From Bifidobacterium bifidum ATCC 29521 = JCM 1255 = DSM 20456 (GTDB lineage Bacteria; Actinomycetota; Actinomycetes; Actinomycetales; Bifidobacteriaceae), in contig NZ_AP012323.1 of the NCBI RefSeq assembly GCF_001025135.1, positions 248,001 through 312,000 on the forward strand: DNA of 64,000 nt, read 5' to 3'. Shown here piece by piece: positions 1-64,000 of this stretch. The position numbers were made by a program, and so were the translations under genes. Numbering within the stretch: the first letter of the stretch is position 1; each line of letters begins with the position of its first letter. Under the pieces are notes generated by a model. It saw nothing but the letters and a program-made list of their open reading frames with translations. It had not been told where the DNA came from and searched no databases.

Positions 1-7
1 TGGTGTG

Positions 8-56
8 CTCCCGCTGTCAGGAGCTGCCGAGCGTAGCGAGGCTGGGGGCGGTCTTC
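8..56. repeat. GC-rich intergenic repeat, copy 1
   Basis: This copy has the core CTCCCGCTG, then GAGCGTAGCGAGGCTGGGGG and CGGTC. It belongs to the same intergenic family as copies near 22040, 25262, 27936, 33474, 43330, 55787 and 59026. The repeat is imperfectly palindromic and always lies outside genes. The left window edge may truncate it. Its function is unknown; copies near gene ends could act as terminators or RNA stabilisers. Confidence 0.5.
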
Positions 57-176
57 CCGGCGGCCCTGCACCCTGTGATAATAATGCCAAGAATGTTACG
101 TAATTCTGGGAACGGCGGTATCCAGGGACTTTCTGAGAGCTGTGATTCCAATTGAAGACACAAGTCGCCGACGGAC

Positions 177-206
177 TTGATTCTTTTAGTAAACAATGTA
201 TATATT
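177..206 (+). promoter_or_regulatory. Probable afcA promoter
   Basis: TTGATT at 177-182 and TATATT at 201-206 are separated by 18 bases in an AT-rich stretch, matching a sigma70-type -35/-10 pair. The expected start of transcription is about 45 bases upstream of the afcA ATG. Confidence 0.5.
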
Positions 207-239
207 AACATGAACCGGCAAAGCTGCTGGCTTCTCTAT

Positions 240-250
240 AGGAGAAAGGA
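240..250 (+). promoter_or_regulatory. afcA ribosome binding site
   Basis: AGGAGAAAGGA lies 6 bases before the ATG at 257 and supports that start, which is followed directly by a signal peptide. Confidence 0.7.
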
Positions 251-256
251 CCAAAT

Positions 257-3200
257 ATGAAACATAGAGCGATGTCATCGCGTCTGATGCCACTGGTGGC
301 GTCCTGCGCGACGGTCGGCATGCTGCTGGCCGGACTACCTGCGTCGGCCGTCGCGGTCGGCACGACGAGAGCGGCAGCGTCCGACGCCTCGTCCTCCACC
401 ACAGCAACCATCACCCCCTCCGCCGATACCACGTTGCAGACGTGGACGAGCGAGAAGAATTCCTCAATGGCGTCCAAGCCGTACATCGGCACACTGCAAG
501 GGCCCTCGCAAGGCGTGTTCGGCGAGAAGTTCGAGTCCACGGATGCCGCGGACACCACCGATCTGAAGACCGGCCTGCTGACGTTCGACCTGAGTGCCTA
601 CGACCATGCCCCCGATTCCGCAACGTTCGAGATGACGTACCTCGGCTACCGCGGCAACCCGACGGCCACCGACACCGACACCATCAAGGTGACCCCCGTC
701 GACACCACCGTGTGCACCAATAACGCCACAGACTGCGGCGCGAATGTCGCGACCGGCGCGACCAAGCCGAAGTTCAGCATCAACGACTCCTCATTCGTCG
801 CCGAGTCCAAGCCGTTCGAGTACGGTACGACGGTTTACGCGGGCGACGCCATCACCGTGGTTCCCGCCAATACCAAGAAGGTCACCGTAGATGTGACCGA
901 AATCGTGCGCCAGCAGTTCGCCGAAGGCAAGAAGGTCATCACCCTGGCCGTGGGCGAGACCAAGAAGACCGAGGTTCGTTTCGCCAGTTCCGAAGGCACG
1001 ACGTCCCTGAACGGCGCGACCGCAGACATGGCTCCGAAGCTGACCGTTTCCGTGTCCACCAAGGACGATCTCAAGCCCTCCGCCGACACCACGTTGCAGG
1101 CATGGGCCAGCGAGAAGAACGAGAAGAAGAACACTGCGGCCTATGTCGGCGCGCTGCAGCCGGAAGGCGATTACGGCGACTTCGGTGAGAAGTTCAAGTC
1201 CACCGACGTCAGTGATGTCACAGACGCCAAGATGGGTCTGATGACGTTCGACCTGTCCGATTACACCGCGGCGCCCGAGCACTCCATCCTCACCTTGACG
1301 TATCTGGGCTACGCCGGTGCAGACAAGACCGCCACGGCCACCGATAAGGTCAAGGTGGTCGCTGTTGACACGTCGCGGTGCACCGGCACCGCTCCCTGCG
1401 ACACCAACAATGCCACGTGGGCGAACCGCCCGGACTTCGAGGTGACCGATACCACGAAGACCGCGACGTCCCATGCGTTCGCTTATGGATCTAAGAAGTA
1501 TTCCGATGGCATGACCGTCGAATCGGGCAACGCCAAGAAGGTTCTGCTCGACGTGACCGACATCATCAAGGCAGAGTTCGCCAAGTTCAGCGCCGGCGCC
1601 ACCGAGAAGAAGATCACGCTGGCCCTGGGCGAGCTCAACAAGTCCGACATGCGTTTCGGCAGCAAGGAAGTCACCTCGCTGACCGGCGCCACCGAGGCCA
1701 TGCAGCCGACCTTGTCCGTCACCAAGAAGCCGAAGGCATACACGCTGAGCATCGAAGGCCCGACCAAGGTCAAGTACCAGAAGGGCGAGGCGTTCGACAA
1801 GGCCGGACTCGTGGTCAAGGCCACCAGCACGGCCGACGGCACGGTCAAGACGCTGACCGAAGGCAACGGTGAGGATAACTACACCATCGACACCAGCGCT
1901 TTCGATAGTGCCAGCATCGGCGTATACCCTATTACCGTGAAGTACAACAAGGACCCCGAAATCGCCGCTTCGTTCAACGCCTATGTCATCGCCAGTGTTG
2001 AGGACGGCGGAGACGGCGACACCAGCAAAGACGACTGGCTGTGGTACAAGCAGCCCGCGTCGCAGACTGACGCCACCGCCACCGCCGGCGGCAATTACGG
2101 CAACCCCGACAACAACCGTTGGCAGCAGACCACCTTGCCGTTCGGCAACGGCAAGATCGGCGGCACCGTCTGGGGCGAGGTCAGCCGTGAACGCGTCACC
2201 TTCAACGAGGAGACGCTGTGGACCGGCGGCCCCGGATCCTCGACCAGCTACAACGGCGGCAACAACGAGACCAAGGGTCAGAACGGCGCCACGCTGCGCG
2301 CGCTCAACAAGCAGCTCGCGAACGGCGCCGAGACGGTCAATCCCGGCAACCTGACCGGCGGCGAGAACGCGGCCGAGCAGGGCAACTACCTGAACTGGGG
2401 CGACATCTACCTCGACTACGGGTTCAACGACACGACCGTCACCGAATACCGCCGCGACCTGAACCTGAGCAAGGGCAAGGCCGACGTCACGTTCAAGCAT
2501 GACGGCGTCACCTACACGCGCGAATACTTCGCGTCGAACCCCGACAATGTCATGGTCGCCCGCCTCACGGCCAGCAAAGCCGGCAAGCTGAACTTCAACG
2601 TCAGCATGCCGACCAACACGAACTACTCCAAGACCGGCGAAACCACGACGGTCAAGGGTGACACGCTCACCGTCAAGGGCGCTCTCGGCAACAACGGCCT
2701 GCTGTACAACTCGCAGATCAAGGTCGTCCTCGACAACGGTGAGGGCACGCTCTCCGAAGGCTCCGACGGCGCTTCGCTGAAGGTCTCCGACGCGAAGGCG
2801 GTCACGCTGTACATCGCCGCCGCGACGGACTACAAGCAGAAGTATCCGTCCTACCGCACCGGCGAAACCGCCGCCGAGGTGAATACCCGCGTCGCCAAGG
2901 TCGTGCAGGACGCCGCCAACAAGGGCTACACCGCCGTCAAGAAAGCGCACATCGCCGATCATTCCGCCATCTACGACCGCGTGAAGATCGATTTGGGCCA
3001 GTCCGGCCACAGCTCCGACGGCGCCGTCGCCACCGACGCGCTGCTCAAGGCGTACCAGAGGGGCTCCGCAACCACCGCGCAGAAGCGCGAGCTGGAGACG
3101 CTGGTGTACAAGTACGGCCGCTACCTGACCATCGGCTCCTCCCGTGAGAACAGTCAGCTGCCCAGCAACCTGCAGGGCATCTGGTCGGTCACCGCGGGCG

Positions 3201-6136
3201 ACAACGCCCACGGCAACACGCCTTGGGGCTCCGACTTCCACATGAACGTGAACCTCCAGATGAACTACTGGCCGACCTATTCGGCCAACATGGGAGAGCT
3301 CGCCGAGCCGCTCATCGAGTATGTGGAGGGTCTGGTCAAGCCCGGCCGTGTGACCGCCAAGGTCTACGCGGGCGCGGAGACGACGAACCCCGAGACCACG
3401 CCGATCGGCGAGGGCGAGGGCTACATGGCCCACACCGAGAACACCGCCTACGGCTGGACCGCACCCGGTCAATCGTTCTCGTGGGGTTGGAGCCCGGCCG
3501 CCGTGCCGTGGATCCTGCAGAACGTGTACGAGGCGTACGAGTACTCCGGCGACCCTGCCCTGCTTGATCGCGTGTACGCGCTGCTCAAGGAGGAATCGCA
3601 CTTCTACGTCAACTACATGCTGCACAAGGCCGGCTCCAGCTCCGGTGACCGCCTGACCACCGGCGTCGCGTACTCGCCCGAACAGGGCCCGCTGGGCACC
3701 GACGGCAACACGTACGAGAGCTCGCTCGTGTGGCAGATGCTCAACGACGCCATCGAGGCGGCCAAGGCCAAGGGAGATCCGGACGGTCTGGTCGGCGATA
3801 CCACCGACTGCTCGACCGACAACTGGGCCAAGGGCGACAACGGCAATTTCGCCGATGCGAACGCCAACCGTTCCTGGAGCTGCGCCAAGAGCCTGCTCAA
3901 GCCGATCGAGGTCGGCAACTCCGGCCAGATCAAGGAATGGTACTTCGAAGGTGCGCTCGGCAAGAAGAAGGATGGATCCGCCATCAGCGGCTACCAGGCG
4001 GACAACCAGCACCGTCACATGTCCCACCTGCTTGGACTGTTCCCCGGTGATTTGATCACCATCGACAACTCCGAGTACATGGAGGCGGCCAAGACCTCGC
4101 TGAGGTACCGCTGCTTCAAGGGCAACGTGCTGCAGTCCAACACCGGCTGGGCCATTGGCCAGCGCATCAATTCGTGGGCTCGCACCGGCGACGGCAACAC
4201 CACGTACCAGCTGGTCGAGCTGCAGCTCAAGAACGCGATGTATGCAAACCTGTTCGATTACCATGCGCCGTTCCAGATCGACGGCAACTTCGGCAACACC
4301 TCCGGTGTCGACGAAATGCTGCTGCAGTCCAACTCCACCTTCACCGACACCGACGGCAAGAAGTACGTGAACTACACGAACATCCTGCCCGCCCTGCCCG
4401 ACGCCTGGGCGGACGGCTCGGTGAGCGGCCTCGTGGCCCGCGGCAACTTCACCGTCGGCACGACCTGGAAGAACGGCAAGGCCACCGAAGTCAAGCTGAC
4501 CTCCAACAAGGGCAAGCAGGCGGCCGTCAAGATCACCGCCGGCGGCGCCCAGAACTACGAGGTCAAGAACGGTGACACCGCCGTGAACGCCAAGGTCGTG
4601 ACCAACGCGGACGGCGCCTCGCTGCTCGTGTTCGATACCACCGCAGGCACCACGTACACGATCACGAAGAAGGCGAGCGCCAACGTGCCCGTCACCGGCG
4701 TGACCGTGACCGGCGCCAACACCGCCACCGCAGGCGACACCGTCACTCTGACGGCGACCGTCGCCCCGGCCAATGCGACCGACAAGTCCGTCACCTGGTC
4801 GACCTCCGACGCCGCCGTAGCTACGGTCAACGCCAACGGCGTGGTGACCACGAAGAAGGCCGGCAAGGTGACCATCACCGCCACGTCGAACGGCGACAAG
4901 ACGAAGTTCGGTTCCATCGAGATCACCGTCTCCGCCGCGACCGTGCCCGTCACCAGCGTCACCGTTGCCGGCGACGCCGCGATGACCGTCGATGGAGAGC
5001 AGACCCTGACGGCGACCGTCGCCCCGGCCAATGCGACCGACAAGACGGTCACGTGGAAGTCCTCCGACGCCACTGTGGCGACGGTTGACGCCAACGGCAA
5101 GGTCGTCGCGAAGAAGGCCGGCGAAGTGACGATCACCGCCACGGCCGGTGGCGTGTCCGGCACGCTGAAGATCACGGTGAGCGACAAGGCCCCGACCGTC
5201 ATCCCGGTCCAGTCCGTGACCGTGACAGGCAAGCAGGAGCTCGTCGAAGGCGCCTCCACGACCCTGACGGCGACCGTCGCCCCGGCTGACGCGACCGACA
5301 AGACGGTCACGTGGAAGTCGAGCGACGAGTCCGTCGCCACGGTCGACAAGGACGGCGTCGTGACCGCCAAGAAGGCCGGCACGGTGACCATCACCGCCAC
5401 GGCCGGTGGCGTGTCCGGCACGCTCCACATCACCGTGACGGCCAAGCCCGTCGAGACCGTCCCCGTCACCAGCGTGGAGGTCACCGTCGAGGCCGGCACC
5501 ACCGTCTCCGTCGGCAAGACACTCCAGGCCACCGCGACCGTCAAGCCCGGCAACGCCACCAACAAGAAGGTGACGTGGAAGTCGAGCGACGAATCCATCG
5601 CGACGGTCGACGCCAACGGCGTCATCACCGCGAAGAAGGCCGGCAAGGTCGTCATCACGGCCACCTCGACCGACGGCACGGACAAGTCCGGCAGCGTCGA
5701 GATCACCGTCGCGGATGAGACCAAGCCGACGCCCGACCACAAGTCCGTCAAGGCCGATACCGGCGACGTGACCGCCGGCAAGACCGGTACGGTCACCGAG
5801 CCGAAGGACGTGGCGGGCTGGAAGAGCCGCTCCATCATCAAGCAAGGCAAGCTCGGCAAGGCCGAAATCGCCGACGGCACGCTCGTGTATGCGGCCGGCG
5901 ACAAGACCGGTGACGACAGCTTCGTCGTGCAGTACACGATGGCCGACGACACGGTCATCGACGTGACCTACAGCGTCACGGTCAAGGCCGCCGAAACCGG
6001 CAAGAACGACGGCGACGGCAAGGGCGACGGTGTCGCGAAGGCCGGCGCCGCCGTCGGCGCGCTCGCCGGCCTCGGCTTGATGCTGCTCGCCGTCGGAGTG
6101 AGCGTGGTGATGATTCGCCGCAAGCACTCCGCCTGA
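257..6136 (+). CDS. afcA: 1,2-alpha-L-fucosidase, GH95, surface anchored
   Basis: This enzyme hydrolyses terminal Fuc-alpha-1,2-Gal linkages of milk oligosaccharides and mucin O-glycans outside the cell, by inversion. At 1959 residues it has the length of B. bifidum AfcA. Residues 1 to about 36 are a signal peptide. Residues about 51-265 and 271-490 are two copies of one domain (both contain PSADTTLQ and FGEKF), followed by an Ig-like domain to about 576. The GH95 catalytic region covers about 577-1474, with N997/N999 in [10 protein letters not shown]1142 in SPEQGP and D1342 in FQIDGNFG. Four Big_2 Ig-like repeats begin near 1477, 1563, 1649 and 1734. A membrane helix at about 1930-1952 followed by RRKHSA anchors the protein. 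No LPXTG motif is seen. It is transcribed alone, with tandem hairpins downstream. Confidence 0.98.
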
Positions 6137-6140
6137 TCCC

Positions 6141-6228
6141 CAGTCAGACCGGCCAGTCGTGACCGGTCGGCCTGACTGACTCTTTCTCCACCGTCCCCCG
6201 TCGGATAAACCCCGGCGGGGGACGGTGG
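6141..6228 (+). terminator. Tandem hairpins after afcA
   Basis: A first hairpin (CAGTCAG...CTGACTG, with CCGG pairs inside) is followed by a T-rich tract at 6180. A second, stronger one pairs CCACCGTCCCCCG at 6188 with CGGGGGACGGTGG. Together they probably end afcA transcription. Confidence 0.65.
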
Positions 6229-6311
6229 CTTGTTGCGGCCGGTCTGCCGTCGCGCGCGGTGTGGCCTGCAGCCGGGTGCCGCACGTCACGCTCATGCGCG
6301 ATACTGGAGAC

Positions 6312-6863
6312 ATGAAGATTTCCGCTGACTTCACGGTGATGCCCGACGACTTCGCCAAAGCCGCCGCGCCCGAATACCGCACCGACGGCGTGCCCGTCAT
6401 CTCCTTCCCGTTCTATATCGACGAGATCGATCCCGCCGCCCGGTACCTGCACTGGGCGTTCACCGACCCCGACTCCATCCCGGTCTGCGGATTCGAATGG
6501 ATTCACTGGACGGTCGCGAATCTGCCCATCGACGCGCTGATGTACGACTTCAACGATTCCCATGCACTGCAGATTCCGCCGGACTTCTCCCGGCAGCTGC
6601 CCTCCATGATTCCCGAGACCGTGCAGGGCCGCACGTCGGCCGCGAGCAAGCTGGTCGGCAGCACGAATCCGCAGGTGACGATGCGCTACAACGGGCCCCA
6701 GCCGCCCGACAAGGACCACGACTATTCGCTGCACGTGTGGGGCACCGCGAAGCCGTTGCCGGGTCTGAACCAAGGATTCTGGCTCAACGAGCTGTTCCAC
6801 GCGCTGCGTGACATCGACCACGTCACCGATCAGGGTGTGATGTTCATCACCGGAAAAGCCTGA
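6312..6863 (+). CDS. YbhB/YbcL-type PEBP (Raf kinase inhibitor-like) protein
   Basis: This 183-residue protein belongs to the phosphatidylethanolamine-binding/YbhB family. Visible family features are the N-terminal strand MKISADF, the ligand-pocket segment HWAFTDPDS followed by GFEWIHWTVANLP, and DHDYSLHVWGT near residues 136-146. Its exact biochemical role in bacteria is unsettled; it is probably cytosolic because no signal peptide is seen. The ATG at 6312 is preceded by GATACTGGAGAC, which gives a TGGAG ribosome site. An upstream in-frame start at 6225 would add 29 residues without family similarity, so it was rejected. It is a single gene between afcA and the dipeptidase. Confidence 0.85.
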   Translation: MKISADFTVMPDDFAKAAAPEYRTDGVPVISFPFYIDEIDPAARYLHWAFTDPDSIPVCGFEWIHWTVANLPIDALMYDFNDSHALQIPPDFSRQLPSMIPETVQGRTSAASKLVGSTNPQVTMRYNGPQPPDKDHDYSLHVWGTAKPLPGLNQGFWLNELFHALRDIDHVTDQGVMFITGKA

Positions 6864-6987
6864 GGGCTGATGCCGTATACTCCCGTACGGAGTCATACAC
6901 TCATGTGACAGGAGGCGCGCCGCGGATGCGCGCCGCAACGTGCACGCGACAGCGTGTGCACAGCAAGAAAGGACAGTACCGAATACT

Positions 6988-8601
6988 ATGGCATGCACCA
7001 CGATTCTGGTCGGCAAGGACGCCAGCTATGACGGTTCGACCATCATCGCCCGCAACGAGGATTCCGCCAACGGCGAATTCAACCCGAAGCGGTTCGTCGT
7101 CGTCAAGCCCGATGAACAGCCGCGCGAATACCGCAGCGTCATCAGCCACCTGACCATTGACCTGCCCGACGATCCGCTGCAGTACACCGCAGTGCCGAAC
7201 GCCGACCTGAAGGAAGGCATCTGGGGCGAGGCCGGCGTCAACGAGGCGAACGTGGCCATGAGCGCCACCGAAACGCTGACCACCAACGAGCGCGTGCTCG
7301 GCGCCGACCCGTTTGTGGAATACCGGGCGGCACGCGGGCGGGAAGGTGACTCGGATTACGAGCCGGCCGTGCCCGGCGGCATCGGCGAGGAGGACTTCCT
7401 GACCATCGTGCTGCCGTACGTCACCACCGCGCGTGAGGGCGTGCAGCGGCTTGGCGACCTTCTTAAGGAATACGGCACCTATGAGATGAACGGTGTCGCG
7501 TTCTCGGACGCCGACGAGATTTGGTGGATGGAAACCGTCGGTGGCCATCACTGGATCGCCAAGCGCGTGCCCGACGAAGCGTATGTGACGATGCCGAACC
7601 AGCTCGGCATCGACGAATTCGACCTCGATGACGCCCTCGGTGAGCAGGAGAACCACATGTGCTCCGAGGATCTGGTCGAATTCATCGAGCGCAATCACCT
7701 TGATCTGGCCGTCGAATCGACGTCGCCGTTCAACCCGCGTGATGCCTTCGGCTCGCACTCCGACTCTGATCACGTGTACAACACGCCGCGCGCATGGGTC
7801 ATGCAGCGGTTCCTCAACCCGTACGACGAGATGTGGGACGGCCCCGAGGCCGACCACCGCCCGGACAGCGATGACATCCCGTGGGCCCGTCAGCCCGAGC
7901 GCAAGGTGACGATCGAGGACGTAAAGTACGTGCTCAGCTCGCACTATCAGGGCACGCCGTTCGACCCGTACGGCCACCTCGGCGACGAGCACACACGCCA
8001 CATGTACCGCCCGATCGGCATCAACCGCCAGAGCCAGCTGGCCGTCATGCAGATTCGCCCGTACCGTCCGCAGTCGGACCGCGCGATCCAGTGGATCGCC
8101 TACGGCTCCAACCCGTTCAACACGCTGGTGCCGTTCTACCCGAACGTCAACGAAACGCCGAAGTATCTGGAAGACACGACCACGCGCGTGACTTCCGAGA
8201 ACTTCTACTGGGAGAACCGCATCATCGCCGCGCTGTGCGACGCGGCGTTCGCGGAGACCTCCAACGCCATCGAGCGCTATCAGGAGAAGACCGGCGCGAT
8301 GGGCCACCGTTTGATCGCCGCCACCGACGAGCAGGTCGCGCGTCTGGGCGGTGCCGACGAGGCCGCGGCCGCCTTGGCCGACGCGGAGTTGGAGGCGGCG
8401 AACGCGGACGGCGACGTCGAGCCGATGGATCCCGAGGACATCATCGACGCGACCCGTAACGACGAGGTGCGCGACATCCTCGCCGCCGCCAACCAGACCA
8501 TGGCCGACCAGCTCAAGACCGAGACCGACCAGCTGCTCGACACCGTGCTCTACACCGTGAGCATGAAGATGAAGAACGGTTTCAACCGCTCCGACAACTG
8601 A
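6988..8601 (+). CDS. pepD: C69-family dipeptidase
   Basis: This 537-residue cytosolic dipeptidase belongs to MEROPS family C69 (Ntn-hydrolase fold). Cys3 of MACTTILVG is expected to become the N-terminal nucleophile after processing. The characteristic ARNEDS motif follows at about residues 20-25, and EIWWMETVGGHHWIAKRVPD is the conserved core. The family cleaves a broad range of dipeptides and feeds peptide nitrogen into the cell. AAGAAAGGACAG precedes the ATG at 6988 with good spacing, so the extension back to 6940 was not used. The C-terminal third is rich in Ala, Glu and Asp and probably helical. It lies 92 bases upstream of fhs on the same strand and could be co-transcribed. Confidence 0.9.
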   Translation: MACTTILVGKDASYDGSTIIARNEDSANGEFNPKRFVVVKPDEQPREYRSVISHLTIDLPDDPLQYTAVPNADLKEGIWGEAGVNEANVAMSATETLTTNERVLGADPFVEYRAARGREGDSDYEPAVPGGIGEEDFLTIVLPYVTTAREGVQRLGDLLKEYGTYEMNGVAFSDADEIWWMETVGGHHWIAKRVPDEAYVTMPNQLGIDEFDLDDALGEQENHMCSEDLVEFIERNHLDLAVESTSPFNPRDAFGSHSDSDHVYNTPRAWVMQRFLNPYDEMWDGPEADHRPDSDDIPWARQPERKVTIEDVKYVLSSHYQGTPFDPYGHLGDEHTRHMYRPIGINRQSQLAVMQIRPYRPQSDRAIQWIAYGSNPFNTLVPFYPNVNETPKYLEDTTTRVTSENFYWENRIIAALCDAAFAETSNAIERYQEKTGAMGHRLIAATDEQVARLGGADEAAAALADAELEAANADGDVEPMDPEDIIDATRNDEVRDILAAANQTMADQLKTETDQLLDTVLYTVSMKMKNGFNRSDN

Positions 8602-8693
8602 TGCGCTGAGAGGCTCCCGGCCAAGCGTTTTCGGCCGCCAGCCGCTTCGACGGTAAGCAAGCGTCATACATCTACAGAAAGGTTCACCTACTG

Positions 8694-10211
8694 ATGACTA
8701 CTATCGAGGAGTTCACCAGCCAGTACGGGCTGGTCAAGAAGATCGACGCCTTCGGGTTTATGAAGTACCTGCACGACAATCCCGACGCGCCGCGCAAGCA
8801 CGGCAAGGTCGTGCTCGTCACCGCCGATACGCCGCTCAAGGCGTCGCGCGGCGAGGGCAAGACCACGACGACGATCGCGCTGATCGATGCGCTGCGGGCT
8901 CGCGGCATCGACGCGACCGCCGTGCTGCGCCAGCCGAGCATGGGCATCACCGCCGCCGGTTCCAAAGGCGGTGCCTCGGGCGGCGGCAAGGCTTCGCTGA
9001 CCCACCCCGAGCTCATCGACTGGGGCCTGTGCGGTGAGATGGCCGCCATCGCCGCCGCGCAGAACCTGCTCGTCTCCTTCGCCGAGAAGGCTGTGGACGA
9101 GGGACGTATCGACACGATCCTCGTGCCGCGCGTCTCCGAAGTGCCGTCCCGCTCGCTGCGTTCCATCACCGTGGACGCGGGCAAGAACAACGTCGCCGAG
9201 AAGGTCGTGCTCACCCCGACGTCCGAGCTGATGCAGATCGTCGTGCTGTCCCGTTCGATGGATGAGATCGGCGAGCGCGTGGCCGCGATGATCGCCGGCA
9301 CGAAGGACGGCGAACCAGTCAAGTTCGGCGACTTCATCGACCTGTGGCGTATCACCGATATGCTCGCCGATGCGGTCAAGCCGGCGCTCACCGAGACGGT
9401 GAACGGCTCGCCGGTGTATGTGCATGGCGGCCCGTTCGCCAACGTGTCGATCGGCATCCCGACGCTGGTCTCCGTGGAGCTGGCGTGCGCCCTGCACGAT
9501 GTGGTCATCGTCGAGGCCGGTTACGGCACCGACGCCGGAGCGCAGAAGTGGCTCGACATCGCCTGCCGCGAGTATGGCGCGCAGTGGCCGTCCGCGGCGG
9601 TCGTCGTGACCCGCGCCTCGACGTGGCGTGATGACCCGGAGCTGGCGTGGCGCTACCCGTTCCACGTGGATCGCTTGGAGAAGCTCGACATTCCGGCGTT
9701 CCCGCTGGTGAACCTGTGGGACGGCGAGGACGATCAGATTCCCGAACTGCGCGAGACCGCGGCCCGTCTGGAGCTGCGCGACCCCATCATCGGCAACCTG
9801 TATCGCGACGGCGGCGAGGGCCTGAGCGACCAGATCGACGCATTCGTCGATGTGCTGTCCAACGCGTCGATGCCGTCCAAGCACGACAGCCACAAGGGCA
9901 TGGCCCTGCTGGAGAACGTGAAGTGGGTGGCCGAGAACGCCTACGGCGTGCCGGCCAGCCGTGTGCTGCTCAAGGACGGTTTCCTGGATTCCCTGGGTGC
10001 TGCGGATGATCTGTGCAAGGCCGCCGGCATGTCGCTGGACGATCTGGCGCTGGTCGCCGTCAAGTCCCCGGCCACGATGACCGACAACGACCGCGCTCCG
10101 GAAGACGAGCGTACGGTCACCCTGAAGAAGGTCGAAGTGCACGCAGGCGCCGGGCTGGTTCACGTGAACCTCACCACGTCCCTGACCACCCCGATGCCCA
10201 AGATCGTCTGA
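8694..10211 (+). CDS. fhs: Formate-tetrahydrofolate ligase
   Basis: This enzyme joins formate to tetrahydrofolate with ATP, giving 10-formyl-THF for purines and initiator tRNA formylation. It fits an organism that makes formate through pyruvate formate-lyase. It has 505 residues, somewhat shorter than the roughly 555 common in other bacteria. The nucleotide loop is TPLKASRGEGKTTTT at residues 46-60, followed by the family motif RQPSMGITAAGSKGGASGGG near residue 81. The ATG at 8694 is preceded by AGAAAGGTTCACC. A terminator-like hairpin lies at 10331-10388. It is cytosolic and forms homotetramers in known relatives. Confidence 0.96.
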   Translation: MTTIEEFTSQYGLVKKIDAFGFMKYLHDNPDAPRKHGKVVLVTADTPLKASRGEGKTTTTIALIDALRARGIDATAVLRQPSMGITAAGSKGGASGGGKASLTHPELIDWGLCGEMAAIAAAQNLLVSFAEKAVDEGRIDTILVPRVSEVPSRSLRSITVDAGKNNVAEKVVLTPTSELMQIVVLSRSMDEIGERVAAMIAGTKDGEPVKFGDFIDLWRITDMLADAVKPALTETVNGSPVYVHGGPFANVSIGIPTLVSVELACALHDVVIVEAGYGTDAGAQKWLDIACREYGAQWPSAAVVVTRASTWRDDPELAWRYPFHVDRLEKLDIPAFPLVNLWDGEDDQIPELRETAARLELRDPIIGNLYRDGGEGLSDQIDAFVDVLSNASMPSKHDSHKGMALLENVKWVAENAYGVPASRVLLKDGFLDSLGAADDLCKAAGMSLDDLALVAVKSPATMTDNDRAPEDERTVTLKKVEVHAGAGLVHVNLTTSLTTPMPKIV

Positions 10212-10330
10212 TTGCGGCAGAGGCGTGCCGCCGGGGTGCCGGGGTACGCGTGCTGTGAGAGTGTGCGGCGGCGTGGCATGCGGAATCATGCCGCACTCGC
10301 GCTGACCGCACACCGTGACTGCATCATCAC

Positions 10331-10388
10331 AACCCCTTTCGGATTGTCGGCCGATCATACGGGCCGACTGGCCGCAAGGGGCTCTTTC
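10331..10388 (+). terminator. Probable fhs terminator
   Basis: An outer stem (CCCCTTTCGG with CCGCAAGGGG) encloses an inner stem (GTCGGCC with GGGCCGAC) and is followed by CTCTTTCATTT. Confidence 0.6.
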
Positions 10389-10423
10389 ATTTATATATCG
10401 GCAACCTGTGTGCCGCAGAAAAG

Positions 10424-10565
10424 GCGTCACTGTGTGAGGGTTACGTCACTGTGTGCGTCCTCACACTCCGTGACGCACCCCCGCAACCCTTGCAAAATAA
10501 GGGTTTTGCGATTTACGTCACTGTGTGAGGGCTCGCAGCGTGACGGTGGTCGCGCACAGTGACGC
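10424..10565. repeat. Dyad element with six GTCACTGTGTG-type units
   Basis: The five-base core GTCAC starts at 10426, 10445 and 10517 on the + strand; its complement GTGAC starts at 10470, 10540 and 10559. The pattern is mirror-symmetric about position 10495. A central hairpin, CGCAACCCTT with AAGGGTTTTGCG, lies at 10482-10509. The rest of the 395-base gap between fhs and the next gene holds only the fhs terminator. Function is unknown. Confidence 0.7.
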
Positions 10566-10606
10566 CATGCGCGACAATATAGCGGCGGATACCATCACAC
10601 CTGAGC

Positions 10607-10954
10607 TCAGAAGTTACCGCCGTTCCAGCCCCAGTCGGTGGTGGCGGTGTAGCGGATGTAGGTGCGGTCCTCGGGGATGCCGAGCTCGCTGTTGAGCGCG
10701 GCCATGATCGACTTGGTCAGCTTCTCCCACGCAGAACCGGGCACGGAACGGCCGAACACATTGACCTCGACGTATGCGGCCGGGGCATCGTCGCTGCCGC
10801 CGAAGTAGATCGGCATATCATCCTCGAATGGGCACATCAGCCAGCCCTCGGACTTGCCGGGGACGGCCGTGATCGCCTTGCCGTAGGCGGCCTTCAGCGC
10901 TTCGCGCTGCTCGGGAGTGGTCTTGACGGATACGTGAGTGTGGATAACGGGCAT
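10607..10954 (-). CDS. Tautomerase/MIF-like family protein
   Basis: This 115-residue protein starts MPVIHTHVSVKTTPEQ, the layout of the tautomerase superfamily in which Pro2 becomes the N-terminal catalytic proline after Met removal. The C-terminal half (VEVNVFGRSVP, then IPEDRTYIRYTAT) resembles MIF-like members. The substrate cannot be read from sequence. GGAGGAATC just upstream of the ATG at 10954 fixes the start and excludes the longer frame to 11023. It is monocistronic, divergent from the GtrA gene. Confidence 0.75.
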   Translation of the reverse strand: MPVIHTHVSVKTTPEQREALKAAYGKAITAVPGKSEGWLMCPFEDDMPIYFGGSDDAPAAYVEVNVFGRSVPGSAWEKLTKSIMAALNSELGIPEDRTYIRYTATTDWGWNGGNF

Positions 10955-11090
10955 GATTCCTCCTTGATTGGGTTCGTTCCCTATCCTAATCGGTTCCGCG
11001 GCGGGCGCGGTCTGTGCGGCCATGTGTGAAATCAGTGGCGGTTCAGGAAAACCGCGGTGTGAAGTCAGCGATATGTATTAGACAATCAAT

Positions 11091-11648
11091 GTGAGGAAAT
11101 TGATTGAACAGCTGATGAAGTTCGGTATTGTCGGTGTGGTCGCGTTCATCATCGACTGGGGTCTGATGAACATTCTGCTGATGACGCATATGCATAACGT
11201 GCTGGCCACGTCAATCTCGTTCTTCGTCTCGCTGATATTCAATTACTTGGCGAGCATGAAATTCGTGTTCAAGCACCGGCCGGACATGGCGCGCTGGATG
11301 GAGATCGCGATTTTCTTCGTGGCGGCGCTTATCGGCTGGTTCATGAACGAGGCGATCGTGTGGACCAGCACGTCGTGGATGCCGCATGATTCCATGTATT
11401 CCATGCACACGAAGTACGTGCTGTGGACGAATGTCGGCAAGCTGGTAGCCACGGTAGTGGTGATGATCTGGAACTTCGTGATCCGCAAGTGGCTGCTTGA
11501 CGATACGCATACCAATGCGATGAACCGTTTGAGGAAGTCCGAGAACCGTTTGAGTCAGGAAGAGCTCGAAGCGAAGTGGGAGAACAGCTTCTCGCATCGG
11601 CTTGGCCTGTGGTCGCTCGCGCATACGCCGGAGGGCTGGCCGAAGTAG
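11091..11648 (+). CDS. GtrA-family membrane protein
   Basis: This 185-residue protein has four predicted membrane helices (about residues 10-30, 38-60, 75-95 and 125-145), typical of the GtrA/DPMS family. Members are thought to move or present lipid-linked sugars used in cell envelope glycosylation. The first helix carries KFGIVGVVAFIIDWG, a family-like opening. The start codon is GTG at 11091; TTAGACAATCAAT lies immediately upstream, so the mRNA leader may be very short. No glycosyltransferase gene is adjacent. The soluble tail (about residues 150-185) is charged. Confidence 0.85.
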   Translation: MRKLIEQLMKFGIVGVVAFIIDWGLMNILLMTHMHNVLATSISFFVSLIFNYLASMKFVFKHRPDMARWMEIAIFFVAALIGWFMNEAIVWTSTSWMPHDSMYSMHTKYVLWTNVGKLVATVVVMIWNFVIRKWLLDDTHTNAMNRLRKSENRLSQEELEAKWENSFSHRLGLWSLAHTPEGWPK

Positions 11649-11739
11649 CGCGGTATGCGCTCTCAAAACTCGCAGATAGAGGGTGTTTTCCTTCAAAAAT
11701 GCCTTGTATCCGCGAGTTTTGGGAGCGGCATCCGGCGTA

Positions 11740-13170
11740 TCACACGCTGACTTCGGTCAGAGTCGGGGTTTCGGTGCTGGATTTGATCTGCCGGAAGCCG
11801 ACGAAGGCGATGGCAAGCGAGGTGATCGCCAGCACGGTCGCCATCAGGAAGCCTCCATGCGATCCCATGTGATCGATGAAGACACCCGCGATGGCTGAGC
11901 CGGCTGACGAGCCGATCGAGTTCATCGCGCCCATCCACGCCACGCCTTCGGTGAATCGCGTGGGAGGCACCAGATGCAGCATCAGCTGATTGCCGTTGAT
12001 CCACGTGGGTGCCTGGCAGACGCCGATCAGCAGGTAGATGATCATGATCACCCACAGATGCTTGGCGAACATGAACGTGCCCACGCCGAGATTCACCACG
12101 ATGAGGCAGAAGTAGAAGCGCTTCCACAGCGGGATGGTCCAGTTCTTCGCGCCGTACACCAGTGCGCCGCATAGCGAGCTGAACGAGAAGCATGCGAACA
12201 CGAAACCGGTGTATTGCTTCATGTTCGCTTCGGTGGCGAACGCGATGATCGAGATGTTCGACGCCGACTGGAACGCGCCAAGACTGAACCAGGTCACGCA
12301 CACGGCGATCAGGCCCGGCCCCCAGATCGACTCCTTCTTGCCGGCGCGGGAATCGGCGATGGCTCGGTCGACGGCGGCCTGCACGGCCTGCTCATCGTCG
12401 CCGCGGGCCTCGGCCTCTCGGCGGGCGCGGTCGGCGGCGTCCCTCTCGCGCATCCTCTGCGCCTTGGCGGCCTCGCGCTTGCGGTACTCCTCGCGGGTCA
12501 GACCGGCCTCTCGGGCCAGCTGGGTCTGTGATTTCGGCTCGGTCGTCAGCTCGGTCAGGAACATCAGCGCGCCGATGACGACGCACACGCCGGTGAACGA
12601 GAACGCCAGCAGGCCAGAAATCACCGCCAGCGTAGAAGCCAGCGGATTGCCGATGATCCACATGCATTCATCGAACACGCCGGACAGCGAGAGCGCGCGG
12701 TCGGTGCGCTCCCGGTCTCCCTTGAGCATGGTCGTCCAGCGGGCGCGGCTCATCGCGCCCCACGGCGGAATCGCGGCGAGGAACGGCGTCAGGCAGTACA
12801 GCACCCATACCTGGGCGCGGTTGGTGATGCTGGTGGTCAGGGCGATGGCGGCGACGATCCAGACCAGGATCGTCGGAATCGACACCTGCCGCTGGCCGAA
12901 CTTGTCGACCAGCTTGCCGAGCAGCGGGCTGGAGACCGCCAGCGCGATCGCCTGGATGGCGGTGAGCACGCCGGCCAGCGAGTAGTTGCCGTAGTAATGC
13001 TGCACGGAGATGGTGATGGTCATGCCGACCATGGGGAACGGCATGCAGGCGATCACCGAGCCGATGGAGAACCTTGCGGTGTGCGGCATACGCAGCAGTT
13101 CCGCGTATCCGCCGAATACCTTATGGGCGACTTCCTTGATTGCAGCCGCGACATTGGCGTTATTGGACAT
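11740..13170 (-). CDS. MFS transporter
   Basis: This 476-residue major facilitator superfamily protein has about 12 membrane segments split by a charged central loop rich in Arg, Glu and Ala (roughly residues 195-265, containing REAGLTREEYRKREAAKAQRM). The substrate is unknown; nothing nearby suggests one. The ATG at 13170 has AAAGGAGATG upstream, which rules out the 67-residue extension to 13371. It runs convergent to the GtrA gene with about 90 bases between them. The long charged loop is larger than in most MFS proteins. Confidence 0.87.
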   Translation of the reverse strand: MSNNANVAAAIKEVAHKVFGGYAELLRMPHTARFSIGSVIACMPFPMVGMTITISVQHYYGNYSLAGVLTAIQAIALAVSSPLLGKLVDKFGQRQVSIPTILVWIVAAIALTTSITNRAQVWVLYCLTPFLAAIPPWGAMSRARWTTMLKGDRERTDRALSLSGVFDECMWIIGNPLASTLAVISGLLAFSFTGVCVVIGALMFLTELTTEPKSQTQLAREAGLTREEYRKREAAKAQRMRERDAADRARREAEARGDDEQAVQAAVDRAIADSRAGKKESIWGPGLIAVCVTWFSLGAFQSASNISIIAFATEANMKQYTGFVFACFSFSSLCGALVYGAKNWTIPLWKRFYFCLIVVNLGVGTFMFAKHLWVIMIIYLLIGVCQAPTWINGNQLMLHLVPPTRFTEGVAWMGAMNSIGSSAGSAIAGVFIDHMGSHGGFLMATVLAITSLAIAFVGFRQIKSSTETPTLTEVSV

Positions 13171-13575
13171 GACAGCATCTCCTTTCCGCTCCCGATTGGA
13201 TGTCCCCCGTCGGCGTGGCGTTGCCGGCGGAGCCCTCATCGTATTGATGTGTTGTCCTGTTGGTCGCGCAAAGGATGCTTTGCATGTTTGCGTCACGGCA
13301 ACTTTAATCGCGCGTCGGGGCGCGACACGCGGTGTTGATATCACGAACGCATCAATTTTCATAACGTTCATAAACGACGGTGATATATCGGTGTATCAGA
13401 TGGGGTGACGAGCCGGAGTCGGGTGGTGCCGGGACGATATCGGGTGGGGCTGAGCTGTGCCGGGGCGGGGCGATGTTCGTCGGGCAAACGCCGCCGCGGA
13501 CGCGGCATCGCCGGCCGGCCGGTGAATGTGGGACAATGAAAGACAGACATCACGAGTCCCGCAGGAAGGCCGCAT
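13171..13575. other. Intergenic region between divergent genes
   Basis: This 405-base gap separates two divergently transcribed genes. It holds an AT-rich patch (about 13300-13400) with CATAACGTTCATAAACG, a possible operator or promoter region, and a GGGACAAT -10-like box shortly before the histidine phosphatase gene. I see no gene or RNA in it. Confidence 0.4.
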
Positions 13576-14235
13576 ATGCCGACAACCACCATACATTTCG
13601 TCCGCCATGGCAAGGTATACAATCCCGACCATCTGTTGTACGAGCGGCTGCCCGGATTCCACCTGTCCGACCGCGGCATGCGCATGGCGCAGGCGACGGG
13701 CGCATACATCGCAGCCGACCCCAGGCTCAACACGGTTGCCGCGGTGTATTCGTCCCCGCTGGAACGCACCTGCGAAACCGCCGGTGCCATTCTCGACGCG
13801 CTCAACCCGGTACGCGCCGGGCGTGGGGAGGAGCCGCTGGAACTCATCACCGACCCGCGTGTGATCGAAGCGGGCAACGAGTTTCGCGGCAAGCGCATCG
13901 GACATGGCAAGGGCGCGCTGTGGCGCGACGGCAACTGGAAGCTCGTGCTCAACCTGTGGAAGCCGAGCTGGGGCGAGCCGTACCGGCACATCGCCGAACG
14001 CGTGGGCGCGTTCGCGAACGAGAAGATCCGCGAGTATGCCGGACGGCAGATCATCGTCGTCAGCCACGAGTCGCCGATCTGGAGCTACCGGCACCTGCTG
14101 GAGACCGGCCACCCCGAGCATTGGATGTTCCTACGCAAGACCGCGCTCGCGTCGATCACCTCGATCACCTACGACAGCGATACGGGCAAGGTGATGTCCA
14201 TCACATATGCCGACCCTGCGGCGCAAGTCGAGTGA
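13576..14235 (+). CDS. Histidine phosphatase family protein
   Basis: This 219-residue protein is a member of the phosphoglycerate mutase-like superfamily. The phospho-acceptor histidine is in FVRHGKVYN (RHG at residues 10-12), and the second catalytic histidine is in IIVVSHESP near residue 163. An SSPLERTCETA segment matches the usual second substrate-binding motif. The substrate is unknown, and family members range from sugar-phosphate phosphatases to cobalamin-pathway enzymes. GCAGGAAGGCC precedes the ATG at 13576. No signal peptide is present. Confidence 0.88.
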   Translation: MPTTTIHFVRHGKVYNPDHLLYERLPGFHLSDRGMRMAQATGAYIAADPRLNTVAAVYSSPLERTCETAGAILDALNPVRAGRGEEPLELITDPRVIEAGNEFRGKRIGHGKGALWRDGNWKLVLNLWKPSWGEPYRHIAERVGAFANEKIREYAGRQIIVVSHESPIWSYRHLLETGHPEHWMFLRKTALASITSITYDSDTGKVMSITYADPAAQVE

Positions 14236-14482
14236 GTGCGGCGTGCGCCGGCCGTACAATACACAGAGAGGACGGCTGCGGGCTCGCCCGCGAAAAGGTG
14301 CGCATGCGGCGCGGGCCGGGACTGACGGCGGCCGCGTAGCGGTCACTTGTGACGACGCCGCGTAACGGCAGACGGCGAGTGGCCGGCGGTGCTGTGACGC
14401 GGTGGCCCGCGGTGCCGGCACCTGGCACCCGGCACGGCGGAAGGTTCCGCGCGTCGGCGGACAATGAAAGCGAAGGAGCGAT

Positions 14483-15406
14483 ATGGCATTCCAACTTGAC
14501 GCGACGGCGATCGCCCATGTGTCGATGAATCCCGCGGTACGCGATGCGGCGGCCGTCGGCGCCGGACTGATCGAACTGTGGCCGCTGACCGACGCCAAGC
14601 AGATGGACAATGACACGAAATACGGTGAGAACCTGCAGGTGCGGATGACCCGCATGGCCGCACGGGTCATGACCGGTGACGACGTGACGGTCCCCGATGC
14701 GGAGTTCGTGTATGAGGGTGCGGATGAGATTCCCGGTCGTCCGCAGCGAATCGTCGATGCGTTGCTCGCCGCGAATGACGCTTACGACGAGATGGGCGAC
14801 TACTCCGAAACCGGCGACACGAGGCTGATCATGAGAGGCGCCGGCCAGTTGGGCGTCGATTGGGATGATGACACCGTGCACGCCATCGCCGAAGCGTTGG
14901 AGGCAATCGAACAGGCCATCGGTGCCGCCGATGGTGCCGCCGGTGGTGCCGCCGCCGGTGCCGCCGCGCCTGCGAATGCTGCGCCCAGTGCCGATGTCGA
15001 AGCCATCGCGCAGCGATTCGCCACGGTGACGGTGGCGGCCGACGGGTTGCTGCGCCTGATCGATCTGCGCAAGCCGTCGCGCGCGGTGCCGGTGATGTTC
15101 TATGTCAACGAACTGTGCGAGCGCCTGTCGGTGCCGCGGCTGTGCTTCAAGGCCGAGCAGCTGTCGTCGCTGATGACCGCCCGATCGCTGACTAACGACG
15201 ACGAGGCCGTCCTAGCCGAAACGGTGAAATTGTTTACTATGGTCGCGGCGAGTGAGTGGAAACGTCACCATGACGACGTGCTGTGGGATGCCGCCGAGGC
15301 GAAGCGGCTCGCGAAAGAGGAGGACGAGCGCCGCAACAAGGAGGCGCTCGCCGCCAAGTTCGCGCACGTGGGCGACGACCCGTCCAAGCCACCCGTGGAG
15401 CTGTGA
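14483..15406 (+). CDS. Hypothetical protein with Ala-rich linker
   Basis: I do not recognise this 307-residue protein. It has an N-terminal mixed domain to about residue 145, then a low-complexity Ala/Gly linker at about 150-172, then a mostly helical C-terminal domain ending in a highly charged segment (AKEEDERRNKEALAAKF). No signal peptide, membrane helix or catalytic motif is visible. AAGGAGCG just before the ATG at 14483 supports the start. It follows the histidine phosphatase by 247 bases in the same direction, and that gap shows only GC-rich inverted repeats. Two cysteines fall in CERLSVPRLCF, perhaps structural. Confidence 0.75.
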   Translation: MAFQLDATAIAHVSMNPAVRDAAAVGAGLIELWPLTDAKQMDNDTKYGENLQVRMTRMAARVMTGDDVTVPDAEFVYEGADEIPGRPQRIVDALLAANDAYDEMGDYSETGDTRLIMRGAGQLGVDWDDDTVHAIAEALEAIEQAIGAADGAAGGAAAGAAAPANAAPSADVEAIAQRFATVTVAADGLLRLIDLRKPSRAVPVMFYVNELCERLSVPRLCFKAEQLSSLMTARSLTNDDEAVLAETVKLFTMVAASEWKRHHDDVLWDAAEAKRLAKEEDERRNKEALAAKFAHVGDDPSKPPVEL

Positions 15407-15486
15407 CGGCTGCCGCCTGACGTCTGATGGGACGGGGCGGAGACCTGAAATATATGCGATTCACCGCTGACTGCTCGGAATCGTGC

Positions 15487-15681
15487 CGACCTGCTTGCGG
15501 CGCGGCCGCTGAATGTGGCGTACCTCTTCCAGAACCTGAGGAACGCCTTGCCGAACGAGCACCCGTAGTAGGGTTTGTCCAGCGGTGGCTCGCCTGTGCC
15601 GAACTGAGAGGGGCCGGCGTAAGGACTGTTGCCGCCGTACTCCGGCGCGGCCGTATATGGCTGCTGTGGTGCGGCGCCGGC
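15487..15681 (-). pseudogene. Relict of a DUF805-type membrane protein gene
   Basis: On the minus strand, an open stretch reads a Pro/Tyr/Gly-rich lead (PQQPYTAAPEYGG) and then PLDKPYYGCSFGKAFLRFW followed by KRYATFSGRAASRS. This is the typical entry to a DUF805 domain, where a cytosolic Pro-rich leader precedes YATFSGRASRSEYW and the first membrane helix. Here similarity stops at the SGRA-SRS point and no membrane segments follow. No start codon is visible upstream, and the frame abuts the stop of the ABC permease. The fragment is therefore a two-ended truncation. The family assignment is from memory of the motif. Confidence 0.5.
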
Positions 15682-15682
15682 T

Positions 15683-16486
15683 CTATTCGCCGTCGTCGTT
15701 GAACGCGATGGTGTCGTCCGGGCCGAGGAGCAGGCGTTCCGCGAGACTGATGATGGTCAGCAGCAGTGCGGTCAGTGCGACCACCATGATCGTTGCGGAG
15801 AAGATCAGCGGGGTGCGGAACGAGTTGAAAGCGGCCTGCAGCCAGATGCCCAGGCCGTTCATCGCGCCCAGATATTCCGCCGTCACCGCGGTGCCGAACA
15901 CATAGGCGGCGCTGATACGCAGGCCGCCGAACACCTGGCGGGCGGCGACGCGCAGCTTCACATGCCACAGCGCCCATGCGCGGGTGGCGCCGCAGGTGAG
16001 CGCCACGTCCTCGTAGAACTGCGGTACGGCGAGCATGCCGCGGCACGTCTGCACGGCGACGGGGAACACGCCGAATACGGCGACGATCACGATTTTGCCG
16101 AGCGGCTCGAACCCGAACCAGATCATGAACAGCGGGGCGATGGTGATGAGCGGGATGGTCTGCGCGGCGGCGAGCAGCGGATAGATACCGCGATACAGGG
16201 TTTTGGACACGTACAGGCCGATGCCGATGAGCACCCCGGCCACCGCTGCGATGAGAAAGCCGGTGATTGCCTCGTATGTGGTGATGGCGGTCGCCTCCCA
16301 CAGGTCGGGCCAAGTCTTGACGATCGATGCGGCGATCTGGCTGGGGGAGGCGAGCACGCGTTGGGAGATGTGGCCCGCATCCACGGCGATCTCCCATACG
16401 ATGAGCAGCCCGCCGACCGTGACCGCCGGCGGCGCGACGCGTGCGAACAGGGATTTCAGTGTGCGCATGGCGTGATCTTCGGACAA
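15683..16486 (-). CDS. ABC transporter permease, NMT1/THI5-associated type
   Basis: This 267-residue inner-membrane permease has about six helices. The binding-protein-dependent transport signature is visible as EDVALTCGATRAWALWHVKL near residues 155-175 (EAA loop). It resembles SsuC/TauC/ThiX permeases. With the lipoprotein encoded upstream (16731-17798) it probably imports a thiamine pyrimidine precursor or a similar small molecule. The TTG at 16486 has AAGG seven bases upstream; the ATG at 16468 would shorten the protein by six residues and is an alternative start. No ATPase gene is adjacent, so an ATPase encoded elsewhere must serve it. Confidence 0.83.
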   Translation of the reverse strand: MSEDHAMRTLKSLFARVAPPAVTVGGLLIVWEIAVDAGHISQRVLASPSQIAASIVKTWPDLWEATAITTYEAITGFLIAAVAGVLIGIGLYVSKTLYRGIYPLLAAAQTIPLITIAPLFMIWFGFEPLGKIVIVAVFGVFPVAVQTCRGMLAVPQFYEDVALTCGATRAWALWHVKLRVAARQVFGGLRISAAYVFGTAVTAEYLGAMNGLGIWLQAAFNSFRTPLIFSATIMVVALTALLLTIISLAERLLLGPDDTIAFNDDGE

Positions 16487-16595
16487 TGTGAAACCTTAGG
16501 GATGGGATTGATGGGGACTGGCGGGTTGACGGGCTGACGGAGGGAGATGGGCCGGGTAGGAGGGAGAAGGGCCCCGGAATCGTTACGAGAGTCGG

Positions 16596-16638
16596 AAAAC
16601 TCCCCTCCGTCCCGTCTCGTGACGGACCGAAGGGGAGC
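16596..16638 (-). terminator. Terminator between binding protein and permease genes
   Basis: Read on the minus strand, CTCCCCTTCGGTCCGTC pairs with GACGGGACGGAGGGGAG and is followed by TTTT. It sits inside the 244-base gap between the two ABC genes, so the permease is either read through or has its own promoter. Confidence 0.6.
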
Positions 16639-16730
16639 GGAGGTTGGCCCGGCCGGCTGTGACGAACCTGTGCTCGCGGATTCGCTGAACTGTAGATAGA
16701 TTGGCTGTGGCCGGACTGGCTGCAGCCGGA

Positions 16731-17798
16731 TCAGCCCACGTACTCGTTGGTCGCGAGGTCCTTGGCCTGCGGCGCGGACGCGGGATCGTTGCCGTCCTGG
16801 TCCTTGTAGGTGCCGGCCTTGTACTGGAACTCCAGGTACGGCTGCGCGTCATCGAAGTTCGTGGTGCCGGGCAGCGACTTCGGATCGTCGGTCGTCCAGT
16901 AGTTGTTCTTGGCGATCTCCTCCATCGAGGTGCGGGTCAGCTTGGAGTCGAGCTGCGCCTCCTTGGCCTGTTCGACCAGGATGTCGGCGGCCTTGTCCGG
17001 GTTGGCGAGCGCGTAGTCGTAGCCCTTCTTGGTGGCGGCGATGAACTTCTTCAGCGCATCCGCGTTGGCGGAGTCCTTGAGCCAGGAGCCCTTGACGGCG
17101 AATCCCAGCTGGTCGGGGTTGCCGGGCACGCCCCAGTCGGAGGCGACGAAGCAGTTGAGCTTCGGGCCGTTCAGCTCGCTTTCCACGCCTTCCCAGGTCA
17201 CGTAGAAGCCGCCGAAATCACCCTTGCCGCTGGTCAGCGTCTCGAAGGTGTTGGTGCCGGCCGTCGCGGTCTTGATGTCGCCGGTGCCGCCAGCGTACTT
17301 GATCATCTGGCGGACGACCGCGGTCTGCTCGGCGGAGCCGAAGCTGACGAAGGTCTTGCCGGAAAGGTCCTTGGGCGTCTTGATGTCGGTGCGGGACGCC
17401 AGCGCGCACCAACGGGCGACCGGCTTCTGCGTCAGGTCGAACACGAACTTCAGGTCAGCGCCCTGCGAGTTGAACGCGGCGACGTTGCTCAGCGTGGTGA
17501 AGCCCACGTTGGCCACGCCGTTCTCGACGCTGGTTTCAGCTCCGGCCTGGGCGGTCGGCAGGATCTTCACGTTGACGTCGGCATCCTTGTAATAGCCGAG
17601 CTTCTGAGCCACGTACAGACCGATGTGGTTCGTGTTCGGCGTCCAGTCGAGCATGAACGACACGGTCGGCGTGGAGCCGGAGTTCTTGGAATCGGTGTTG
17701 CTCGCGGAATTGGTGTTTCCGCAGGCGCTGAGCGTCAGGCCGAGCGCGACGGCCCCAACCATCGCCACGATCTTGCTGAAGCCCTTGACTGTCTTCAT
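16731..17798 (-). CDS. ABC substrate-binding lipoprotein, NMT1/THI5-like
   Basis: This 355-residue lipoprotein has the lipobox LSAC with Cys26 as the lipidated residue, followed by an Asn/Ser-rich linker. The mature part opens with VSFMLDWTPNTNHIGLYVAQ and LGYYKDADVNVKILP, characteristic of the NMT1/THI5 group that includes the formylaminopyrimidine binder ThiY. I infer uptake of a thiamine pyrimidine precursor, but riboflavin or other ligands are possible. AAGGAGACAGAAG before the ATG at 17798 fixes the start. I searched upstream for the conserved TPP-riboswitch segments and did not find them. It pairs with the permease at 15683-16486. Confidence 0.85.
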   Translation of the reverse strand: MKTVKGFSKIVAMVGAVALGLTLSACGNTNSASNTDSKNSGSTPTVSFMLDWTPNTNHIGLYVAQKLGYYKDADVNVKILPTAQAGAETSVENGVANVGFTTLSNVAAFNSQGADLKFVFDLTQKPVARWCALASRTDIKTPKDLSGKTFVSFGSAEQTAVVRQMIKYAGGTGDIKTATAGTNTFETLTSGKGDFGGFYVTWEGVESELNGPKLNCFVASDWGVPGNPDQLGFAVKGSWLKDSANADALKKFIAATKKGYDYALANPDKAADILVEQAKEAQLDSKLTRTSMEEIAKNNYWTTDDPKSLPGTTNFDDAQPYLEFQYKAGTYKDQDGNDPASAPQAKDLATNEYVG

Positions 17799-18225
17799 CT
17801 TCTGTCTCCTTGCCTTCTGCGCACATCGTGCGCCTGCCGGCTGACACACGCCGGGCGGGAAGGTGAGGAGCCCGCGCGACATGAATCAGACCCGTCGCAT
17901 CGCAGCGCGACACATATCGCCTTGCAATGCGTTTACTTCTCTGATGTCTGGCACGGCTGCTGCCACCAACCGCGCGAACGTTCTCCAGTATAGCGGTATG
18001 CGGGGGATCGTGGTATGTCTCGACGGGCGGCTTCGCGCAGGAGTCGGTGTGACGGCGCGGCATCGGGCCGCCATGGCATGTCTCCCGCCGGTGGACATGT
18101 GTTTGCCGGATTGCCGGGGCATTGCTGTTTTCTGCTGTTCTCGGGGCGGACCGTTTCCCCGCTGGGTTCATGGGCTACGATGCTAGTGGCTCGTGAAATG
18201 GCTTGTGAAATCAAGGAGGATGCCG
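17799..18225. other. Intergenic region between divergent genes
   Basis: This 427-base gap lies upstream of both the ABC lipoprotein gene (minus strand) and the HAD gene (plus strand). On the minus strand CGCTATACTGGAGAAC near 17985-18000 is a plausible -10 region. AAGGAGGA at 18213-18220 is the HAD ribosome site. No thiamine riboswitch or gene was recognised. Confidence 0.35.
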
Positions 18226-18888
18226 ATGATGAAGGCCGTGTTCTTCGACTTGGACGGGACGCTGATCGATTCCGATCCGTATTGGGTGCGCTCTCAGGAG
18301 ACCTTGGTGCGCTCCTGTGGCGGGGAATGGAGCGACACGCTCGCCGATGCGCTGCAGGGGGCGGCCTTCCCCGAGACCGTGCGTCTGCTGCGCGGTGCGG
18401 GGGTCGATTGGGATGGCGATGCAATCGTGCGGCACCTGTCCGATGAGGTGCTGCGCATGGAAAAGGAGCGTCTGCCGTGGATTGAGGGCGTTCGCGATGT
18501 GCTGTCCGGTCTGGCGGCGGCGCACGTTCCGGCCGTGCTGGTGACCGGCTCCCCGCGCGAGATCGTCGAGAATGTGATGGCGCAGGCGCCTAAGGGCGCG
18601 TTCGTCGGCTATGTGTGCGGCAACGACGATGTGACGCCGAAGCCCGATCCGGCGCCGTATTGGCGTGCGGCGTCGATGGTCGGGCTGCCGGCCGATGCGT
18701 CGGGTGCTGGTCAGTGTCTGGTTTTCGAGGATTCCAAGCCCGGGTTGACGGCGGCTCGGGCGTCGGGCGCGACGGTGGTCGCGGTCACCGGTCATGCTCG
18801 TGTGGATATGAGCGACAGTGGGCTGTGCGATGAGGCAATCGTTGACTATCGCGGGCTGACCATCGCCGATTTGGCCGGCTGGATGTGA
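18226..18888 (+). CDS. HAD-family hydrolase (beta-phosphoglucomutase/phosphatase-like)
   Basis: This 220-residue haloacid dehalogenase superfamily protein, subfamily I, has the nucleophile motif FFDLDGTLIDSD (Asp8 and Asp10), a helical cap (about residues 18-85), motif II in LVTGSPRE, and motifs III/IV in KPDPAPYWRAA and CLVFEDSKPGLTAARASG. The ED pair and the DSxxG form place it near sugar-phosphate phosphatases and beta-phosphoglucomutases. Its substrate cannot be told. AAGGAGGA at 18213-18220 selects the ATG at 18226 (or 18229); the ATG at 18220 overlaps the ribosome site. Confidence 0.88.
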   Translation: MMKAVFFDLDGTLIDSDPYWVRSQETLVRSCGGEWSDTLADALQGAAFPETVRLLRGAGVDWDGDAIVRHLSDEVLRMEKERLPWIEGVRDVLSGLAAAHVPAVLVTGSPREIVENVMAQAPKGAFVGYVCGNDDVTPKPDPAPYWRAASMVGLPADASGAGQCLVFEDSKPGLTAARASGATVVAVTGHARVDMSDSGLCDEAIVDYRGLTIADLAGWM

Positions 18889-19012
18889 TGTGCCAGCCAG
18901 ATTGTCGTGGCGTTGCAACGGTTTCATGGGTTGTTCCCTCATATTCGCACGTGTTTGAGCTTCGCGTGACTCGGTCGGATAACAGGAACTTCATCCTTCG
19001 GCGCGAAAGCGG

Positions 19013-19206
19013 CATCTGCGTTTCGAGGGGGTGATTTCGTCTCGCCCAAACATCTATCTACGTTTCGAGGGGTTGCTGTCTGCCAGTATACGAAGTATGA
19101 GGGGCGGAATATCGCCATCAATATAGGGAGGATTGACGAAAAGCAACCCCTTGAAATGCAGATAGATGTCTGCGAGGGCTGCGATCAACCCCTTGAAACC
19201 GAGAAA
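19013..19206. repeat. Family-1 dyad element, copy A
   Basis: Four related ~20-base units are present. Two point right (ATCTGCGTTTCGAGGGGGTG at 19014 and ATCTACGTTTCGAGGGGTTG at 19056), and two point left (CAACCCCTTGAAATGCAGAT at 19144 and CAACCCCTTGAAACCGAGA from 19186). Units in each arm are 42 bases apart and the centre is 68 bases. The same design recurs at 33656-33864 and 48840-49048. Confidence 0.85.
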
Positions 19207-19375
19207 GTGGTGTTGCGGACTCTTTTCGTGTGGTGGCGCTTGATTATGTTGTGGCTTGGCTGCGACATATTGCGAGTGCACTGTCGATGATGAGTGAATG
19301 GCGGTGGGGATGCCATTCGATGATATGAAGCTCGTCAAGCGTGGAATCTCCAGTGTACGAGCACGAATCCGCTCG

Positions 19376-19492
19376 TTTGCGTCCCTAAGTGCGCGCCGAA
19401 ACGACGACCGTGCGCACATAGGGACGCAAACAGGGGCATTTGCGTCCTTATGTTCGCGCGCTTGTCGTTTCGGCGCGCACTTAAGGACGCAA
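19376..19492. repeat. Family-2 dyad element, copy A
   Basis: The core GCGTCC occurs rightward at 19379 and 19442, and GGACGC leftward at 19422 and 19485. Both pairs are exactly 63 bases apart. Flanking matches (GTGCGCGCCGAAACGAC with GTCGTTTCGGCGCGCAC) make the whole element a large imperfect palindrome. The second copy lies at 55661-55775. Confidence 0.85.
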
Positions 19493-19990
19493 CTCGGGGA
19501 GTGACGGGAGTGTAGGCACGTATGTGGGCCTTGCGGCGCAGCAAAGATATGGGGCAGTCCCAAAGAAACCGGGTGAAGGTAGCGGTGTGAATGAGCGCGG
19601 CATGTACGAACACGGGGTAGGTGGGCAATGCGCAATCAGCAGGAACGGTGGTGCGTCTCGGGCGGGAATGGTCGGAAGGATCCAGCGCGCTGACAAGTAG
19701 GAGGGGCGGGCTTGCGAGGCGAACCAGCATGGAAGGAGTTGGCGCACCGCATTGACTGGCGGGAGCGAGCGGCGGAACGAAAGGGGTGTAAACAAGGCAA
19801 CGGGGAGTGCCGCGTGTGACCGTTTACATACATGAGTGTAGGGATTGTGTGACGACTCGCTGTGCGCGCTAACACGATTTGCGTTTTGCCAGTGGTTGCG
19901 ATATATGAGTATCAACGATAATTTCGGTTGCGGTGATGGAATCGAAACAAGCAATTGGAGCTGTATAAGTAGTAATACAAGGGGACAATC

Positions 19991-20086
19991 ATGAATAACG
20001 ATCAGAACAAGGTCATGGACCAGCGCGAGATCCGCGAGGACGAGTCGCAGGATTGGGCGACGCTGTTCGCCGGTCTCGCCGCCTGA
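19991..20086 (+). CDS. Possible 31-residue peptide
   Basis: A short ORF begins ATG at 19991 with AAGGGGACA directly upstream, and ends TGA at 20084-20086. The peptide begins MNNDQNKVMDQREIRED, is strongly acidic and polar, and ends in a hydrophobic tail (DWATLFAGLAA). It is too short for family recognition. An acidic leader ending in a small hydrophobic stretch recalls leader peptides of modified peptides, but no cysteine-rich core or modification enzyme is nearby. It could equally be a chance ORF; the ribosome site and codon use are the only support. Confidence 0.35.
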   Translation: MNNDQNKVMDQREIREDESQDWATLFAGLAA

Positions 20087-20343
20087 GCGCGCCGAAATAT
20101 CCTGACCGAGGCGCACTTGCCGGATTGACGATACATCGCCGTACATGGAATCCGACAGTCACCCATCGGCAGGACGACGCAGCAACCTTCATGCGCAACG
20201 CCGTCGAAGCCGCCATCAAAGCCGGCGCTTCGACCGCCATACCAGCAGCCGTTCCTTCTGCCATCGACGGCGCGACCGTGAGACCGATTGACCAAAAGTG
20301 AGTGAACCGGCTCACGTCCCGTTGACGCGGCACAATGGAACGT

Positions 20344-21873
20344 ATGACTGAAGCTGAACATTCAAAAGACACCAAACCAGAACTTCCGGCTCATGTTCGC
20401 GTGCGCTTCTGCCCATCGCCGACCGGCACGCCGCATGTCGGCATGATCCGTACGGCGTTGTTCAACTGGGCCGAAGCCCGCGCCACCGGCGGCAAGCTGA
20501 TCTTCCGAATCGAAGACACCGACGCCGTGCGCGACTCCGAGGAAAGCTACAACCAGATTCTCGAATCCCTGCGCTGGCTGGGCATCGACTGGGACGAGGG
20601 CATCGACGTGGGCGGCCCCCACGGCCCGTACCGCCAGTCCGAGCGCGGCGACATCTACAAGGATGTGGCCGCAAAGCTGCTCGAAGCCGGCTACGCCTAT
20701 GAGTCCTTCTCCACTCCGGACGAGATCAAGGAGCGCAACCTCGCCGCCGGCCGCCCGGCCGAATTCGGCTACGACGGTTACGACCGCGACCTCACCGAGG
20801 AGCAGAAGGCCGCCTTCCGCGCCGAGGGCCGCAAGCCCGCGCTGCGCATCCGCATGCCCGACGAGGACATCGCCTTCGACGACCTCATCCGCGGCACCAT
20901 CGAATTCAAGGCCGGTTCCGTGCCGGACTATGTCATCGTGCGCCCGAACGGCGATCCGCTGTACACGCTCACCAACCCGGTTGACGACGCGATGATGGAC
21001 GTCAACGTCGTGCTGCGCGGCGAGGACCTGCTCAGCTCCACCCCGCGTCAGATCGTGCTGTACCGCTACCTGATGGAGCTCGGCATCGCCAAGCAGATGC
21101 CTCTGTTCGGTCACATGCCGTACGTGATGGGCCAGGGCAACAAGAAGCTCTCCAAGCGCGACCCGGAGTCCAACCTGTTCAACCACCGCGACAACGGTTT
21201 CATCCGCGAGGGTCTGCTCAACTACTTGGCTCTGCTCGGCTGGTCCATCGCCCCCGACCGTGACGTGTTCTCCATGGACGAGATGATCGCCAAGTTCGAC
21301 GTGCGCGACGTGAAGGCCAACCCGGCCCGCTTCGACATCGACAAGGCCATCTCCATCAACGCCGAGCACATCCGCATGCTTGAGCCGCAGGACTTCCTCA
21401 ACCGTTCCGTGCCGTACCTGCACCGCGACGGTGTGGTCTCGGCCGACAATTGGGATGCGCTGACCGACCGCGAGAAGGTCGTCCTGACCGCCTCCGCTCC
21501 GCTGATCCAGCCGCGCGTGCGCCTGCTGGGCGAGGTCGCCGGCATGGTCGGCTCCCTGCTGTCCACCGAGGAGTACCTGGAGCCTGCGGACGATGCCAGG
21601 AAGCAGCTCAAGGACTCCGCCGCCGACGTGCTCGATGCCGCCGTCGCCGCGCTTGAGGGCGTGGACGAGGCCGATTGGAAGACCGACAACCTGCACGAGA
21701 CCCTGAACAAGGCACTCGTGGAGGATGGCGGGTACAAGCCGCGTCTCGCCTTCGGCCCGGTTCGCGTGGCCATATCCGGCCGTCGCGTCTCCCCGCCGCT
21801 GTTCGAGTCGATGGAGATCGTCGGCAAGCCGCTCACCATCGCTCGACTGAAGGGCCTGCGCGAGCACCTGTGA
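20344..21873 (+). CDS. gltX: Glutamyl-tRNA synthetase
   Basis: This class I synthetase charges tRNA-Glu with glutamate. In actinobacteria lacking GlnRS it would also charge tRNA-Gln for later amidation by GatCAB (established for the family, not shown here). It has 509 residues. The HIGH-like motif is HVGM at residues 31-34 in [12 protein letters not shown], and the KMSKS-like motif is KLSKR at 268-272. FRIEDTD follows the first motif as expected. The ATG at 20344 is used; a second ATG at 20335 would add MER. No ribosome site is seen and CACAAT lies 7 bases upstream, suggesting a leaderless or near-leaderless mRNA. A strong hairpin follows at 21905. Confidence 0.97.
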
Positions 21874-21904
21874 TGTAACGCAGCGCTTGTGCGCATGCGG
21901 AATC

Positions 21905-21937
21905 CGGCGGGCGGCTGTCGCAAGACGCCGCCCGCCG
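21905..21937 (+). terminator. gltX terminator
   Basis: CGGCGGGCGGC pairs with GCCGCCCGCCG over an 11-base loop, starting 32 bases after the gltX stop. Confidence 0.65.
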
Positions 21938-22039
21938 TCTGCTATCTGCGGAGTTTGCGCCTCCGCTGGCGGGCTGAGCCGTGAAGCGAACGGAGGTGTC
22001 GTTCGTAATCGAAGGCGAGCCGACATACGAGTAGACAAT

Positions 22040-22105
22040 ACTGCCCCCGCAGGGGTGTCACGAAGCGACTGGGGGAGTCTCCGCCGATCAGGCGGGCAGA
22101 ACTCC
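22040..22105. repeat. GC-rich intergenic repeat, copy 2
   Basis: GCCCCCGCAGGGG is followed by GTCACGAAGCGACTGGGGG, the signature of the window-wide GC-rich family. Confidence 0.55.
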
Positions 22106-22114
22106 TCCGCTGAT

Positions 22115-23006
22115 TTACCGCCCCAAATAACGCTCCGCCGTAACATACCTCCCGTTCTTACCCGTGAAGTTTTCTGTTCCTCGATACACGACGATTCTGC
22201 GATCGACCGGCACGCCCAGTTCTTCCCCGACGGTGGCGAGATGCCTGAAGAAATCTGGTCGCGGAGTCATTCTCGATTTGATTTCTATGAGGGTGGGGCT
22301 ACGGCGCTGCGTAGCGTCTACGAGGTCGATTTCGCTCTGGTTGGTATCGCGGTAGAAGTACAGCTCGCCGTCTTTGTTCTTGTTGAGGTATCGCTTCACG
22401 GTTTGCGAAATGATGAGATTCTCGAACACATCACCGCGCTTGGGGTCGTTCAGCAGCTCTTCCGCAGAATGAATCCCGAGAAGATAGTTGAGCAGGCCAT
22501 TGTCGTGGAAATAGATGTCGTTCGGCGTTGACGCGTCATAGAGGTGAGGATAGCCGCCGCGGAACATGAATTCGTCCGCGGTGAGGTCGGGTTCCGGCTG
22601 AATCGCCTCCTCATGCGAGAGGGGCGGCAGTTGAAGCATGCCCATGCGCCCCGCCAGAGATTGGCCCAATGCGCTTCTCCAGGAGGAAGTTTTGCGAGCC
22701 GGACAGCACGTATTGCCCCATGCCGCCTCGTTCGTCGGCCGCGACCTGGATCTGCGAGAACAGTCCCGGAGCATGTTGCGCCTCGTCGATGATGAGTTTC
22801 GCGCCATGTGATCGAATGAACCCGACCGGGTCATCGATGGCGCTGATGCGGGTGGTTTCGTCTTCAAGATTGACGTATTCGTAATCGAGCAGCATGTTTT
22901 TGATGAGCGTGGATTTGCCGCTTTGACGTGGTCCTGTCACTGAGACGACCGGGAACCATGACAGCATCGGGGTGAGCTCTTGCGCGACGGTCCGTGGTAT
23001 CATCAT
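22115..23006 (-). pseudogene. Broken DUF4143 AAA ATPase gene
   Basis: The N-terminal part (from the ATG at 23006) has the Walker A motif TGPRQSGKSTL, a Walker B-like LIIDEAQ, and sensor sequence YVLSGSQNFLLEKRIG. Then one extra base in the CCC run at 22665-22667 shifts the frame; skipping it restores QSLAGRMGMLQLPPLS. Further on, GGYPHLYDAS is joined directly to a YFHDNGLLNYLLGI segment. In intact members of about 400 residues some 100-150 residues (DUF4143 body) lie between these motifs. The C-terminal part (DVFENLIISQ, then a nuclease-like IDLVDATQRR...LIEIKS) remains. Two independent lesions make this a dead gene, not just a sequencing slip. It has lower GC around its start. Confidence 0.85.
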
Positions 23007-23494
23007 TGTCTCATTTGCAATTTCATCAATACAGTGTCTGATAATTCATCAATAGGATTCATGCAAATTCATCAGTAGGATTCGTGATAATCTGTCAGTG
23101 CATGTCTTATATCGTTGCAATATAAGGTTTTTTGACAGTCTTTGTGGCTCAGTTGACGATGGTAGTGCGGTAATGGCGCATTCGTGAGAATCTCGACCAT
23201 GTCATGCGACCCGCGGCTCAATTGACGTGAGCCGTTTCGCCATCCTCGATGATGGTCGGTGGAGATGCAGCCTAACGTATCTGCATCGTGCCGTCTCGTT
23301 CGATGTTACCGCATAACGCTTTTGTTGACTGGATTGGTTGGGATATTTTTGGAGTCTATCGGATTTCGTCGGTGGTCAAGAGCCCGTCCCAAAACCGTTG
23401 GAAATCCTCGCGACACGCCGTGAGTTGCAGTGGGCTGGATATTGCCGTATAGTTTTCATCTGTTGCGCGGCACGCCGCACAGCGGATAACTCAA
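23007..23494. other. AT-richer intergenic region before tRNA genes
   Basis: This 488-base gap contains short direct repeats (TTCATCAATAGGATTC and TTCATCAGTAGGATTC near 23046-23082). On the minus strand, 23356-23470 shows a coding-looking stretch ending QRFWDGLLTTDEIR and a TAG, with no clear start. It may be a gene remnant. Nothing else was recognised. Confidence 0.35.
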
Positions 23495-23567
23495 GCCCCC
23501 ATCGTCTAGCGGTCTAGGACTACGCCCTCTCACGGCGCCAACACCGGTTCAAATCCGGTTGGGGGTA
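23495..23567 (+). tRNA. tRNA-Glu (CTC)
   Basis: The acceptor GCCCCCA pairs with TGGGGGT (first pair G-U). The anticodon stem CGCC/GGCG encloses the loop CTCTCAC with anticodon CTC. The T-arm CCGGTTCAAATCCGG is standard. CCA is not encoded. Confidence 0.93.
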
Positions 23568-23610
23568 CGAAGGTGCTATAATCCCAATCGGTTACAGCAT
23601 CTAGCCAAAT

Positions 23611-23682
23611 TGGGATGTGGTGTAATTGGCAACACAGCTGATTCTGGTTCAGCCATTCTTGGTTCGAGTCCAGGCATCCCAG
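23611..23682 (+). tRNA. tRNA-Gln (CTG)
   Basis: The acceptor TGGGATG pairs perfectly with CATCCCA. The stem GCTGA/TCAGC encloses TTCTGGT with anticodon CTG. The T-arm loop is GGTTCGAGTCC-like. CCA is not encoded. It lies 43 bases after tRNA-Glu and is probably co-transcribed with it. Confidence 0.93.
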
Positions 23683-23690
23683 CGAATGAA

Positions 23691-23716
23691 GCTCTCGCGG
23701 AAGCGAGGGCTTTTTT
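23691..23716 (+). terminator. Terminator of the tRNA-Glu/tRNA-Gln unit
   Basis: GCTCTCGC pairs with GCGAGGGC over a GGAA loop and is followed by six T residues. Confidence 0.85.
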
Positions 23717-23774
23717 GTTTCCCGGCGCATTCAGCCGGCGGATTCGTGGCCTATAGGCCGGATCCGTCCAAAAT

Positions 23775-23884
23775 ACGGGTTGAAATCGCCGAAATCTACT
23801 ATTCCCCGTGTGAAATCGCCGTTTTTGAACCTTAAAACGGCGATTTCACACGGGGAATTGCCAAGAACGGCGATTTCAACCCGT
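23775..23884. repeat. Dyad element with TGAAATCGCCG units
   Basis: This is a 110-base near-perfect palindrome. TGAAATCGCCG occurs rightward at 23781 and 23811, and CGGCGATTTCA leftward at 23838 and 23868, both 30 bases apart. The ends are ACGGGT and ACCCGT. It lies in the gap before the metallophosphoesterase gene. Only one copy was found in the window. Confidence 0.85.
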
Positions 23885-23964
23885 AATTCAGTGTCCCGGC
23901 CCGCTCAAGACACGCCATGGTGCTGTCAGGCACGGTCAAGGTGGTATGTACTACGCTGTGAGTT

Positions 23965-25254
23965 ATGACGGATTTCAACCAGATTGCAGCGCCGGCATCC
24001 GCTAGCGGCCCCGATGACGAGCGCCCGGTGTCCATCTCGGCGCGTCTGGGACGTCTCCAGTTCCACCGTTCCGGCAAGTTCCGCGTGTTGCAGCTGGCGG
24101 ACATACAGGATGGTCCGAAGGTCTCCAAAGACACCATCCGGCTGATCGAGGCGTCGCTGGACGCCGCGCGCCCCGACGTCGTCATATTCACCGGCAACCA
24201 GATCGCCGGATACGACGACGCGTACTGCGACACGTTCCGCAAGCGGCAGTGGGAGCCGGCGCGGCGCGGCAAGATCGAGCGCACGCGGGCCAAGGTGCGT
24301 GCCGGCATCAGTGCGTTCCTGCAGCCGCTGATCGACCGCGGCATACCATTCGCCGTCACCTACGGCAACCATGATGCGCAGTGCGGGCTGAGCCCGGCCG
24401 AGCTGGACGCGCTGTACCGTGAGTTCCCGGGGTGCATCAACCCGCCGTGCAATATGGACGATTCCGCCGCGAATCCCGGCTTCCTGGTGCGTTCGGTGCC
24501 GTCATCCGGTTTGCCGGATCAGCCAGTGGCCGCATGCGAGCCCGGCACGTTCGCAATGCCTGTCCTGGATCAGGATCGCCAACGTGCCGTGCTGGGTCTG
24601 GTGGTGCTCAATTCCGGCGATTACGCACGGGAGGGCGGCTATGGCCGGCCGAGCGACGCCGCGCTGCGTTTCGTGCACGACGTGCCGCGGTGGCTCGGCG
24701 TCCGCTCCCTGGTGTTCCAGCATATGCCGTTGCCGCAGTTTTATGACGTGCTGAAGGCCATGCCGGCGAACGCCGATAACGCCATACAGGGGTATCGCAA
24801 GTACGATGCGCAGTATTACGTGCTCGATGATGACCGGACGCTCCCGGGCGGCTATCTGGGCGAAGGCGTGAGCTGTCCTGACGAGGATTGCGGCGAGTTC
24901 GCCGCACTGCGCGACACGGACGGATATATAGGAGTGGTTGTGGGCCATGACCATCGCAACGGTTTCGTCGGCTCGCTCAACGGGATGATGCTGGTGGCGA
25001 CGCCGACCTGCGGATTCGGCTCGTACGGACCGGCCGCGGCGAATCGTGCGGCAAGACTGTTCGAGTTCGACATCCGCCACCCGTACAGCCCGCGGACGCA
25101 GCTGCTGACATTCGGCGAGCTGGTCGGAAAACCGAGCTCCAACAAGGCGTACACCTATGCGGTCGAAGGGCAGTCGAACGCCGCCGATGGCGTCAATCTG
25201 CTGAGGAAACCCGGCCTGCTCGCCGGGGTCGCCGCCGCATTGAAGAAGATCTGA
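23965..25254 (+). CDS. Metallophosphoesterase family protein
   Basis: This 429-residue calcineurin-like phosphoesterase shows LQLADIQDG (usually DxH in this motif), then VIFTGNQIAGYD, VTYGNHDA, FQHMPLP and VVGHDHRNGF, which together give the two-metal site. The first motif ends in Gln in place of His, and the GD/GN motif reads GNQ, so metal binding may be atypical. No signal peptide is seen, so it is probably cytosolic. Substrate is unknown; the arrangement resembles purple-acid-phosphatase-like proteins. The ATG at 23965 lacks a strong ribosome site. It stands alone, with a GC-rich repeat downstream. Confidence 0.85.
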   Translation: MTDFNQIAAPASASGPDDERPVSISARLGRLQFHRSGKFRVLQLADIQDGPKVSKDTIRLIEASLDAARPDVVIFTGNQIAGYDDAYCDTFRKRQWEPARRGKIERTRAKVRAGISAFLQPLIDRGIPFAVTYGNHDAQCGLSPAELDALYREFPGCINPPCNMDDSAANPGFLVRSVPSSGLPDQPVAACEPGTFAMPVLDQDRQRAVLGLVVLNSGDYAREGGYGRPSDAALRFVHDVPRWLGVRSLVFQHMPLPQFYDVLKAMPANADNAIQGYRKYDAQYYVLDDDRTLPGGYLGEGVSCPDEDCGEFAALRDTDGYIGVVVGHDHRNGFVGSLNGMMLVATPTCGFGSYGPAAANRAARLFEFDIRHPYSPRTQLLTFGELVGKPSSNKAYTYAVEGQSNAADGVNLLRKPGLLAGVAAALKKI

Positions 25255-25261
25255 GCAAAAA

Positions 25262-25372
25262 GGGACGCCCCCGCTGACGGGCTGAGTCGTCAGGCATTGT
25301 CTGATGCCAAGGAGCGCTCGACAGCGGGGGCGCTCCTTGGCGGGGGCGCTCGACAGCCTGCTGGGCTCTGCG
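25262..25372. repeat. GC-rich intergenic repeat, copy 3
   Basis: CGCCCCCGCTGACGGGCTG is followed by the paired segments CCAAGGAGCGCTCGACAG and CGGGGGCGCTCCTTGG. It lies between the convergent metallophosphoesterase and IclR genes and could serve as a two-way terminator. Confidence 0.55.
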
Positions 25373-25392
25373 CCCGTCCGTCGCCGGCGCCG

Positions 25393-26247
25393 TCAGCGAA
25401 CGGAGCTGGCCTTGAGCAGGGCGTCGGTCAGGTATTTGCCGGCGGCCATGACCAGCGGGGCGTAACGGCGCCCGGGCGAGTTGCCCATACGGCCTGACGG
25501 GCCGGAAATGGAAATCGCGGCGATGACCTGACCGGAGGCGTTGCGGATCGGCGCGGAGATGGAGCAGACGCCCTCTTCGCGCTCGTTCACCGATTCGGAC
25601 CAACCGCGCTTGCGCACGGCGGCGAGCTTCGCGGCGGTGAACTTGGCGTGCCTCAGCCCCTGATGCAGCCGTTCGGAATCTTCCCAGGCGAGCAGAATCT
25701 GCGCGGCCGACCCGGCCTCCATCGACAGCATCGCGCCCACGGGAATCGAATCGCGCAGGCCGCTGGCGCGTTCCACCGCGGCGATGCACACGCGCTGATC
25801 GCCCTGACGGCGGTAGATTTGCGCGGATTCGCCGGTCCGGTCAAGCAGTGTCTGCAGAATCGGCCCCGCCGCGGTCAGCAGACGATCCTCGCCCGCTGCG
25901 GCGGCAAGCTCGGCGAAACGCGAGCCAAGCACGAATCGTCCGTGCTGATCGCGCAGCACGAAGCGGTGGCGCTCCAACGCGATAGCCAGACGGTGGGCGG
26001 TCGGTCGCGCCAGGCCGGTGGCCGACACCAGCTGTCCGAGAGTCGCGGGACCGGATTCCAGCGCGTCCAAAATCTTCACGGTTTTGTCGAGTACACCGAC
26101 GCCGGAATGGATCTCTCCGCTGATGGTGTACTCGATGGCGTCCGCTGCCATGGTGCTGGTCACGGTGCCGTCGTCATGCATCTCGTCGCCGGCACGCTGT
26201 CGTTCATCGGCCATGCTTGTGGCCAGTGGTTGCGTCAGAGAAGTCAT
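25393..26247 (-). CDS. IclR-family regulator next to leuCD (NdgR/LtbR-like)
   Basis: This 284-residue regulator has an N-terminal winged helix (ATLGQLVSATGLARPTAHRLAIALERHRFV, about residues 67-97) and a C-terminal IclR ligand-binding domain with the usual GVCSISAPIRN and AISISGP segments. In Streptomyces and Corynebacterium, NdgR/LtbR regulators sit divergently upstream of leuCD and control leucine biosynthesis. The same position here supports that role. The first about 50 residues before the HTH are unusually long, and internal starts at 26214 or 26181 are possible. The ATG at 26247 lies inside a 17-base palindrome, so autorepression is likely. No ribosome site is seen upstream. Confidence 0.88.
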   Translation of the reverse strand: MTSLTQPLATSMADERQRAGDEMHDDGTVTSTMAADAIEYTISGEIHSGVGVLDKTVKILDALESGPATLGQLVSATGLARPTAHRLAIALERHRFVLRDQHGRFVLGSRFAELAAAAGEDRLLTAAGPILQTLLDRTGESAQIYRRQGDQRVCIAAVERASGLRDSIPVGAMLSMEAGSAAQILLAWEDSERLHQGLRHAKFTAAKLAAVRKRGWSESVNEREEGVCSISAPIRNASGQVIAAISISGPSGRMGNSPGRRYAPLVMAAGKYLTDALLKASSVR

Positions 26248-26261
26248 AATGAAGCATTATG
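26245..26261. promoter_or_regulatory. Palindrome over the IclR gene start
   Basis: CATAATGAAGCATTATG is a perfect inverted repeat (CATAATG, three-base centre, CATTATG) and includes the start codon of the regulator. A related CATAATGAAATG follows at 26270. It is a candidate operator for autoregulation and for leuC. Confidence 0.5.
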
Positions 26262-26521
26262 CCATCTCACATAATGAAATGCAAAAGTAACGTGGGCGCT
26301 TTTCTGTTAATGGCAGGCCGGTAATGTCGCGATATTTGCGACAAGAACCGCAAAAAACAAAAATAATTCAAGCATTGCCGTGTTTTCGCCGTTTTATGGC
26401 CATGTATTTATCTCATATATCGGCCTAGGGAAGTTCTCGACGTGCCCTTGCCCATACGCTTATTACCACATAAAAAGCGTGAGGGCAATACCTTGCGCGA
26501 GGAAATTTGAGGAGGTCCCGA

Positions 26522-27925
26522 ATGGGAACCACATTGGCCGAGAAAGTCTGGGCCGACCATCTGGTGCGGCAGGGGAGCGACGGCGCACCCGATTTGCTGT
26601 ACATCGACCTGATGCTCATGCATGAAGTAACGAGCCCGCAGGCGTTTGAGGGTCTACGCCTAGCCGGGCGCAAGCCGCGTCACGTCGATCAGCTGATCGC
26701 CACAGAGGATCACAACACGCCGACGGTCGACATCGACCGCCCGAACCCGGACAAGACATCCGCCCTGCAGCTGAGCACGCTGGAAAAGAACTGCAAGGAG
26801 TTCGGCGTGCGGCTGCACCCGCTGGGCGACGCCGATCAGGGCATCGTCCACGCGTTCGCCCCGATTCTGGGCCTGACCCAGCCGGGCATGACCATCGTGT
26901 GCGGCGACTCCCACACGTCCACGCACGGCGCGTTCGGCGCGCTCGCGTTCGGCATCGGCACCTCCGAGGTCGAGCACGTGATGGCGACGCAGACGCTGAG
27001 CCTCAAGCCGTTCAAGACGATGGCGATCAACGTGAACGGCAAGCTGCCGGCGGACGCCACCGCCAAGGACATTATTCTGGCGATCATCGCGAAGATCGGC
27101 ACCGGCGGCGGTCAGGGCTACGTCATCGAATACCGCGGCGAGGCGATCCGCAACCTCACGATGGACGAACGCATGACCGTGTGCAACATGTCCATCGAGG
27201 CGGGCGCCCGCGCCGGCATGATCGCGCCGGACGAGACCACGTTCGAATACCTCAAGGGCCGTCCGCACGCGCCCGAAGGCGAGCTGTGGGATCAGGCCGT
27301 CGCCTACTGGAAGACGCTCAAGACCGATGACGACGCCGTGTTCGACAAGGTCGTGGACATCGACGCGACCAAGCTCGGCCCCTTCGTGACGTGGGGAACC
27401 AACCCCGGCCAGGGCCTGCCAATCACCGCGAACGTGCCGGAGCCCGACAAGATCGCCGACGCCACCAAGCGCGCCGCCGCCGAGCGGGCGCTGACCTACA
27501 TGGGACTCAAGCCCGGCATGCCGATCAAGGACATCGCCGTGGACACCGTGTTCATCGGCTCGTGCACCAACGGCCGCATCGACGACCTGCGCCAGGCCGC
27601 CTCGATCATGAAGGGACACCACAAGGCCGAGAACATCCACCGCGTGCTCGTCGTGCCCGCGTCCTCGCGCGTGCGCCTGCAAGCGGAGAAGGAAGGACTC
27701 GACAAGGTGTTCGAGGACTTCGGCGCCGAATGGCGCAACGCCGGCTGCTCGATGTGCCTGGGCATGAACCCGGACAAGCTGGTGCCGGGTGAGCGCTCCA
27801 TCTCCACATCGAACCGCAACTTCGAAGGACGCCAGGGCAAGGGCTCGCGCACGCATCTCGCGTCGCCCGCCGTTGCCGCCGCGACCGCCATTCGCGGCAC
27901 GATCTCGTCGCCCGCCGACCTGTAA
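26522..27925 (+). CDS. leuC: 3-isopropylmalate dehydratase, large subunit
   Basis: With LeuD this aconitase-family enzyme isomerises 2-isopropylmalate to 3-isopropylmalate in leucine biosynthesis. It has 467 residues, the usual size. The [4Fe-4S] ligands are visible as Cys in [15 protein letters not shown] (about residue 344) and the two Cys of [39 protein letters not shown] is the conserved aconitase core. GGAGGT seven bases before the ATG at 26522 fixes the start. It is divergent from the IclR regulator across a 274-base gap, and leuD follows after 148 bases that contain a GC-rich repeat. Confidence 0.97.
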
Positions 27926-27935
27926 ATACTGCACA

Positions 27936-28054
27936 CTGGCTCCCGCTGGCAGCAGCTGTCAGTCGAAGACTGACTGAGGGTGGGTCGGAGTGCCGCGCAC
28001 TGGCGCCACCCCCCCCAGTCAGCAAAGCCGACAGCCCCCGCCAGCGGGGGCAAG
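27936..28054. repeat. GC-rich intergenic repeat inside leuC-leuD, copy 4
   Basis: CTCCCGCTGGCAGCAGCTGTCAG with GACTGACTGAGGGTGG is followed by CCACCCCCCCCAGTC and GACAGCCCCCGCCAGCGGGGG. Two back-to-back repeat halves make a large hairpin between two genes of one operon. Confidence 0.65.
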
Positions 28055-28073
28055 AATTGAAAGCCTGATATCC

Positions 28074-28766
28074 ATGGAAAAACTCACCACATTGACCGGC
28101 GTGGGCGTGCCGCTGCGCCGCTCCAACGTCGACACCGACCAGATCATCCCCGCGGTGTTCCTGAAGCGCGTGACCAAGTCCGGTTTCGATGACGCGCTGT
28201 TCTACGCCTGGCGCCGCGACCCGAATTTCGTGCTGAACCAGCCGGAATATGCCGGCAAGGGGCAGATTCTCGTGGCCGGCCCCGAATTCGGCATCGGCTC
28301 ATCGCGCGAGCACGCGGTGTGGGCGCTGCACGATTACGGTTTCCGCGTGGTGATCGCGCCGAGCTTCGCCGACATTTTCTACGGCAACACCGCCAAGAAC
28401 GGCGTGCTGGCGGCCATCATGCCGCAGGAGTCCGTCGAACTCCTGTGGAAGCTGCTGGACGAGGAGCCCGGTCGTCAGATGACCGTAGACCTTGAGCAGC
28501 GCACCGTCACCTGCGGCGACGTGACGTTGCCGTTCGAGGTCGGCGATTACGTGCGCTGGCGCCTGATGAACGGCTACGACGACATCGACCTGACGTTGCA
28601 GCATGAGGACGACATCGCCGCCTACGAGAAGATGCGCGCCGAGAAGTTCCCGTTCAAGCCCAAGACCATCCCCGCCAAGCATTGGGCCGAGGAACCCATC
28701 CAGTCCGCCCGCGAGCCCGAAGAGAGCGACTGGGCGGGCCCGCTGAGCGACCGCGGCATCATCTGA
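28074..28766 (+). CDS. leuD: 3-isopropylmalate dehydratase, small subunit
   Basis: This 230-residue swivel domain completes the LeuCD enzyme. Family motifs are [17 protein letters not shown] near residue 17, [37 protein letters not shown] around residues 66-104, and the hydrophobic [22 protein letters not shown]. The ATG at 28074 begins [14 protein letters not shown], the usual opening; the frame is open 84 bases upstream but runs into the repeat. No strong ribosome site is visible (GAAAGCC upstream). It lies downstream of leuC in one transcription unit unless the intervening repeat stops RNA polymerase. Confidence 0.96.
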
Positions 28767-28924
28767 CCGATCGGGCCAGCCTCAGCCAGCGATGCCTTTG
28801 CGCCGGTGTTGGTTGAGCGGAGTGAAACCTGTTAATGTCGTATCCGTATATCGACCGGGATGTTGGCCGGTCATGATGGCATGCACGGGCGTGATTGTCG
28901 CCCGCTGCAACGGAAGGGGCATTG

Positions 28925-31900
28925 ATGGATTGGCATGCGTCCGTGTATGGTTCCCGCTCCGGCGGTGGCCAGTACCGCGACTTCTCCGACGGTGATGCCG
29001 ACGATGACGGCATCACGTACGGCGCTCGCGGCTCGTACGCCGACATGGCAGACGACACTGCCGGTGCCGCGCCGCTGACGCCCTTCGTCGACGACGCCGA
29101 ACTGCGCCGGCTCGGCGGCAACGCCGTGTATTTTCGTGCGAAGGACGTGCTGAAATCCGGGCGTATGCACGACATGGCCGTATCGTTCAACGTGCCGGAT
29201 TCGCCACGTACCTCGGGCACCATGCTGACGGGCGCGCGGGCCAACGTACGCCTGACAGCGCTGGTCAAAGGCGCCGACCGGTACGCGGACGATTACCGCG
29301 TCTCCGCCGCGATCGACACCGACGCGGGCAAGGTCGGCCAGTCATCGTGCACATGCCCCGCATACGGCCGGTTCCGGGGCGTGTGCAAGCATGTCATCGC
29401 GCTGGTCATGGCGTACAACGAACATCCGGATGACTTCGCCGCGGCCGACGACGGTAACGGCTCCACGAACGGTATCGGTCGCGGAGCCGCAGGCTTGGTT
29501 CCCCGGCAACCTGCCGTGCGCACGACCCGCGCGCTTGACCTGTTCATGCGGCAGCAGGACGACGAGCGCACCCGCAGATCGCAGAGCCGGCAGCTCGACC
29601 TGTTGAAGGAAATCGGCGGACTGGCTGATTCCGGAGGTGTCGCCGGCGCAGCCCAGACGGCGCGGTTCATGCCCATCGCCAGCGTGTCGCTGCGGCTCTC
29701 CTTGAGTTTCTCGCTGAACAGCTGCGTGGCGAAATTCCGCATCGAAGTGCCGTCGCGCGGCATCTCCTATGTGGTCAAGGACATCGCCTCGCTGCTGCAA
29801 TCCGTGAAAAACCGCGAGTTCGTCGCATACGGCAAGAAGCTCGCGTTCGTGCACTCGCGCGACGCCTTTGACGAGCGCTCGCGGAACCTGCTCGACGTGC
29901 TCTCCCGCGCGCAGGACATCCGCGCCGTCATCAACAACGACAACAGCGCATACTCCTACTATTACCGGCGTCAGTCGGATGACGCGACGCTGACGTTGTC
30001 GGACGGTGAGGTCGCCGAACTGCTCGATACGTACGTCGGCACCGAAGACACGGTGGAATACACGGCTCCGGCACGGTTCTACGCGCCGACGATGCGCGTA
30101 TCAGTCGTGGACGGCAATCCCGATCTCGGCCTTGCGGTGGAACGCGGCGACGATCCCGAGGCCTCGAACGGCAGTACGGCGGCGGCCGGTTACGTGATAC
30201 GGCATGCGCAGCGCGTGGAACGATTCATTGAAGGACAGCGCTCGCATTACGTGATCGTGCGGCCGTTTTCCCAAGCCGAATCGGGCGCGGGCGTGGGGTC
30301 GGGCGGTCGAGCGCTGCTGAGCGTCGATCGTGCGACGATATACCGGTGCGATGCCGATTTTGCGCAGAAACGGGCACTGCTGAGCCTGCTGTGCGGTGAA
30401 AACGATCGCGAGGCGATGTATCTGAGCGAAAGTGATGTGGATCGTTTCGTGCGCACGGTACTGCCGCAACTGGTCTCCCGCCAGGAGAACGAGGCCGGGC
30501 GGTCGGTCAACGCCATTGGCGCATCCGCCGGTCCGAACGCGGAGGACGGTTCCGCCGCGTCATCGGTCTTTGACCGGCTCGTGCCGCCAGCTGGACGTGA
30601 AACCGGAGTTCCGGCGCACGGTGGCTTGATCATCGACGTGCCGCCCGAGCTGCTGGCGAAAATGCGCGTGCCCTGCAGGCTCGCGTTTTACCTCGACCGC
30701 GACCGCGCCGGGGTGACGTGCGACGCGCAGGCTCATTATGGTGACAAGCATTACCACGTGTTCGACGGCGTCGGCGTCGACGCGTCCATGCGCGACAAGG
30801 AGATGGAGCGACTCGCAGTCGAGGCGATGCTCCACTATTTCCCGCGCCCGTCCGGTGCCGTGGCCGCCATCCCCGAGTCCGATGACGAGGCGATATACCG
30901 TCTGCTGACCGAAGGATTGGCGGTGTTGCGCGGTTTGGGCGACGTGATGGCGACGCCCGCGTTCGACGGCCTGACCGCCATGCCGCGCCCGACGATCTCC
31001 ATAGGCCTTTCGGTGAAATCCGGGCTCGTGGAGATATCGCCGATCGCCGACGAAATCGACCCGGACGACGTGCCGGGCCTGCTGGCGAGCTACCGTCGGC
31101 GCCGCAGATTCCACCGGCTGCGCAACGGCTCCTTCGTCGACATGCGCAACGTGGATATGTCCGACGTCGACGAGATCGCGGATGACCTGGGACTGCGGGC
31201 CGCCGATCTGGAATCCGGCTCGATCACGGTGCCCGCCTATGAGGCGTACTATCTGGACCATCAGGTCGACGACGACGCGAAGGACGCAAGCTTCACCGCA
31301 TACCTGGACGGCCTGCGCGTGATCGATCCGTCCACGTACCGCGTTCCCGCTGCGCTGGCCTCCGTGCTGAGGCCGTATCAGGTCGAGGGGTTCCGCTGGC
31401 TCAATGCCGTGTGCGACAAGGGATTCGGGGGTATCCTCGCCGACGAGATGGGTTTGGGCAAGAGCGTGCAGCTGCTGTCGCTGCTGCTTGCGCGGCATAA
31501 GGAGTCCCGGGCCGAGCACCGTCCGAATCTGATCGTCTGCCCGGCCTCGCTGGTGTACAACTGGGTAGCCGAGGTGGCGAAGCACACTCCCGAGCTGCGC
31601 GTGGAGGCCATCGCCGGCACCAAACCGGAACGTCGCGCGATGCTTGACGGCGTGCGCGCCGCACAGCAGGACACCGGTGTGTCTCCGACGCGGGAATCCG
31701 CAAGGCCGGCATCGGCCGCGGCCGCGTCCGACGACGTTCCCGACGTGCTCGTCACCTCGTATGACCTGCTGCGGCGCGACATCGACGACTATGCGGGACT
31801 TGAGTTCTACTGCATGACGCTCGACGAGGCACAGTACATCAAGAACGCCGCTACCAAGGTGTCGAAAGCCGTGCGCTCCGTCACCGCAGTGCATCGTTTC

Positions 31901-32944
31901 GCCCTGACCGGCACTCCGATCGAGAATCGGCTGAGCGAGCTGTGGAGCATCTTCGATTTCCTGATGCCCGGCATGCTCGGCTCGTACGCGCATTTCCGCG
32001 AACGGTTCGAGATGCCGGTGCTGAGCGGCGACGAGACCGCACAGAAGAAACTGCAATCGTTCGTGGGGCCGTTCATTCTGCGCCGTCTTAAGTCGCAGGT
32101 GCTCAAGGATCTGCCCGACAAGATCGAGAACGTCATCACAGTGCAGCTGCAGGGGGAGCAGCGCAAGCTGTATGCGGCACTGGAGCAGCAGCTGCGCTCG
32201 GTCATCCTGAGCCAGCGTCCGGCCGATTTCAACACCGGCAAAATCCAGATTCTGGCGCAGCTGACCCGACTGCGGCAAGTATGCTGCGACCCGCGGCTGA
32301 TATACGAGAACGCCGACGGGCATGCCAGTGCCTTGAGCGCAGGGGTGCAATCCGCCGCGAAAGACCCACAGCAGTCCGTGAAACAGCCTGTGAAACAGTC
32401 GAAGGCGCGCAAGACCGTAAGCTCCGCGAAACTGGACGCCATCATCGAACTGGTGGACTCCTGCCGTGATGCCGGCCGCAAGATGCTGATCTTCTCGCAG
32501 TTCACCAGCTACCTCGACCTGATCGCGCAACGGTTGCGGGCCGACGGCGTGGAATACGACATGATCACCGGAGCGACGCCGAAGAAACGCCGTCTGGAGC
32601 TGGTGGACCGGTTCAACGCCGACGCGACGCCGGTGTTCCTGATCTCGCTCAAGGCGGGAAACACGGGCCTGAACCTGACCGGCGCATGCGTGGTCGTGCA
32701 CGCCGATCCGTGGTGGAACGCGGCCGCGCAGGATCAGGCCACCGATCGCGCCCACCGCATAGGCCAGACACAGGACGTCAACGTGTATCAGATCGTGGCG
32801 AAGGACACGATCGAGGAGCGCATCCTCAACCTCCAGCGCAGCAAGACAGACCTCGCGCAACGGTTCGTGGATTCCGCGTCCTCCGCCACCGGACGGTCGA
32901 TGGCCGCGCTCACCAAGGACGACCTGCTCGCCCTGCTGGGCTGA
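28925..32944 (+). CDS. SWIM zinc finger/SNF2-family helicase
   Basis: This 1339-residue Swi2/Snf2 ATPase is likely to translocate on double-stranded DNA or remodel protein-DNA complexes. A SWIM zinc finger (CTCPAYGRFRGVCKH, about residues 141-155) comes first, then a long region of no clear family. The SNF2 core follows: LRPYQVEGFRWLN, Walker A DEMGLGKSVQ near 838-846, Walker B TLDEAQYIKNAATK near 966, ALTGTPIENRLSELWSIFDF, and the C-terminal helicase lobe ending in DPWWNAAAQDQATDRAHRIGQT. GGAAGGGG precedes the ATG at 28925. Two Ala/Ser-rich inserts lie in the core. Such proteins are common single genes in actinobacteria; their role is unsettled. It is free-standing, with no defence or restriction genes adjacent. 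Confidence 0.93.
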   Translation: MDWHASVYGSRSGGGQYRDFSDGDADDDGITYGARGSYADMADDTAGAAPLTPFVDDAELRRLGGNAVYFRAKDVLKSGRMHDMAVSFNVPDSPRTSGTMLTGARANVRLTALVKGADRYADDYRVSAAIDTDAGKVGQSSCTCPAYGRFRGVCKHVIALVMAYNEHPDDFAAADDGNGSTNGIGRGAAGLVPRQPAVRTTRALDLFMRQQDDERTRRSQSRQLDLLKEIGGLADSGGVAGAAQTARFMPIASVSLRLSLSFSLNSCVAKFRIEVPSRGISYVVKDIASLLQSVKNREFVAYGKKLAFVHSRDAFDERSRNLLDVLSRAQDIRAVINNDNSAYSYYYRRQSDDATLTLSDGEVAELLDTYVGTEDTVEYTAPARFYAPTMRVSVVDGNPDLGLAVERGDDPEASNGSTAAAGYVIRHAQRVERFIEGQRSHYVIVRPFSQAESGAGVGSGGRALLSVDRATIYRCDADFAQKRALLSLLCGENDREAMYLSESDVDRFVRTVLPQLVSRQENEAGRSVNAIGASAGPNAEDGSAASSVFDRLVPPAGRETGVPAHGGLIIDVPPELLAKMRVPCRLAFYLDRDRAGVTCDAQAHYGDKHYHVFDGVGVDASMRDKEMERLAVEAMLHYFPRPSGAVAAIPESDDEAIYRLLTEGLAVLRGLGDVMATPAFDGLTAMPRPTISIGLSVKSGLVEISPIADEIDPDDVPGLLASYRRRRRFHRLRNGSFVDMRNVDMSDVDEIADDLGLRAADLESGSITVPAYEAYYLDHQVDDDAKDASFTAYLDGLRVIDPSTYRVPAALASVLRPYQVEGFRWLNAVCDKGFGGILADEMGLGKSVQLLSLLLARHKESRAEHRPNLIVCPASLVYNWVAEVAKHTPELRVEAIAGTKPERRAMLDGVRAAQQDTGVSPTRESARPASAAAASDDVPDVLVTSYDLLRRDIDDYAGLEFYCMTLDEAQYIKNAATKVSKAVRSVTAVHRFALTGTPIENRLSELWSIFDFLMPGMLGSYAHFRERFEMPVLSGDETAQKKLQSFVGPFILRRLKSQVLKDLPDKIENVITVQLQGEQRKLYAALEQQLRSVILSQRPADFNTGKIQILAQLTRLRQVCCDPRLIYENADGHASALSAGVQSAAKDPQQSVKQPVKQSKARKTVSSAKLDAIIELVDSCRDAGRKMLIFSQFTSYLDLIAQRLRADGVEYDMITGATPKKRRLELVDRFNADATPVFLISLKAGNTGLNLTGACVVVHADPWWNAAAQDQATDRAHRIGQTQDVNVYQIVAKDTIEERILNLQRSKTDLAQRFVDSASSATGRSMAALTKDDLLALLG

Positions 32945-33018
32945 AGGTTTTTCCCCACGCAACAGTCAATTCGTCGCGATACCATCGGTGCTTGGATGTT
33001 CGTAAAGGAAAGGACGTG

Positions 33019-33399
33019 ATGAGCGTGCGTAAGAAGCTGATGAGCGTGGTCGCCGCGGTGGCGACGGCCGCTGCCATGGGCGCGACCGGTGTCGCTGCCA
33101 ATGCCGCTGATGTTGTTGCCGTGCCGCAGGAGGGGCTGTCCGACACGGGTGCGTCGATCGCCATCGTCGTGGTGCTTGTCGTGGTGCTGGCCGCGATTGG
33201 CGTGGGCGTCACCGTGGCCCGGAAGCGTCAGAGCGCTACGGGCGCACACGTGCAGGGCGAGGGCGAGGGCGCCGACGAGAGCGGACTGGTGGCCGATGGT
33301 GCTGATACGGCTGATACGCAGACCGTGCAGTTCGATGATGCCGCTCCGGCCGCGGATGACTCTGACGCCGGTTCGGGGGAATCCCGCGACTCCGAGTGA
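33019..33399 (+). CDS. Small secreted/membrane protein
   Basis: This 126-residue protein has a signal peptide (MSVRKKLMSVVAAVATAAAM..., cleavage likely after ANAA near residue 30), a short extracellular stretch (VVAVPQEGLSDTG), one hydrophobic helix (about residues 46-65) followed by RKR, and a very acidic, low-complexity cytosolic tail. The DTG-helix-RKR layout resembles the C-terminal anchor of bifidobacterial surface proteins, including AfcA. It could be a minimal anchor protein or a relic of a larger one. AAAGGAAAGGACG supports the ATG at 33019. A strong terminator follows. Function is not recognised. Confidence 0.75.
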   Translation: MSVRKKLMSVVAAVATAAAMGATGVAANAADVVAVPQEGLSDTGASIAIVVVLVVVLAAIGVGVTVARKRQSATGAHVQGEGEGADESGLVADGADTADTQTVQFDDAAPAADDSDAGSGESRDSE

Positions 33400-33419
33400 T
33401 TCCGGAATAACCGCAATGT

Positions 33420-33449
33420 GCAAAAGGCCCTCTTCGGAGGGCCTTTTGC
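33420..33449 (+). terminator. Terminator after small membrane protein
   Basis: GCAAAAGGCCCTC pairs with GAGGGCCTTTTGC over a TTCG loop. It is symmetric with flanking A and T runs. Confidence 0.85.
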
Positions 33450-33473
33450 GTTGACATGGTGTTTTGCCGGTGT

Positions 33474-33617
33474 CCCCCCCCCAGTCGGCCTTACGGCCGG
33501 TGGTGCCGTCCGTAGGCGAAGGCGAGCCGGCCGGCGAGCGAATAAGGTCGCGCCCGCAGGACGGGCGTCCTTGACTGCAGGGCCCGAAGGGCTGTCGCGA
33601 AGCGACTGGGGGTGGTC
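33474..33617. repeat. GC-rich intergenic repeat, copy 5
   Basis: CCCCCCCCAGTCGGCCTTACGGCCGG, the segments GCCCGCAGGACGGGC and GGGCCCGAAGGGC, and a final GTCGCGAAGCGACTGGGGGTGG form paired ends of one composite hairpin. It sits directly beside the family-1 element. Confidence 0.6.
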
Positions 33618-33655
33618 CCACATCGTGAGTGTGATTCGAGGTCTACGATCCGACG

Positions 33656-33864
33656 CTATCTGCATTTCGAGGGGTTGATTCGACGGTCGCGAAACATCTA
33701 TCTACGTTTCGAGGGGGTGCCGAAACGCGATACCTGGAGTATTGAGCGCTAATCGCCATTGGAACCATGCCGTTCTGGAGGCGTTCATACTTGGCTACCA
33801 ACCCCCTGAAACGCAGATAGATGTCCCATGGGACTCGAATCAACCCCTTGAAAGCGAGATATCG
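33656..33864. repeat. Family-1 dyad element, copy B
   Basis: Rightward units start at 33658 and 33700, and leftward units at 33799 and 33841. Each pair is again 42 bases apart, with a 79-base centre. The units read ATCTACGTTTCGAGGGGGTG and CAACCCCCTGAAACGCAGAT. The surrounding 562-base gap holds no gene. Confidence 0.87.
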
Positions 33865-33961
33865 CCAATCAAGGCTTCAAAATGTCGCCCACAGGCATAT
33901 CGGGCCCACATGAGATGTCGACACTGACGTTGATGGGCGATACACGGCGTACTGTTGAACC

Positions 33962-35398
33962 ATGAGCATGAACGATCGGCAACAGGACCATGGGCAACCT
34001 GATGATGAGATGGAACCGGAAGGCCAGCGGCAGCCGGCTGCTGGAGACGGAAACCCCGAAAAACTCCAGATGCCTGCTGGTGACGCCCCGCAGCAAGTTG
34101 AGCAGCCGATGCAATGGACGGCCGGCGAAACGCCGCAGCCTTTGCCGTATTTACGGCCTGTGAATCCGCCGCAATCCGTGAACCGGCCTCAGCCGGTCGG
34201 CCACTCGCAGCCGCCGGTGGCGGGACAATGGGCACCGGCTTCTGAGCCACGTCCAATGCCTCCGATTCCGTCAGGAACAGGTCAGCCGGGGATGCGCCAG
34301 CCGATCCAGTCGTATCCGCCATATCCGTCACAGCTGTACCCTCCATACCCTCCGTATCCTCCATATTCCTCGGCGCAACGACCCGTCGCGCCGCCCATCC
34401 CTGTCGCCCAGCCCGTCCCGATCGACCCGGTCAAGGCCCGCCGCCGCTGGCTGCGAGGCACCGTCACCCGCCACGCGGGCCTGATATTCGCCTACCAGGG
34501 CGTGTTCATGGGCGTGAACGTACTGGCCTCGTTCGTCATCGGCATCATACTGGGCCTGAGCGGAGCCGCGGGGCGAGGAACGCTGACGGCCGAGTCGCTC
34601 AGCGCCGCCCTCGTGCAGCTGACCGGCGTGATCATGCTGCTCACGGTGCTCGGCGGCATGGGCTTCATACTGCCGATGCGCCGCAGGATGATATTCCGTC
34701 GCGACTTCTGGCTCGGCGAGCCCGGCCATGCGCGTATGAAACCATCGTGGCTGCTGACGTTCATCATCCTGGTCATGGCGATCCAGACGGCGATCGTCCT
34801 GATCCAGCTCGGCTTCTCGATGTTCGGCACTACGTTGCAATCGCCCACATCCGACAACATCAGCGAGGCCTCGACCAACATTTGGATGTGGCTGTATGTC
34901 GGCCTTGCCGCGCCGGTCGCCGAGGAGCTGGTGTTCCGTGGCGTGCTGATGCGCGGCCTGAAGCCGCTCGGCCGGAATTTCGCCATCGTGACCAGCGCGC
35001 TGATGTTCGGCCTGTTCCATGACGATGTGGTGCAGGGCCTGTTCGCGTTCGGCTGCGGTTTGCTGTTCGGGTTCGTGGCGATGGAGTATTCGCTGGTGTG
35101 GTCGATTGTGCTGCACGTGTTCAACAACGCCGTGCTCGGAGGCGTGCTGCCGTGGCTGGCGGGCCTGTTCGGCGACGCGGGGGACACGGCGTATACGCTG
35201 GGACTTTTGGGTGTTTCGATCATCGGCCTGATCGTCGTGCTGGTGAAATACGGCGGGGGATTGCGCGCCTATCGGCGGGTGAACCGCAGTGCGCCGGGAA
35301 CGTATTGGGGGTGGACGTCGCCTGCGTTCCTAATTTTCGTGATCGTGAATGTGACGATCACGATACTGTCGTTCGTCACCGCGATGATGGGCGTCTGA
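33962..35398 (+). CDS. CPBP-family intramembrane metalloprotease
   Basis: This 478-residue protein has a long Pro/Gln/Tyr-rich cytosolic lead (to about residue 155, including PPYPSQLYPPYPPYPPY), then about eight membrane helices. The CPBP (CAAX protease and bacteriocin-processing) motifs are EELVFRGVLMRGL near residue 320, FGLFHDD, and LHVFNNAVL. The conserved Glu pair, the Arg and both His positions are present. Such proteins act in the membrane, sometimes in bacteriocin immunity, but no bacteriocin gene is adjacent. The ATG at 33962 (or 33968) has no clear ribosome site; TACTGTTGAACC precedes it. It is followed after 126 bases by the dihydroorotate dehydrogenase-like gene. Confidence 0.88.
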   Translation: MSMNDRQQDHGQPDDEMEPEGQRQPAAGDGNPEKLQMPAGDAPQQVEQPMQWTAGETPQPLPYLRPVNPPQSVNRPQPVGHSQPPVAGQWAPASEPRPMPPIPSGTGQPGMRQPIQSYPPYPSQLYPPYPPYPPYSSAQRPVAPPIPVAQPVPIDPVKARRRWLRGTVTRHAGLIFAYQGVFMGVNVLASFVIGIILGLSGAAGRGTLTAESLSAALVQLTGVIMLLTVLGGMGFILPMRRRMIFRRDFWLGEPGHARMKPSWLLTFIILVMAIQTAIVLIQLGFSMFGTTLQSPTSDNISEASTNIWMWLYVGLAAPVAEELVFRGVLMRGLKPLGRNFAIVTSALMFGLFHDDVVQGLFAFGCGLLFGFVAMEYSLVWSIVLHVFNNAVLGGVLPWLAGLFGDAGDTAYTLGLLGVSIIGLIVVLVKYGGGLRAYRRVNRSAPGTYWGWTSPAFLIFVIVNVTITILSFVTAMMGV

Positions 35399-35524
35399 CC
35401 AGCCTGGCAGACGGCCTGGCGAATGCTCCCGGCGTTGCGGGTCTGCCGCTGTTTTTACAGTGGATATATCGTCGTGTTTGTGGCGCCGGCAGCGGTCCGG
35501 CGTCGGTTGAGTGTCTGGAGAGCC

Positions 35525-36676
35525 ATGAGTGATTTCGAGCCGTTTTACAACGTTGACTTAAGTTATGAGGATAATTATGCGCGCGGCCCGTTCGGCGAGT
35601 TCGCCGCGGCGCTGCGCGGTGATGTGCCGGCCTGCGAGGCCGCTTCGCCGGCGAAGTCGTCGTTCCTTGGCATCCCCGTTGACCTGCCGTTCGGCATTCC
35701 GGCCGGGCCGCTGCTCAACGAGCGGTTCACCACGGCCGCGTTCCGCATGGGGTTCGACATCGCCACGTACAAGACCGTGCGCTCGCGCGCGTGGGGGTGC
35801 AATCCGTTCCCGAACGTGTTGGCCGTGCACCCGACCAGTGCCGACGGCTCACTGACGCCGGGCAGCGCCGAACTGGATGAGGGCGTACTTGCGGACACGG
35901 ACTATCGCCTGCCGATTTCCATTTCGAATTCGTTCGGTGTGCCGTCCCGCGACCCGGATGAGTGGCAGCCGGACATGCGCCGGGCCATCGCGGCGGCCGG
36001 CCCGGGGCAGGTGCTGCTGCCGAGCTTCCAGGGGTCGCGCGTGGAGGGCATGAGCGGCGACGACTATATCGCGGATCATGTCGCAACCGCACGATTGGTG
36101 TGCGAGACCGGCGCCGACCTCATGGAGATGAACACGAGCTGCCCGAACGAGGGTCATAATCGCCTGCTGTGCCATGACCCGCATCTGGTCGGCCGCATCA
36201 CCGAGGCCGTCAAGGGCGAAATCGGCGACCGGCCTCTGATCGTCAAGCTGGCATATATCCCGCCGACCGAGGTCGAGGGTGGCTGGGGGCCGGATCGCCG
36301 CGTGATTGACGATGCCGCTCTGGAGCTCATGGTGCGTCAGACCGCCGCCCGCGGCACGGTGCAGGCGTTCAGCACGATCAATACGATTTCGGCCCGGCTC
36401 GTCGACGCGAACGGCGGGCAGGCGCTGCCCGGCAAGGGGCGCGACCGCAGCGGTGTGTGCGGCAGCGCGATTCGCGGGGCAGGCCTTGACATGGTGTCGC
36501 GTCTTGCGGCGATTCGCGAGCGGCTGGGGCTTGACTATGCGATCATCGGCGTGGGCGGTGTCGTGGCGCCAGAGGATTACCGGGCGTACCGCGCGGCCGG
36601 CGCCGATGCGGTGATGAGCGCTACCGGCGCGATGTGGGATGCCGAGCTGGCCCGCAAGATCAAGGCGGATGACTGA
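35525..36676 (+). CDS. Dihydroorotate dehydrogenase-like flavoprotein
   Basis: This 383-residue TIM-barrel FMN enzyme is of the dihydroorotate/dihydropyrimidine dehydrogenase group. LPFGIPAGPLLNE, TYKTVRSRAWGCNPFPN, the active-site-like MEMNTSCPNEGHN near residue 202, LIVKLAY, and IIGVGGV with a late GADAVMSATG phosphate-binding segment are all visible. The Ser/Cys of NTSCPN provides the usual catalytic base position. No pyr genes are adjacent, so this may be a paralogue acting on another substrate instead of the pathway PyrD. GTCTGGAGAGCC precedes the ATG at 35525, and the upstream extension to 35423 was rejected. Confidence 0.82.
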   Translation: MSDFEPFYNVDLSYEDNYARGPFGEFAAALRGDVPACEAASPAKSSFLGIPVDLPFGIPAGPLLNERFTTAAFRMGFDIATYKTVRSRAWGCNPFPNVLAVHPTSADGSLTPGSAELDEGVLADTDYRLPISISNSFGVPSRDPDEWQPDMRRAIAAAGPGQVLLPSFQGSRVEGMSGDDYIADHVATARLVCETGADLMEMNTSCPNEGHNRLLCHDPHLVGRITEAVKGEIGDRPLIVKLAYIPPTEVEGGWGPDRRVIDDAALELMVRQTAARGTVQAFSTINTISARLVDANGGQALPGKGRDRSGVCGSAIRGAGLDMVSRLAAIRERLGLDYAIIGVGGVVAPEDYRAYRAAGADAVMSATGAMWDAELARKIKADD

Positions 36677-36695
36677 TCCGCTGTATCAGCGAATC

Positions 36696-36835
36696 GTTCT
36701 CAATAGCGTTTGTGCGAGTACTCCTCACATTTGCGAACAAAACGAACATCGGCTTACTCGTTGGAATATCGGCCATATGCATACAATCATGTTCGTTTTG
36801 CCGACGACGGGACTCGCACGTTTCTTATCGAGAAC
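36696..36835. repeat. Nested inverted repeat upstream of murA
   Basis: Three nested pairs share nearly one centre. These are GTTCTC (36696) with GAGAAC (36830), GTGCGAGT (36712) with ACTCGCAC (36812), and AAAACGAACAT (36739) with ATGTTCGTTTT (36789). It fills most of the 278-base gap before murA. It is a single-copy element in this window. Confidence 0.75.
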
Positions 36836-36954
36836 CATTCGCTGCGACATGGTAATCGGCTTCCGGCGCATTTCACGTGCCCGCCACATGCCGTATGGCA
36901 AACTAATGGATGTGATGTCCGGGGTGGCCCGGCGAATGAATAGGAGTGTTGAGG

Positions 36955-38280
36955 ATGGCGGAATCGGAGAACGATGTCCTGCATGTGGTCGGCGGCAAAC
37001 CGCTGAACGGCACGATCAAGGTGCGTGGCGCGAAGAACTTCGTGAGCAAGGCGATGGTCGCGGCGCTGCTCGCCCCCGGCAAGTCGGTGCTGAAGAACGT
37101 GCCCGAGATTCGCGATGTGCATGTGGTGTCCGATCTGCTGCGCCTGCATGGCGTGGATGTGGAGGTGGATGGCACCAACGGCATCGTCAACATCGACGCG
37201 ACGCATGTGCAGCTCGCCGATGTGGCGGATGTCGACACGCTGTCCGGCTCTTCGCGCATTCCGATCCTGTTCTCCGGCCCGCTGGTGCATCGTCTCGGCG
37301 AGGCGTTCATCCCGGCGCTGGGAGGTTGCGCGATCGGCGGCCGTCCGATTGATTTCCATCTGGAAACGCTGCGCAAGCTGGGTGCCACGGTCGACAAGGA
37401 GCACAAGGACGGCATTCACATCACCGCTCCGAACGGCCTGCACGGCGCGAAGATCCATCTGCCGTACCCGTCCGTGGGCGCGACCGAGCAGACGCTGCTG
37501 GCCGCCGTGCTCGCCGAAGGCAAGACCGAGCTGTCGGGTGCCGCAATCGAGCCCGAGATCATGGATCTGGTGGCCGTGCTGCAGAAGATGGGCGCGATCA
37601 TTTCGGTGGATGTGGATCGCACGTTCCGCATCGAGGGCGTCAAGGAGCTCAATGGCTTCACGCACACGTCGCTGACCGACCGCATCGAGGCCGCCAGCTG
37701 GGCGTCGGCGGCGCTCGCCACGCGCGGCGACATTTTCGTCAAGGGTGCTACGCAGCCGGAGATGATGACGTTCCTCAACGTGTTCCGCAAGGTCGGCGGC
37801 AAGTTCGAGGTGACCGACAGGGGCATCCGTTTCTGGCATCCGGGCGGCGACCTCAAGCCCGTGGCCATCGAGACGGATGTGCACCCCGGTTTCATGACCG
37901 ACTGGCAGCAGCCGCTGGTCGTGGCGCTCACCCAGGCGAATGGCCTGTCGATTGTGCACGAGACCGTGTATGAGAACCGATTCGGCTTCACCAAGCCGCT
38001 TGTGCAGATGGGTGCGACGATTCAGCTGTATCGCGAGTGCCTCGGCTCGCTGCCGTGCCGTTTCCAGCAGCGCAACTACAAGCATTCCGCTGTGATTTTC
38101 GGACCGACCCCGTTGACCGGCCGCGATATCGACGTGCCGGATCTGCGTGGCGGTTTCAGCCATCTGATTGCGGCGCTTGCCGCGTCCGGCCCGTCCAATG
38201 TGCATGGCATTTCGCTGATTGACCGCGGCTACGCGGATTTCCGCGGCAAGCTCGCCGCGCTCGGTGCCGATTTCGAGTAA
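36955..38280 (+). CDS. murA: UDP-N-acetylglucosamine 1-carboxyvinyltransferase
   Basis: MurA transfers enolpyruvate from PEP to UDP-GlcNAc, the first committed step of peptidoglycan synthesis. This 441-residue protein has the fosfomycin-target Cys at residue 125 in LGGCAIGGRPIDFH, the N-terminal GGKPLNGTIKVRGAKN (Lys near 22 and Asn near 28 contact substrate in known structures), and the C-terminal LRGGFSHLIAALAASG. The family size is about 420-450. AGGAG at 36942 gives good spacing to the ATG at 36955; a GTG at 36946 was rejected because it overlaps that site. It is cytosolic, with a terminator directly after. Confidence 0.97.
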   Translation: MAESENDVLHVVGGKPLNGTIKVRGAKNFVSKAMVAALLAPGKSVLKNVPEIRDVHVVSDLLRLHGVDVEVDGTNGIVNIDATHVQLADVADVDTLSGSSRIPILFSGPLVHRLGEAFIPALGGCAIGGRPIDFHLETLRKLGATVDKEHKDGIHITAPNGLHGAKIHLPYPSVGATEQTLLAAVLAEGKTELSGAAIEPEIMDLVAVLQKMGAIISVDVDRTFRIEGVKELNGFTHTSLTDRIEAASWASAALATRGDIFVKGATQPEMMTFLNVFRKVGGKFEVTDRGIRFWHPGGDLKPVAIETDVHPGFMTDWQQPLVVALTQANGLSIVHETVYENRFGFTKPLVQMGATIQLYRECLGSLPCRFQQRNYKHSAVIFGPTPLTGRDIDVPDLRGGFSHLIAALAASGPSNVHGISLIDRGYADFRGKLAALGADFE

Positions 38281-38298
38281 CGGTACAGAGAGCCTGTA

Positions 38299-38334
38299 GG
38301 GCCCCGATTTCCGCTGAAGGAATCGGGGCCTTCT
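38299..38334 (+). terminator. murA terminator
   Basis: GGCCCCGATT pairs with AATCGGGGCC, followed by TTCTCTGT. It may also serve the convergent MFS gene. Confidence 0.75.
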
Positions 38335-38376
38335 CTGTGACTGATTATGGTCGATGAAAAGGATGCCCCGCCGTCG

Positions 38377-39720
38377 TCAGTCGTCGAAGTGCGCGAACAG
38401 CGACGCGGACAGCAACGCCATAGCGATGAGCACTGCGCCTGACGCGATGAATATCGCGGCGGCGGGGAGATGATCGAACGCCCAGCCGTACGCCATCTGC
38501 CCGAGCGGCTGCATGCACATGGCCAGCGCAGACAGCAGCGCCATCACTTTACCGAGCATCGCATCGGGCGTGCGCATTTGGATTGCGGGCACGGCGATGA
38601 TATTCGCGCATGAGCAGATGACATCGCCGATGCAGGCGAAGGCCACGAGCGCCATCAGCCGCGTCCAGTTGCCGCCAGACAGCATGCAGGCCACGCCTTG
38701 GGGGATGACGGTCAGTCCGAGCAATGTCAGGATCTTCGTCATATGGCCAATTTTCAGCCGTCCGGCCATCATCGTCACGATGAACATGCCCATCAGGGCC
38801 GCGACGCTGATCAGTCCGTCGGCAATGCCGTAGACGGTCGCGTCGAACCCCCATTGCGTGCGGATGACGAACGCGTATCCGACGGCGCCATAGCCGAGTA
38901 CGACGAAGTTCAGCGCGGAGGCGAGCAGGACCATTTTCAGCAGGTTCGGTTTTTCCCGGGTCAGGAACCGCAGAGCGGCCTTGAGGTCGTCGAGTGGCGT
39001 CGGCATCTCCTCGTCGCGTTCGGGCATACCAAGCCGGATGAAGCATTCGATGGCCGCCGCGCCGGCGAATGCCGCCACGGAGACGGCCATCATCGGCCGG
39101 ATGCCGAAGAGCGAGTACACGGCGCCTCCGAGGAAGCTGGGTATCAGTGCGCTGACCTGCTGCACCTGACTGACTATCGCGGCGCTGGTGTTCAGCGTCG
39201 CATCCCCGTATTGGCGCAGCATCTGCGGCAGCGCGGATTCGACGGTCGGTGTCTCGAAGATACCGAGCAGCGATAGCGCCACCTGCATTACGCCCACGGC
39301 GATGATGCTGAATCCGGCGGCGGAGAACTAGACGAGCGCGAGCGCGACCGTCACGGCGGACGCCGCGTCGAGGATGACCATGAGCGTGCGGCGGTTCATC
39401 CGGTCGGCCAACACGCCGCCGAACGGGGCGCCGAGGATCATCGGCACGAACGATATGGCGAGGATGGATGCGAATGCGGTGGCTGAGCCGGTCTCGTCCA
39501 GCACCCACATCGACATGGCGAAGCGCAGCATCATGTTGCCGAACAGCGAGATGCCTTGCCCGGCGACGAGCAGGATGAAATTGCGGGAGCGCAGCGGATG
39601 CGCGGCCTTTGGCTGCGCTTGCGGCTGCGGTTGCGGTTCGGGGGAAGTGTTGGGTTGCTCTGTTTCGTGCTGTGCCGCGGGAAGCTGTGTTTCGGAGGGT
39701 TGTGCCGGTGTGGTGGGCAT
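38377..39720 (-). pseudogene. MFS transporter gene with in-frame stop
   Basis: Reading from the ATG at 39720 (AAAGGAACCCACC upstream), the frame runs through a Pro/Gln-rich lead and four to five membrane helices (NFILLVAGQGISLFGNMMLRF...LADRMNRRTLMVI), then meets TAG at 39328-39330. Immediately after, in the same frame, it continues FSAAGFSIIAVGVMQVALSLL through the remaining helices to 38377. A single-base change in a sense codon, most simply TGG to TAG, explains this. The whole frame is 447 codons, a normal MFS length, of the MDR/enterobactin-exporter kind. Its TetR neighbour and operator are intact, so the loss looks recent. A sequencing error is possible. Confidence 0.85.
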
Positions 39721-39860
39721 GGTGGGTTCCTTTGCTGCTGGTGGCGAGTTGGTCTCGGTGTTTTGCGTTGGTGGATTTGGCGTGAGTTTGATGGATGGCA
39801 CGGCAATGTATTGGGGCGGACGATTTTGACGCCGGAGTTGGTGGTTCATCGGCAATCATT

Positions 39861-39879
39861 CATACCGACTGACGGTATG
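39861..39879. promoter_or_regulatory. TetR operator upstream of MFS gene
   Basis: CATACCGACTGACGGTATG is a near-perfect inverted repeat matching the core of the larger palindrome at 40678-40708 in front of tetR. It lies about 140 bases before the MFS start codon and probably overlaps its promoter. Confidence 0.7.
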
Positions 39880-39942
39880 TAAATCGGTGCTGGAGCAGGG
39901 GCGAAACATTCGTGCCGCGTCCTGCCCCGGAGTCAGCGTCGT

Positions 39943-40653
39943 CTAGTGTGCGTCGCTTACCGGACTGGTGCCGCCTCCGTCTTGTTGCTCGGCGGCGCTG
40001 CCGCTGCCGTCGCCGGCGAAGGCCATCATGCCGTCCGTGGCGAGATCGATGAGATGCTGGTCGAAGACCGGCGCGTGCAGCGCGTCGAGCATGGTGGCGA
40101 GGCATTGCAGACGATACCGCAGCTGCGTGCGCGTGGCGGGGAAGAAGCATGGCATCAGCCAATAGTTGCATAGCAGGGCCAGCAGCTGCGCCACTTCGCG
40201 CGGGTATTCGGTGGGGATGGAGCCGTCCAGCTGGCCTTCCTCGATCAATGGCTCGAAGTTTTTCGGCAGCTCGGTTGACCAGAATCGCATGTTGGCGGTG
40301 AATGTGGCGGGATCGTCGAAGAACGGCACGGTGGCCTTGACGAGCGCCAGGTGCGCGGCGTCTCCCAGCGAGTTGGCGAACAGCGAGCGGAGCTTTTCCA
40401 TCGCGTTCATGTCGTCGCGTTTCGCGATCTCGTCGCACAGGGTCTGGCTGGCGTGCCAGTCGTCGGTGTTCAGTCGTTCGAGGATGGCCTCTTTGGACTT
40501 GAAGTGGTGGTAGATCGCGCCTCTCGACAGGTCTCCCAGCTTATCGATGATGTCCTGGATGGAGGTCTTGTCGTAGCCTTTCTCGGCGAACAGCTTTTTC
40601 GCGGCGGCGAGGATGCGGCGTTCCGTCACCTCGGGGTGCGGGTTGCGTGCCAT
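39943..40653 (-). CDS. TetR-family repressor
   Basis: This 236-residue regulator has an N-terminal HTH (RRILAAAKKLFAEKGYDKTSIQDIIDK then SRGAIYHHFKSKEAIL, about residues 12-55) of the TetR kind, and a helical ligand-binding domain. AAAGGAGGAACC gives the ATG at 40653. It is transcribed toward the broken MFS gene. Matching palindromes occur before both genes, so I infer that it represses itself and the exporter until a ligand binds. The C-terminal tail (AGDGSGSAAEQQDGGG) is low complexity. The ligand is unknown. Confidence 0.9.
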   Translation of the reverse strand: MARNPHPEVTERRILAAAKKLFAEKGYDKTSIQDIIDKLGDLSRGAIYHHFKSKEAILERLNTDDWHASQTLCDEIAKRDDMNAMEKLRSLFANSLGDAAHLALVKATVPFFDDPATFTANMRFWSTELPKNFEPLIEEGQLDGSIPTEYPREVAQLLALLCNYWLMPCFFPATRTQLRYRLQCLATMLDALHAPVFDQHLIDLATDGMMAFAGDGSGSAAEQQDGGGTSPVSDAH

Positions 40654-40677
40654 GGTTCCTCCTTTCGATATGTCATC

Positions 40678-40708
40678 AGTATACATACCGACAGTCGGTA
40701 TGTATACT
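40678..40708. promoter_or_regulatory. TetR autoregulatory operator
   Basis: This is a perfect 31-base palindrome around a single central A at 40693 (arms AGTATACATACCGAC and GTCGGTATGTATACT), 25 bases upstream of the tetR start codon. Its core recurs at 39861-39879. Confidence 0.85.
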
Positions 40709-40851
40709 GCGTGTCATGATTGCGGCCGTCTGTAGGGCCTTTTCGGGGCGGCGGCATCGCGCAAAATGGGCAAAACCGTATTAGATATCGGTTATATGCT
40801 ATGTTGGTCAATGTTGGGCGTTGGCGCTTGACCGAACGAAAGAAGGCACAT

Positions 40852-41775
40852 ATGACAGATCCCAATGCCGGTTTCCCCACTGGAAACAACTCTTATGGAG
40901 CCCCGCAGCCCGCTCAGCCGGCTTCGGACGCAAACGCGGCCTATCAGCAGCCGCAGTACACCGCACCCGTGCCGCCTGCCCAGCCCGTGCCGCCTGCAGG
41001 GGCACCCTATCAGGCGCCGGCAACCCCCGATTACGCGGCGAACATCCAGAACTCCGTCGCCGGTTTCGCCCAGAACCTGGGTGGCAAGAACGTGACCGTC
41101 GGAGGCCAGTCATTCGACTTCATTTCCATCATCACCTACGTGGCCGGCGTGCTGGCGATCATCGCCTGCATCGTGCCGTTCGTGTCGGCGTTTGGATACA
41201 ACGCCAGCCTGTTCCAAGGCGGGGACGGATGGATTGTCCTCGTTGCGGTTCTTGCCATCGCGGCGCTCACGTTCTTCAAGAAGCACCTCCCCGCAATGAT
41301 CATTTCCGCCTTGGTGCTGGTACTCAGCATCTTTGAGATGGTGTATTCCAAGATCAAGATCAACAGTAGCTTGGACGAGTTCGGCAGCAACTATGGCAGT
41401 CTGGGAAGTCTCGCGTCCGGCTACGCGAAGAATGCGGTGGCTTTCGGTATTGGTGCATACTTGCTCATCATCGCGGCGCTGGGCCTGATTGTCGGCACCG
41501 TGCTTGCGTTCGGCAATCAGAAGAAGGCCGCGAAGGTCGCGGTGCCGGGTGTTTCCGCCCAGCCGCAGTATGTGCCGACGGCATTCCCCGGTGCTCCGGT
41601 CCCGGCACCTGCCGCCCCTGTGTCCGATGCCGGCGTTCCTCAGGCTCCCACTGCACCGCAGGCCCCGACCGCACCGGTCGCCTCGACTGCGTATGAGCAG
41701 CCGGCGCCTGCCGTTCCGGTTTACCAGCAGCCCGATTCGGACGCTTCCTACCCGGGGCAGACCCCGCAGGCCTGA
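40852..41775 (+). CDS. Pro/Gln/Ala-rich membrane protein
   Basis: This 307-residue protein of unknown function has a low-complexity cytosolic lead (about residues 1-70, many Pro, Gln and Ala), four hydrophobic segments (about 85-108, 122-140, 145-163 and 200-225), and a second Pro/Ala-rich tail (about 235-307) with YQQP and PQAPTAP repeats. Both tails resemble those on bifidobacterial DUF805 and CPBP proteins. GAAAGAAGGCACAT precedes the ATG at 40852. No family domain is recognised. It may sit in a membrane complex, with the tails as protein-binding arms, but that is a guess. Confidence 0.75.
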   Translation: MTDPNAGFPTGNNSYGAPQPAQPASDANAAYQQPQYTAPVPPAQPVPPAGAPYQAPATPDYAANIQNSVAGFAQNLGGKNVTVGGQSFDFISIITYVAGVLAIIACIVPFVSAFGYNASLFQGGDGWIVLVAVLAIAALTFFKKHLPAMIISALVLVLSIFEMVYSKIKINSSLDEFGSNYGSLGSLASGYAKNAVAFGIGAYLLIIAALGLIVGTVLAFGNQKKAAKVAVPGVSAQPQYVPTAFPGAPVPAPAAPVSDAGVPQAPTAPQAPTAPVASTAYEQPAPAVPVYQQPDSDASYPGQTPQA

Positions 41776-42099
41776 TTTCTAGGTCTTCCGCGTTCCGCGC
41801 CTGATCGGCGTGAAGCGTGACCAATGAGCTGCTGTGCACATGCATAGCGGCTCTTCGCATATGCGACGGATCCGAGCCCAATGACCCTGCCGATAATCCG
41901 GGAAATATGAACGGCCGCACGCACCCGCGATGCCGCGATATTGTCTGCTCTCATAGGCATAATAGAAAAGTTGTGTCTGGAGGATACGTGTATGCGAATC
42001 CGCTAGCACAGCACAGCAATATACGTTGCGGGAGGAATCCGCTGCGGGCGACCGCCGCGGGTGCCGACATCACCGCTTCATAGAAAGAAGAACCATACA
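41776..42099. other. Leader region of rplK-rplA
   Basis: The 324 bases before rplK hold no supported gene. GGCATAATAG at 41957-41966 is a possible -10 region. Downstream of it are GGAGGATACGTGTATGCG and GGGAGGAATCCGCTGCGG, two ribosome-site-like stretches in a long untranslated leader. The repeated CGCTGCGGGCGACCGCCGCGGG may fold. Confidence 0.4.
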
Positions 42100-42531
42100 A
42101 TGGCTCCCAAGAAGAAAGTCTCGGCGCTGATCAAGCTCCAGATCCAGGCTGGCAAGGCCAATCCTGCCCCGCCGCTGGGTCCGGCTCTGGGTTCGCATGG
42201 CGTGAACATCATGGACTTCTGCAAGCAGTACAATGCGCAGACGCAGGACAAGATGGGTCAGGTCATCCCTGTTGAGATCACCGTTTACGAGGATCGCTCC
42301 TTCACCTTCATTCTGAAGACCCCGCCTGCAGCGGCTCTGCTGCTCAAGGCCGCCGGTATCCAGAAGGGCACCGAAAACCCGCTGACCCATAAGGTCGGCT
42401 CCGTCACCAAGGCGCAGCTGCGCGAGATCGCCGAGATCAAGATGGCTGATCTGTCCGCCCGCGACGTCGAGGCTGGCATGAAGATCATCGCGGGCACCGC
42501 TCGCTCGATGGGCATCACGGTTATCGACTGA
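42100..42531 (+). CDS. rplK: 50S ribosomal protein L11
   Basis: L11 binds the GTPase-associated region of 23S rRNA. It has 143 residues, the normal length, with the N-terminal [37 protein letters not shown] carrying the conserved Pro-rich switch, and the C-terminal rRNA-binding helices ending [29 protein letters not shown] precedes the ATG at 42100. It lies 14 bases upstream of rplA in one operon. secE and nusG, frequent neighbours elsewhere, are not directly upstream here. Confidence 0.98.
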
Positions 42532-42545
42532 GAGGAGAAGGACAC

Positions 42546-43238
42546 ATGGTTAAGCGTTCCAAGAAGTACCGCGAAGCGGCTGAGAAGGTCGATCGCAACA
42601 ACCTTTACACCGCCAACGAGGCTATCGCTCTGCTCAAGTCCATGCCGGCCTACAACTTCGACCAGACCGTCGAAGCCGTGTACCGTCTGAGCGTGGATCC
42701 GCGCAAGGCCGACCAGCTGGTCCGTGGCACCGTCAACCTGCCTCACGGCACTGGTAAGACCGCCAAGGTCGCCGTGTTCGCCCGTGGCCCGAAGGCCACC
42801 GAGGCTGTCGAGGCCGGCGCCGACATCGTCGGTGACGACGACCTGATCGAGAAGGTTCAGAACGGCTTCCTCGACTTCGACGCCGTCGTGGCCACCCCGG
42901 ACATGATGGGCAAGGTCGGTCGTCTGGGCCGCGTGCTCGGCCCCCGTGGCCTGATGCCGAACCCGAAGACCGGCACCGTGACCATGGACGTCACCAAGGC
43001 CGTCAAGGACATCAAGGGCGGCAAGATCGAGTTCCGCGTGGACAAGAACGGCAACCTGAGCTTCCTCATCGGCAAGCTCTCCTTCGACGAGACCGCTCTG
43101 GACGAGAACTTCAAGGCCGTTGCCGACGAAGTCAAGCGTCTGAAGCCGGCCACCGTCAAGGGCCGTTACATCACGAAGGTGACCATCACCTCCACGATGA
43201 ACCCCGGCGTCCCGGTCGATCCGGTGGCTCTCGCCTGA
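42546..43238 (+). CDS. rplA: 50S ribosomal protein L1
   Basis: L1 forms the mobile stalk at the ribosomal E site, and in other bacteria it represses its own operon. It has 230 residues. The conserved [18 protein letters not shown] opening, [21 protein letters not shown] near residue 122, and [13 protein letters not shown] are present. GAGAGGAGAAGG before the ATG at 42546 is a strong ribosome site. A near-perfect hairpin at 43262 ends the operon. Confidence 0.98.
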
Positions 43239-43261
43239 TCAACGCCAATCGGCTCAACCTT

Positions 43262-43297
43262 CATAGGGGCTTCCCGCACGCGCGGGAAGCCCCTATG
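43262..43297 (+). terminator. rplKA terminator
   Basis: CATAGGGGCTTCCCGC pairs with GCGGGAAGCCCCTATG over a 4-base loop, 24 bases after the rplA stop. Confidence 0.8.
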
Positions 43298-43329
43298 TCG
43301 TATTTCGATTCCCTACTAGACTCCCCAGT

Positions 43330-43415
43330 TTCGCTACGCTTGACAGCCAGCGGGGGCAAAGTAAACCGCCCGCCGCTGGCGGGGGCTGTCAGTCTTTGAC
43401 TGACTGGGGGTGGTT
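43330..43415. repeat. GC-rich intergenic repeat, copy 6
   Basis: TTGACAGCCAGCGGGGGCAAAG faces GCCGCTGGCGGGGGCTGTCAG and GACTGACTGGGGGTGG. The halves match copy 4 inside leuC-leuD. Confidence 0.65.
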
Positions 43416-43437
43416 CCTTGCCGCCGCATATACAAAA

Positions 43438-43467
43438 GCCGCCCGGCACACACATGCGCCGGGCGGC
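43438..43467. terminator. Two-way terminator before FKBP gene end
   Basis: GCCGCCCGGC pairs with GCCGGGCGGC, flanked by AAAA on the left and TTT on the right, so it can work on both strands. It lies just beyond the stop of the FKBP gene (minus strand). Confidence 0.8.
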
Positions 43468-43492
43468 TTTCAGCTACTGTCGCGGTCGCCTG

Positions 43493-44482
43493 TCAGTAGG
43501 CGGCCAGAATATCGACCACGAAGATCAGCGTGGAGTTCGCGGGGATGGAGCCCTGGGCGGTGTCGCCGTAACCCAAGTTCGGCGGAATCACCATTAGCAC
43601 CTGCGAGCCGACCGTCTGGCCGACCATGGCCTGCTGCCAGCCCTCAATCACCTGATGGTTGCCGCCGCTGTACGTGTCGGCCTCAAGCGTGGTGTTCTTG
43701 TCCCATGACGAGTCGAACTGGGTGCCGTCCAACAGCCATCCGGTGTACTTCACCTTGACGGTGTTGTTGTTCGTGACCTCTTTGCCCTTGCCCTTGATCA
43801 GCGCCTGCGAGACCAGCTTGCTGCTTCCCTTGTACCCGTTCATGTTAATGGACGGCTTGCCGTTCTTCGCTCGCGTGACCTTCGGCAGATCGGACGGGAT
43901 GTCGGTGACCTCGTTGCCTGTGGCCTTGGTGAGATCCTTCGACTTGGAAACGTAGGTCAGCGCCATGATGTACGACGTGCCGCTGGAGTTGGAGTCATTG
44001 ACGCCGTACGCGATCGTCGTGTTGAGCTTGCGGCCCTTCAGCAGCTCATAGTAGGCGTTGCTCACTGTGCCCTTTTCCAGCACCAGGGAGCAATCGGGTG
44101 TGTTCTTCTCCCAGCTGCTCGCAAGCTCGGTGCCGTCCTTGACGCTGATGGCGATGCCCTGCGAGCACAGACGGTCGCCATCAGCGATGGTGGCGCCGTT
44201 GCCTTCCTGCAGCACGGCATAGCTGTTGTTGTCGACGGTCTTCGGTGCCTTGAAGGAGACCTTCGGTTTCTCGCCCAGCGTACCCGTGGCGGTGATGCCG
44301 GCGATCTTCTTCATGTTCTTCAATGCGCTGGAGCCGGAGGACTGCGAGGAGTCGTCGCCGGATTTCTTTGACGACGAGCCGGAATCGCCGGAGCCGCACG
44401 CGGCGAGTGTGACGCACAGGCCGACCGTGCACACGGCCGCGAGTACGCGCTTGAACGTGGATGTCTGTGTCAACTTACGCAT
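43493..44482 (-). CDS. FKBP-type peptidyl-prolyl isomerase lipoprotein
   Basis: This 329-residue surface lipoprotein has the lipobox LAAC with Cys29 as the lipid anchor, then a Ser/Gly/Asp-rich linker. A middle region (about 70-190) looks like a degenerate FKBP repeat (VLQEGNGATIADGDR). The C-terminal domain is a canonical FKBP: VKVKYTGWLLDGTQFDSSWD, QVIEGWQQAMVGQTVGSQVLMVIPPNLGYGD and ANSTLIFVVDILA. It probably assists folding of exported proteins. The ATG at 44482 is chosen; a GTG at 44491 is possible, and no ribosome site is seen. It is divergent from the membrane protein at 44573. Confidence 0.93.
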   Translation of the reverse strand: MRKLTQTSTFKRVLAAVCTVGLCVTLAACGSGDSGSSSKKSGDDSSQSSGSSALKNMKKIAGITATGTLGEKPKVSFKAPKTVDNNSYAVLQEGNGATIADGDRLCSQGIAISVKDGTELASSWEKNTPDCSLVLEKGTVSNAYYELLKGRKLNTTIAYGVNDSNSSGTSYIMALTYVSKSKDLTKATGNEVTDIPSDLPKVTRAKNGKPSINMNGYKGSSKLVSQALIKGKGKEVTNNNTVKVKYTGWLLDGTQFDSSWDKNTTLEADTYSGGNHQVIEGWQQAMVGQTVGSQVLMVIPPNLGYGDTAQGSIPANSTLIFVVDILAAY

Positions 44483-44572
44483 GGTCACCACACTAGCGGA
44501 AAACCCTGATTTTTCTTTGGAAACGTCTTTTTCGCCGGGGCTTTATGCCCTGCATTGTAGAATGGGTGAGTT

Positions 44573-45646
44573 ATGAAGAAACAGACATCAAAAGAGCGCA
44601 AGCGTGACGAGCGAAAGTCCAAGTCGGCCGCCCGTCCGACGCGCCATGCCCGCATCATGCGGGGCGTGGTGACGCCCATCCTTGGTCTTCTGGCTGTGGC
44701 ATGCATTGGTCTGGGCATTATGAACGCCACATATTGGAAGCCCAGCTCTCAGATCGCGGCCAGTGCCGCGGTGAAGGGGACGCAATATATCGTTACCGAT
44801 CCCGGCGTGCTGCCGCTGGTGGACAATCAGGTGACGGTTTCTGCCGATGCCGGTTCGTCCGACGGCGAAGTATGCCTTGCTCTGGGGTCGAACAAGGATG
44901 TGATCGGTTGGCTCGCCAGGCAGCCATATGTGCGTGTCACCGGCTTGAACGAATGGACGACGCTCGCGACGACGAAGGTCTCCGCGCAGGGGGCCGCGGC
45001 CGATGCGGGCGATGACGCAGTGGCGTTCAAGGACTCCGATATGTGGACTTCCGTGACGTGCGGGACGGGCACCGTGAAAGCGGAGACCAAGGTCGCGTCC
45101 GACAGCGGTACCGTAGCCATCATCGACTTGGGCAAGTCCTCGAACGCGACGGTGCGCATGAACTGGGTGCGTCAGACTCTACCTGATTTCGCCATGCCGT
45201 TCTATTTCGCCGGAGGACTGCTGGCGCTGCTGGCCGTACTGGCCGCATCTCTGTTCGCCATGCCGCCGCACAAGCGTCGCAAGCGCGTGGTGAGTGGTTC
45301 CGCAGCCGAAAAGCAGGCAGAGGAGGTCGCCGTTTCGCAGGCGGTGGCGGGCAGTGTCGCGAGTCTCAAGGCGGCGGTCAGTTTCAAGCCGAAATCTAAG
45401 CGCCGCCGTCATGCCGCGCATCGTGGGAAACCCGGTGCGGGCACGCCGGCAAAGCCGGAAATCTCCCAGCCGAAGGTCGTCGATCCCGGCAGCCGCAACC
45501 TTGTCGCCGACCAGCAGAACGCGCAGGCCATGGACCAGCCCGACGATTCGGCGACGTCGGTAATCACCGCCAGCGAGCTGCAGACGTATTTCGCGCGGCT
45601 TTCGCAGGAATCCGATGATGACACGAAGGGGAGCTCCAATGAATAA
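44573..45646 (+). CDS. Membrane protein with extracytoplasmic domain
   Basis: I do not recognise this 357-residue protein by name. It starts with a very basic cytosolic segment (KKQTSKERKRDERKSKS), a membrane helix (about 30-50), an outside domain of about 150 residues with a Cys pair (EVCLALG and TSVTCGTG), a second helix (about 204-226), and a Lys/Arg-rich then acidic cytosolic tail. It overlaps the downstream lipoprotein gene by 8 bases, so the two are translationally coupled. The pair probably forms an envelope complex. TAGAATGGGTGAGTT precedes the ATG, suggesting a short leader. Confidence 0.8.
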   Translation: MKKQTSKERKRDERKSKSAARPTRHARIMRGVVTPILGLLAVACIGLGIMNATYWKPSSQIAASAAVKGTQYIVTDPGVLPLVDNQVTVSADAGSSDGEVCLALGSNKDVIGWLARQPYVRVTGLNEWTTLATTKVSAQGAAADAGDDAVAFKDSDMWTSVTCGTGTVKAETKVASDSGTVAIIDLGKSSNATVRMNWVRQTLPDFAMPFYFAGGLLALLAVLAASLFAMPPHKRRKRVVSGSAAEKQAEEVAVSQAVAGSVASLKAAVSFKPKSKRRRHAAHRGKPGAGTPAKPEISQPKVVDPGSRNLVADQQNAQAMDQPDDSATSVITASELQTYFARLSQESDDDTKGSSNE

Positions 45647-46652
45647 ACGCATAACCACCGCCCTGGCGGCGACGATGGTCTGCGCTCTGACGCTCGGCCT
45701 TGCAGGCTGCGAGGGGCAGGTGCCACAGACCGTGGCGCCGTCGGTGAAGGACAACGAGATCATCGATGTGACCGTCGCACAGGAGAAGCAGATCCGCGGG
45801 AAGATCCTTGACGTGCTGAACCAGGCGAACGAGGCGAAAAGCGCCGACGGGCTCGCCGCGCGCGTGTCCGGCTCGCAACTGGAGATCCGCACCGCCCAAT
45901 TGAACATTGCGCAATACACGCAGCAGGATGTCACGCCGTTGGCGACTATCCCCAGTGATGTGACGCAGGTGGTCATCCCGACCGACAACGCATGGCCGAG
46001 GTATATTTTCACCGTCACCACCACCACCGAGGACCAGCAGGCGAAGCGTCTGCTGGTGATGCGGCAGGAGTCCGCCCGGCAGAACTACAAGCTGTGGGCT
46101 GTCGCCCGACTGCTTGAGGACGTGTCACTGCCGGGCTTCGCGCCCGCTAAGCAGGGCAATGTCATGGGCGATGCCAACGACTCCAATCTGGTCATGACCC
46201 CCAAGCAGGCGGTGCAGCGATACGCCGATGTGCTGCAGAACAACACGAACAGCAAATACGCGGGAAGCTTCGAGGATGACCAGTTCCGCCAGTCGCTAGT
46301 CAAGCAGCAGGAAGAAAGCCAGAAGGGTGTGACCCAGAACAAGGGCACGCAGCAGGAGGTGTTCGCGCCGGTCGTCGACCAGATCGCCGTGATGCGCTCC
46401 CCTCGTGGCGGTGATCTGGTCGTCGCGCAGATCAACTCGGAGTGGACACGGTCCATGAGCGAGGGCCGTGAGTCGTTGCCGGGGTCCCCGAACGAGGATG
46501 CGCTGTTCAAGATGACGAATCAGAAGGCCACCAGTTCGCTGAAAGCCACTTATGTGAACGTTGTGGCGATATTTGTGCCGCTGGCCGGGTCGGATCAGAA
46601 GGTGACCGTGGTGGCGGGCGATCGTCAGGCGGTCAAGGTCGAGGCGCAGTAG
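45639..46652 (+). CDS. Lipoprotein of unknown function
   Basis: This 337-residue lipoprotein has the lipobox LAGC with Cys24. The mature part begins EGQVPQTVAPSVKDNEIIDVTV and has no enzyme motif that I can see. Its start overlaps the end of the preceding membrane-protein gene by 8 bases (ATGAATAA with stop TAA), and AAGGGGAGCTCC gives a ribosome site. Co-translation and exported location suggest it works with that protein at the outer face of the membrane. Low-complexity runs (KQQEESQKGVTQNKGTQQE) suggest a helical segment near the middle. Confidence 0.85.
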   Translation: MNKRITTALAATMVCALTLGLAGCEGQVPQTVAPSVKDNEIIDVTVAQEKQIRGKILDVLNQANEAKSADGLAARVSGSQLEIRTAQLNIAQYTQQDVTPLATIPSDVTQVVIPTDNAWPRYIFTVTTTTEDQQAKRLLVMRQESARQNYKLWAVARLLEDVSLPGFAPAKQGNVMGDANDSNLVMTPKQAVQRYADVLQNNTNSKYAGSFEDDQFRQSLVKQQEESQKGVTQNKGTQQEVFAPVVDQIAVMRSPRGGDLVVAQINSEWTRSMSEGRESLPGSPNEDALFKMTNQKATSSLKATYVNVVAIFVPLAGSDQKVTVVAGDRQAVKVEAQ

Positions 46653-46888
46653 ACGCCGGACTCGGGCCGGCGTGCGGACTTGCCAAGCACCGGAATCGGG
46701 CGCTTGCAGTGTAACCGGAGGCGGTGAGACGCCGTGGCCTATATAGTGGTATGCGTCAACGATGTTCGCGACGGAATCGACGGTGGTCGCAGGTATGCGG
46801 CCGCGCCGATTTTCGCGCGGCATGGATGTGACGGAACGGCGTGCGGCGCAGACCGCGGGCCGGTATGAGTCGTGAAAACGGAGGCATG

Positions 46889-47875
46889 ATGGCACAGCAG
46901 CAGGAGTTTCATCCGGGATTGTCACTCGCGGGCGCGGTGGATCTCGAATCGTTGAAGCATCAGGTGAAGGCGGAGCCGGGGCAGGCCGGGGGAGCGCCGG
47001 CCGCGGGCGGCTATGTCATCGACACGACCGAGAACACGTTCCAGGCGATGGTGCAGACCTCCGCCACGTTCCCGATCCTGCTGCTGCTGTGGATCCCGAC
47101 CGATGACCGTCTGTTCCCGATGGCCCGTACGCTCGGCGACGCGGTGAACAAGCTCAAGGGGCAGATTCAGCTGTCCCGCATCGACATCGCAAGCTACCCA
47201 TCGATCGCGCAGGCGTTCCAGGTGCAGGGCGCACCGGCGCTGTTCGCGCTGATCGGTGGCCGCCCGATGCCGATTCTTCAGGGGCTGCCGGGCGATGACG
47301 AGCTGAAGCAGATCGTCGATCAGGTCATCCCCAAGCTAATTTCGGTGGCCGCGCAGTCCGGCGTGAACGGTACTGCGCCGTATTCCGGCGACCCGGACTC
47401 GGCCGACGGTGACGGTGCTGGTACCGGTGACGGCGCAGGTGCGGCGGCTGGTGCCGACGTGGTGCCGCCCGAGCATCAGGAAGCGCACCAGCTTGCGGCG
47501 CAGGGCGATTACGCCGGTGCCGCCGCGGCCTACGAGCAGGTGTTGCAGGCGAACCCCAATGACACGCTCGCCGCGCGGGAGCGCGCGAAGGCGCTGCTGT
47601 TGGCGCGTTCGGCGACCGCTGACGTGCGCGAGGTACGCAAGACCGCCGCAGATCGTCCCGATGACGTCGAAGCGCAGCTGGCCGTGGCGGATGTGGACAT
47701 GATCGGCGGCCAGATCGAGGACGCCTTCTCCCGTCTGCTGGATTATCTGGCGGACGGTCACACCGATCAGGTCGAGCCGGTACGCGAGCGTCTGCTGGAG
47801 TACTTCATGATTCCCGAAGCGACCGATGAGCGCGTCAAGCGTGCCCGTCGCCGCCTTGCCACGCTGATGTACTGA
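46889..47875 (+). CDS. Thioredoxin-fold/TPR protein, YbbN (CnoX)-like
   Basis: This 328-residue cytosolic protein has a thioredoxin-like domain (about residues 40-150: ILLLLWIPTDDRLFPMARTLGDAVNKL and GAPALFALIGGRPM). The CxxC site is replaced by PTDD, so it cannot do disulfide exchange. A Gly/Ala/Asp linker (about 165-195) leads to a TPR-like helical domain (AAQGDYAGAAAAYEQVLQANPNDTLAARERAKALLLA). Such proteins act as holdases or co-chaperones in known relatives. GGAGG at 46880 selects the ATG at 46889; frames starting at 46841, 46865 and 46886 are less likely. Confidence 0.87.
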   Translation: MAQQQEFHPGLSLAGAVDLESLKHQVKAEPGQAGGAPAAGGYVIDTTENTFQAMVQTSATFPILLLLWIPTDDRLFPMARTLGDAVNKLKGQIQLSRIDIASYPSIAQAFQVQGAPALFALIGGRPMPILQGLPGDDELKQIVDQVIPKLISVAAQSGVNGTAPYSGDPDSADGDGAGTGDGAGAAAGADVVPPEHQEAHQLAAQGDYAGAAAAYEQVLQANPNDTLAARERAKALLLARSATADVREVRKTAADRPDDVEAQLAVADVDMIGGQIEDAFSRLLDYLADGHTDQVEPVRERLLEYFMIPEATDERVKRARRRLATLMY

Positions 47876-47904
47876 GCGCCATCGCGCCGAAATATGTCAT
47901 TATG

Positions 47905-47948
47905 CTGAAACCGCCGCGGTGCCAATTCTTGCATCGTGGCGGTTTCAG
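47905..47948. terminator. Shared hairpin between convergent genes
   Basis: CTGAAACCGCC pairs with GGCGGTTTCAG over a 22-base loop. It lies between the convergent YbbN-like and CYTH genes. Confidence 0.5.
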
Positions 47949-47973
47949 CGGTTTTGGGCCTGTGGTCTACGCC

Positions 47974-48600
47974 TTATAGTCCCATGCGGTTACGGCCGAA
48001 CTGGGTTTGGAATCGGGGCCCGTCCCGGTGCAGCTCGGCGTCGAAGTCCGCAGCCCACTGCGAGAACGGCCGCGAAGCCAGTCCGTCGTTGCTGAACCGC
48101 GCCTGATCGGTGATCTCCGTCACGCAGAACGATGGAATCTGCAGATTGGTCACGGGTCCGCTACGCTCCGCCTCGGCGACGACCAGCGGGGCGTTCGCGC
48201 CGCCAAATATATCGAGGCTCCATCCATCCTCGCCGATCCATGCGGAGAACCGGTTCTTGATAATCGGACGGCCTCCGCGCATCACCAGTTCCGCGGCTAT
48301 GCGGGCGTCGATCTCCCGTTCGGCCTCATAACGGGTGCCGCCCACCGACGGCCCCTTGACGGTGACGAACGCCTCGGTGAACCGTTCTCGGTATTGCCTC
48401 AGTACGGCTATCGGATCGGTGTCGGCGTTCATATCGATGCGCACCCCGCGTGTCTGTAGCCGCACTCGCAACGCGTAATTACCGTCGTGCACATAATAGC
48501 TCTGCACGATCAGCATCGGCTCGCCGTCATCCAGTTCCAGCGGCAGCGCCCTGCAGAAGAACCGACGTTCATATTCGAAATCGTTCATGGCGATGTCCAT
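47974..48600 (-). CDS. CYTH-domain protein
   Basis: This 208-residue protein has the CYTH/triphosphate tunnel signature near its start (FEYERRFFC, an ExExR variant of ExExK) and paired basic/acidic strands (YALRVRLQTRGVRID, FVTVKGP, TRYEAEREID, IIKNRF, LDIFGG, LVVAEAE), as expected for a beta-barrel tunnel that binds triphosphate and divalent metal. Members include triphosphatases, thiamine triphosphatases and class IV adenylate cyclases; which one this is cannot be told. CTGGAGTGGT precedes the ATG at 48600; the frame extends upstream into tRNA sequence and that part is not coding. Confidence 0.82.
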   Translation of the reverse strand: MDIAMNDFEYERRFFCRALPLELDDGEPMLIVQSYYVHDGNYALRVRLQTRGVRIDMNADTDPIAVLRQYRERFTEAFVTVKGPSVGGTRYEAEREIDARIAAELVMRGGRPIIKNRFSAWIGEDGWSLDIFGGANAPLVVAEAERSGPVTNLQIPSFCVTEITDQARFSNDGLASRPFSQWAADFDAELHRDGPRFQTQFGRNRMGL

Positions 48601-48722
48601 ACCACTCCAGTGTAGTCGGTGCGGGAGCGCGTAAACCCGGGAATTCCGCGAAATTGCCGACATGTTGGGAGTGGGATGGTGTACAGTAATACAGTTGCTT
48701 GCCGCAAGGCGAGCGATGTCTC

Positions 48723-48798
48723 GGGTTCGTAGCTCAGTGGATAGAGCGTCTGTCTCCGGAACAGAAGGTCGAGGGTTCGAATCCCTTCGAGCCCACCA
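48723..48798 (+). tRNA. tRNA-Arg (CCG)
   Basis: The acceptor GGGTTCG pairs with CGAGCCC. The stem TCTGT/ACAGA encloses CTCCGGA with anticodon CCG. The T-arm is GAGGGTTCGAATCCCTTC-like. CCA is encoded at 48796-48798. Confidence 0.95.
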
Positions 48799-48800
48799 GC

Positions 48801-48833
48801 AAAGGCTCCATACCATCGGTATGGAGCCTTTTT
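48801..48833 (+). terminator. tRNA-Arg terminator
   Basis: AAGGCTCCATACC pairs with GGTATGGAGCCTT, followed by TTT. Confidence 0.9.
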
Positions 48834-48839
48834 CATGGT

Positions 48840-49048
48840 CTATCTGCGTTTCGAGGGGGTGATTCGGGATGCGCCGGACATCTATCTACGTTTCGAGGGG
48901 TTGATAGCCAAGTATAAACGCTACGGGAATCGCATGATTCCAGCAAGAATCAGGTCGAAATACTCCGCATATCGTGTTTTGGCAACCCCTTGAAACGCAG
49001 ATAGATGTCCCCAGACTGCAAAATCACCCCCTCGAAACGCAGATAGGA
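48840..49048. repeat. Family-1 dyad element, copy C
   Basis: Rightward units start at 48842 and 48884, and leftward units at 48983 and about 49025. Each pair is 42 bases apart, with a 79-base centre as in copy B. It lies between the tRNA-Arg terminator and the end of the LacI gene, filling nearly the whole gap. Confidence 0.87.
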
Positions 49049-49098
49049 GATGTTGCGGCGAAAGCCGGTCGCGGCGGTTGCCTCCGCCTCGCGACCGG

Positions 49099-50115
49099 TC
49101 AGCTCTTCTTGGGGGCGGTGGTGCTTTCGCGGACGACCAGGCGTGTGGGCAGGATCAGGTAGTGGTCGGCGACGGAGCCTGCACGCGCGTCGAGAATCAT
49201 GTCCACGGCCTTGCGGGCGATCATGTCGAACGGCTGGCTGATGGTGGTGAGCGCCGGGTACAGGTATTGTGCCGGGTACACGTTGTCGAAGCCGACGACC
49301 GACAGGTCAGCGGGCAGGGACAGGCCGCGTTGGCGGGCAGCGCGGTACACGTTGAGCGCCGTGACGTCGTTGCATGCGAAGATCGCAGTCGGCCGTTTGG
49401 CGGCGGGCAGGTCGAGCAGTTGGCATGCGCACTCGTAGCCGCGTTCCGGCATGTAGTCGCCGTAGGCGACCAGCTCGGGATCCAGCTGGATCCCGGCGCG
49501 ACGCAGCGCGGTGGCGTAGCCACTGTAGCGGGCCTGAGCGGATTCTGCGTTCTGCGGGCCGGTGATGATGCCGATGCGCTGATGGCCGAGTTTGATGAGG
49601 TGCTCGGTGGCGATCAGCCCGCCGGTCCAGTTGTCGATGCCCACGCCGAGCGTGTCCTGCGACCCTTCGCCGATGGAGTCGATAATGACGAAGGGAATGT
49701 TGCGCGAACGCAATAGTGTTTTTTCGCGTTCGGTCGCGTTGGACAGCAGCAAAATGACGCCGAGGGGATTGCGGTTGAGGATTTCCCGGAAGCTTTCCTC
49801 GCTGCGCTTGCCCCGCCCGGTCTGCGTGATGGTGATGCCGATGGGCATCGATTTCACATATTCGGTGGTCTCCGCGATCATCGCGTTGATACCGTTCGCC
49901 ATGACCTCGGTGAGCACGAGCTCGATGGTCTGTGATGTCTTCGTGGTGACGAGAGACTTGGAGTACCCGGATTCCTCCATGATTTTCTCGATGCGCGCCC
50001 TTGTGGAGCTGGATACGCCCTCTCGCCCGTTGATGACCTTTGATACGGTCGCGGTGGAGACTCCGGCAAGCTTCGCTATCTCACTGACCCGCGGTTTTTT
50101 CATATCGCCTGCCAT
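49099..50115 (-). CDS. LacI-family transcriptional regulator
   Basis: This 338-residue repressor has the N-terminal HTH and hinge VSEIAKLAGVSTATVSKVINGREGVSSSTRARI (about residues 9-42) and a periplasmic-binding-protein-like sugar domain (VILLLSN, FVIIDSIGEG, GIITGP, AIFACNDVTALNVYRA). CGGAGCAACCG precedes the ATG at 50115. It is divergent from the broken fuconate dehydratase gene, so it probably once controlled fucose catabolism; it may still act on distant sites. Its effector is unknown. Confidence 0.92.
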   Translation of the reverse strand: MAGDMKKPRVSEIAKLAGVSTATVSKVINGREGVSSSTRARIEKIMEESGYSKSLVTTKTSQTIELVLTEVMANGINAMIAETTEYVKSMPIGITITQTGRGKRSEESFREILNRNPLGVILLLSNATEREKTLLRSRNIPFVIIDSIGEGSQDTLGVGIDNWTGGLIATEHLIKLGHQRIGIITGPQNAESAQARYSGYATALRRAGIQLDPELVAYGDYMPERGYECACQLLDLPAAKRPTAIFACNDVTALNVYRAARQRGLSLPADLSVVGFDNVYPAQYLYPALTTISQPFDMIARKAVDMILDARAGSVADHYLILPTRLVVRESTTAPKKS

Positions 50116-50186
50116 CGGTTGCTCCGTTTCTCCCGTACTTCATTGTGGGTGTGTCTGCGTTCGTTGCAGACGCACTTCACACTATA

Positions 50187-50199
50187 GTAAAGCGTTTCG
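50187..50199. promoter_or_regulatory. Candidate LacI operator
   Basis: GTAAAGCGTTTCG fits the half-symmetric AANCGNTT core typical of LacI operators, in the 191-base divergent region between the LacI gene and the fuconate dehydratase remnant. The same AT-rich region has a TTTCTAGAA palindrome near 50217. Confidence 0.45.
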
Positions 50200-50306
50200 A
50201 GATAGATGAAAGAAAATTTCTAGAATAAGTGATGATTTTTCTAAAAAAAGTGTATGATGGGAACGAAACGCAATACATCGAGAACCATTGAGGCGAAGGA
50301 GCCAAC

Positions 50307-51072
50307 ATGGGCACCATCATCGGAGTCAAAACCTACGACCTGCGTTTCCCCACGTCCAGCACGCTGTCGGGCTCGGACGCGATGAACAAGGATCCCGATT
50401 ATCCTCGGCATACGTCGTCATCACCGCCGACGCGGATGACGGCCTGAGCGGCAGCGGCTTCGTTTTCACTGTCGGCCGTGGCAACGACGTGGTCGTGGCT
50501 GCCATCGACTCGCTCTCCCGCGTGCTCGTCGGCCGCAACGTCGAGAACCTGCTCGACGACATGCGCGCCGCATGGGACATGTTCGTCCACGACTCTCAGC
50601 TGCGCTGGCTCGGCCCGGAGAAGGGCGTCGAGCACATGGCCATCGGCGCCGTGCTCAGCGCGCCATCGACCCGATCGCGGTCGCCACCGGCGAGCAGATG
50701 CGGAACCGCATCATGGACAAGCAGTATCGGCAGGCGGGCAGCTTCAAGGTCATGCAGATCGACGCCACGCGCGTCGCCGGGCCGCAGGAGATCGTGCTCG
50801 AATACCTGCTCGCCAACAAGTTCGGCGTGCGCGTGTGCCCCCACGCCGGCGGTGTCGGCCTGTGCGAGGCGGTGCGCCACTTCGCCATGTTCGATTACCT
50901 GGCGGTCAGTGGACAATGGGATGATCGCGTCACCGAATATGTGGACAACCAGCACGAATACTTCGTGCATCCCACTGAGATCGTCAATGGTCGTTACAAG
51001 GCCCCGACCGCTCCGGGCTCGGGCGTCGACATGAAACTCGAAGCCGCCGAACGGTACCTGTACAAGGGCTGA
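50307..51072 (+). pseudogene. Remnant of L-fuconate dehydratase gene
   Basis: The ATG at 50307 (AGGCGAAGGAGCC upstream) starts [17 protein letters not shown], the usual opening of the enolase-superfamily L-fuconate dehydratase. A one-base loss near 50402 then shifts the frame; after it the protein continues [20 protein letters not shown] to EHMAIGAV. Close to 50655 the sequence jumps to the C-terminal part (VATGEQMRNRIMDKQYRQAGSF, FGVRVCPHAGGVGLCEAVRHFAMFDYLAVSG, VDMKLEAAERYLYKG). About 170-180 codons of the barrel, including expected metal ligands, are absent compared with the usual 420-440. The gene cannot make an active enzyme. Confidence 0.88.
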
Positions 51073-51134
51073 TCGCAGCGCCGCGGTGCCGCGGCTCGCA
51101 CGGACACGAACGCAACAAAGGACACTGAAACATC

Positions 51135-52486
51135 ATGGATTTGCATCTGGAAGGCAAGGTCGTCATCCTCACCGGCGGTTTCAAGGGCATCGGCAAGGGC
51201 ATCGCCCTGCGACTGGCCAAGGAGGGGGCCATCGTGGCGGTTATCAACCGCGACGACGGCGCCGCCGAGCAGTTCGACGCCGAAATGAAGGCCATCACCG
51301 ACAACTACCGCACGTATCTGATGGACCTCAACGACACCGACGACATCGCGCCGATCGTCGAGGATGTGGTGAAGACCTACGGCCATATCGACGGTCTGGT
51401 CAACAACGCGGACCGCAACGACAACCTCGACCTCGACCACACCTCGTGGCGCGAATTCGAGCAGTCGCTGCACGGCAACCTCACGCACTATTACGAGCTC
51501 GCCCACCGCTGCGCCCCGTACCTGCGCGAATCGAAGGGCGCGATCGTCGACATCTCGTCCAAGACCGCGCTGACCGGCCAGGGCAAGACCAGCGCCTACG
51601 CCGCCAACTTGCTCGTGTTCGACGCCTCCAAGGGCGTCCACTTCCACGACGAGGTCTTCAAGGACACCGTCTACTTCATGAACAACGTGTTCTGCAACAC
51701 CTCCACCACGCCGACGCAGTGGTACCGCAAGACCGACGCGCTCGCCAAGGCCGCGTTCTCGAACAACGACTACTACGAGGCCGGCGGCAAGGCTTCGGAC
51801 ACTCAGCCTGAGGACAAGCGTGGTCTGGAAGTCGACCCGAAGTTCGTCGGCTTCTCCGGCGGCTCCGACACCCCGGCCGGCAAGCTCGCCGGCATGGCGC
51901 CGAAGCCAAGGCCAACCTCGACAAGGCATACACCTCCTCCAAGCTGCGCGTGGGCCTCGACTCCGTCAAGGCCGGCGTGCAGTGGGCGCCGACGATGAGC
52001 GAGATCCAGGTGCACAACGGCTCCGGTTCTGCCTCCTCGCACAAGCCGGCTGTCGCCGTCGTCAACAGCAACTTCAACAAGCAGGCTCCTGAGACGCTGC
52101 CCGAGTACACCGTCACGCTGGACGGTGACAAGCTGCAGTCCATCCGCTGGATCGGCTCCGAAGGCAACGTGCTGAGCAGCCTCGACGAGGGAGACTACAC
52201 GGTGAGCGGCGAGGGTGACAAGGTCACGGTGAAGATCGCCGCCGACTTCCTCAAGGGCAAGGACGCGGGCAACTACGGTCTGCAGTTCGAGTTTGCGTCC
52301 GTCGCCCCCCGCAAGGTGTCGCTGAACGTGACCGACGAGGCAGTCGAGCCAAGCAAGCCGACGACTCCGGCCAAGCCGGGCGCTAACGAGCAGCCGAAGA
52401 CCGAAGGCGTCGCGAAGACCGGTTCGTCCGTGCCCGCCGTCGCCGCCGGCACCACGATGATCGTCCGCAAGCGTGCCACTCGCTGA
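51135..52486 (+). pseudogene. SDR (fucose dehydrogenase-like) fused to beta-helix glycosidase tail
   Basis: Residues 1-157 are the start of a short-chain dehydrogenase: TGGFKGIGKGIA cofactor loop, LVNNADRND, DISSKTALTGQGKTSAYAA with the catalytic Tyr155. The YxxxK lysine is missing, because at about 51605 the sequence changes to an unrelated extracellular protein (VYFMNNVFCNTST, FSNNDYYEAGG, VDPKFVGFSGG). This is the repetitive style of a right-handed beta-helix glycosidase such as GH136. One base is lost near 51899; the next frame continues to 52486 through a Lys/Pro linker and a shortened membrane anchor ending RKRATR. This is an in-frame fusion left by a large deletion between two genes. 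Confidence 0.85.
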
Positions 52487-52498
52487 ATGACACGCCGT

Positions 52499-52538
52499 AA
52501 AGGCCGGGGCCGGTAACTATGTGCCGGCTCCGGCCTTT
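52499..52538 (+). terminator. Hairpin before lnpA
   Basis: AAGGCCGGGGCCGG pairs with CCGGCTCCGGCCTT, right after the remnant's stop codon. Confidence 0.7.
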
Positions 52539-52633
52539 GCCGGTACGATGGATATAATGGATGTCTTGCCGTTGCGATAACGCCGCGGCAGACAAAATAG
52601 AAGAAACGTTCCAGAGCACAGAAAGGAACATTG

Positions 52634-54886
52634 ATGTCAACTTCTGGCCGTTTTACGATTCCGAGTGAATCGAACTTCGCGGAGAAGACCGCGGAACTGG
52701 CCCGGTTGTGGGGTGCCGACGCGGTTCGCAACTCGGATGGCACGCAGTTGGACGACGAGGTCGTGGCGCTGGGTATGAAGGTCTACACGGCCTACTTCCC
52801 GACCCGCGCGCACAACGAGTGGATCACGCTGCACATGGACGAGACCCCGCAGGTGTACCTGCTGTCGAAGCGTGCGCTGGCGGAGAGCGACACGGTGGAC
52901 GTGTCTCTGATGGACGGTTTCTTCGAGGAGCAGCTCAAGCCGAACTTCGACGCCGACCCGCACAAGTACTGGGAAGTCGTGGACCGTTCGACGGGCGCCG
53001 TGGTGCCGACCGAGCAGTGGACCGTGGACGCCGAAGCGGGCGTAGTGCACGTCTTCGGCGCGGAACTGATGCACGAGTACACGGTCTCGTTCCTCGCGTA
53101 CATCATCTGGGATCCGGTCGAGATGTACAACCACCTGACGAACGGGTGGGGCGACAAGGAGCACGAGATTCCGTTCGATATCTACCACCCGGCGACGCGC
53201 AAGTTCGTGTTCGACACGTTCGAGCAGTGGCTCAAGGACAACCCGCAGGTGGATGTCGTGCGTTTCACGACGTTCTTCTACCAGTTCACGCTGCTGTTCG
53301 ACCAGAAGCAGCGCGAGAAGGTCGTGGACTGGTTCGGATGCGCCTGCACCGTGAGCCCGGCCGCGCTCGACGACTTCGAGAAGGAGTACGGCTACCGCCT
53401 GCGTCCCGAAGACTTCGTAGATGGCGGCGCCTATAACTCCGCGTGGCGCGTGCCGCGCAAGCCGCAGCGCGACTGGATCGACTTCCTGAGCCATTTCGTA
53501 CGCGCGAACGTGAAGAAACTCGCATCGCTGTCGCACGAGGCCGGCAAGGAAGCGATGATGTTCCTGGGTGACCAGTGGATCGGTACCGAGCCGTACAAGG
53601 ATGGTTTCGAGGATCTGGGCCTGGATGCTGTCGTCGGTTCGATCGGTGACGGCACCACGACCCGCATGATCGCGGACATCCCGGGCGTGAAGTACACGGA
53701 GGGTCGTTTCCTGCCGTACTTCTTCCCCGACACGTTCTACGAGGGCAACGACCCGAGCATCGAGGCATGGGACAACTGGCGCAAGGCCCGTCGTGCCATC
53801 CTGCGTTCCCCGATCGCCCGCATGGGCTACGGCGGATACCTGTCGCTGGCCGCGAAGTTCCCGAAGTTCGTGGACGCGGTGGAGCACATCTCGGATGAGT
53901 TCCGCGACATCCACGACCGCACCGACGGCGAGGCGGCCCGCGGCGTGCTCAACGTGGCGATCCTGAACTGCTGGGGCAAGATGCGTTCGTGGATGGCCTA
54001 CACGGTCGCCCACGCGCTGCCGAACAAGCAGACGTATTCGTATTACGGCATTCTGGAGTCGCTGTCGGGCATGCGCGTGAACGTGCGGTTCATCAGCTTC
54101 GATGATGTGCTGGAGCATGGCGTCGCCGACGACATCGACGTGATCGTGACCGGTGGCCCGGTCGACACCGCGTTCTCCGGTGGCTCGGTGTGGGCCGAGG
54201 AGCCGCGCCTTGCGGCGACGCTGCGTGCCTGGGTGCACGGCGGCGGCGCCCTGATTGGCGTGGGCCAGCCGAGCGCCCAGCAGTTCCAGGGTCGTTTCTT
54301 CCAGCTGGCCGATGTGCTGGGTGTGGACGAGGAGCGTCACCAGACGCTGTCGGTGGACAAGTACTTCCCGGCCGTCACGCCGGAGCACTTCATCACCGCC
54401 GACGTGCATCTGGGCGAAGGTGTGCTGCAGGGCTTCCTCGACGCCGGATACCGCAAGCCCCTGTCGGGCTGCGGCGGCGGTCAGGCGATCGGCGAGCTTG
54501 GCGGCATCGACTTCGGCGAGCCGATCGCGAACACGTTCCCGGTCAACGAGGACGTGACGCTGCTGCGTGCCGACGGCGGTCAGGTGCAGCTCGCGGTCAA
54601 CGAGTATGGCAAGGGCCGCGGCGTATACGTCTCCGGTCTGCCCTACTCGGCCGCGAACGCCCGTCTGCTGGAGCGTGCCCTGTTCTGGGCCTCCCACAAC
54701 GAGGGCAAGTATGCGGCATACAGCTCGTCGAACCCCGAGTGCGAGGTCGCGGTGTTCGACAAGTCGGGTTGCTACTGCGTTGTCAACAACACGGATCGCG
54801 CGCAGTCCACGTATGTGGAGCGCGGCGACGGTCGCATCGAGCGCATCGAACTGGCGCCCAGCGGTATCGCCTGGCGCACCATCTGA
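52634..54886 (+). CDS. lnpA: 1,3-beta-galactosyl-N-acetylhexosamine phosphorylase, GH112
   Basis: This cytosolic enzyme splits lacto-N-biose and galacto-N-biose with phosphate to galactose 1-phosphate and GlcNAc or GalNAc, the entry step of the bifidobacterial GNB/LNB pathway. It has 750 residues, the family length. The catalytic Asp is D313 in MFLGDQW, the numbering known for B. longum LnbP. The TIM-barrel, then a trimerisation domain and C-terminal beta domain, are of usual size. GAAAGGAAC precedes ATG at 52634. It is alone here: the usual nahK, lnpC/D and transporter genes are absent, so this is likely the second, unlinked copy (LnpA2) known in B. bifidum. A strong terminator follows. Confidence 0.97.
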   Translation: MSTSGRFTIPSESNFAEKTAELARLWGADAVRNSDGTQLDDEVVALGMKVYTAYFPTRAHNEWITLHMDETPQVYLLSKRALAESDTVDVSLMDGFFEEQLKPNFDADPHKYWEVVDRSTGAVVPTEQWTVDAEAGVVHVFGAELMHEYTVSFLAYIIWDPVEMYNHLTNGWGDKEHEIPFDIYHPATRKFVFDTFEQWLKDNPQVDVVRFTTFFYQFTLLFDQKQREKVVDWFGCACTVSPAALDDFEKEYGYRLRPEDFVDGGAYNSAWRVPRKPQRDWIDFLSHFVRANVKKLASLSHEAGKEAMMFLGDQWIGTEPYKDGFEDLGLDAVVGSIGDGTTTRMIADIPGVKYTEGRFLPYFFPDTFYEGNDPSIEAWDNWRKARRAILRSPIARMGYGGYLSLAAKFPKFVDAVEHISDEFRDIHDRTDGEAARGVLNVAILNCWGKMRSWMAYTVAHALPNKQTYSYYGILESLSGMRVNVRFISFDDVLEHGVADDIDVIVTGGPVDTAFSGGSVWAEEPRLAATLRAWVHGGGALIGVGQPSAQQFQGRFFQLADVLGVDEERHQTLSVDKYFPAVTPEHFITADVHLGEGVLQGFLDAGYRKPLSGCGGGQAIGELGGIDFGEPIANTFPVNEDVTLLRADGGQVQLAVNEYGKGRGVYVSGLPYSAANARLLERALFWASHNEGKYAAYSSSNPECEVAVFDKSGCYCVVNNTDRAQSTYVERGDGRIERIELAPSGIAWRTI

Positions 54887-54928
54887 TCCGGTCGCATCAT
54901 TGCTCCGGATCGGCGTGAACGAGTGAAT

Positions 54929-54974
54929 ATCGGGGTCATCGTCGCCTACTCCTTCGACGATGACCCCGATTTTT
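54929..54974 (+). terminator. lnpA terminator
   Basis: ATCGGGGTCATCGTCG pairs with CGACGATGACCCCGAT over a 10-base loop, followed by five T residues. Confidence 0.9.
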
Positions 54975-55110
54975 CATGCCGCCTGTCCATTGTGCGTACA
55001 TGTACGCATCACCGGATGGGCGGCATAGGTATATTTATTACACGGTAAGCGTGCACAAGCGCGTCGCAACGCAGACAATAATCGCGGATACCCGCGGGGA
55101 ATGAGGAGTC

Positions 55111-55500
55111 ATGAGCGAGAAGATGGAAGCGGTCGCCACGTCGGAGGCACCTGTGGCGCTGGGCGCGTACAGCCAGGCGGTAAAGGCCAACGGGTTCGTG
55201 TTCGTGTCCGGCCAGCTGGGCATCGACCCCACGACCGGCGAACTGGCCGGAGACACCGCCGGTGAGCAGACCGCCCAGGCGCTGAAGAACATCAAGCAGA
55301 TTCTCGACACGGCCGGCACCGGCATCGAGCACGTCGTGCGCGCGACGATCTACATGAAGAACGTCGAAGACTTCAAGGAAGTCGATGCCCGGTACGCCGA
55401 CGTGTTCATCGGCTCCGTCAAGCCCGCCCGCGTTGCCATCGGCGGCAACGACATCCCCAAGGGCGCCCTCGTCGAGATCGACGCCATCGCAGTTCTGTGA
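55111..55500 (+). CDS. ridA: RidA-family enamine/imine deaminase
   Basis: This 129-residue protein of the RidA/YjgF family hydrolyses reactive enamine/imine intermediates released by PLP enzymes such as threonine dehydratase. Visible features are APVALGAYSQAVKANGFVFVSGQLG, EQTAQALKNIKQILDTAG, VVRATIYMKNVEDF and KPARVAIGGNDIPKGALVEIDAIAVL; the Arg of KPARVA and Glu of VEIDAIA are the usual active-site residues. GGAATGAGGAGTC precedes the ATG at 55111. It is probably a cytosolic trimer. It is transcribed alone. Confidence 0.95.
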   Translation: MSEKMEAVATSEAPVALGAYSQAVKANGFVFVSGQLGIDPTTGELAGDTAGEQTAQALKNIKQILDTAGTGIEHVVRATIYMKNVEDFKEVDARYADVFIGSVKPARVAIGGNDIPKGALVEIDAIAVL

Positions 55501-55548
55501 CGGTTCGCGGGGAATCCGAACAGTAACCCGCCTTCAACCAAAGCCGTA

Positions 55549-55588
55549 GCAGTGAGCCTCCACCAGATGCATGATGGAGGCTCACTGC
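55549..55588 (+). terminator. Hairpin after ridA
   Basis: GCAGTGAGCCTCCA pairs perfectly with TGGAGGCTCACTGC over 12 bases. No T tract follows, so its strength as a terminator is uncertain. Confidence 0.6.
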
Positions 55589-55660
55589 TGTGAGTCGTAT
55601 TGCATAACCATGTTGCGCCGATGCTGATGGTTCCGTCGGATGTGGCGTATATGAAGGTGA

Positions 55661-55775
55661 TTTGCGTCCGTAAGTGCGCGCCGAAACGACGACCGTGCGC
55701 ACTTACGGACGCAAATCGGGCCTTTTGCGTCCATATGTTCGCGCACTTGTCGTTTCGGCGCGCACTTACGGACGC
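55661..55775. repeat. Family-2 dyad element, copy B
   Basis: GCGTCC occurs at 55664 and 55727, and GGACGC at 55707 and 55770, with spacings of 63 bases exactly as in copy A. Apart from a few substitutions, the rest of the element matches copy A at 19376-19492. Confidence 0.87.
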
Positions 55776-55786
55776 TTTGGGAGCGC

Positions 55787-55880
55787 CCCCAATCTCGCTC
55801 CGCTCGACAGCCCCCTGTCAGCGGGAGTGCGGCCAACGCTCCCGCTGGCGGGGCTGTCGCAAAGCGACTGGGGCGGTTCA
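55787..55880. repeat. GC-rich intergenic repeat, copy 7
   Basis: CGCTCGACAGCCCCCTGTCAGCGGGAG, then CTCCCGCTGGCGGGGCTGTCG and CAAAGCGACTGGGGCGG. It directly adjoins the family-2 element; the whole gap 55501-56093 holds only these repeats and the ridA hairpin. Confidence 0.6.
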
Positions 55881-56093
55881 CACGTGACACGCTATATAGA
55901 GTCATCAAACGTGTCTTCCAAATCATCTCCGGCCAATCCACCGCATATGTGATGCGGTGGTGAAGGAGTGACGCGGATCACCCTGATTCTTACCCTCGAA
56001 TGCCCCGAACACAGCTGCGCGGCCTATGATGACCTGCACCAATGGCGTTGGCGCGACTATGTCGCGCGGCGAAATATGGAAGCGGGGTGTGAG

Positions 56094-57155
56094 ATGCACG
56101 GGCGCGAAGGACGAGGACGGCTGTCCGAATCCGTTGTGGCGGTGGTTTCCGTACTGGCATGTATCGCCATGCTTGCCGGATTGGTGATGGGCACGACGCA
56201 TGTGGTCGGCTGGGTGTTCGATGCGATCGGACTGGCGTCGCCACAGCACCGCCCGATCGTCATCGCGCATCGTGGCGACACCCGGCATGCTCCCGAGAAC
56301 TCGCTGGCTTCCATTCGCGCCGCAAAGCAGAACGGCGCCGATTTCGCCGAAATCGACGTGCGGCTGACCAAAGACGGCATACCCGTGGTGTTCCATGACC
56401 GCAGAACCGGGCGTCTGGACGCGGGCGGTCGCGACGTGCTGGTGAACAGTATGCCGTTGTCCGCATTGCAGCGCATGATCATGCAGCAACGCGGCATGCG
56501 GTATTCGGTTCCCACGCTGCGTCAGGCGTTGGACGACGCTTCCATGTCACGTCCGGGGCAGCGGCGGTTCGGCTTGCTGCTGGACATCAAGACGGACGCG
56601 CGGTATGCCCGGAAAGTGGCTGATGCCGTGGTGCGTGTGGTCGAGGATTCCAAATACGCCGGCAATCTGATGGTGATGTCGGCCAATCCGTATGCGGTGA
56701 TGGTCTTCAAGAGCATGCGTCCGCAGTGGCATGTAGGCCTGTGCGCCAGCGGCAGGCCCGATCTGACGCAATGGGATGATGACGGCACGAGCGAAGCGCG
56801 GTTCATGGACGGGGCCGCGCGGGTCGAGACCGTACGCCGCGAAGTGACGGCGAAGCGCGGCGGAAAGCAGCGAAAGCATCCCATGTTCCGTGGAATGCGC
56901 GGCGAGGCCATGGACTTCGTCGTGTTCCGCGCGCGGGACGTCACATCAAGACTGCTGCGGAATGCGCGGCTGCGCAGAATTCCCGTATATGTCGACTCGG
57001 TGGATTCATACGATGCCGCGAACGGCCTGCTGCGCCACGGCGTCAGCGGACTGCTCGGCGAGAACATCACGCCGTTGCAGCAGGCTTGTTCGTCATATCA
57101 CGGGCTTCCCGAACCGTTCTCGTCGCCGGACGATGACGATCGCTCCCAGGCGTGA
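56094..57155 (+). CDS. Glycerophosphodiester phosphodiesterase, membrane-bound
   Basis: This 353-residue protein has one N-terminal membrane helix (about residues 13-35) and a GDPD domain facing outward. The catalytic segment is IAHRGDTRHAPENSLASIRAAKQNGADFAEIDVRLTKDGIPVVFHD, with the HRG, PENS, EIDV and HD residues of the active site; GLLLDIK and YVDSVDS follow. It cleaves glycerophosphodiesters to glycerol 3-phosphate and an alcohol, possibly in lipid or teichoic acid turnover. The C-terminal half is Arg-rich and less conserved. The ATG at 56094 has GGGGTG upstream; starts at 56076 or GTG 55968 are alternatives. Confidence 0.85.
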   Translation: MHGREGRGRLSESVVAVVSVLACIAMLAGLVMGTTHVVGWVFDAIGLASPQHRPIVIAHRGDTRHAPENSLASIRAAKQNGADFAEIDVRLTKDGIPVVFHDRRTGRLDAGGRDVLVNSMPLSALQRMIMQQRGMRYSVPTLRQALDDASMSRPGQRRFGLLLDIKTDARYARKVADAVVRVVEDSKYAGNLMVMSANPYAVMVFKSMRPQWHVGLCASGRPDLTQWDDDGTSEARFMDGAARVETVRREVTAKRGGKQRKHPMFRGMRGEAMDFVVFRARDVTSRLLRNARLRRIPVYVDSVDSYDAANGLLRHGVSGLLGENITPLQQACSSYHGLPEPFSSPDDDDRSQA

Positions 57156-57224
57156 CGCCGGCCGATCCCGCGTCGGTGCATGAACCGGACGTTCGCTGTC
57201 AAAGTGCCCGGTACACTAGGGAGA

Positions 57225-59021
57225 ATGAGTCCTGAAGCGCTTAGTGAACTGATTGAAACCATTGCCCACGATCTGGTCGCCGCCGGAAAAGCCGGTACCC
57301 TGACCGACGATTTGATTCCTGAAACCGCCAAATTCGCCGTGATGCGCCCGAAGGATCGCGCGCACGGCGATTGGGCCTCCAACGCCGCCATGCAGCTGGC
57401 CAAGAAGGCCGGCATGAAGCCGCGCGATTTGGCCGAGCTGTTCGCCGAGCGGCTGACCGCCGCCGACGGCATCTCGACCGTCGAGGTGGCGGGGCCCGGC
57501 TTCATCAACATCACGCTGGATTCCGCCTCCGCCGCCGCGGTGGTCGACAAGGTGCTGGCCGATGGCGCAGGCTACGGCAAGAACGCGCACCTCGGCGGCA
57601 AGACGCTCAACCTGGAATTCGTCTCCGCCAACCCGACCGGCCCGATTCACATCGGCGGCACCCGTTGGGCCGCCGTCGGCGACTCGATGGCCCGCGTGCT
57701 GGAGGCCAACGGTGCCAAGGTTGTGCGCGAATACTACTTCAACGATCACGGCGAGCAGATCAACCGTTTCGCAAAGTCCCTGGTCGCAGCCGCGCACGGC
57801 GAGGAGACGCCCATTGACGGATACAAGGGCAAGTACATCAACGAGATCGCCGACCGCGTGATCGCCGAGGCGGAGGCCGATGGCGTGGATGTGCTGGGCC
57901 TGCCGCGCGTCGACGGCGGCCTCGACAAGGACGGCAACCCGCTCGGCGAGGGCGATTCCGAGCAGCGCGAGGAGTTCCGCAAGCGTGCCGTGCCGATGAT
58001 GTTCGACGAGATTCAGCGCTCGATGAAGGAATTCCGAGTCCGCTTCGACGTGTGGTTCCACGAGAACAACCTATACAAGGACGGAGAAGTCGACCGCGCG
58101 ATTGAGGAGCTGCGCAGTCGCGGCGACATCTTCGAGAAGGATGGAGCCACCTGGTTTGAATCCACCAAGCATGGCGATGACAAGGACCGCGTCATCATCA
58201 AGTCGAACGGTGACTTCGCCTACTTCGCTGCCGACATCGCCTACTACTGGAACAAGCGTCACCGCGCTGTGGATCCGGCCGACGTGGCGATTTACATGCT
58301 CGGCGCCGACCATCATGGCTATATCGGTCGTATGATGGCCATGTGCGCCGCCTTCGGCGACGAGCCGGGCGTGAACATGCAGATTCTCATCGGCCAGCTG
58401 GTCAATGTGATGAAGAACGGCAAGCCCGTACGCATGTCTAAGCGCGCTGGCAACGTCGTCACCATCGACGATCTGGTTGAGGCCGTTGGCGTGGATGCGG
58501 CCCGTTACTCGCTGGCCCGTACCGACTACAACACGTCGGTGGATATCGATCTGGATCTGCTGACTTCGCATTCCAATGAGAACCCGGTGTACTACGTGCA
58601 GTATGCGCACGCGCGTTCCTGCAATGTGGACCGCAACGCGGCCGCTGCGGGCATCGGTACCGAAGGCGCTGACCTGAGCCTGCTTGACACCGAGGCGGAC
58701 GGCGAGGTGCTCGCCGCGCTCGCCCAGTGGCCGGCGACTTTGGCTCTGGCCGGCGACCAGCGTGCCCCGCACAAGGTGGCGCACTATCTGGAGGACCTGG
58801 CCGGTGCCTACCACAAGTGGTACAACGTCGAGCGCGTGGTTCCGATGGCGCTGACCGACCCCGAGGAGCGTCTGGATGACGCCGCTCGCGAGGCACTGCG
58901 CATCGCCAAGAACCCCGAACCGGCACGTGCCGCCGCACGCCTCAAGCTCAACGACGCCGTGCGCACGGTCATCGCCTCCGGTCTCGACCTGCTCGGCGTC
59001 ACCGCCCCCGACAAGATGTGA
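57225..59021 (+). CDS. argS: Arginyl-tRNA synthetase
   Basis: This class I synthetase charges tRNA-Arg. It has 598 residues. The N-terminal tRNA D-loop-binding domain is about residues 1-110. The HIGH motif appears as HIGG at 142-145 in NPTGPIHIGG, the KMSK-like motif is RMSKRAG at 403-409, and the helical anticodon domain ends VIASGLDLLGVTAPDKM. TACACT lies 7 bases before the ATG at 57225 and AGGGAG is only one base away, so translation may start on a very short leader. The gene is followed by lysA, a conserved order in actinobacteria; a GC-rich repeat copy lies between. Confidence 0.97.
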   Translation: MSPEALSELIETIAHDLVAAGKAGTLTDDLIPETAKFAVMRPKDRAHGDWASNAAMQLAKKAGMKPRDLAELFAERLTAADGISTVEVAGPGFINITLDSASAAAVVDKVLADGAGYGKNAHLGGKTLNLEFVSANPTGPIHIGGTRWAAVGDSMARVLEANGAKVVREYYFNDHGEQINRFAKSLVAAAHGEETPIDGYKGKYINEIADRVIAEAEADGVDVLGLPRVDGGLDKDGNPLGEGDSEQREEFRKRAVPMMFDEIQRSMKEFRVRFDVWFHENNLYKDGEVDRAIEELRSRGDIFEKDGATWFESTKHGDDKDRVIIKSNGDFAYFAADIAYYWNKRHRAVDPADVAIYMLGADHHGYIGRMMAMCAAFGDEPGVNMQILIGQLVNVMKNGKPVRMSKRAGNVVTIDDLVEAVGVDAARYSLARTDYNTSVDIDLDLLTSHSNENPVYYVQYAHARSCNVDRNAAAAGIGTEGADLSLLDTEADGEVLAALAQWPATLALAGDQRAPHKVAHYLEDLAGAYHKWYNVERVVPMALTDPEERLDDAAREALRIAKNPEPARAAARLKLNDAVRTVIASGLDLLGVTAPDKM

Positions 59022-59025
59022 CCTA

Positions 59026-59062
59026 GGCTGCCCCTGGTCGCGCGTAGCGCGACTGGGGGCGG
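59026..59062. repeat. GC-rich intergenic repeat, copy 8 (short)
   Basis: GCCCCTGGTCGCG and CGCGACTGGGGGC flank TAGCG. This short form is simply a hairpin at the end of argS and may act as its terminator. Confidence 0.55.
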
Positions 59063-59186
59063 TTCTCATTCAGGTACTCTCCGACCGAGCCTCCGCCTTA
59101 TGGTCGGGAAGTGGTATCACGGTGCCGGTTCTGGCACAATGGCACAGTAATAGGAAAAGCGGCAAGCCCTGAGCGAAAGAGGAGCA

Positions 59187-60816
59187 ATGACTGGATCTGC
59201 TGTGCGTGTGGACGGAACGCAAGGTATCACCCCCATCTGGCCGGTGGCGACGGCAGTGAATGCCGAAGGCGCCCTGACGTTCCACGGGCGCACCGCCGAG
59301 TCGCTGCTTGACGAGTTCGGATCCCCGCTGTATCTGATCGACACTGACGAAGTTTCCGCCCGCGCCAGATATTTCGTGCGCGCGGCGGCCGACGCCTTCA
59401 CCAACTCCACCACGCACGTGAGTTTCGCCGGTAAGGCATTCCTCTCCAAAGAAGTCGTGCGGTTGGTGACCGATGCAGGCATGCTCGTCGACACATGCTC
59501 TATGGGGGAGATGCGCATCGCGCTCGCCGCAGGCGTCCCCGGCCGTCGTCTGGTGCTGCACGGCAACAACAAGTCCGACGCGGAAATCGAACTCGCCATC
59601 GAGCAGGGCTTTGCGAAAATCGTCGTGGACGAGCCGGGTGAGCCGGCCCGCATCGCCGCCATCGCGCGACGACTCGGCAAGCGTGCCCGCGTGATGCTGC
59701 GCGTGACCGCCGGCATTCACGCCGGTGGCCACGAATACATCTCCACCGCGCATGAGGATCAGAAGTTCGGCGTGCCGCTGCTGCCGGCCGGCGCCGATGC
59801 AGGACGCGCTCAGCGTACTGGACGAACTCACGGCTGATCCAGCAGGCGTGACGCCGGCTGTTACGAACGCGCACATCGCCGAACGCGATGGTGATGCCGG
59901 TGACGGGAACGCGAAGCCCGAGCGCGAACTGCACTACGACGTGAAGTACCCGTACGACCTGAGCCACGAGGAGATCCCCGAAAAGGACAAGGCGCTCGCC
60001 GCCGCGATGGAAACCGTGGCGGATGGGCCGGCACTGGCCGTGCTCAAGGACATCCTCACACGGTCCGACGAGTTGGAACTCGTCGGCATTCACTCTCATA
60101 TCGGTTCCAACATCCATGACGCAGACGCCTTCATCCAGGCCGCCAAGCGCATGATGCTGCTGCGCAAGACTTTCTACGCCACCGACGCCTATACGCTGCC
60201 CGAGGTCGACTTGGGCGGCGGCTACTCCGTGGCATACACCGACGGCGAGGATTCGATGGACGTGCGCGTCGAGCTGCGTCGTCTCGCCGAAGCGGTCGGT
60301 GCCATCAACCGTGCGCTCGGTGTGCCCGCGCCGGCCATCAGCTTCGAGCCAGGACGATGGATCGTCGCCCCGGCCGGCGTGACCCTGTATCGTGTGGGCA
60401 CGATCAAGCCGGTGCATCTGTCCGACGCCAAAGACAAGACCGGCAATCCCATCGATGAGCGCGTGTACGTGTCGGTGGACGGCGGCATGAGCGACAATAT
60501 TCGTCCAGCGCTGTACGGCGCCGACTACACGGTCCGGCTGGCCAACCGTCGCGGGTCGGACGAGTCGATGCTGGTGCGCGTAGTCGGCATGCATTGCGAG
60601 TCCGGCGACATCATCGTGCACGAGGACAGGCTTCCGGCCGACCTCAGGCGCGGCGACATCCTCGCCGTGCCGGTGACGGGCGCATACGGCCGCACGATGG
60701 CGAGCAACTACAATCAGGCGCTGATTCCTGCCGTGGTCGCCGTGAGTGAAGCCGGCGCACATGTGATGATCCGTCGCCAGACCATTGACGACCTGCTGGA
60801 TCTGGATCAGAGCTGA
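59187..60816 (+). pseudogene. lysA: Diaminopimelate decarboxylase gene with frameshift
   Basis: LysA converts meso-diaminopimelate to lysine with PLP. AAAGAGGAGCA precedes the ATG at 59187, and the first frame runs to KFGVPLLPA with SFAGKAFLSKEVV containing the PLP lysine. One base too many in 59783-59799 (GCCGGCCGGCGCCGATG) moves the reading to the next frame. There it continues PMQDALSVLDELTADPAG and on to HSHIGSN, DLGGGYSVAY, FEPGRWIVAPAGV, GMHCESGDI and RGDILAVPVTGAY, to 60816. Restored, it would be about 540 residues, as in other bifidobacteria where the gene has an insert. B. bifidum needs lysine for cross-linking, so a sequencing error is a serious alternative to true loss. Confidence 0.85.
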
Positions 60817-60864
60817 CCGTTCAGCGCCAGCGGCAAGATATAAAAGCAAAAAGCAGTAGAACTC

Positions 60865-60906
60865 AAAAAAGGAGTCCTCCCCGGCTATCAGGGAGGACTC
60901 CTTATT
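60865..60906. terminator. Two-way terminator between lysA and PTS genes
   Basis: AAAAAAGGAGTCCTCCC pairs with GGGAGGACTCCTTATT over 9 bases. The A and T runs let it work on both strands between the convergent genes. Confidence 0.92.
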
Positions 60907-60931
60907 GTTTGTTGTGGTTGTGTCTACCGAA

Positions 60932-61439
60932 TCACTTGGTGACGATGGTGCCAATCGGAGCGCCGGTAGCCACCGCACCCTTGGCGGTGATCGACAGCTT
61001 ATCGATCTTGGCCGGGTTGGTGAACACGACGATCACGTCGGTGGGCTTTCCAGCGGACTTGACCACATTCCAGTCCACGTCGACCAGCGCGTCTCCGGCG
61101 TTCACCTGCTGGCCTTCGCTGACCATCATCGTGAACGGGGATCCGGCGAGCTGTACAGTATCCACGCCGATGTGCACGAGCACTTCCACTCCGGCGGGGA
61201 GTGGTGATGCCCACTGCATGCTTGGCCTGGGCGACCGTGGTAATCTTGCCGGCCACCGGGGCGACCACACGACCCGACGTGGGAACCACGGCGAATCCGT
61301 CGCCAAGGATCTTGGCGGCGAAGGTCTCGTCGGGCACTTCCGTGATCGGCTTGATGGCACCGTCCACAGGGGCGAGCACCGCGTTGTCAGCGGCTTTCAC
61401 CTTGGGGGCGGGGGCAGCGGCAGCGGGGGCTGCCGTCAC
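60932..61439 (-). pseudogene. PTS EIIA (glucose-type) with frameshift
   Basis: A glucose-type EIIA domain begins at GTG 61439, overlapping the EIICB stop codon (GTGA). The Ala/Pro linker (AAPAAAAPAPKV) leads to VLAPVDGAIKPITEVPDETFAAKILGDGFAVVP and AQAKHAVGI. One extra G in GGGG at 61196-61199 (plus strand) shifts the frame. Removing it restores TTPAGVEVLVHIGVDTVQLAGSPF, with the phosphorylated His, and the normal end at 60932. It may be fused to EIICB in relatives, in which case a one-base loss also occurred near 61440. With the shift, phosphate transfer from HPr to this EIIB cannot occur through this domain. Confidence 0.75.
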
Positions 61440-62986
61440 GCTTTTGGGGAACCACCACCGATGACGGGCTTGCCGTACAGGGCGGACAGAGCGTCAGCCA
61501 CGGCCTGCACCTGCGTGCCGACGATGATCTGGACGTTCTTCTTGTCGATCACCTTGACACCGGGGACGCCGGTCTTGCGGATGGCGTCGACGTCGACCTT
61601 CGAGGAATCCACGACACCCATGCGCAGACGGGTGATGCAGTTCTCGATTTCGGTGATGTTGTCGTGACCGCCCAGAGCGGCGTACAGCTTGCCGGCGAGG
61701 TCGGCGTACTTGTCACCGGTGGACGAGGTCGCGGTGTCGAACGCTGCGGAGGAGGCATCGTCGTTATCGTCATCGCCACGGCCCGGGGTCTTCATGTTGA
61801 ACTTCTTGATCATGAAGTCGAACACGAAGTAGTAGATGACCGCGAAGACGAGGCCCTGAACGATAAGCATCCACGGCATATGAGCTGCGGGAACCTTCAG
61901 CGACAGGAACCAGTCGATGAAGCCTGCGGAGAAGTTGAAGCCTGCGATCCACTGGAACGAAGCGGCGATGAACACCGAGATGGCGGTGAGCAGCGCGTGC
62001 ACCACGTACAGCGGGAAGGCGGCGAACATGAAGGAGAACTCCAGCGGCTCGGTGACACCGGTGAGGAACGCGGCGAGCGCACCGGCGAGCATCAGGGATC
62101 CGGTGGCCTTCTTGTTCTCGGGCTTGGCATTCTTGTAGATCGCGAGTGCACCGGCCGGCAGGCCGAACATCATGATCGGGAAGAAGCCGGCCTGGTAGAT
62201 GCCGGTGACGTACACGCCGAACGGGTGGAAGCCGCCGGTGGCGATGACCGCGCCACTGGCCGGGTCGGCGCTGCCCCAGAACTTGCCGATGTCATTGATG
62301 TTGGCAAGGTTGAACCAGAACACGTTGTTCAGTGCGTGGTGCAGACCGGTCGGGATAAGCAGACGGTTGAAGAAGGCGTAAATGCCGGCACCGACGGCGC
62401 CGAGGCCCATGATGGACTCGCCGAACCAGACCAGCGCACCGTAGACGGCCGGCCAGATGAACAGCAACAGCAGCGAGATGATGGACATGACCGCGGCGGT
62501 CAGGATCGGCACGCAACGGCGGCCGGAGAAGAACGCCAGGAAGTCCGGCAGTTTTGTCTTGCCGAACTTGTTGTATAGCGCACCTGCCACGCAGCCGACC
62601 GGGATGCCGAAGAACACGTTCTTGTTGCCGATGGCGCCAGCGGCGAATGCCGGGTGCTCGGTGTCGACCTTGGTGGCGTCGAAGCCAAGGAACATGGACG
62701 CGGAGCCCATGATCGTGGTGACGGTCAGGAAACCGACCAGTGCGGACAGTGCCGAGGCGCCGTCCTTGTCGCGAGCCATGCCGATGGCGACACCAACGGC
62801 GAACAGCAGGCCCAGATTGTCGAGGATCGCGCCGCCGGTCTTGCACAGGTAGGCAGCGACGACGTTACTGCCACCCCAACCGCTCGGGTCGATCCAATAA
62901 CCAATGCCCAGGAAGAGTGCTGCAGCAGGCAGACACGCAACGGGCAGCATAAGAGCGCGACCAAGGCGCTGGATATATGCTTTCAT
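61436..62986 (-). CDS. PTS EIICB, glucose/N-acetylglucosamine family
   Basis: This 516-residue membrane permease belongs to the glucose superfamily of the phosphotransferase system. The EIIC domain (about 1-400, ten or so helices) begins MKAYIQRLGRALMLPVACLPAAALFLGIG and contains LIPTGLHHALNNVFWF, FMMFGLPAG-like PIMMFGLPAGALAIYKNAKPENKK, and the strongly conserved AAFLTGVTEPLEFSFMF. The EIIB domain near the end has the phosphocysteine in IENCITRLRMGV. It is probably a GlcNAc or glucose importer. GGGAGGTTGGA gives the ATG at 62986, and the longer frame was rejected. EIIA follows on an overlapping start. It is inserted between lysA and hom on the opposite strand. Confidence 0.92.
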   Translation of the reverse strand: MKAYIQRLGRALMLPVACLPAAALFLGIGYWIDPSGWGGSNVVAAYLCKTGGAILDNLGLLFAVGVAIGMARDKDGASALSALVGFLTVTTIMGSASMFLGFDATKVDTEHPAFAAGAIGNKNVFFGIPVGCVAGALYNKFGKTKLPDFLAFFSGRRCVPILTAAVMSIISLLLLFIWPAVYGALVWFGESIMGLGAVGAGIYAFFNRLLIPTGLHHALNNVFWFNLANINDIGKFWGSADPASGAVIATGGFHPFGVYVTGIYQAGFFPIMMFGLPAGALAIYKNAKPENKKATGSLMLAGALAAFLTGVTEPLEFSFMFAAFPLYVVHALLTAISVFIAASFQWIAGFNFSAGFIDWFLSLKVPAAHMPWMLIVQGLVFAVIYYFVFDFMIKKFNMKTPGRGDDDNDDASSAAFDTATSSTGDKYADLAGKLYAALGGHDNITEIENCITRLRMGVVDSSKVDVDAIRKTGVPGVKVIDKKNVQIIVGTQVQAVADALSALYGKPVIGGGSPKA

Positions 62987-63461
62987 TCCAACCTCCCTCT
63001 GAGGATACGGGCGGCGCTTTCTTCCGCCACAATTCCCGTTCGCGTACCATCCCACCATTGGATCGGACGCTCGCGAGTATGTCAGCAACGCCGCTTCAAT
63101 GAACAATGGTACGTGACTTTTACGATATGAGGCCCGTGTTTCGTTAAGATTATTTGCTAAATAGGCAGGAAACATGGCGGGTGTATAAGGGCTCAGCCTT
63201 ACGAGAAGCTGGTGTTTCACGATTTCTCTGTTTACGGCGTTAATTTGTAAATCTACTTTACTTCGGCGTGTCGTTGGCGCTGCTACATAGTGGAAAGCCA
63301 AGGGAAACGAGGCCATTGGGAGCTGGATCCGGCCTCCGGGGCGTTGACGGGCGGCGTGTCGGATTCATTCCGTAGGATGGTACACAGTGACGCCGGCCCG
63401 GCGACCCTCTATCGGGGAGTGGCGGCCGGGCGCGCCAAACACCGCTGAAGGAAGGAAATCC
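62987..63461. other. Divergent region between PTS gene and hom
   Basis: This 475-base gap is AT-richer (63100-63290), with CGTAAACAGAGAAATCGTGAAACACC-type repeats on the minus strand that could be operators for the PTS gene. GGTACACAGTGAC near 63378 is a possible -10 box for hom. No antiterminator hairpin pair was recognised. Confidence 0.35.
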
Positions 63462-64000
63462 GTGGCACAGCTGAATGACAACCCCATCCGCGTCGGACTG
63501 TTGGGAGCGGGAACCGTCGGATCACAGGCCGCACGTCTGCTGGTGGAGCAGAAGGACGAACTCGCCGCCCGCATCGGGCGTCCGATCGAGCTGGTCGGCG
63601 TGGCCTGCCTGGATCCCGATGAGGTGGACTTCCCCTGGATCGACAAGTCTCTGCTGACGACCGACACGATGAAGGTCGCCACCAACGCCGACATCGTCGT
63701 CGAGCTGATCGGCGGCACCACAGTGGCCCGCACGTTCGTGATGGCCGCGATCGAGTCGGGAGCCTCCGTGGTCACCGCCAACAAGGCGCTGCTTGCCAAG
63801 TACGGACCGGAAATCTACACCGCGGCCGAGGCCAAGGGCGTCGACATCTACTTCGAAGCGGCCGTTGGTGGCGCCATCCCGTTCCTGCTGCCGCTGCGCG
63901 AATCCCTGGCGGGCGACAAGGTGACCAGCATGCTGGGCATCGTCAACGGCACCACCAACTACATTCTCGACGAGATGACCACCAAGGGCCTACAGTTCGA
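63462..64000 (+). CDS. hom: Homoserine dehydrogenase (N-terminal part, cut by window edge)
   Basis: This enzyme reduces aspartate semialdehyde to homoserine on the way to threonine and methionine. GTG at 63462 follows AAGGAAGGAAATCC. The NAD(P) loop GLLGAGTVGS is at residues 12-21, then VVELIGGTTVARTFVMAAIESGASVVTANKALLAKYG and EAAVGGAIPFLLPLRESLAGD with LGIVNGTTNYILDEM, all conserved. About 179 residues are visible; the rest, including the expected C-terminal ACT domain, lies beyond the window. In related actinobacteria it follows lysA and precedes thrB. Confidence 0.96.
   Translation, partial: MAQLNDNPIRVGLLGAGTVGSQAARLLVEQKDELAARIGRPIELVGVACLDPDEVDFPWIDKSLLTTDTMKVATNADIVVELIGGTTVARTFVMAAIESGASVVTANKALLAKYGPEIYTAAEAKGVDIYFEAAVGGAIPFLLPLRESLAGDKVTSMLGIVNGTTNYILDEMTTKGLQF

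Follow-up and report, generated by a model that had tools for sequence, protein, structure and literature searches.

Five families of short intergenic dyads are dispersed in the genome of Bifidobacterium bifidum, and each is linked to one gene for a protein of what sequence comparison indicates is a single kind, the AbiEi-like/Vsr-like (DUF559-type) nuclease superfamily. The analysis established the dispersed phased dyads, the constraint on their half-sites, the family-specific linkage and co-inheritance with a nuclease clade, and the catalytic-type residues of these proteins; binding, cutting, copying, mobility and benefit to the host we infer. On balance we consider it probable that each family consists of non-autonomous DNA elements which, with their own single-copy AbiEi-like enzyme bearing a Vsr/DUF559-type (EDxHD-like) nuclease domain, are copied rarely.

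Five families of intergenic dyads

The window, meaning the whole stretch of DNA that was analyzed, comprised 64,000 nt (positions 248001-312000) of the single 2,211,039-bp B. bifidum contig. Sampled genomes carry G-numbers, G000 being the home B. bifidum genome, and fetched loci carry L-numbers. In window positions, the intergenic gap at 18889-20343, between a plus-strand gene ending at 18888 and gltX at 20335, holds one copy of family 1 (19012-19207) and one of family 2 (19376-19490). This family 1 copy has an inner spacing one turn shorter than usual (93, not 104, measured start to start); further copies lie at 33656-33861, with four half-sites at 42/98/42, and at 48840-49046, directly downstream of tRNA-Arg. 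With at most 3 mismatches allowed, the family 1 half-site CTATCTRCGTTTCGAGGGG matched 10 times in the window, compared to 0.03 expected from shuffles. The family 2 copy in the gap has four half-sites with spacing 37/26/37 and a direct spacing of 63, and a second copy lies at 55661-55775. Family 3 is represented by a TGAAATCGCCG dyad at 23771-23888, family 4 by a GTCAC array with a central AAACCCTT..AAGGGTTT dyad at 10423-10566, and family 5 by an element with terminal 32-bp inverted half-sites at 36682-36849, upstream of an EPSP_synthase/MurA-type gene (36946-38280).

The window also contains repeats outside these families. An extra intergenic repeat, GCTGTCGCNAAGCGACTGGGG, was observed at 22054-22074, 33591-33611 and 55853-55873 (3 matches versus 0.01 expected) and forms part of more extended GC-rich regions near 33473-33620 and 55775-55880. 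Three direct repeats resembling TGATAATTCATCAATAGGATTC, spaced by 23 bp, lie at 23016-23091 upstream of a DUF4143 gene, and a 21-bp tandem repeat, TTTCTAAAAAAAGTGTATGATT, occupies 50217-50258, in the gap preceding the gene at 50288 or 50572.

Across the 2.21 Mb genome the five families were found at 86 places after overlapping matches had been merged by hand: 19 for family 1, 26 for family 2 (21 of them full length), 10 for family 3, 16 for family 4 and 15 for family 5. Among copies of families 1 to 4 for which both neighboring genes could be called (n=63), 60 were clear of both genes and 3 overlapped one of them by 7-29 bp. Elements of all five families measured about 110-207 bp, and the original prediction of intergenic, dyad-symmetric families built from half-sites was thus borne out genome-wide. 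In a genus sample of 101 Bifidobacterium genomes, one per species and G000 included, matches to families 1 to 5 were obtained in 17, 4, 4, 6 and 16 genomes respectively, some of these matches being weak or spurious. When 84,980 species were scanned for two facing inner constant modules of family 1, 89 stretches were obtained, and the 80 of these that were listed all came from Bifidobacterium. No match to the family 1 dyad pattern was obtained in viral contigs, and no family 1 element in plasmids and phages. Two lone family 1 half-sites in G000, at 1100129 and 2120303, looked like chance matches, and a decayed family 1-type element with another half-site specificity (GAGGTACATT) was noted at 1134755-1134960 (L281).

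A family 1 element consists of four half-sites of about 25 bp, two in direct orientation in each arm, starting at 0, 42, 140 and 182. Each half-site combines a constant 11-bp module, CTATCTGCGTT, with a module that varies between species but tends to be shared by all four half-sites and by most copies within one genome. Inner dyad lengths in 80 elements fell into three classes, 111-112 (10 elements), 121-124 (67) and 131-132 (3), with none between. Spacing was also counted with a single half-site search, which presupposes no distance between sites and whose reversed control pattern gave no match. In three genomes, with B. subtile set aside (133 sites, 8 among the matches listed), the direct spacing was 42 in 27 of 28 adjacent pairs, and inner distances were 104-105 (34), 93 (9), 146 (2) and 133 (1); for 19 of the 142 sites the stringency used gave no partner within 400 bp. 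The distance of 146 reads as if one half-site had been missed, and that of 133 is a decayed copy. Inner distances stepping by about 11 bp suggest that the helix face of the DNA matters. In B. felsineum one element (L284, G021:C16:120175-120277) has an exact tandem duplication of the 42-bp half-site unit, and thus three direct half-sites in one arm.

Arm-to-arm complementarity, computed on 78 of the 80 family 1 stretches, was 0.863 for half-sites and 0.415 for spacers, as against 0.405 for unrelated spacers. Because the spacers are not complementary, family 1 would appear to be a phased protein-binding array rather than a hairpin. Its half-sites are direct and its spacers unpaired, so that the repeat unit is not itself the palindrome or hairpin by which a REPIN-RAYT repeat is recognized.

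Family 2 showed four half-sites at 37/26/37, with direct sites 63 bp apart, in 21 of 21 copies, and its relatives with different sequences again showed a spacing of 63 bp. Spacing by whole helical turns, as originally predicted for two of the families, was therefore confirmed at 42 for family 1 and 63 for family 2. The halves of family 2 are hairpin-like, and sites 1 and 4 covary at the three variable bases (0.73 versus 0.49, a value reached in 0 of 5000 shuffles), with weaker covariation for other site pairs. Family 3, where measurable, has a spacing of 30 bp and no whole helical turns; family 4 has spacings of 19 and 21 bp around its central dyad, so that the whole-turn rule holds only partly; and family 5 carries its 32-bp inverted half-sites at both ends.

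Long inverted arms could also belong to structured RNA or terminator hairpins, and the covariation of the family 2 triplet between sites 1 and 4 would fit either pairing or repair between the arms. We regard this explanation as improbable, since the family 1 spacers are unpaired yet fixed in length, the centers change in length by steps of about 11 bp, the elements show no orientation bias, the window contains no Rfam family other than tRNAs, and hairpins are no commoner at element ends than further out. Terminators were likewise rejected as an insertion target: end hairpins were observed in 14 of 155 cases, compared to 8/154, 16/152, 10/147 and 8/135 in offset controls, which is no enrichment.

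Nuclease genes linked to the elements

The nuclease genes were found through close pairs of family 5 elements; similarity clustering of element-flanking genes yielded mainly spurious element-derived ORFs and orthologues and missed them. In the home genome two family 5 copies, 0.9 kb apart, enclose a nuclease gene, an arrangement which recurs in G021, G071 and G040 and, in a wider version, in G090. Close pairs of families 2, 3 and 4 in the home genome enclose one nuclease gene each, and the family 1 nuclease gene adjoins the copy at 53049. In all, the flanks of the 86 places (about 1.5 kb per side) contain exactly five nuclease genes, one per family, usually enclosed by two copies of the family's own element. 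Eight further genes were found in other species, each at the matching element family: family 1 in B. subtile and B. callitrichidarum, family 4 in G016 and G033, and family 5 in G071, G021, G090 and G040. In all 13 cases the distance from the gene to the nearest element of the same family was -19 to 283 bp, with start codons as chosen by us, and 9 of the 13 genes had such an element on both sides within 406 bp. At four of the five family 5 loci the stop codon lies inside a half-site of the element; as these five loci share neighboring genes, they are treated as a single ancestral locus.

The search for nuclease genes covered mainly stretches chosen for their elements. A control set of 20 stretches of 20 kb at even spacing (400 kb, holding 24 of the 86 elements) gave no nuclease gene at E up to 1. 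The window itself also encodes no nuclease of this superfamily, in agreement with the original prediction that no partner protein would be found there. Same-family pairs within 2 kb numbered 5 compared to 1.4 expected, although chance or tandem duplication can also give such pairs. The family 2 pair at 902888/904543 encloses a membrane-type ORF and was judged a tandem duplication; the second close family 2 pair holds the family 2 nuclease gene. At the family 3 locus the elements have the nuclease and otherwise only short overlapping ORFs between them. The nuclease-adjacent copy was nearest to the consensus for family 1 (rank 1 of 19); this was not so for families 2 to 4.

In the protein tree clades followed element family and not host species, with support of 96-100% for the clades of families 1, 4 and 5, and protein scores were 283-537 bits within families and 57-121 bits between them. 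The proteins of families 1, 4 and 5 (f1, f4 and f5) have a C-terminal nuclease domain in common, in which E184, D217, H234 and D241 were invariant in 12 sequences. These are catalytic-type residues in the same order (E, D, H, D) as in EDxHD enzymes, the exact positions of the motif residues being as we presume them. The best solved relative of these three proteins was 3r3p, titled 'Mobile intron protein' (E 0.01), which we take to be the homing endonuclease I-Bth0305I. AbiEi models (PADLOC) matched the proteins of family 3 (8.7e-8) and family 2 (7.7e-7), with f1, f4 and f5 unmatched, and by profile comparison the nuclease region of the other proteins is also present in those of families 2 and 3 (E 6e-5, probability 65%). 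For DUF559 (PF04480, cut-off 20.6 bits) two family 4 proteins scored above the cut-off (L336, 26.6; L251, 25.3), whereas L252 and the proteins of families 1 and 5 fell below it and those of families 2 and 3 gave no match. Family 5 proteins of two close species differed by dN 0.074 and dS 1.44, which indicates that the protein is under selection. AlphaFold2 was run on two sequences and gave a pLDDT of 37; this model was not used.

The original prediction proposed a common type of ligand, for example paralogous DNA-binding proteins. One linked nuclease-superfamily gene per family, in clades which match the families, supports such a ligand, with each nuclease the putative binder of its own elements. 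The prediction also named, as counting against it, families co-distributed with no protein and lacking conserved spacing; instead, the nuclease clades track the families and family 1 keeps its spacing of 42 in 27/28 pairs.

Slow turnover, extragenic inverted doublets and a single-copy partner gene flanked by repeats are also what would be expected of REPINs moved by RAYT, a Y1 HUH transposase. This explanation is very improbable: the family 1 half-site forms no hairpin and the spacers are unpaired, and PF01797 (Y1_Tnp), the one model used in the transposase search, had no match in G000, matched 1 of the 17 family 1-positive genomes (G017), and matched 4 of 101 genomes overall. On this search RAYT/Y1 transposase was rejected as the partner, and the possibility is already largely refuted.

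For the family 5 nuclease, plasmids and phages yielded remote relatives only (in three plasmid records and one filed as phage), and a scan of viral contigs for the nucleases gave no relative. A record filed as phage (L337, MT837503.1) carries a DUF559-like gene, an integrase-type ORF and what we take from its sequence to be a PutA-like gene, and on this gene content looks bacterial; a near-perfect 59-bp palindrome lies 80 bp after its nuclease gene. In G046 a nuclease of the same superfamily adjoins a different type of dyad, whose arms (GCGTATCTTGCAGTTCTAGGTCAT) measure about 24 bp; this locus (L321), entered via a match to the family 5 center, was included in the protein alignment and stands outside the 13 genes.

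Age, constraint and possible movement of the copies

When 34 B. subtile copies were compared, no recent copies were found, the closest pair being 89% identical. A family 1 pair at orthologous places in two species was about 97% identical, from which it follows that the copies are old, and several copies predate species splits. In six orthologous pairs mismatches amounted to 52/600 (8.7%) in half-sites, 56/204 (27.5%) in spacers and 229/669 (34%) in flanks; this set excluded L195/L208 and L171, for which orthology was not clear, and L151/L158, which are of the same species. With fewer mismatches in half-sites than in spacers and flanks, half-sites appear to have been held in place after insertion. 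Such constraint suggests some function for the sites once inserted, a feature for which a purely selfish model has no need, and together with the absence of recent copies it may indicate that the system has come to serve the host.

Target-site duplications were sought in 77 of the 80 listed family 1 stretches and none was observed, the best match being no better than in shuffled flanks. This bears on the explanation that the elements are of MITE type, derive from a DDE transposase and have nuclease genes adjacent by coincidence. Their size, terminal symmetry and intergenic spread would suit MITEs, but MITEs have no need of phased inner half-sites, and the nuclease clade matches the element family in several species; we therefore consider it unlikely by a wide margin. 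The original suggestion of transposase-dependent elements is accordingly not supported in a DDE or RAYT version, with target-site duplications absent and PF01797 missing from the home genome. No DDE transposase gene was noticed in the stretches fetched around the elements.

Two orthologous pairs differed in their centers. Between B. tibiigranuli and B. subtile (L160/L199) the 72-bp center is inverted, with 3/72 mismatches in the inverted alignment compared to 43/72 in the direct one, and a small DNA inversion has thus occurred at the inner half-sites of a family 1 element. The center of L155/L172 (B. scaligerum and B. felsineum, near a gene that is presumably clpB, named from its sequence) is probably inverted too. 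Two of the six orthologous family 1 pairs keep the orientation of the center. The L155/L172 centers also differ in length by 12 bp, a change in place that corresponds to roughly one turn of the helix.

The main rival to rare copying is a regulatory or chromosome-organizing role, in which an AbiEi-like regulator has the dyads as its operators and autoregulates its own gene through those that flank it, the dispersed copies are selected host regulatory or chromosome-organizing sites, and the nuclease domain is idle or rarely used. The constraint on half-sites in place would be expected under such a role, as would a position bias: 61 of 86 copies lay in the dnaA-proximal half of the chromosome, nearer dnaA than expected (p 1.3e-4), including 10/10 copies of family 3. 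These counts assume a symmetric chromosome and dnaA at position 1, the gene at the contig start being taken as dnaA from its sequence; GC skew did not place the terminus. The bias was absent in family 5 (8/15) and not significant in family 2, and neighbor orientation around the 63 copies (29 tandem, 19 convergent, 15 divergent) showed no preference for divergent or promoter regions. Species-limited, quickly changing half-sites would be unusual in a housekeeping site, and the catalytic-type residues are conserved. The precedent for such operators is AbiEi itself, which is described as binding separately, at its own promoter, two inverted 23-bp half-sites that have a perfect core of 11 bp (PMC3985639). 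Overall we judge the operator explanation possible but rather unlikely.

Proposed mechanism and known systems

Rare copying by the linked nuclease, the reading we prefer, would proceed from an 'element - nuclease gene - element' unit of origin. The nuclease would bind its own half-sites of 22-25 bp, two per arm, and the bound half-sites would form one phased nucleoprotein complex on an intact dyad. Nicking or cutting by the nuclease would then allow host repair to place copies of the element, very rarely, at other intergenic positions, as RAYT enzymes do for REPINs. A target of such length has a parallel in a published EDxHD enzyme, which is described as dimerizing on nearly 60 bp (PMC3943268). 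RAYT genes are reported to be flanked by REPs and accompanied by a REPIN population in the genome (PMC3116915, PMC8049555); by analogy with this arrangement, the element-nuclease-element unit and its dispersed copies may be read as an enzyme and its rarely copied non-autonomous partners.

To our knowledge, AbiEi-Vsr-type nucleases are a common uncharacterized kind of actinobacterial protein. We put at about even the chance of a more general statement, namely that these nucleases are the partners of dispersed, helically phased dyad arrays and form a further replicating-repeat system, in which half-site module and protein change jointly, several pairs coexist, descent is vertical and the sites are constrained. 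DUF559/AbiEi-Vsr proteins would thereby gain a candidate DNA target readable from the genome, which makes their function directly testable. The families also provide long DNA sites and nucleases already matched by nature, and they make a simple system in which to follow the joint change of specificity in one protein and dozens of sites. No report of such repeat-nuclease pairs was found in the parts of the open-licence literature on bifidobacterial repeats, half-sites and DUF559/AbiEi that were accessible, and novelty is thus unproven.

ERIC, BIME and Correia elements are short, intergenic, palindromic and of MITE-like size. The present families are likewise short intergenic palindromes; unlike those elements, they combine several half-sites, fixed in spacing, with a nuclease gene specific to each family. 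In B. animalis lactis, GGGACAG(N)15TGTCCC is given as a potentially novel motif that is 95% intergenic (PMC5217627, Table 7); it too is a spaced bifidobacterial dyad, although the sequence and spacing given there differ from those of the families described here.

The AbiE type IV toxin-antitoxin system resembles the present one in the AbiEi-type domain of the family 2 and family 3 proteins, and AbiEi autoregulation resembles it in having inverted 23-bp half-sites with an 11-bp core beside the gene (PMC3985639). In contrast to AbiE, a nuclease domain is fused here and the elements are dispersed genome-wide, and at the family 3 locus, with its short overlapping ORFs besides the nuclease, no AbiEii-like gene was noticed. 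The EDxHD homing endonuclease I-Bth0305I, as the best solved relative (3r3p), shares the E, D, H, D order, but the present genes lie outside introns and are accompanied by a population of short elements.

Where a partner enzyme has been identified for interspersed bacterial repeats, the system is mainly REPIN-RAYT. That system, as described in PMC3116915 and PMC8049555, is alike in its extragenic inverted doublets, slow vertical turnover and partner gene flanked by the repeat. It differs in that the partner here is an AbiEi/Vsr-like nuclease and not a Y1 HUH transposase, and in that the half-sites of 22-25 bp are of protein-binding type with fixed helical spacing and are not hairpins. What emerges, five times over in a single genome, is a genomic logic like that of REPIN-RAYT with an unrelated nuclease as the partner.

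Follow-up and report, generated by a model that had tools for sequence, protein, structure and literature searches.

Intergenic four-unit elements with fixed helical spacing in Bifidobacterium bifidum and related species

The elements described here belong to a large intergenic family, apparently undescribed so far. Its unit sequence and spacing are conserved, while the letters of the spacers and of the centre are nearly free and their length is not. The mechanism that we favour, with a probability of roughly two in three, is that each element would serve as a docking platform on double-stranded DNA, with four phased sites for a protein whose existence we infer. Three copies (Table 1) are located in the window, that is, in the whole 64,000-nucleotide stretch analysed, which covers positions 248,001–312,000 of the 2,211,039-bp genome of B. 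bifidum.

Table 1. Coordinates of the three element copies in the window and of their parts.
Feature	Position	Strand	Remarks
Element copy 1	19012..19207	.	inner start-to-start distance 88 bp, centre 68 bp
Copy 1 outer left unit	19014..19033	+	
Copy 1 inner left unit	19056..19075	+	
Copy 1 centre	19076..19143	.	68 bp, unrelated to 79-bp centres
Copy 1 inner right unit	19144..19163	-	
Copy 1 outer right unit	19186..19205	-	
Element copy 2	33656..33862	+	strand is the conserved-centre orientation; inner start-to-start distance 99 bp
Copy 2 outer left unit	33658..33677	+	
Copy 2 inner left unit	33700..33719	+	
Copy 2 centre	33720..33798	+	79 bp
Copy 2 inner right unit	33799..33818	-	
Copy 2 outer right unit	33841..33860	-	
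Element copy 3	48840..49046	-	copy under study, centre reversed; inner start-to-start distance 99 bp
Copy 3 outer left unit	48842..48861	+	
Copy 3 inner left unit	48884..48903	+	
Copy 3 centre	48904..48982	-	79 bp, 68% identical to copy 2 when reversed
Copy 3 inner right unit	48983..49002	-	
Copy 3 outer right unit	49025..49044	-	

All 12 units predicted in the preliminary description were found at their places; with 3 or fewer mismatches allowed there are 12 matches, where chance predicts 0.01. The spacing that it had reported also holds, with unit starts 42 bp apart in 6/6 arms and centres of 68, 79 and 79 bp. The ends of the outer arms are mostly TATCT...AGATA. Copy 3 lies between a tRNA-Arg(CCG) and the gene of a LacI-type regulator. 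The statement that the centres share little sequence turned out to be wrong for copies 2 and 3, whose centres are 24% identical as written and 68% identical once one of them is reverse-complemented (at most 44% in 2,000 shuffles); the 68-bp centre of copy 1 has no relation to these two. When the 79-bp centres of the whole genome are brought into one orientation, a clear consensus is obtained, with the blocks CCnAAACgCGATA, GTATt, AtTGGAATCATGCGGTT and tATACTtGGcc.

The window contains other repeats as well. A second long hairpin family has two copies, at 19376–19490 (just after element copy 1) and 55661–55775, which are 91% identical and consist of a ~52–54 bp inverted repeat with an 8-nt loop, TTGCGTCCnTAAGTGCGCGCCGAAACGACGACC... 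A hairpin with 55-bp arms and an 8-nt loop, GTTGAAATCGCCG..., is located at 23771–23888 and has no relation to the element. A GC-rich 30-bp repeat ending in GCGACTGGGGG or GCGACTGGGGC occurs three times (22046–22075, 33583–33612 and 55845–55874), and four tandem copies of a ~258–264 bp repeat, 62–100% alike, occupy 4744–5713.

In the 2.21-Mb host genome there are 19 element copies, 17 of them with four recognisable units, one with three and one with the inner pair alone, and in addition one divergent five-unit copy at 1,134,764–1,134,994 (L212:2966-3194; G000:C1). One arm of the latter holds three units and the other arm two, at the usual 42-bp period, and the copy is ~26 kb from a dif-like site at 1,160,714. 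The unit gives 63 genome matches at up to 3 mismatches, all within the 19 elements, and its 14-bp core falls in elements in 59/59 matches at up to 1 mismatch; no unit was thus found outside the elements in the host genome, such as an autoregulatory or guide-RNA site. Among 112 Bifidobacterium genomes, the family was detected in 38 with a first, sequence-only model and in 44 with an improved one, the carriers including B. colobi, B. felsineum, B. cebidarum, B. olomucense, B. scaligerum and B. callitrichidarum. Since 68 of the 112 species have no detectable copy, the element is not essential to the genus. An exact-sequence search of ~85,000 species genomes found the exact inner unit in Bifidobacterium only, and the queries used had no match in phage, plasmid and viral-contig collections, which speaks against a phage or plasmid origin. 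The open-access literature on Bifidobacterium repeats, to which the search for a named repeat family was confined (a description in a subscription journal is possible), gave no description of the family, and nothing was found there on a recombinase-in-trio idea. At L121, L127, L128 and L214 (G014) and at L135 (G043), two subfamilies, one with a 79-bp and the other with a 68-bp centre and with different cores, adjoin at ~25–40 bp like eight-unit composites.

We now consider the geometry, for which 181 copies from ~31 species were parsed. It is important to point out that a conserved motif serves the finder as anchor for the inner units, such that the inner-unit phase is partly assumed, while the arm period was left free within 34–50 bp. 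The period was found to be 42 bp in 331/338 arms (165/167 left and 166/171 right). The inner start-to-start distances fall into clusters at about one helical turn from each other, namely 88–89 bp (n=48), 97–100 bp (n=124), 110 bp (n=4) and 120–121 bp (n=2), the three remaining values coming from misparsed or five-unit copies. Random spacing throughout the genome, by which the preliminary description would have been refuted, was thus not what the copies showed.

In three comparisons of orthologous copies, the centres are 0.77, 0.79 and 0.63 identical, to be compared with 0.79, 0.82 and 0.65 for the flanks; the spacers (0.81, 0.89 and 0.67) change slightly more slowly than the flanks, and the units are at 0.89–0.95. 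Insertions and deletions behave differently. The flanks have 32 indel events (252 gap columns) in 2,987 columns, while the elements have only 5 events of 1 bp each (5 gap columns) in 3,233 columns, a ~7-fold difference (Fisher p=1.5e-6) that applies to copies recognised by the model, which misses heavily damaged ones, in pairs picked from loci found earlier. Indels are thus rare in spacers and centres in which substitutions are flank-like, which means that selection acts on length and not on letters. This comparison between species lends strong support to the earlier proposal of a tighter constraint on geometry than on sequence, as in a protein-bound DNA structure, the protein-bound part of it being our reading.

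The core of the unit evolves in an unusual way. It is uniform in each genome, in all four units of nearly all copies, and differs between species: TTTC..GTTG in the host, TTTC..GCTG in G014/G043, TTAC..GTTG in G023/G031/G020, TTAC..GCTG in G054/G015, ..GTAC in G016/G052/G072 and TTACGGGTAGTGG in G030/G041/G053, with others in existence. Several species share orthologous gaps occupied by the element, beside trpS, tgt, clpB, cysS, a fatty-acid synthase gene, a putP-like gene and dxs. At the tgt locus, the junction AGGCAAAAGGGC.GGAAATTGTGA/ is common to G014/G043 and G052 and the cores differ; likewise, the 189/385-aa locus has a common junction and different cores in G014 and G031. The core has changed in situ at orthologous loci, in all four units together. 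Gene conversion is unlikely to have made the units uniform, because the spacers within a genome are only ~47% identical. The concerted shift implies a trans-acting partner of evolving specificity, and a protein of this kind would be the simplest reading of the core turnover.

According to the docking mechanism, a single sequence-specific protein, probably oligomeric, would bind each of the four 20-bp units. Within an arm, the two units, being exactly four helical turns apart, would present themselves on one face of the DNA, and the ~70–80 bp centre would fix the rotation between the arms such that both could join one looped complex. Against this mechanism stand the many species with no detectable copy, the loss of several copies from G043 by imprecise deletion, and a modest signal of pairing between the outer units of the two arms (z=2.8). 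The broader picture, in which the elements are genus-wide nucleoprotein platforms with a selected four-site helical geometry, a site sequence turning over together with a fast-evolving putative binder and an invertible centre, is put forward tentatively.

Concerning the placement on the chromosome, 0/87 copies are intragenic according to a simple gene caller. Convergent gaps are enriched (OR 2.3, p=0.009) and divergent gaps depleted (OR 0.43, p=0.015), and the sampled neighbour genes are unrelated, with housekeeping and transport functions. In the five complete genomes (G000, G014, G043, G030 and G041, the dif position of G014 being carried over from G043), the copies crowd near the origin and less so near the terminus, and are sparse in the middle of the replichore. 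Only 10/95 copies lie at 0.5–0.8 of its length, a count that should be taken as a lead only, as it pools species with common loci and is raw with respect to intergenic space. At L125, L139, L137, L153 and L168, the boundary of the copy coincides exactly with the T-run or stem of a terminator-like hairpin of the neighbour gene. From the restriction to intergenic DNA, the excess in convergent gaps, the deficit in divergent ones and the thinning at mid-replichore, a role as a fixed chromosome-architecture or insulator-type complex in transcription-poor gaps may be suggested, as a guess that is rather doubtful. The same placement speaks against the elements being operators of an ordinary transcription regulon. 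Genome-uniform and species-specific sites would be typical of a diverging regulator, but the gap preferences, the unrelated neighbours and the absence of single or promoter-type sites leave this option with a very low probability.

Another option considered was a structured RNA, with the element transcribed into a ~200-nt hairpin that would serve as a terminator, a stability element or a small RNA. The window copy folds strongly (z -13), which is to be expected of any inverted repeat. Near-perfect palindromes are found among the 68-bp centres, and local hairpins are seen in some centres. However, when arms were compared with arms shuffled among copies of the same genome, the pairing signal was absent (z -0.5 for the spacer and -0.2 for the inner unit), the covariation term is 0.39, that is, about zero, and an all-pairs scan gave no consistent covariation between arms. 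The lack of covariation argues against a selected stem, be it of an RNA or a cruciform. Moreover, Rfam at gathering score reports tRNAs only in the window, a consensus scan finds no terminator-like site at copy 3, and the tRNA-Arg has its own hairpin and T run ahead of that copy. A hairpin would also leave the quantised distance between the arms unexplained. We consider the RNA option highly improbable. A coding origin, with 42 bp as 14 codons, was set aside as well; the frames look partly open, but the copies contain stops and lie in gaps, and the units run in both directions.

The preliminary description had also named a small mobile element. The corresponding explanation is a non-autonomous MITE, in which both units of each arm would be sites for a transposase and the transposition of so short an element would let only suitable helical spacings through; work on IS50 reportedly indicates that short transposons can require such phasing. 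Like MITEs, the element is ~200 bp, non-coding and bounded by inverted repeats, here TATCT...AGATA with TA at 35/38 ends in G030/G041/G053 and at 28/34 in the host. The copy number varies by species, and most host copies occupy positions that do not recur among the sampled loci of other species. On the other hand, IS630/DDE_3 is found in 4/112 genomes and a Y1 transposase in 7/112, the host being in neither set, and no larger, full-length relative with these ends was seen; the units are confined to complete or nearly complete elements. Neither a clear target duplication nor a precise empty site appeared in the comparison between species; the absences in G043, a sister species without several of the copies that G014 has, show ragged edges, with a 13-bp remnant at one locus, and are thus imprecise deletions. 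The spacing is also still protected long after insertion, and orthologous copies are kept while their units all change in concert in place. The mobile half of the earlier proposal is thereby weakened, and a MITE origin is unlikely. Its IS630-type version with a CTAG target can be discarded, since the host has no DDE_3 and the base preceding TA, C or G depending on the group, belongs to the unit. Nor does transposition account for a 238-bp piece shared, at 98.7% identity, by L041:3998-4235 and L042:3963-4199 (G000:C1 ~1,151,300 and ~1,195,600). This piece begins within the element and stops 56–60 bp beyond it, at L041 adjoining an aldo/keto reductase-like gene seemingly without a start, so the event was not bounded by the element.

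The centre can be inverted. The sister species G030 and G041 agree in the order of flanks, outer units, spacers and inner units, all of which are 93–100% identical, while the 68-bp centre is 50% identical as it stands and 94% identical when inverted. Weaker signals come from G023 vs G031, G023 vs G070 and G031 vs G014. Beyond G030/G041, two loci are convincing and three suggestive. Most close pairs keep the orientation of the centre, which indicates that inversion is rare, and it may be due to passive recombination between the inner inverted repeats. One could instead regard the flipping as the function itself, the inner units being putative recombinase sites and the outer ones accessory sites; the phasing would then fit synapsis of sites ~90 bp apart. 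As with the invertons profiled in PMC11892184, a segment bounded by inverted repeats is seen in both orientations at one locus, here between species. The element differs from these in being very short and flipping rarely on the time scale of species, with no known invertase, and short inverted repeats could let the loop flip passively. No recombinase gene was identified near the copies, and a search of the window copy for a sigma-70-like promoter gave none. This makes an invertible switch quite improbable.

The docking platform can finally be set beside known systems. ERIC and BOX are long imperfect palindromes that are only intergenic, occur in tens of copies and keep orthologous positions, all of which the element shares; it differs in its four units at fixed phase, its nearly indel-free but drifting spacers, and its species-specific yet genome-uniform core. 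In plasmid parS-type centromeres of P1 and P7, protein boxes that vary between relatives flank a bendable centre in a fixed geometry. The element likewise has repeated, putative boxes, specific to each relative, on both sides of a centre in a fixed geometry, but dozens of copies per chromosome and larger units; its likeness to parS, as to invertons, is one of working and not of proven membership. For REP/BIME with RAYT transposases, species-specific intergenic repeats with a proposed dedicated trans-acting partner have been described (PMC3733652). The element resembles them in both respects. It is without their GTAG-tagged 20–40 bp hairpin, the host unit ATCTGCGTTTCRAGGGGTTG showing neither a GTAG tag nor an evident internal palindrome, and Y1 transposase is absent from the host, which rules out membership, and from nearly all other carriers. 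The element is thus of the dispersed intergenic palindromic kind with an unusual evolution, and MITE, REP/RAYT and Rfam RNA each fail on at least one tested feature.

The family offers a clear natural example of DNA between sites that keeps its length and not its letters, in many species and dozens of copies. If the interpretation as nucleoprotein platforms is true, the species-specific cores would also record how DNA-binding specificity has changed in evolution, and finding the co-evolving partner protein would reveal what organises or marks the chromosomes of a major gut genus.
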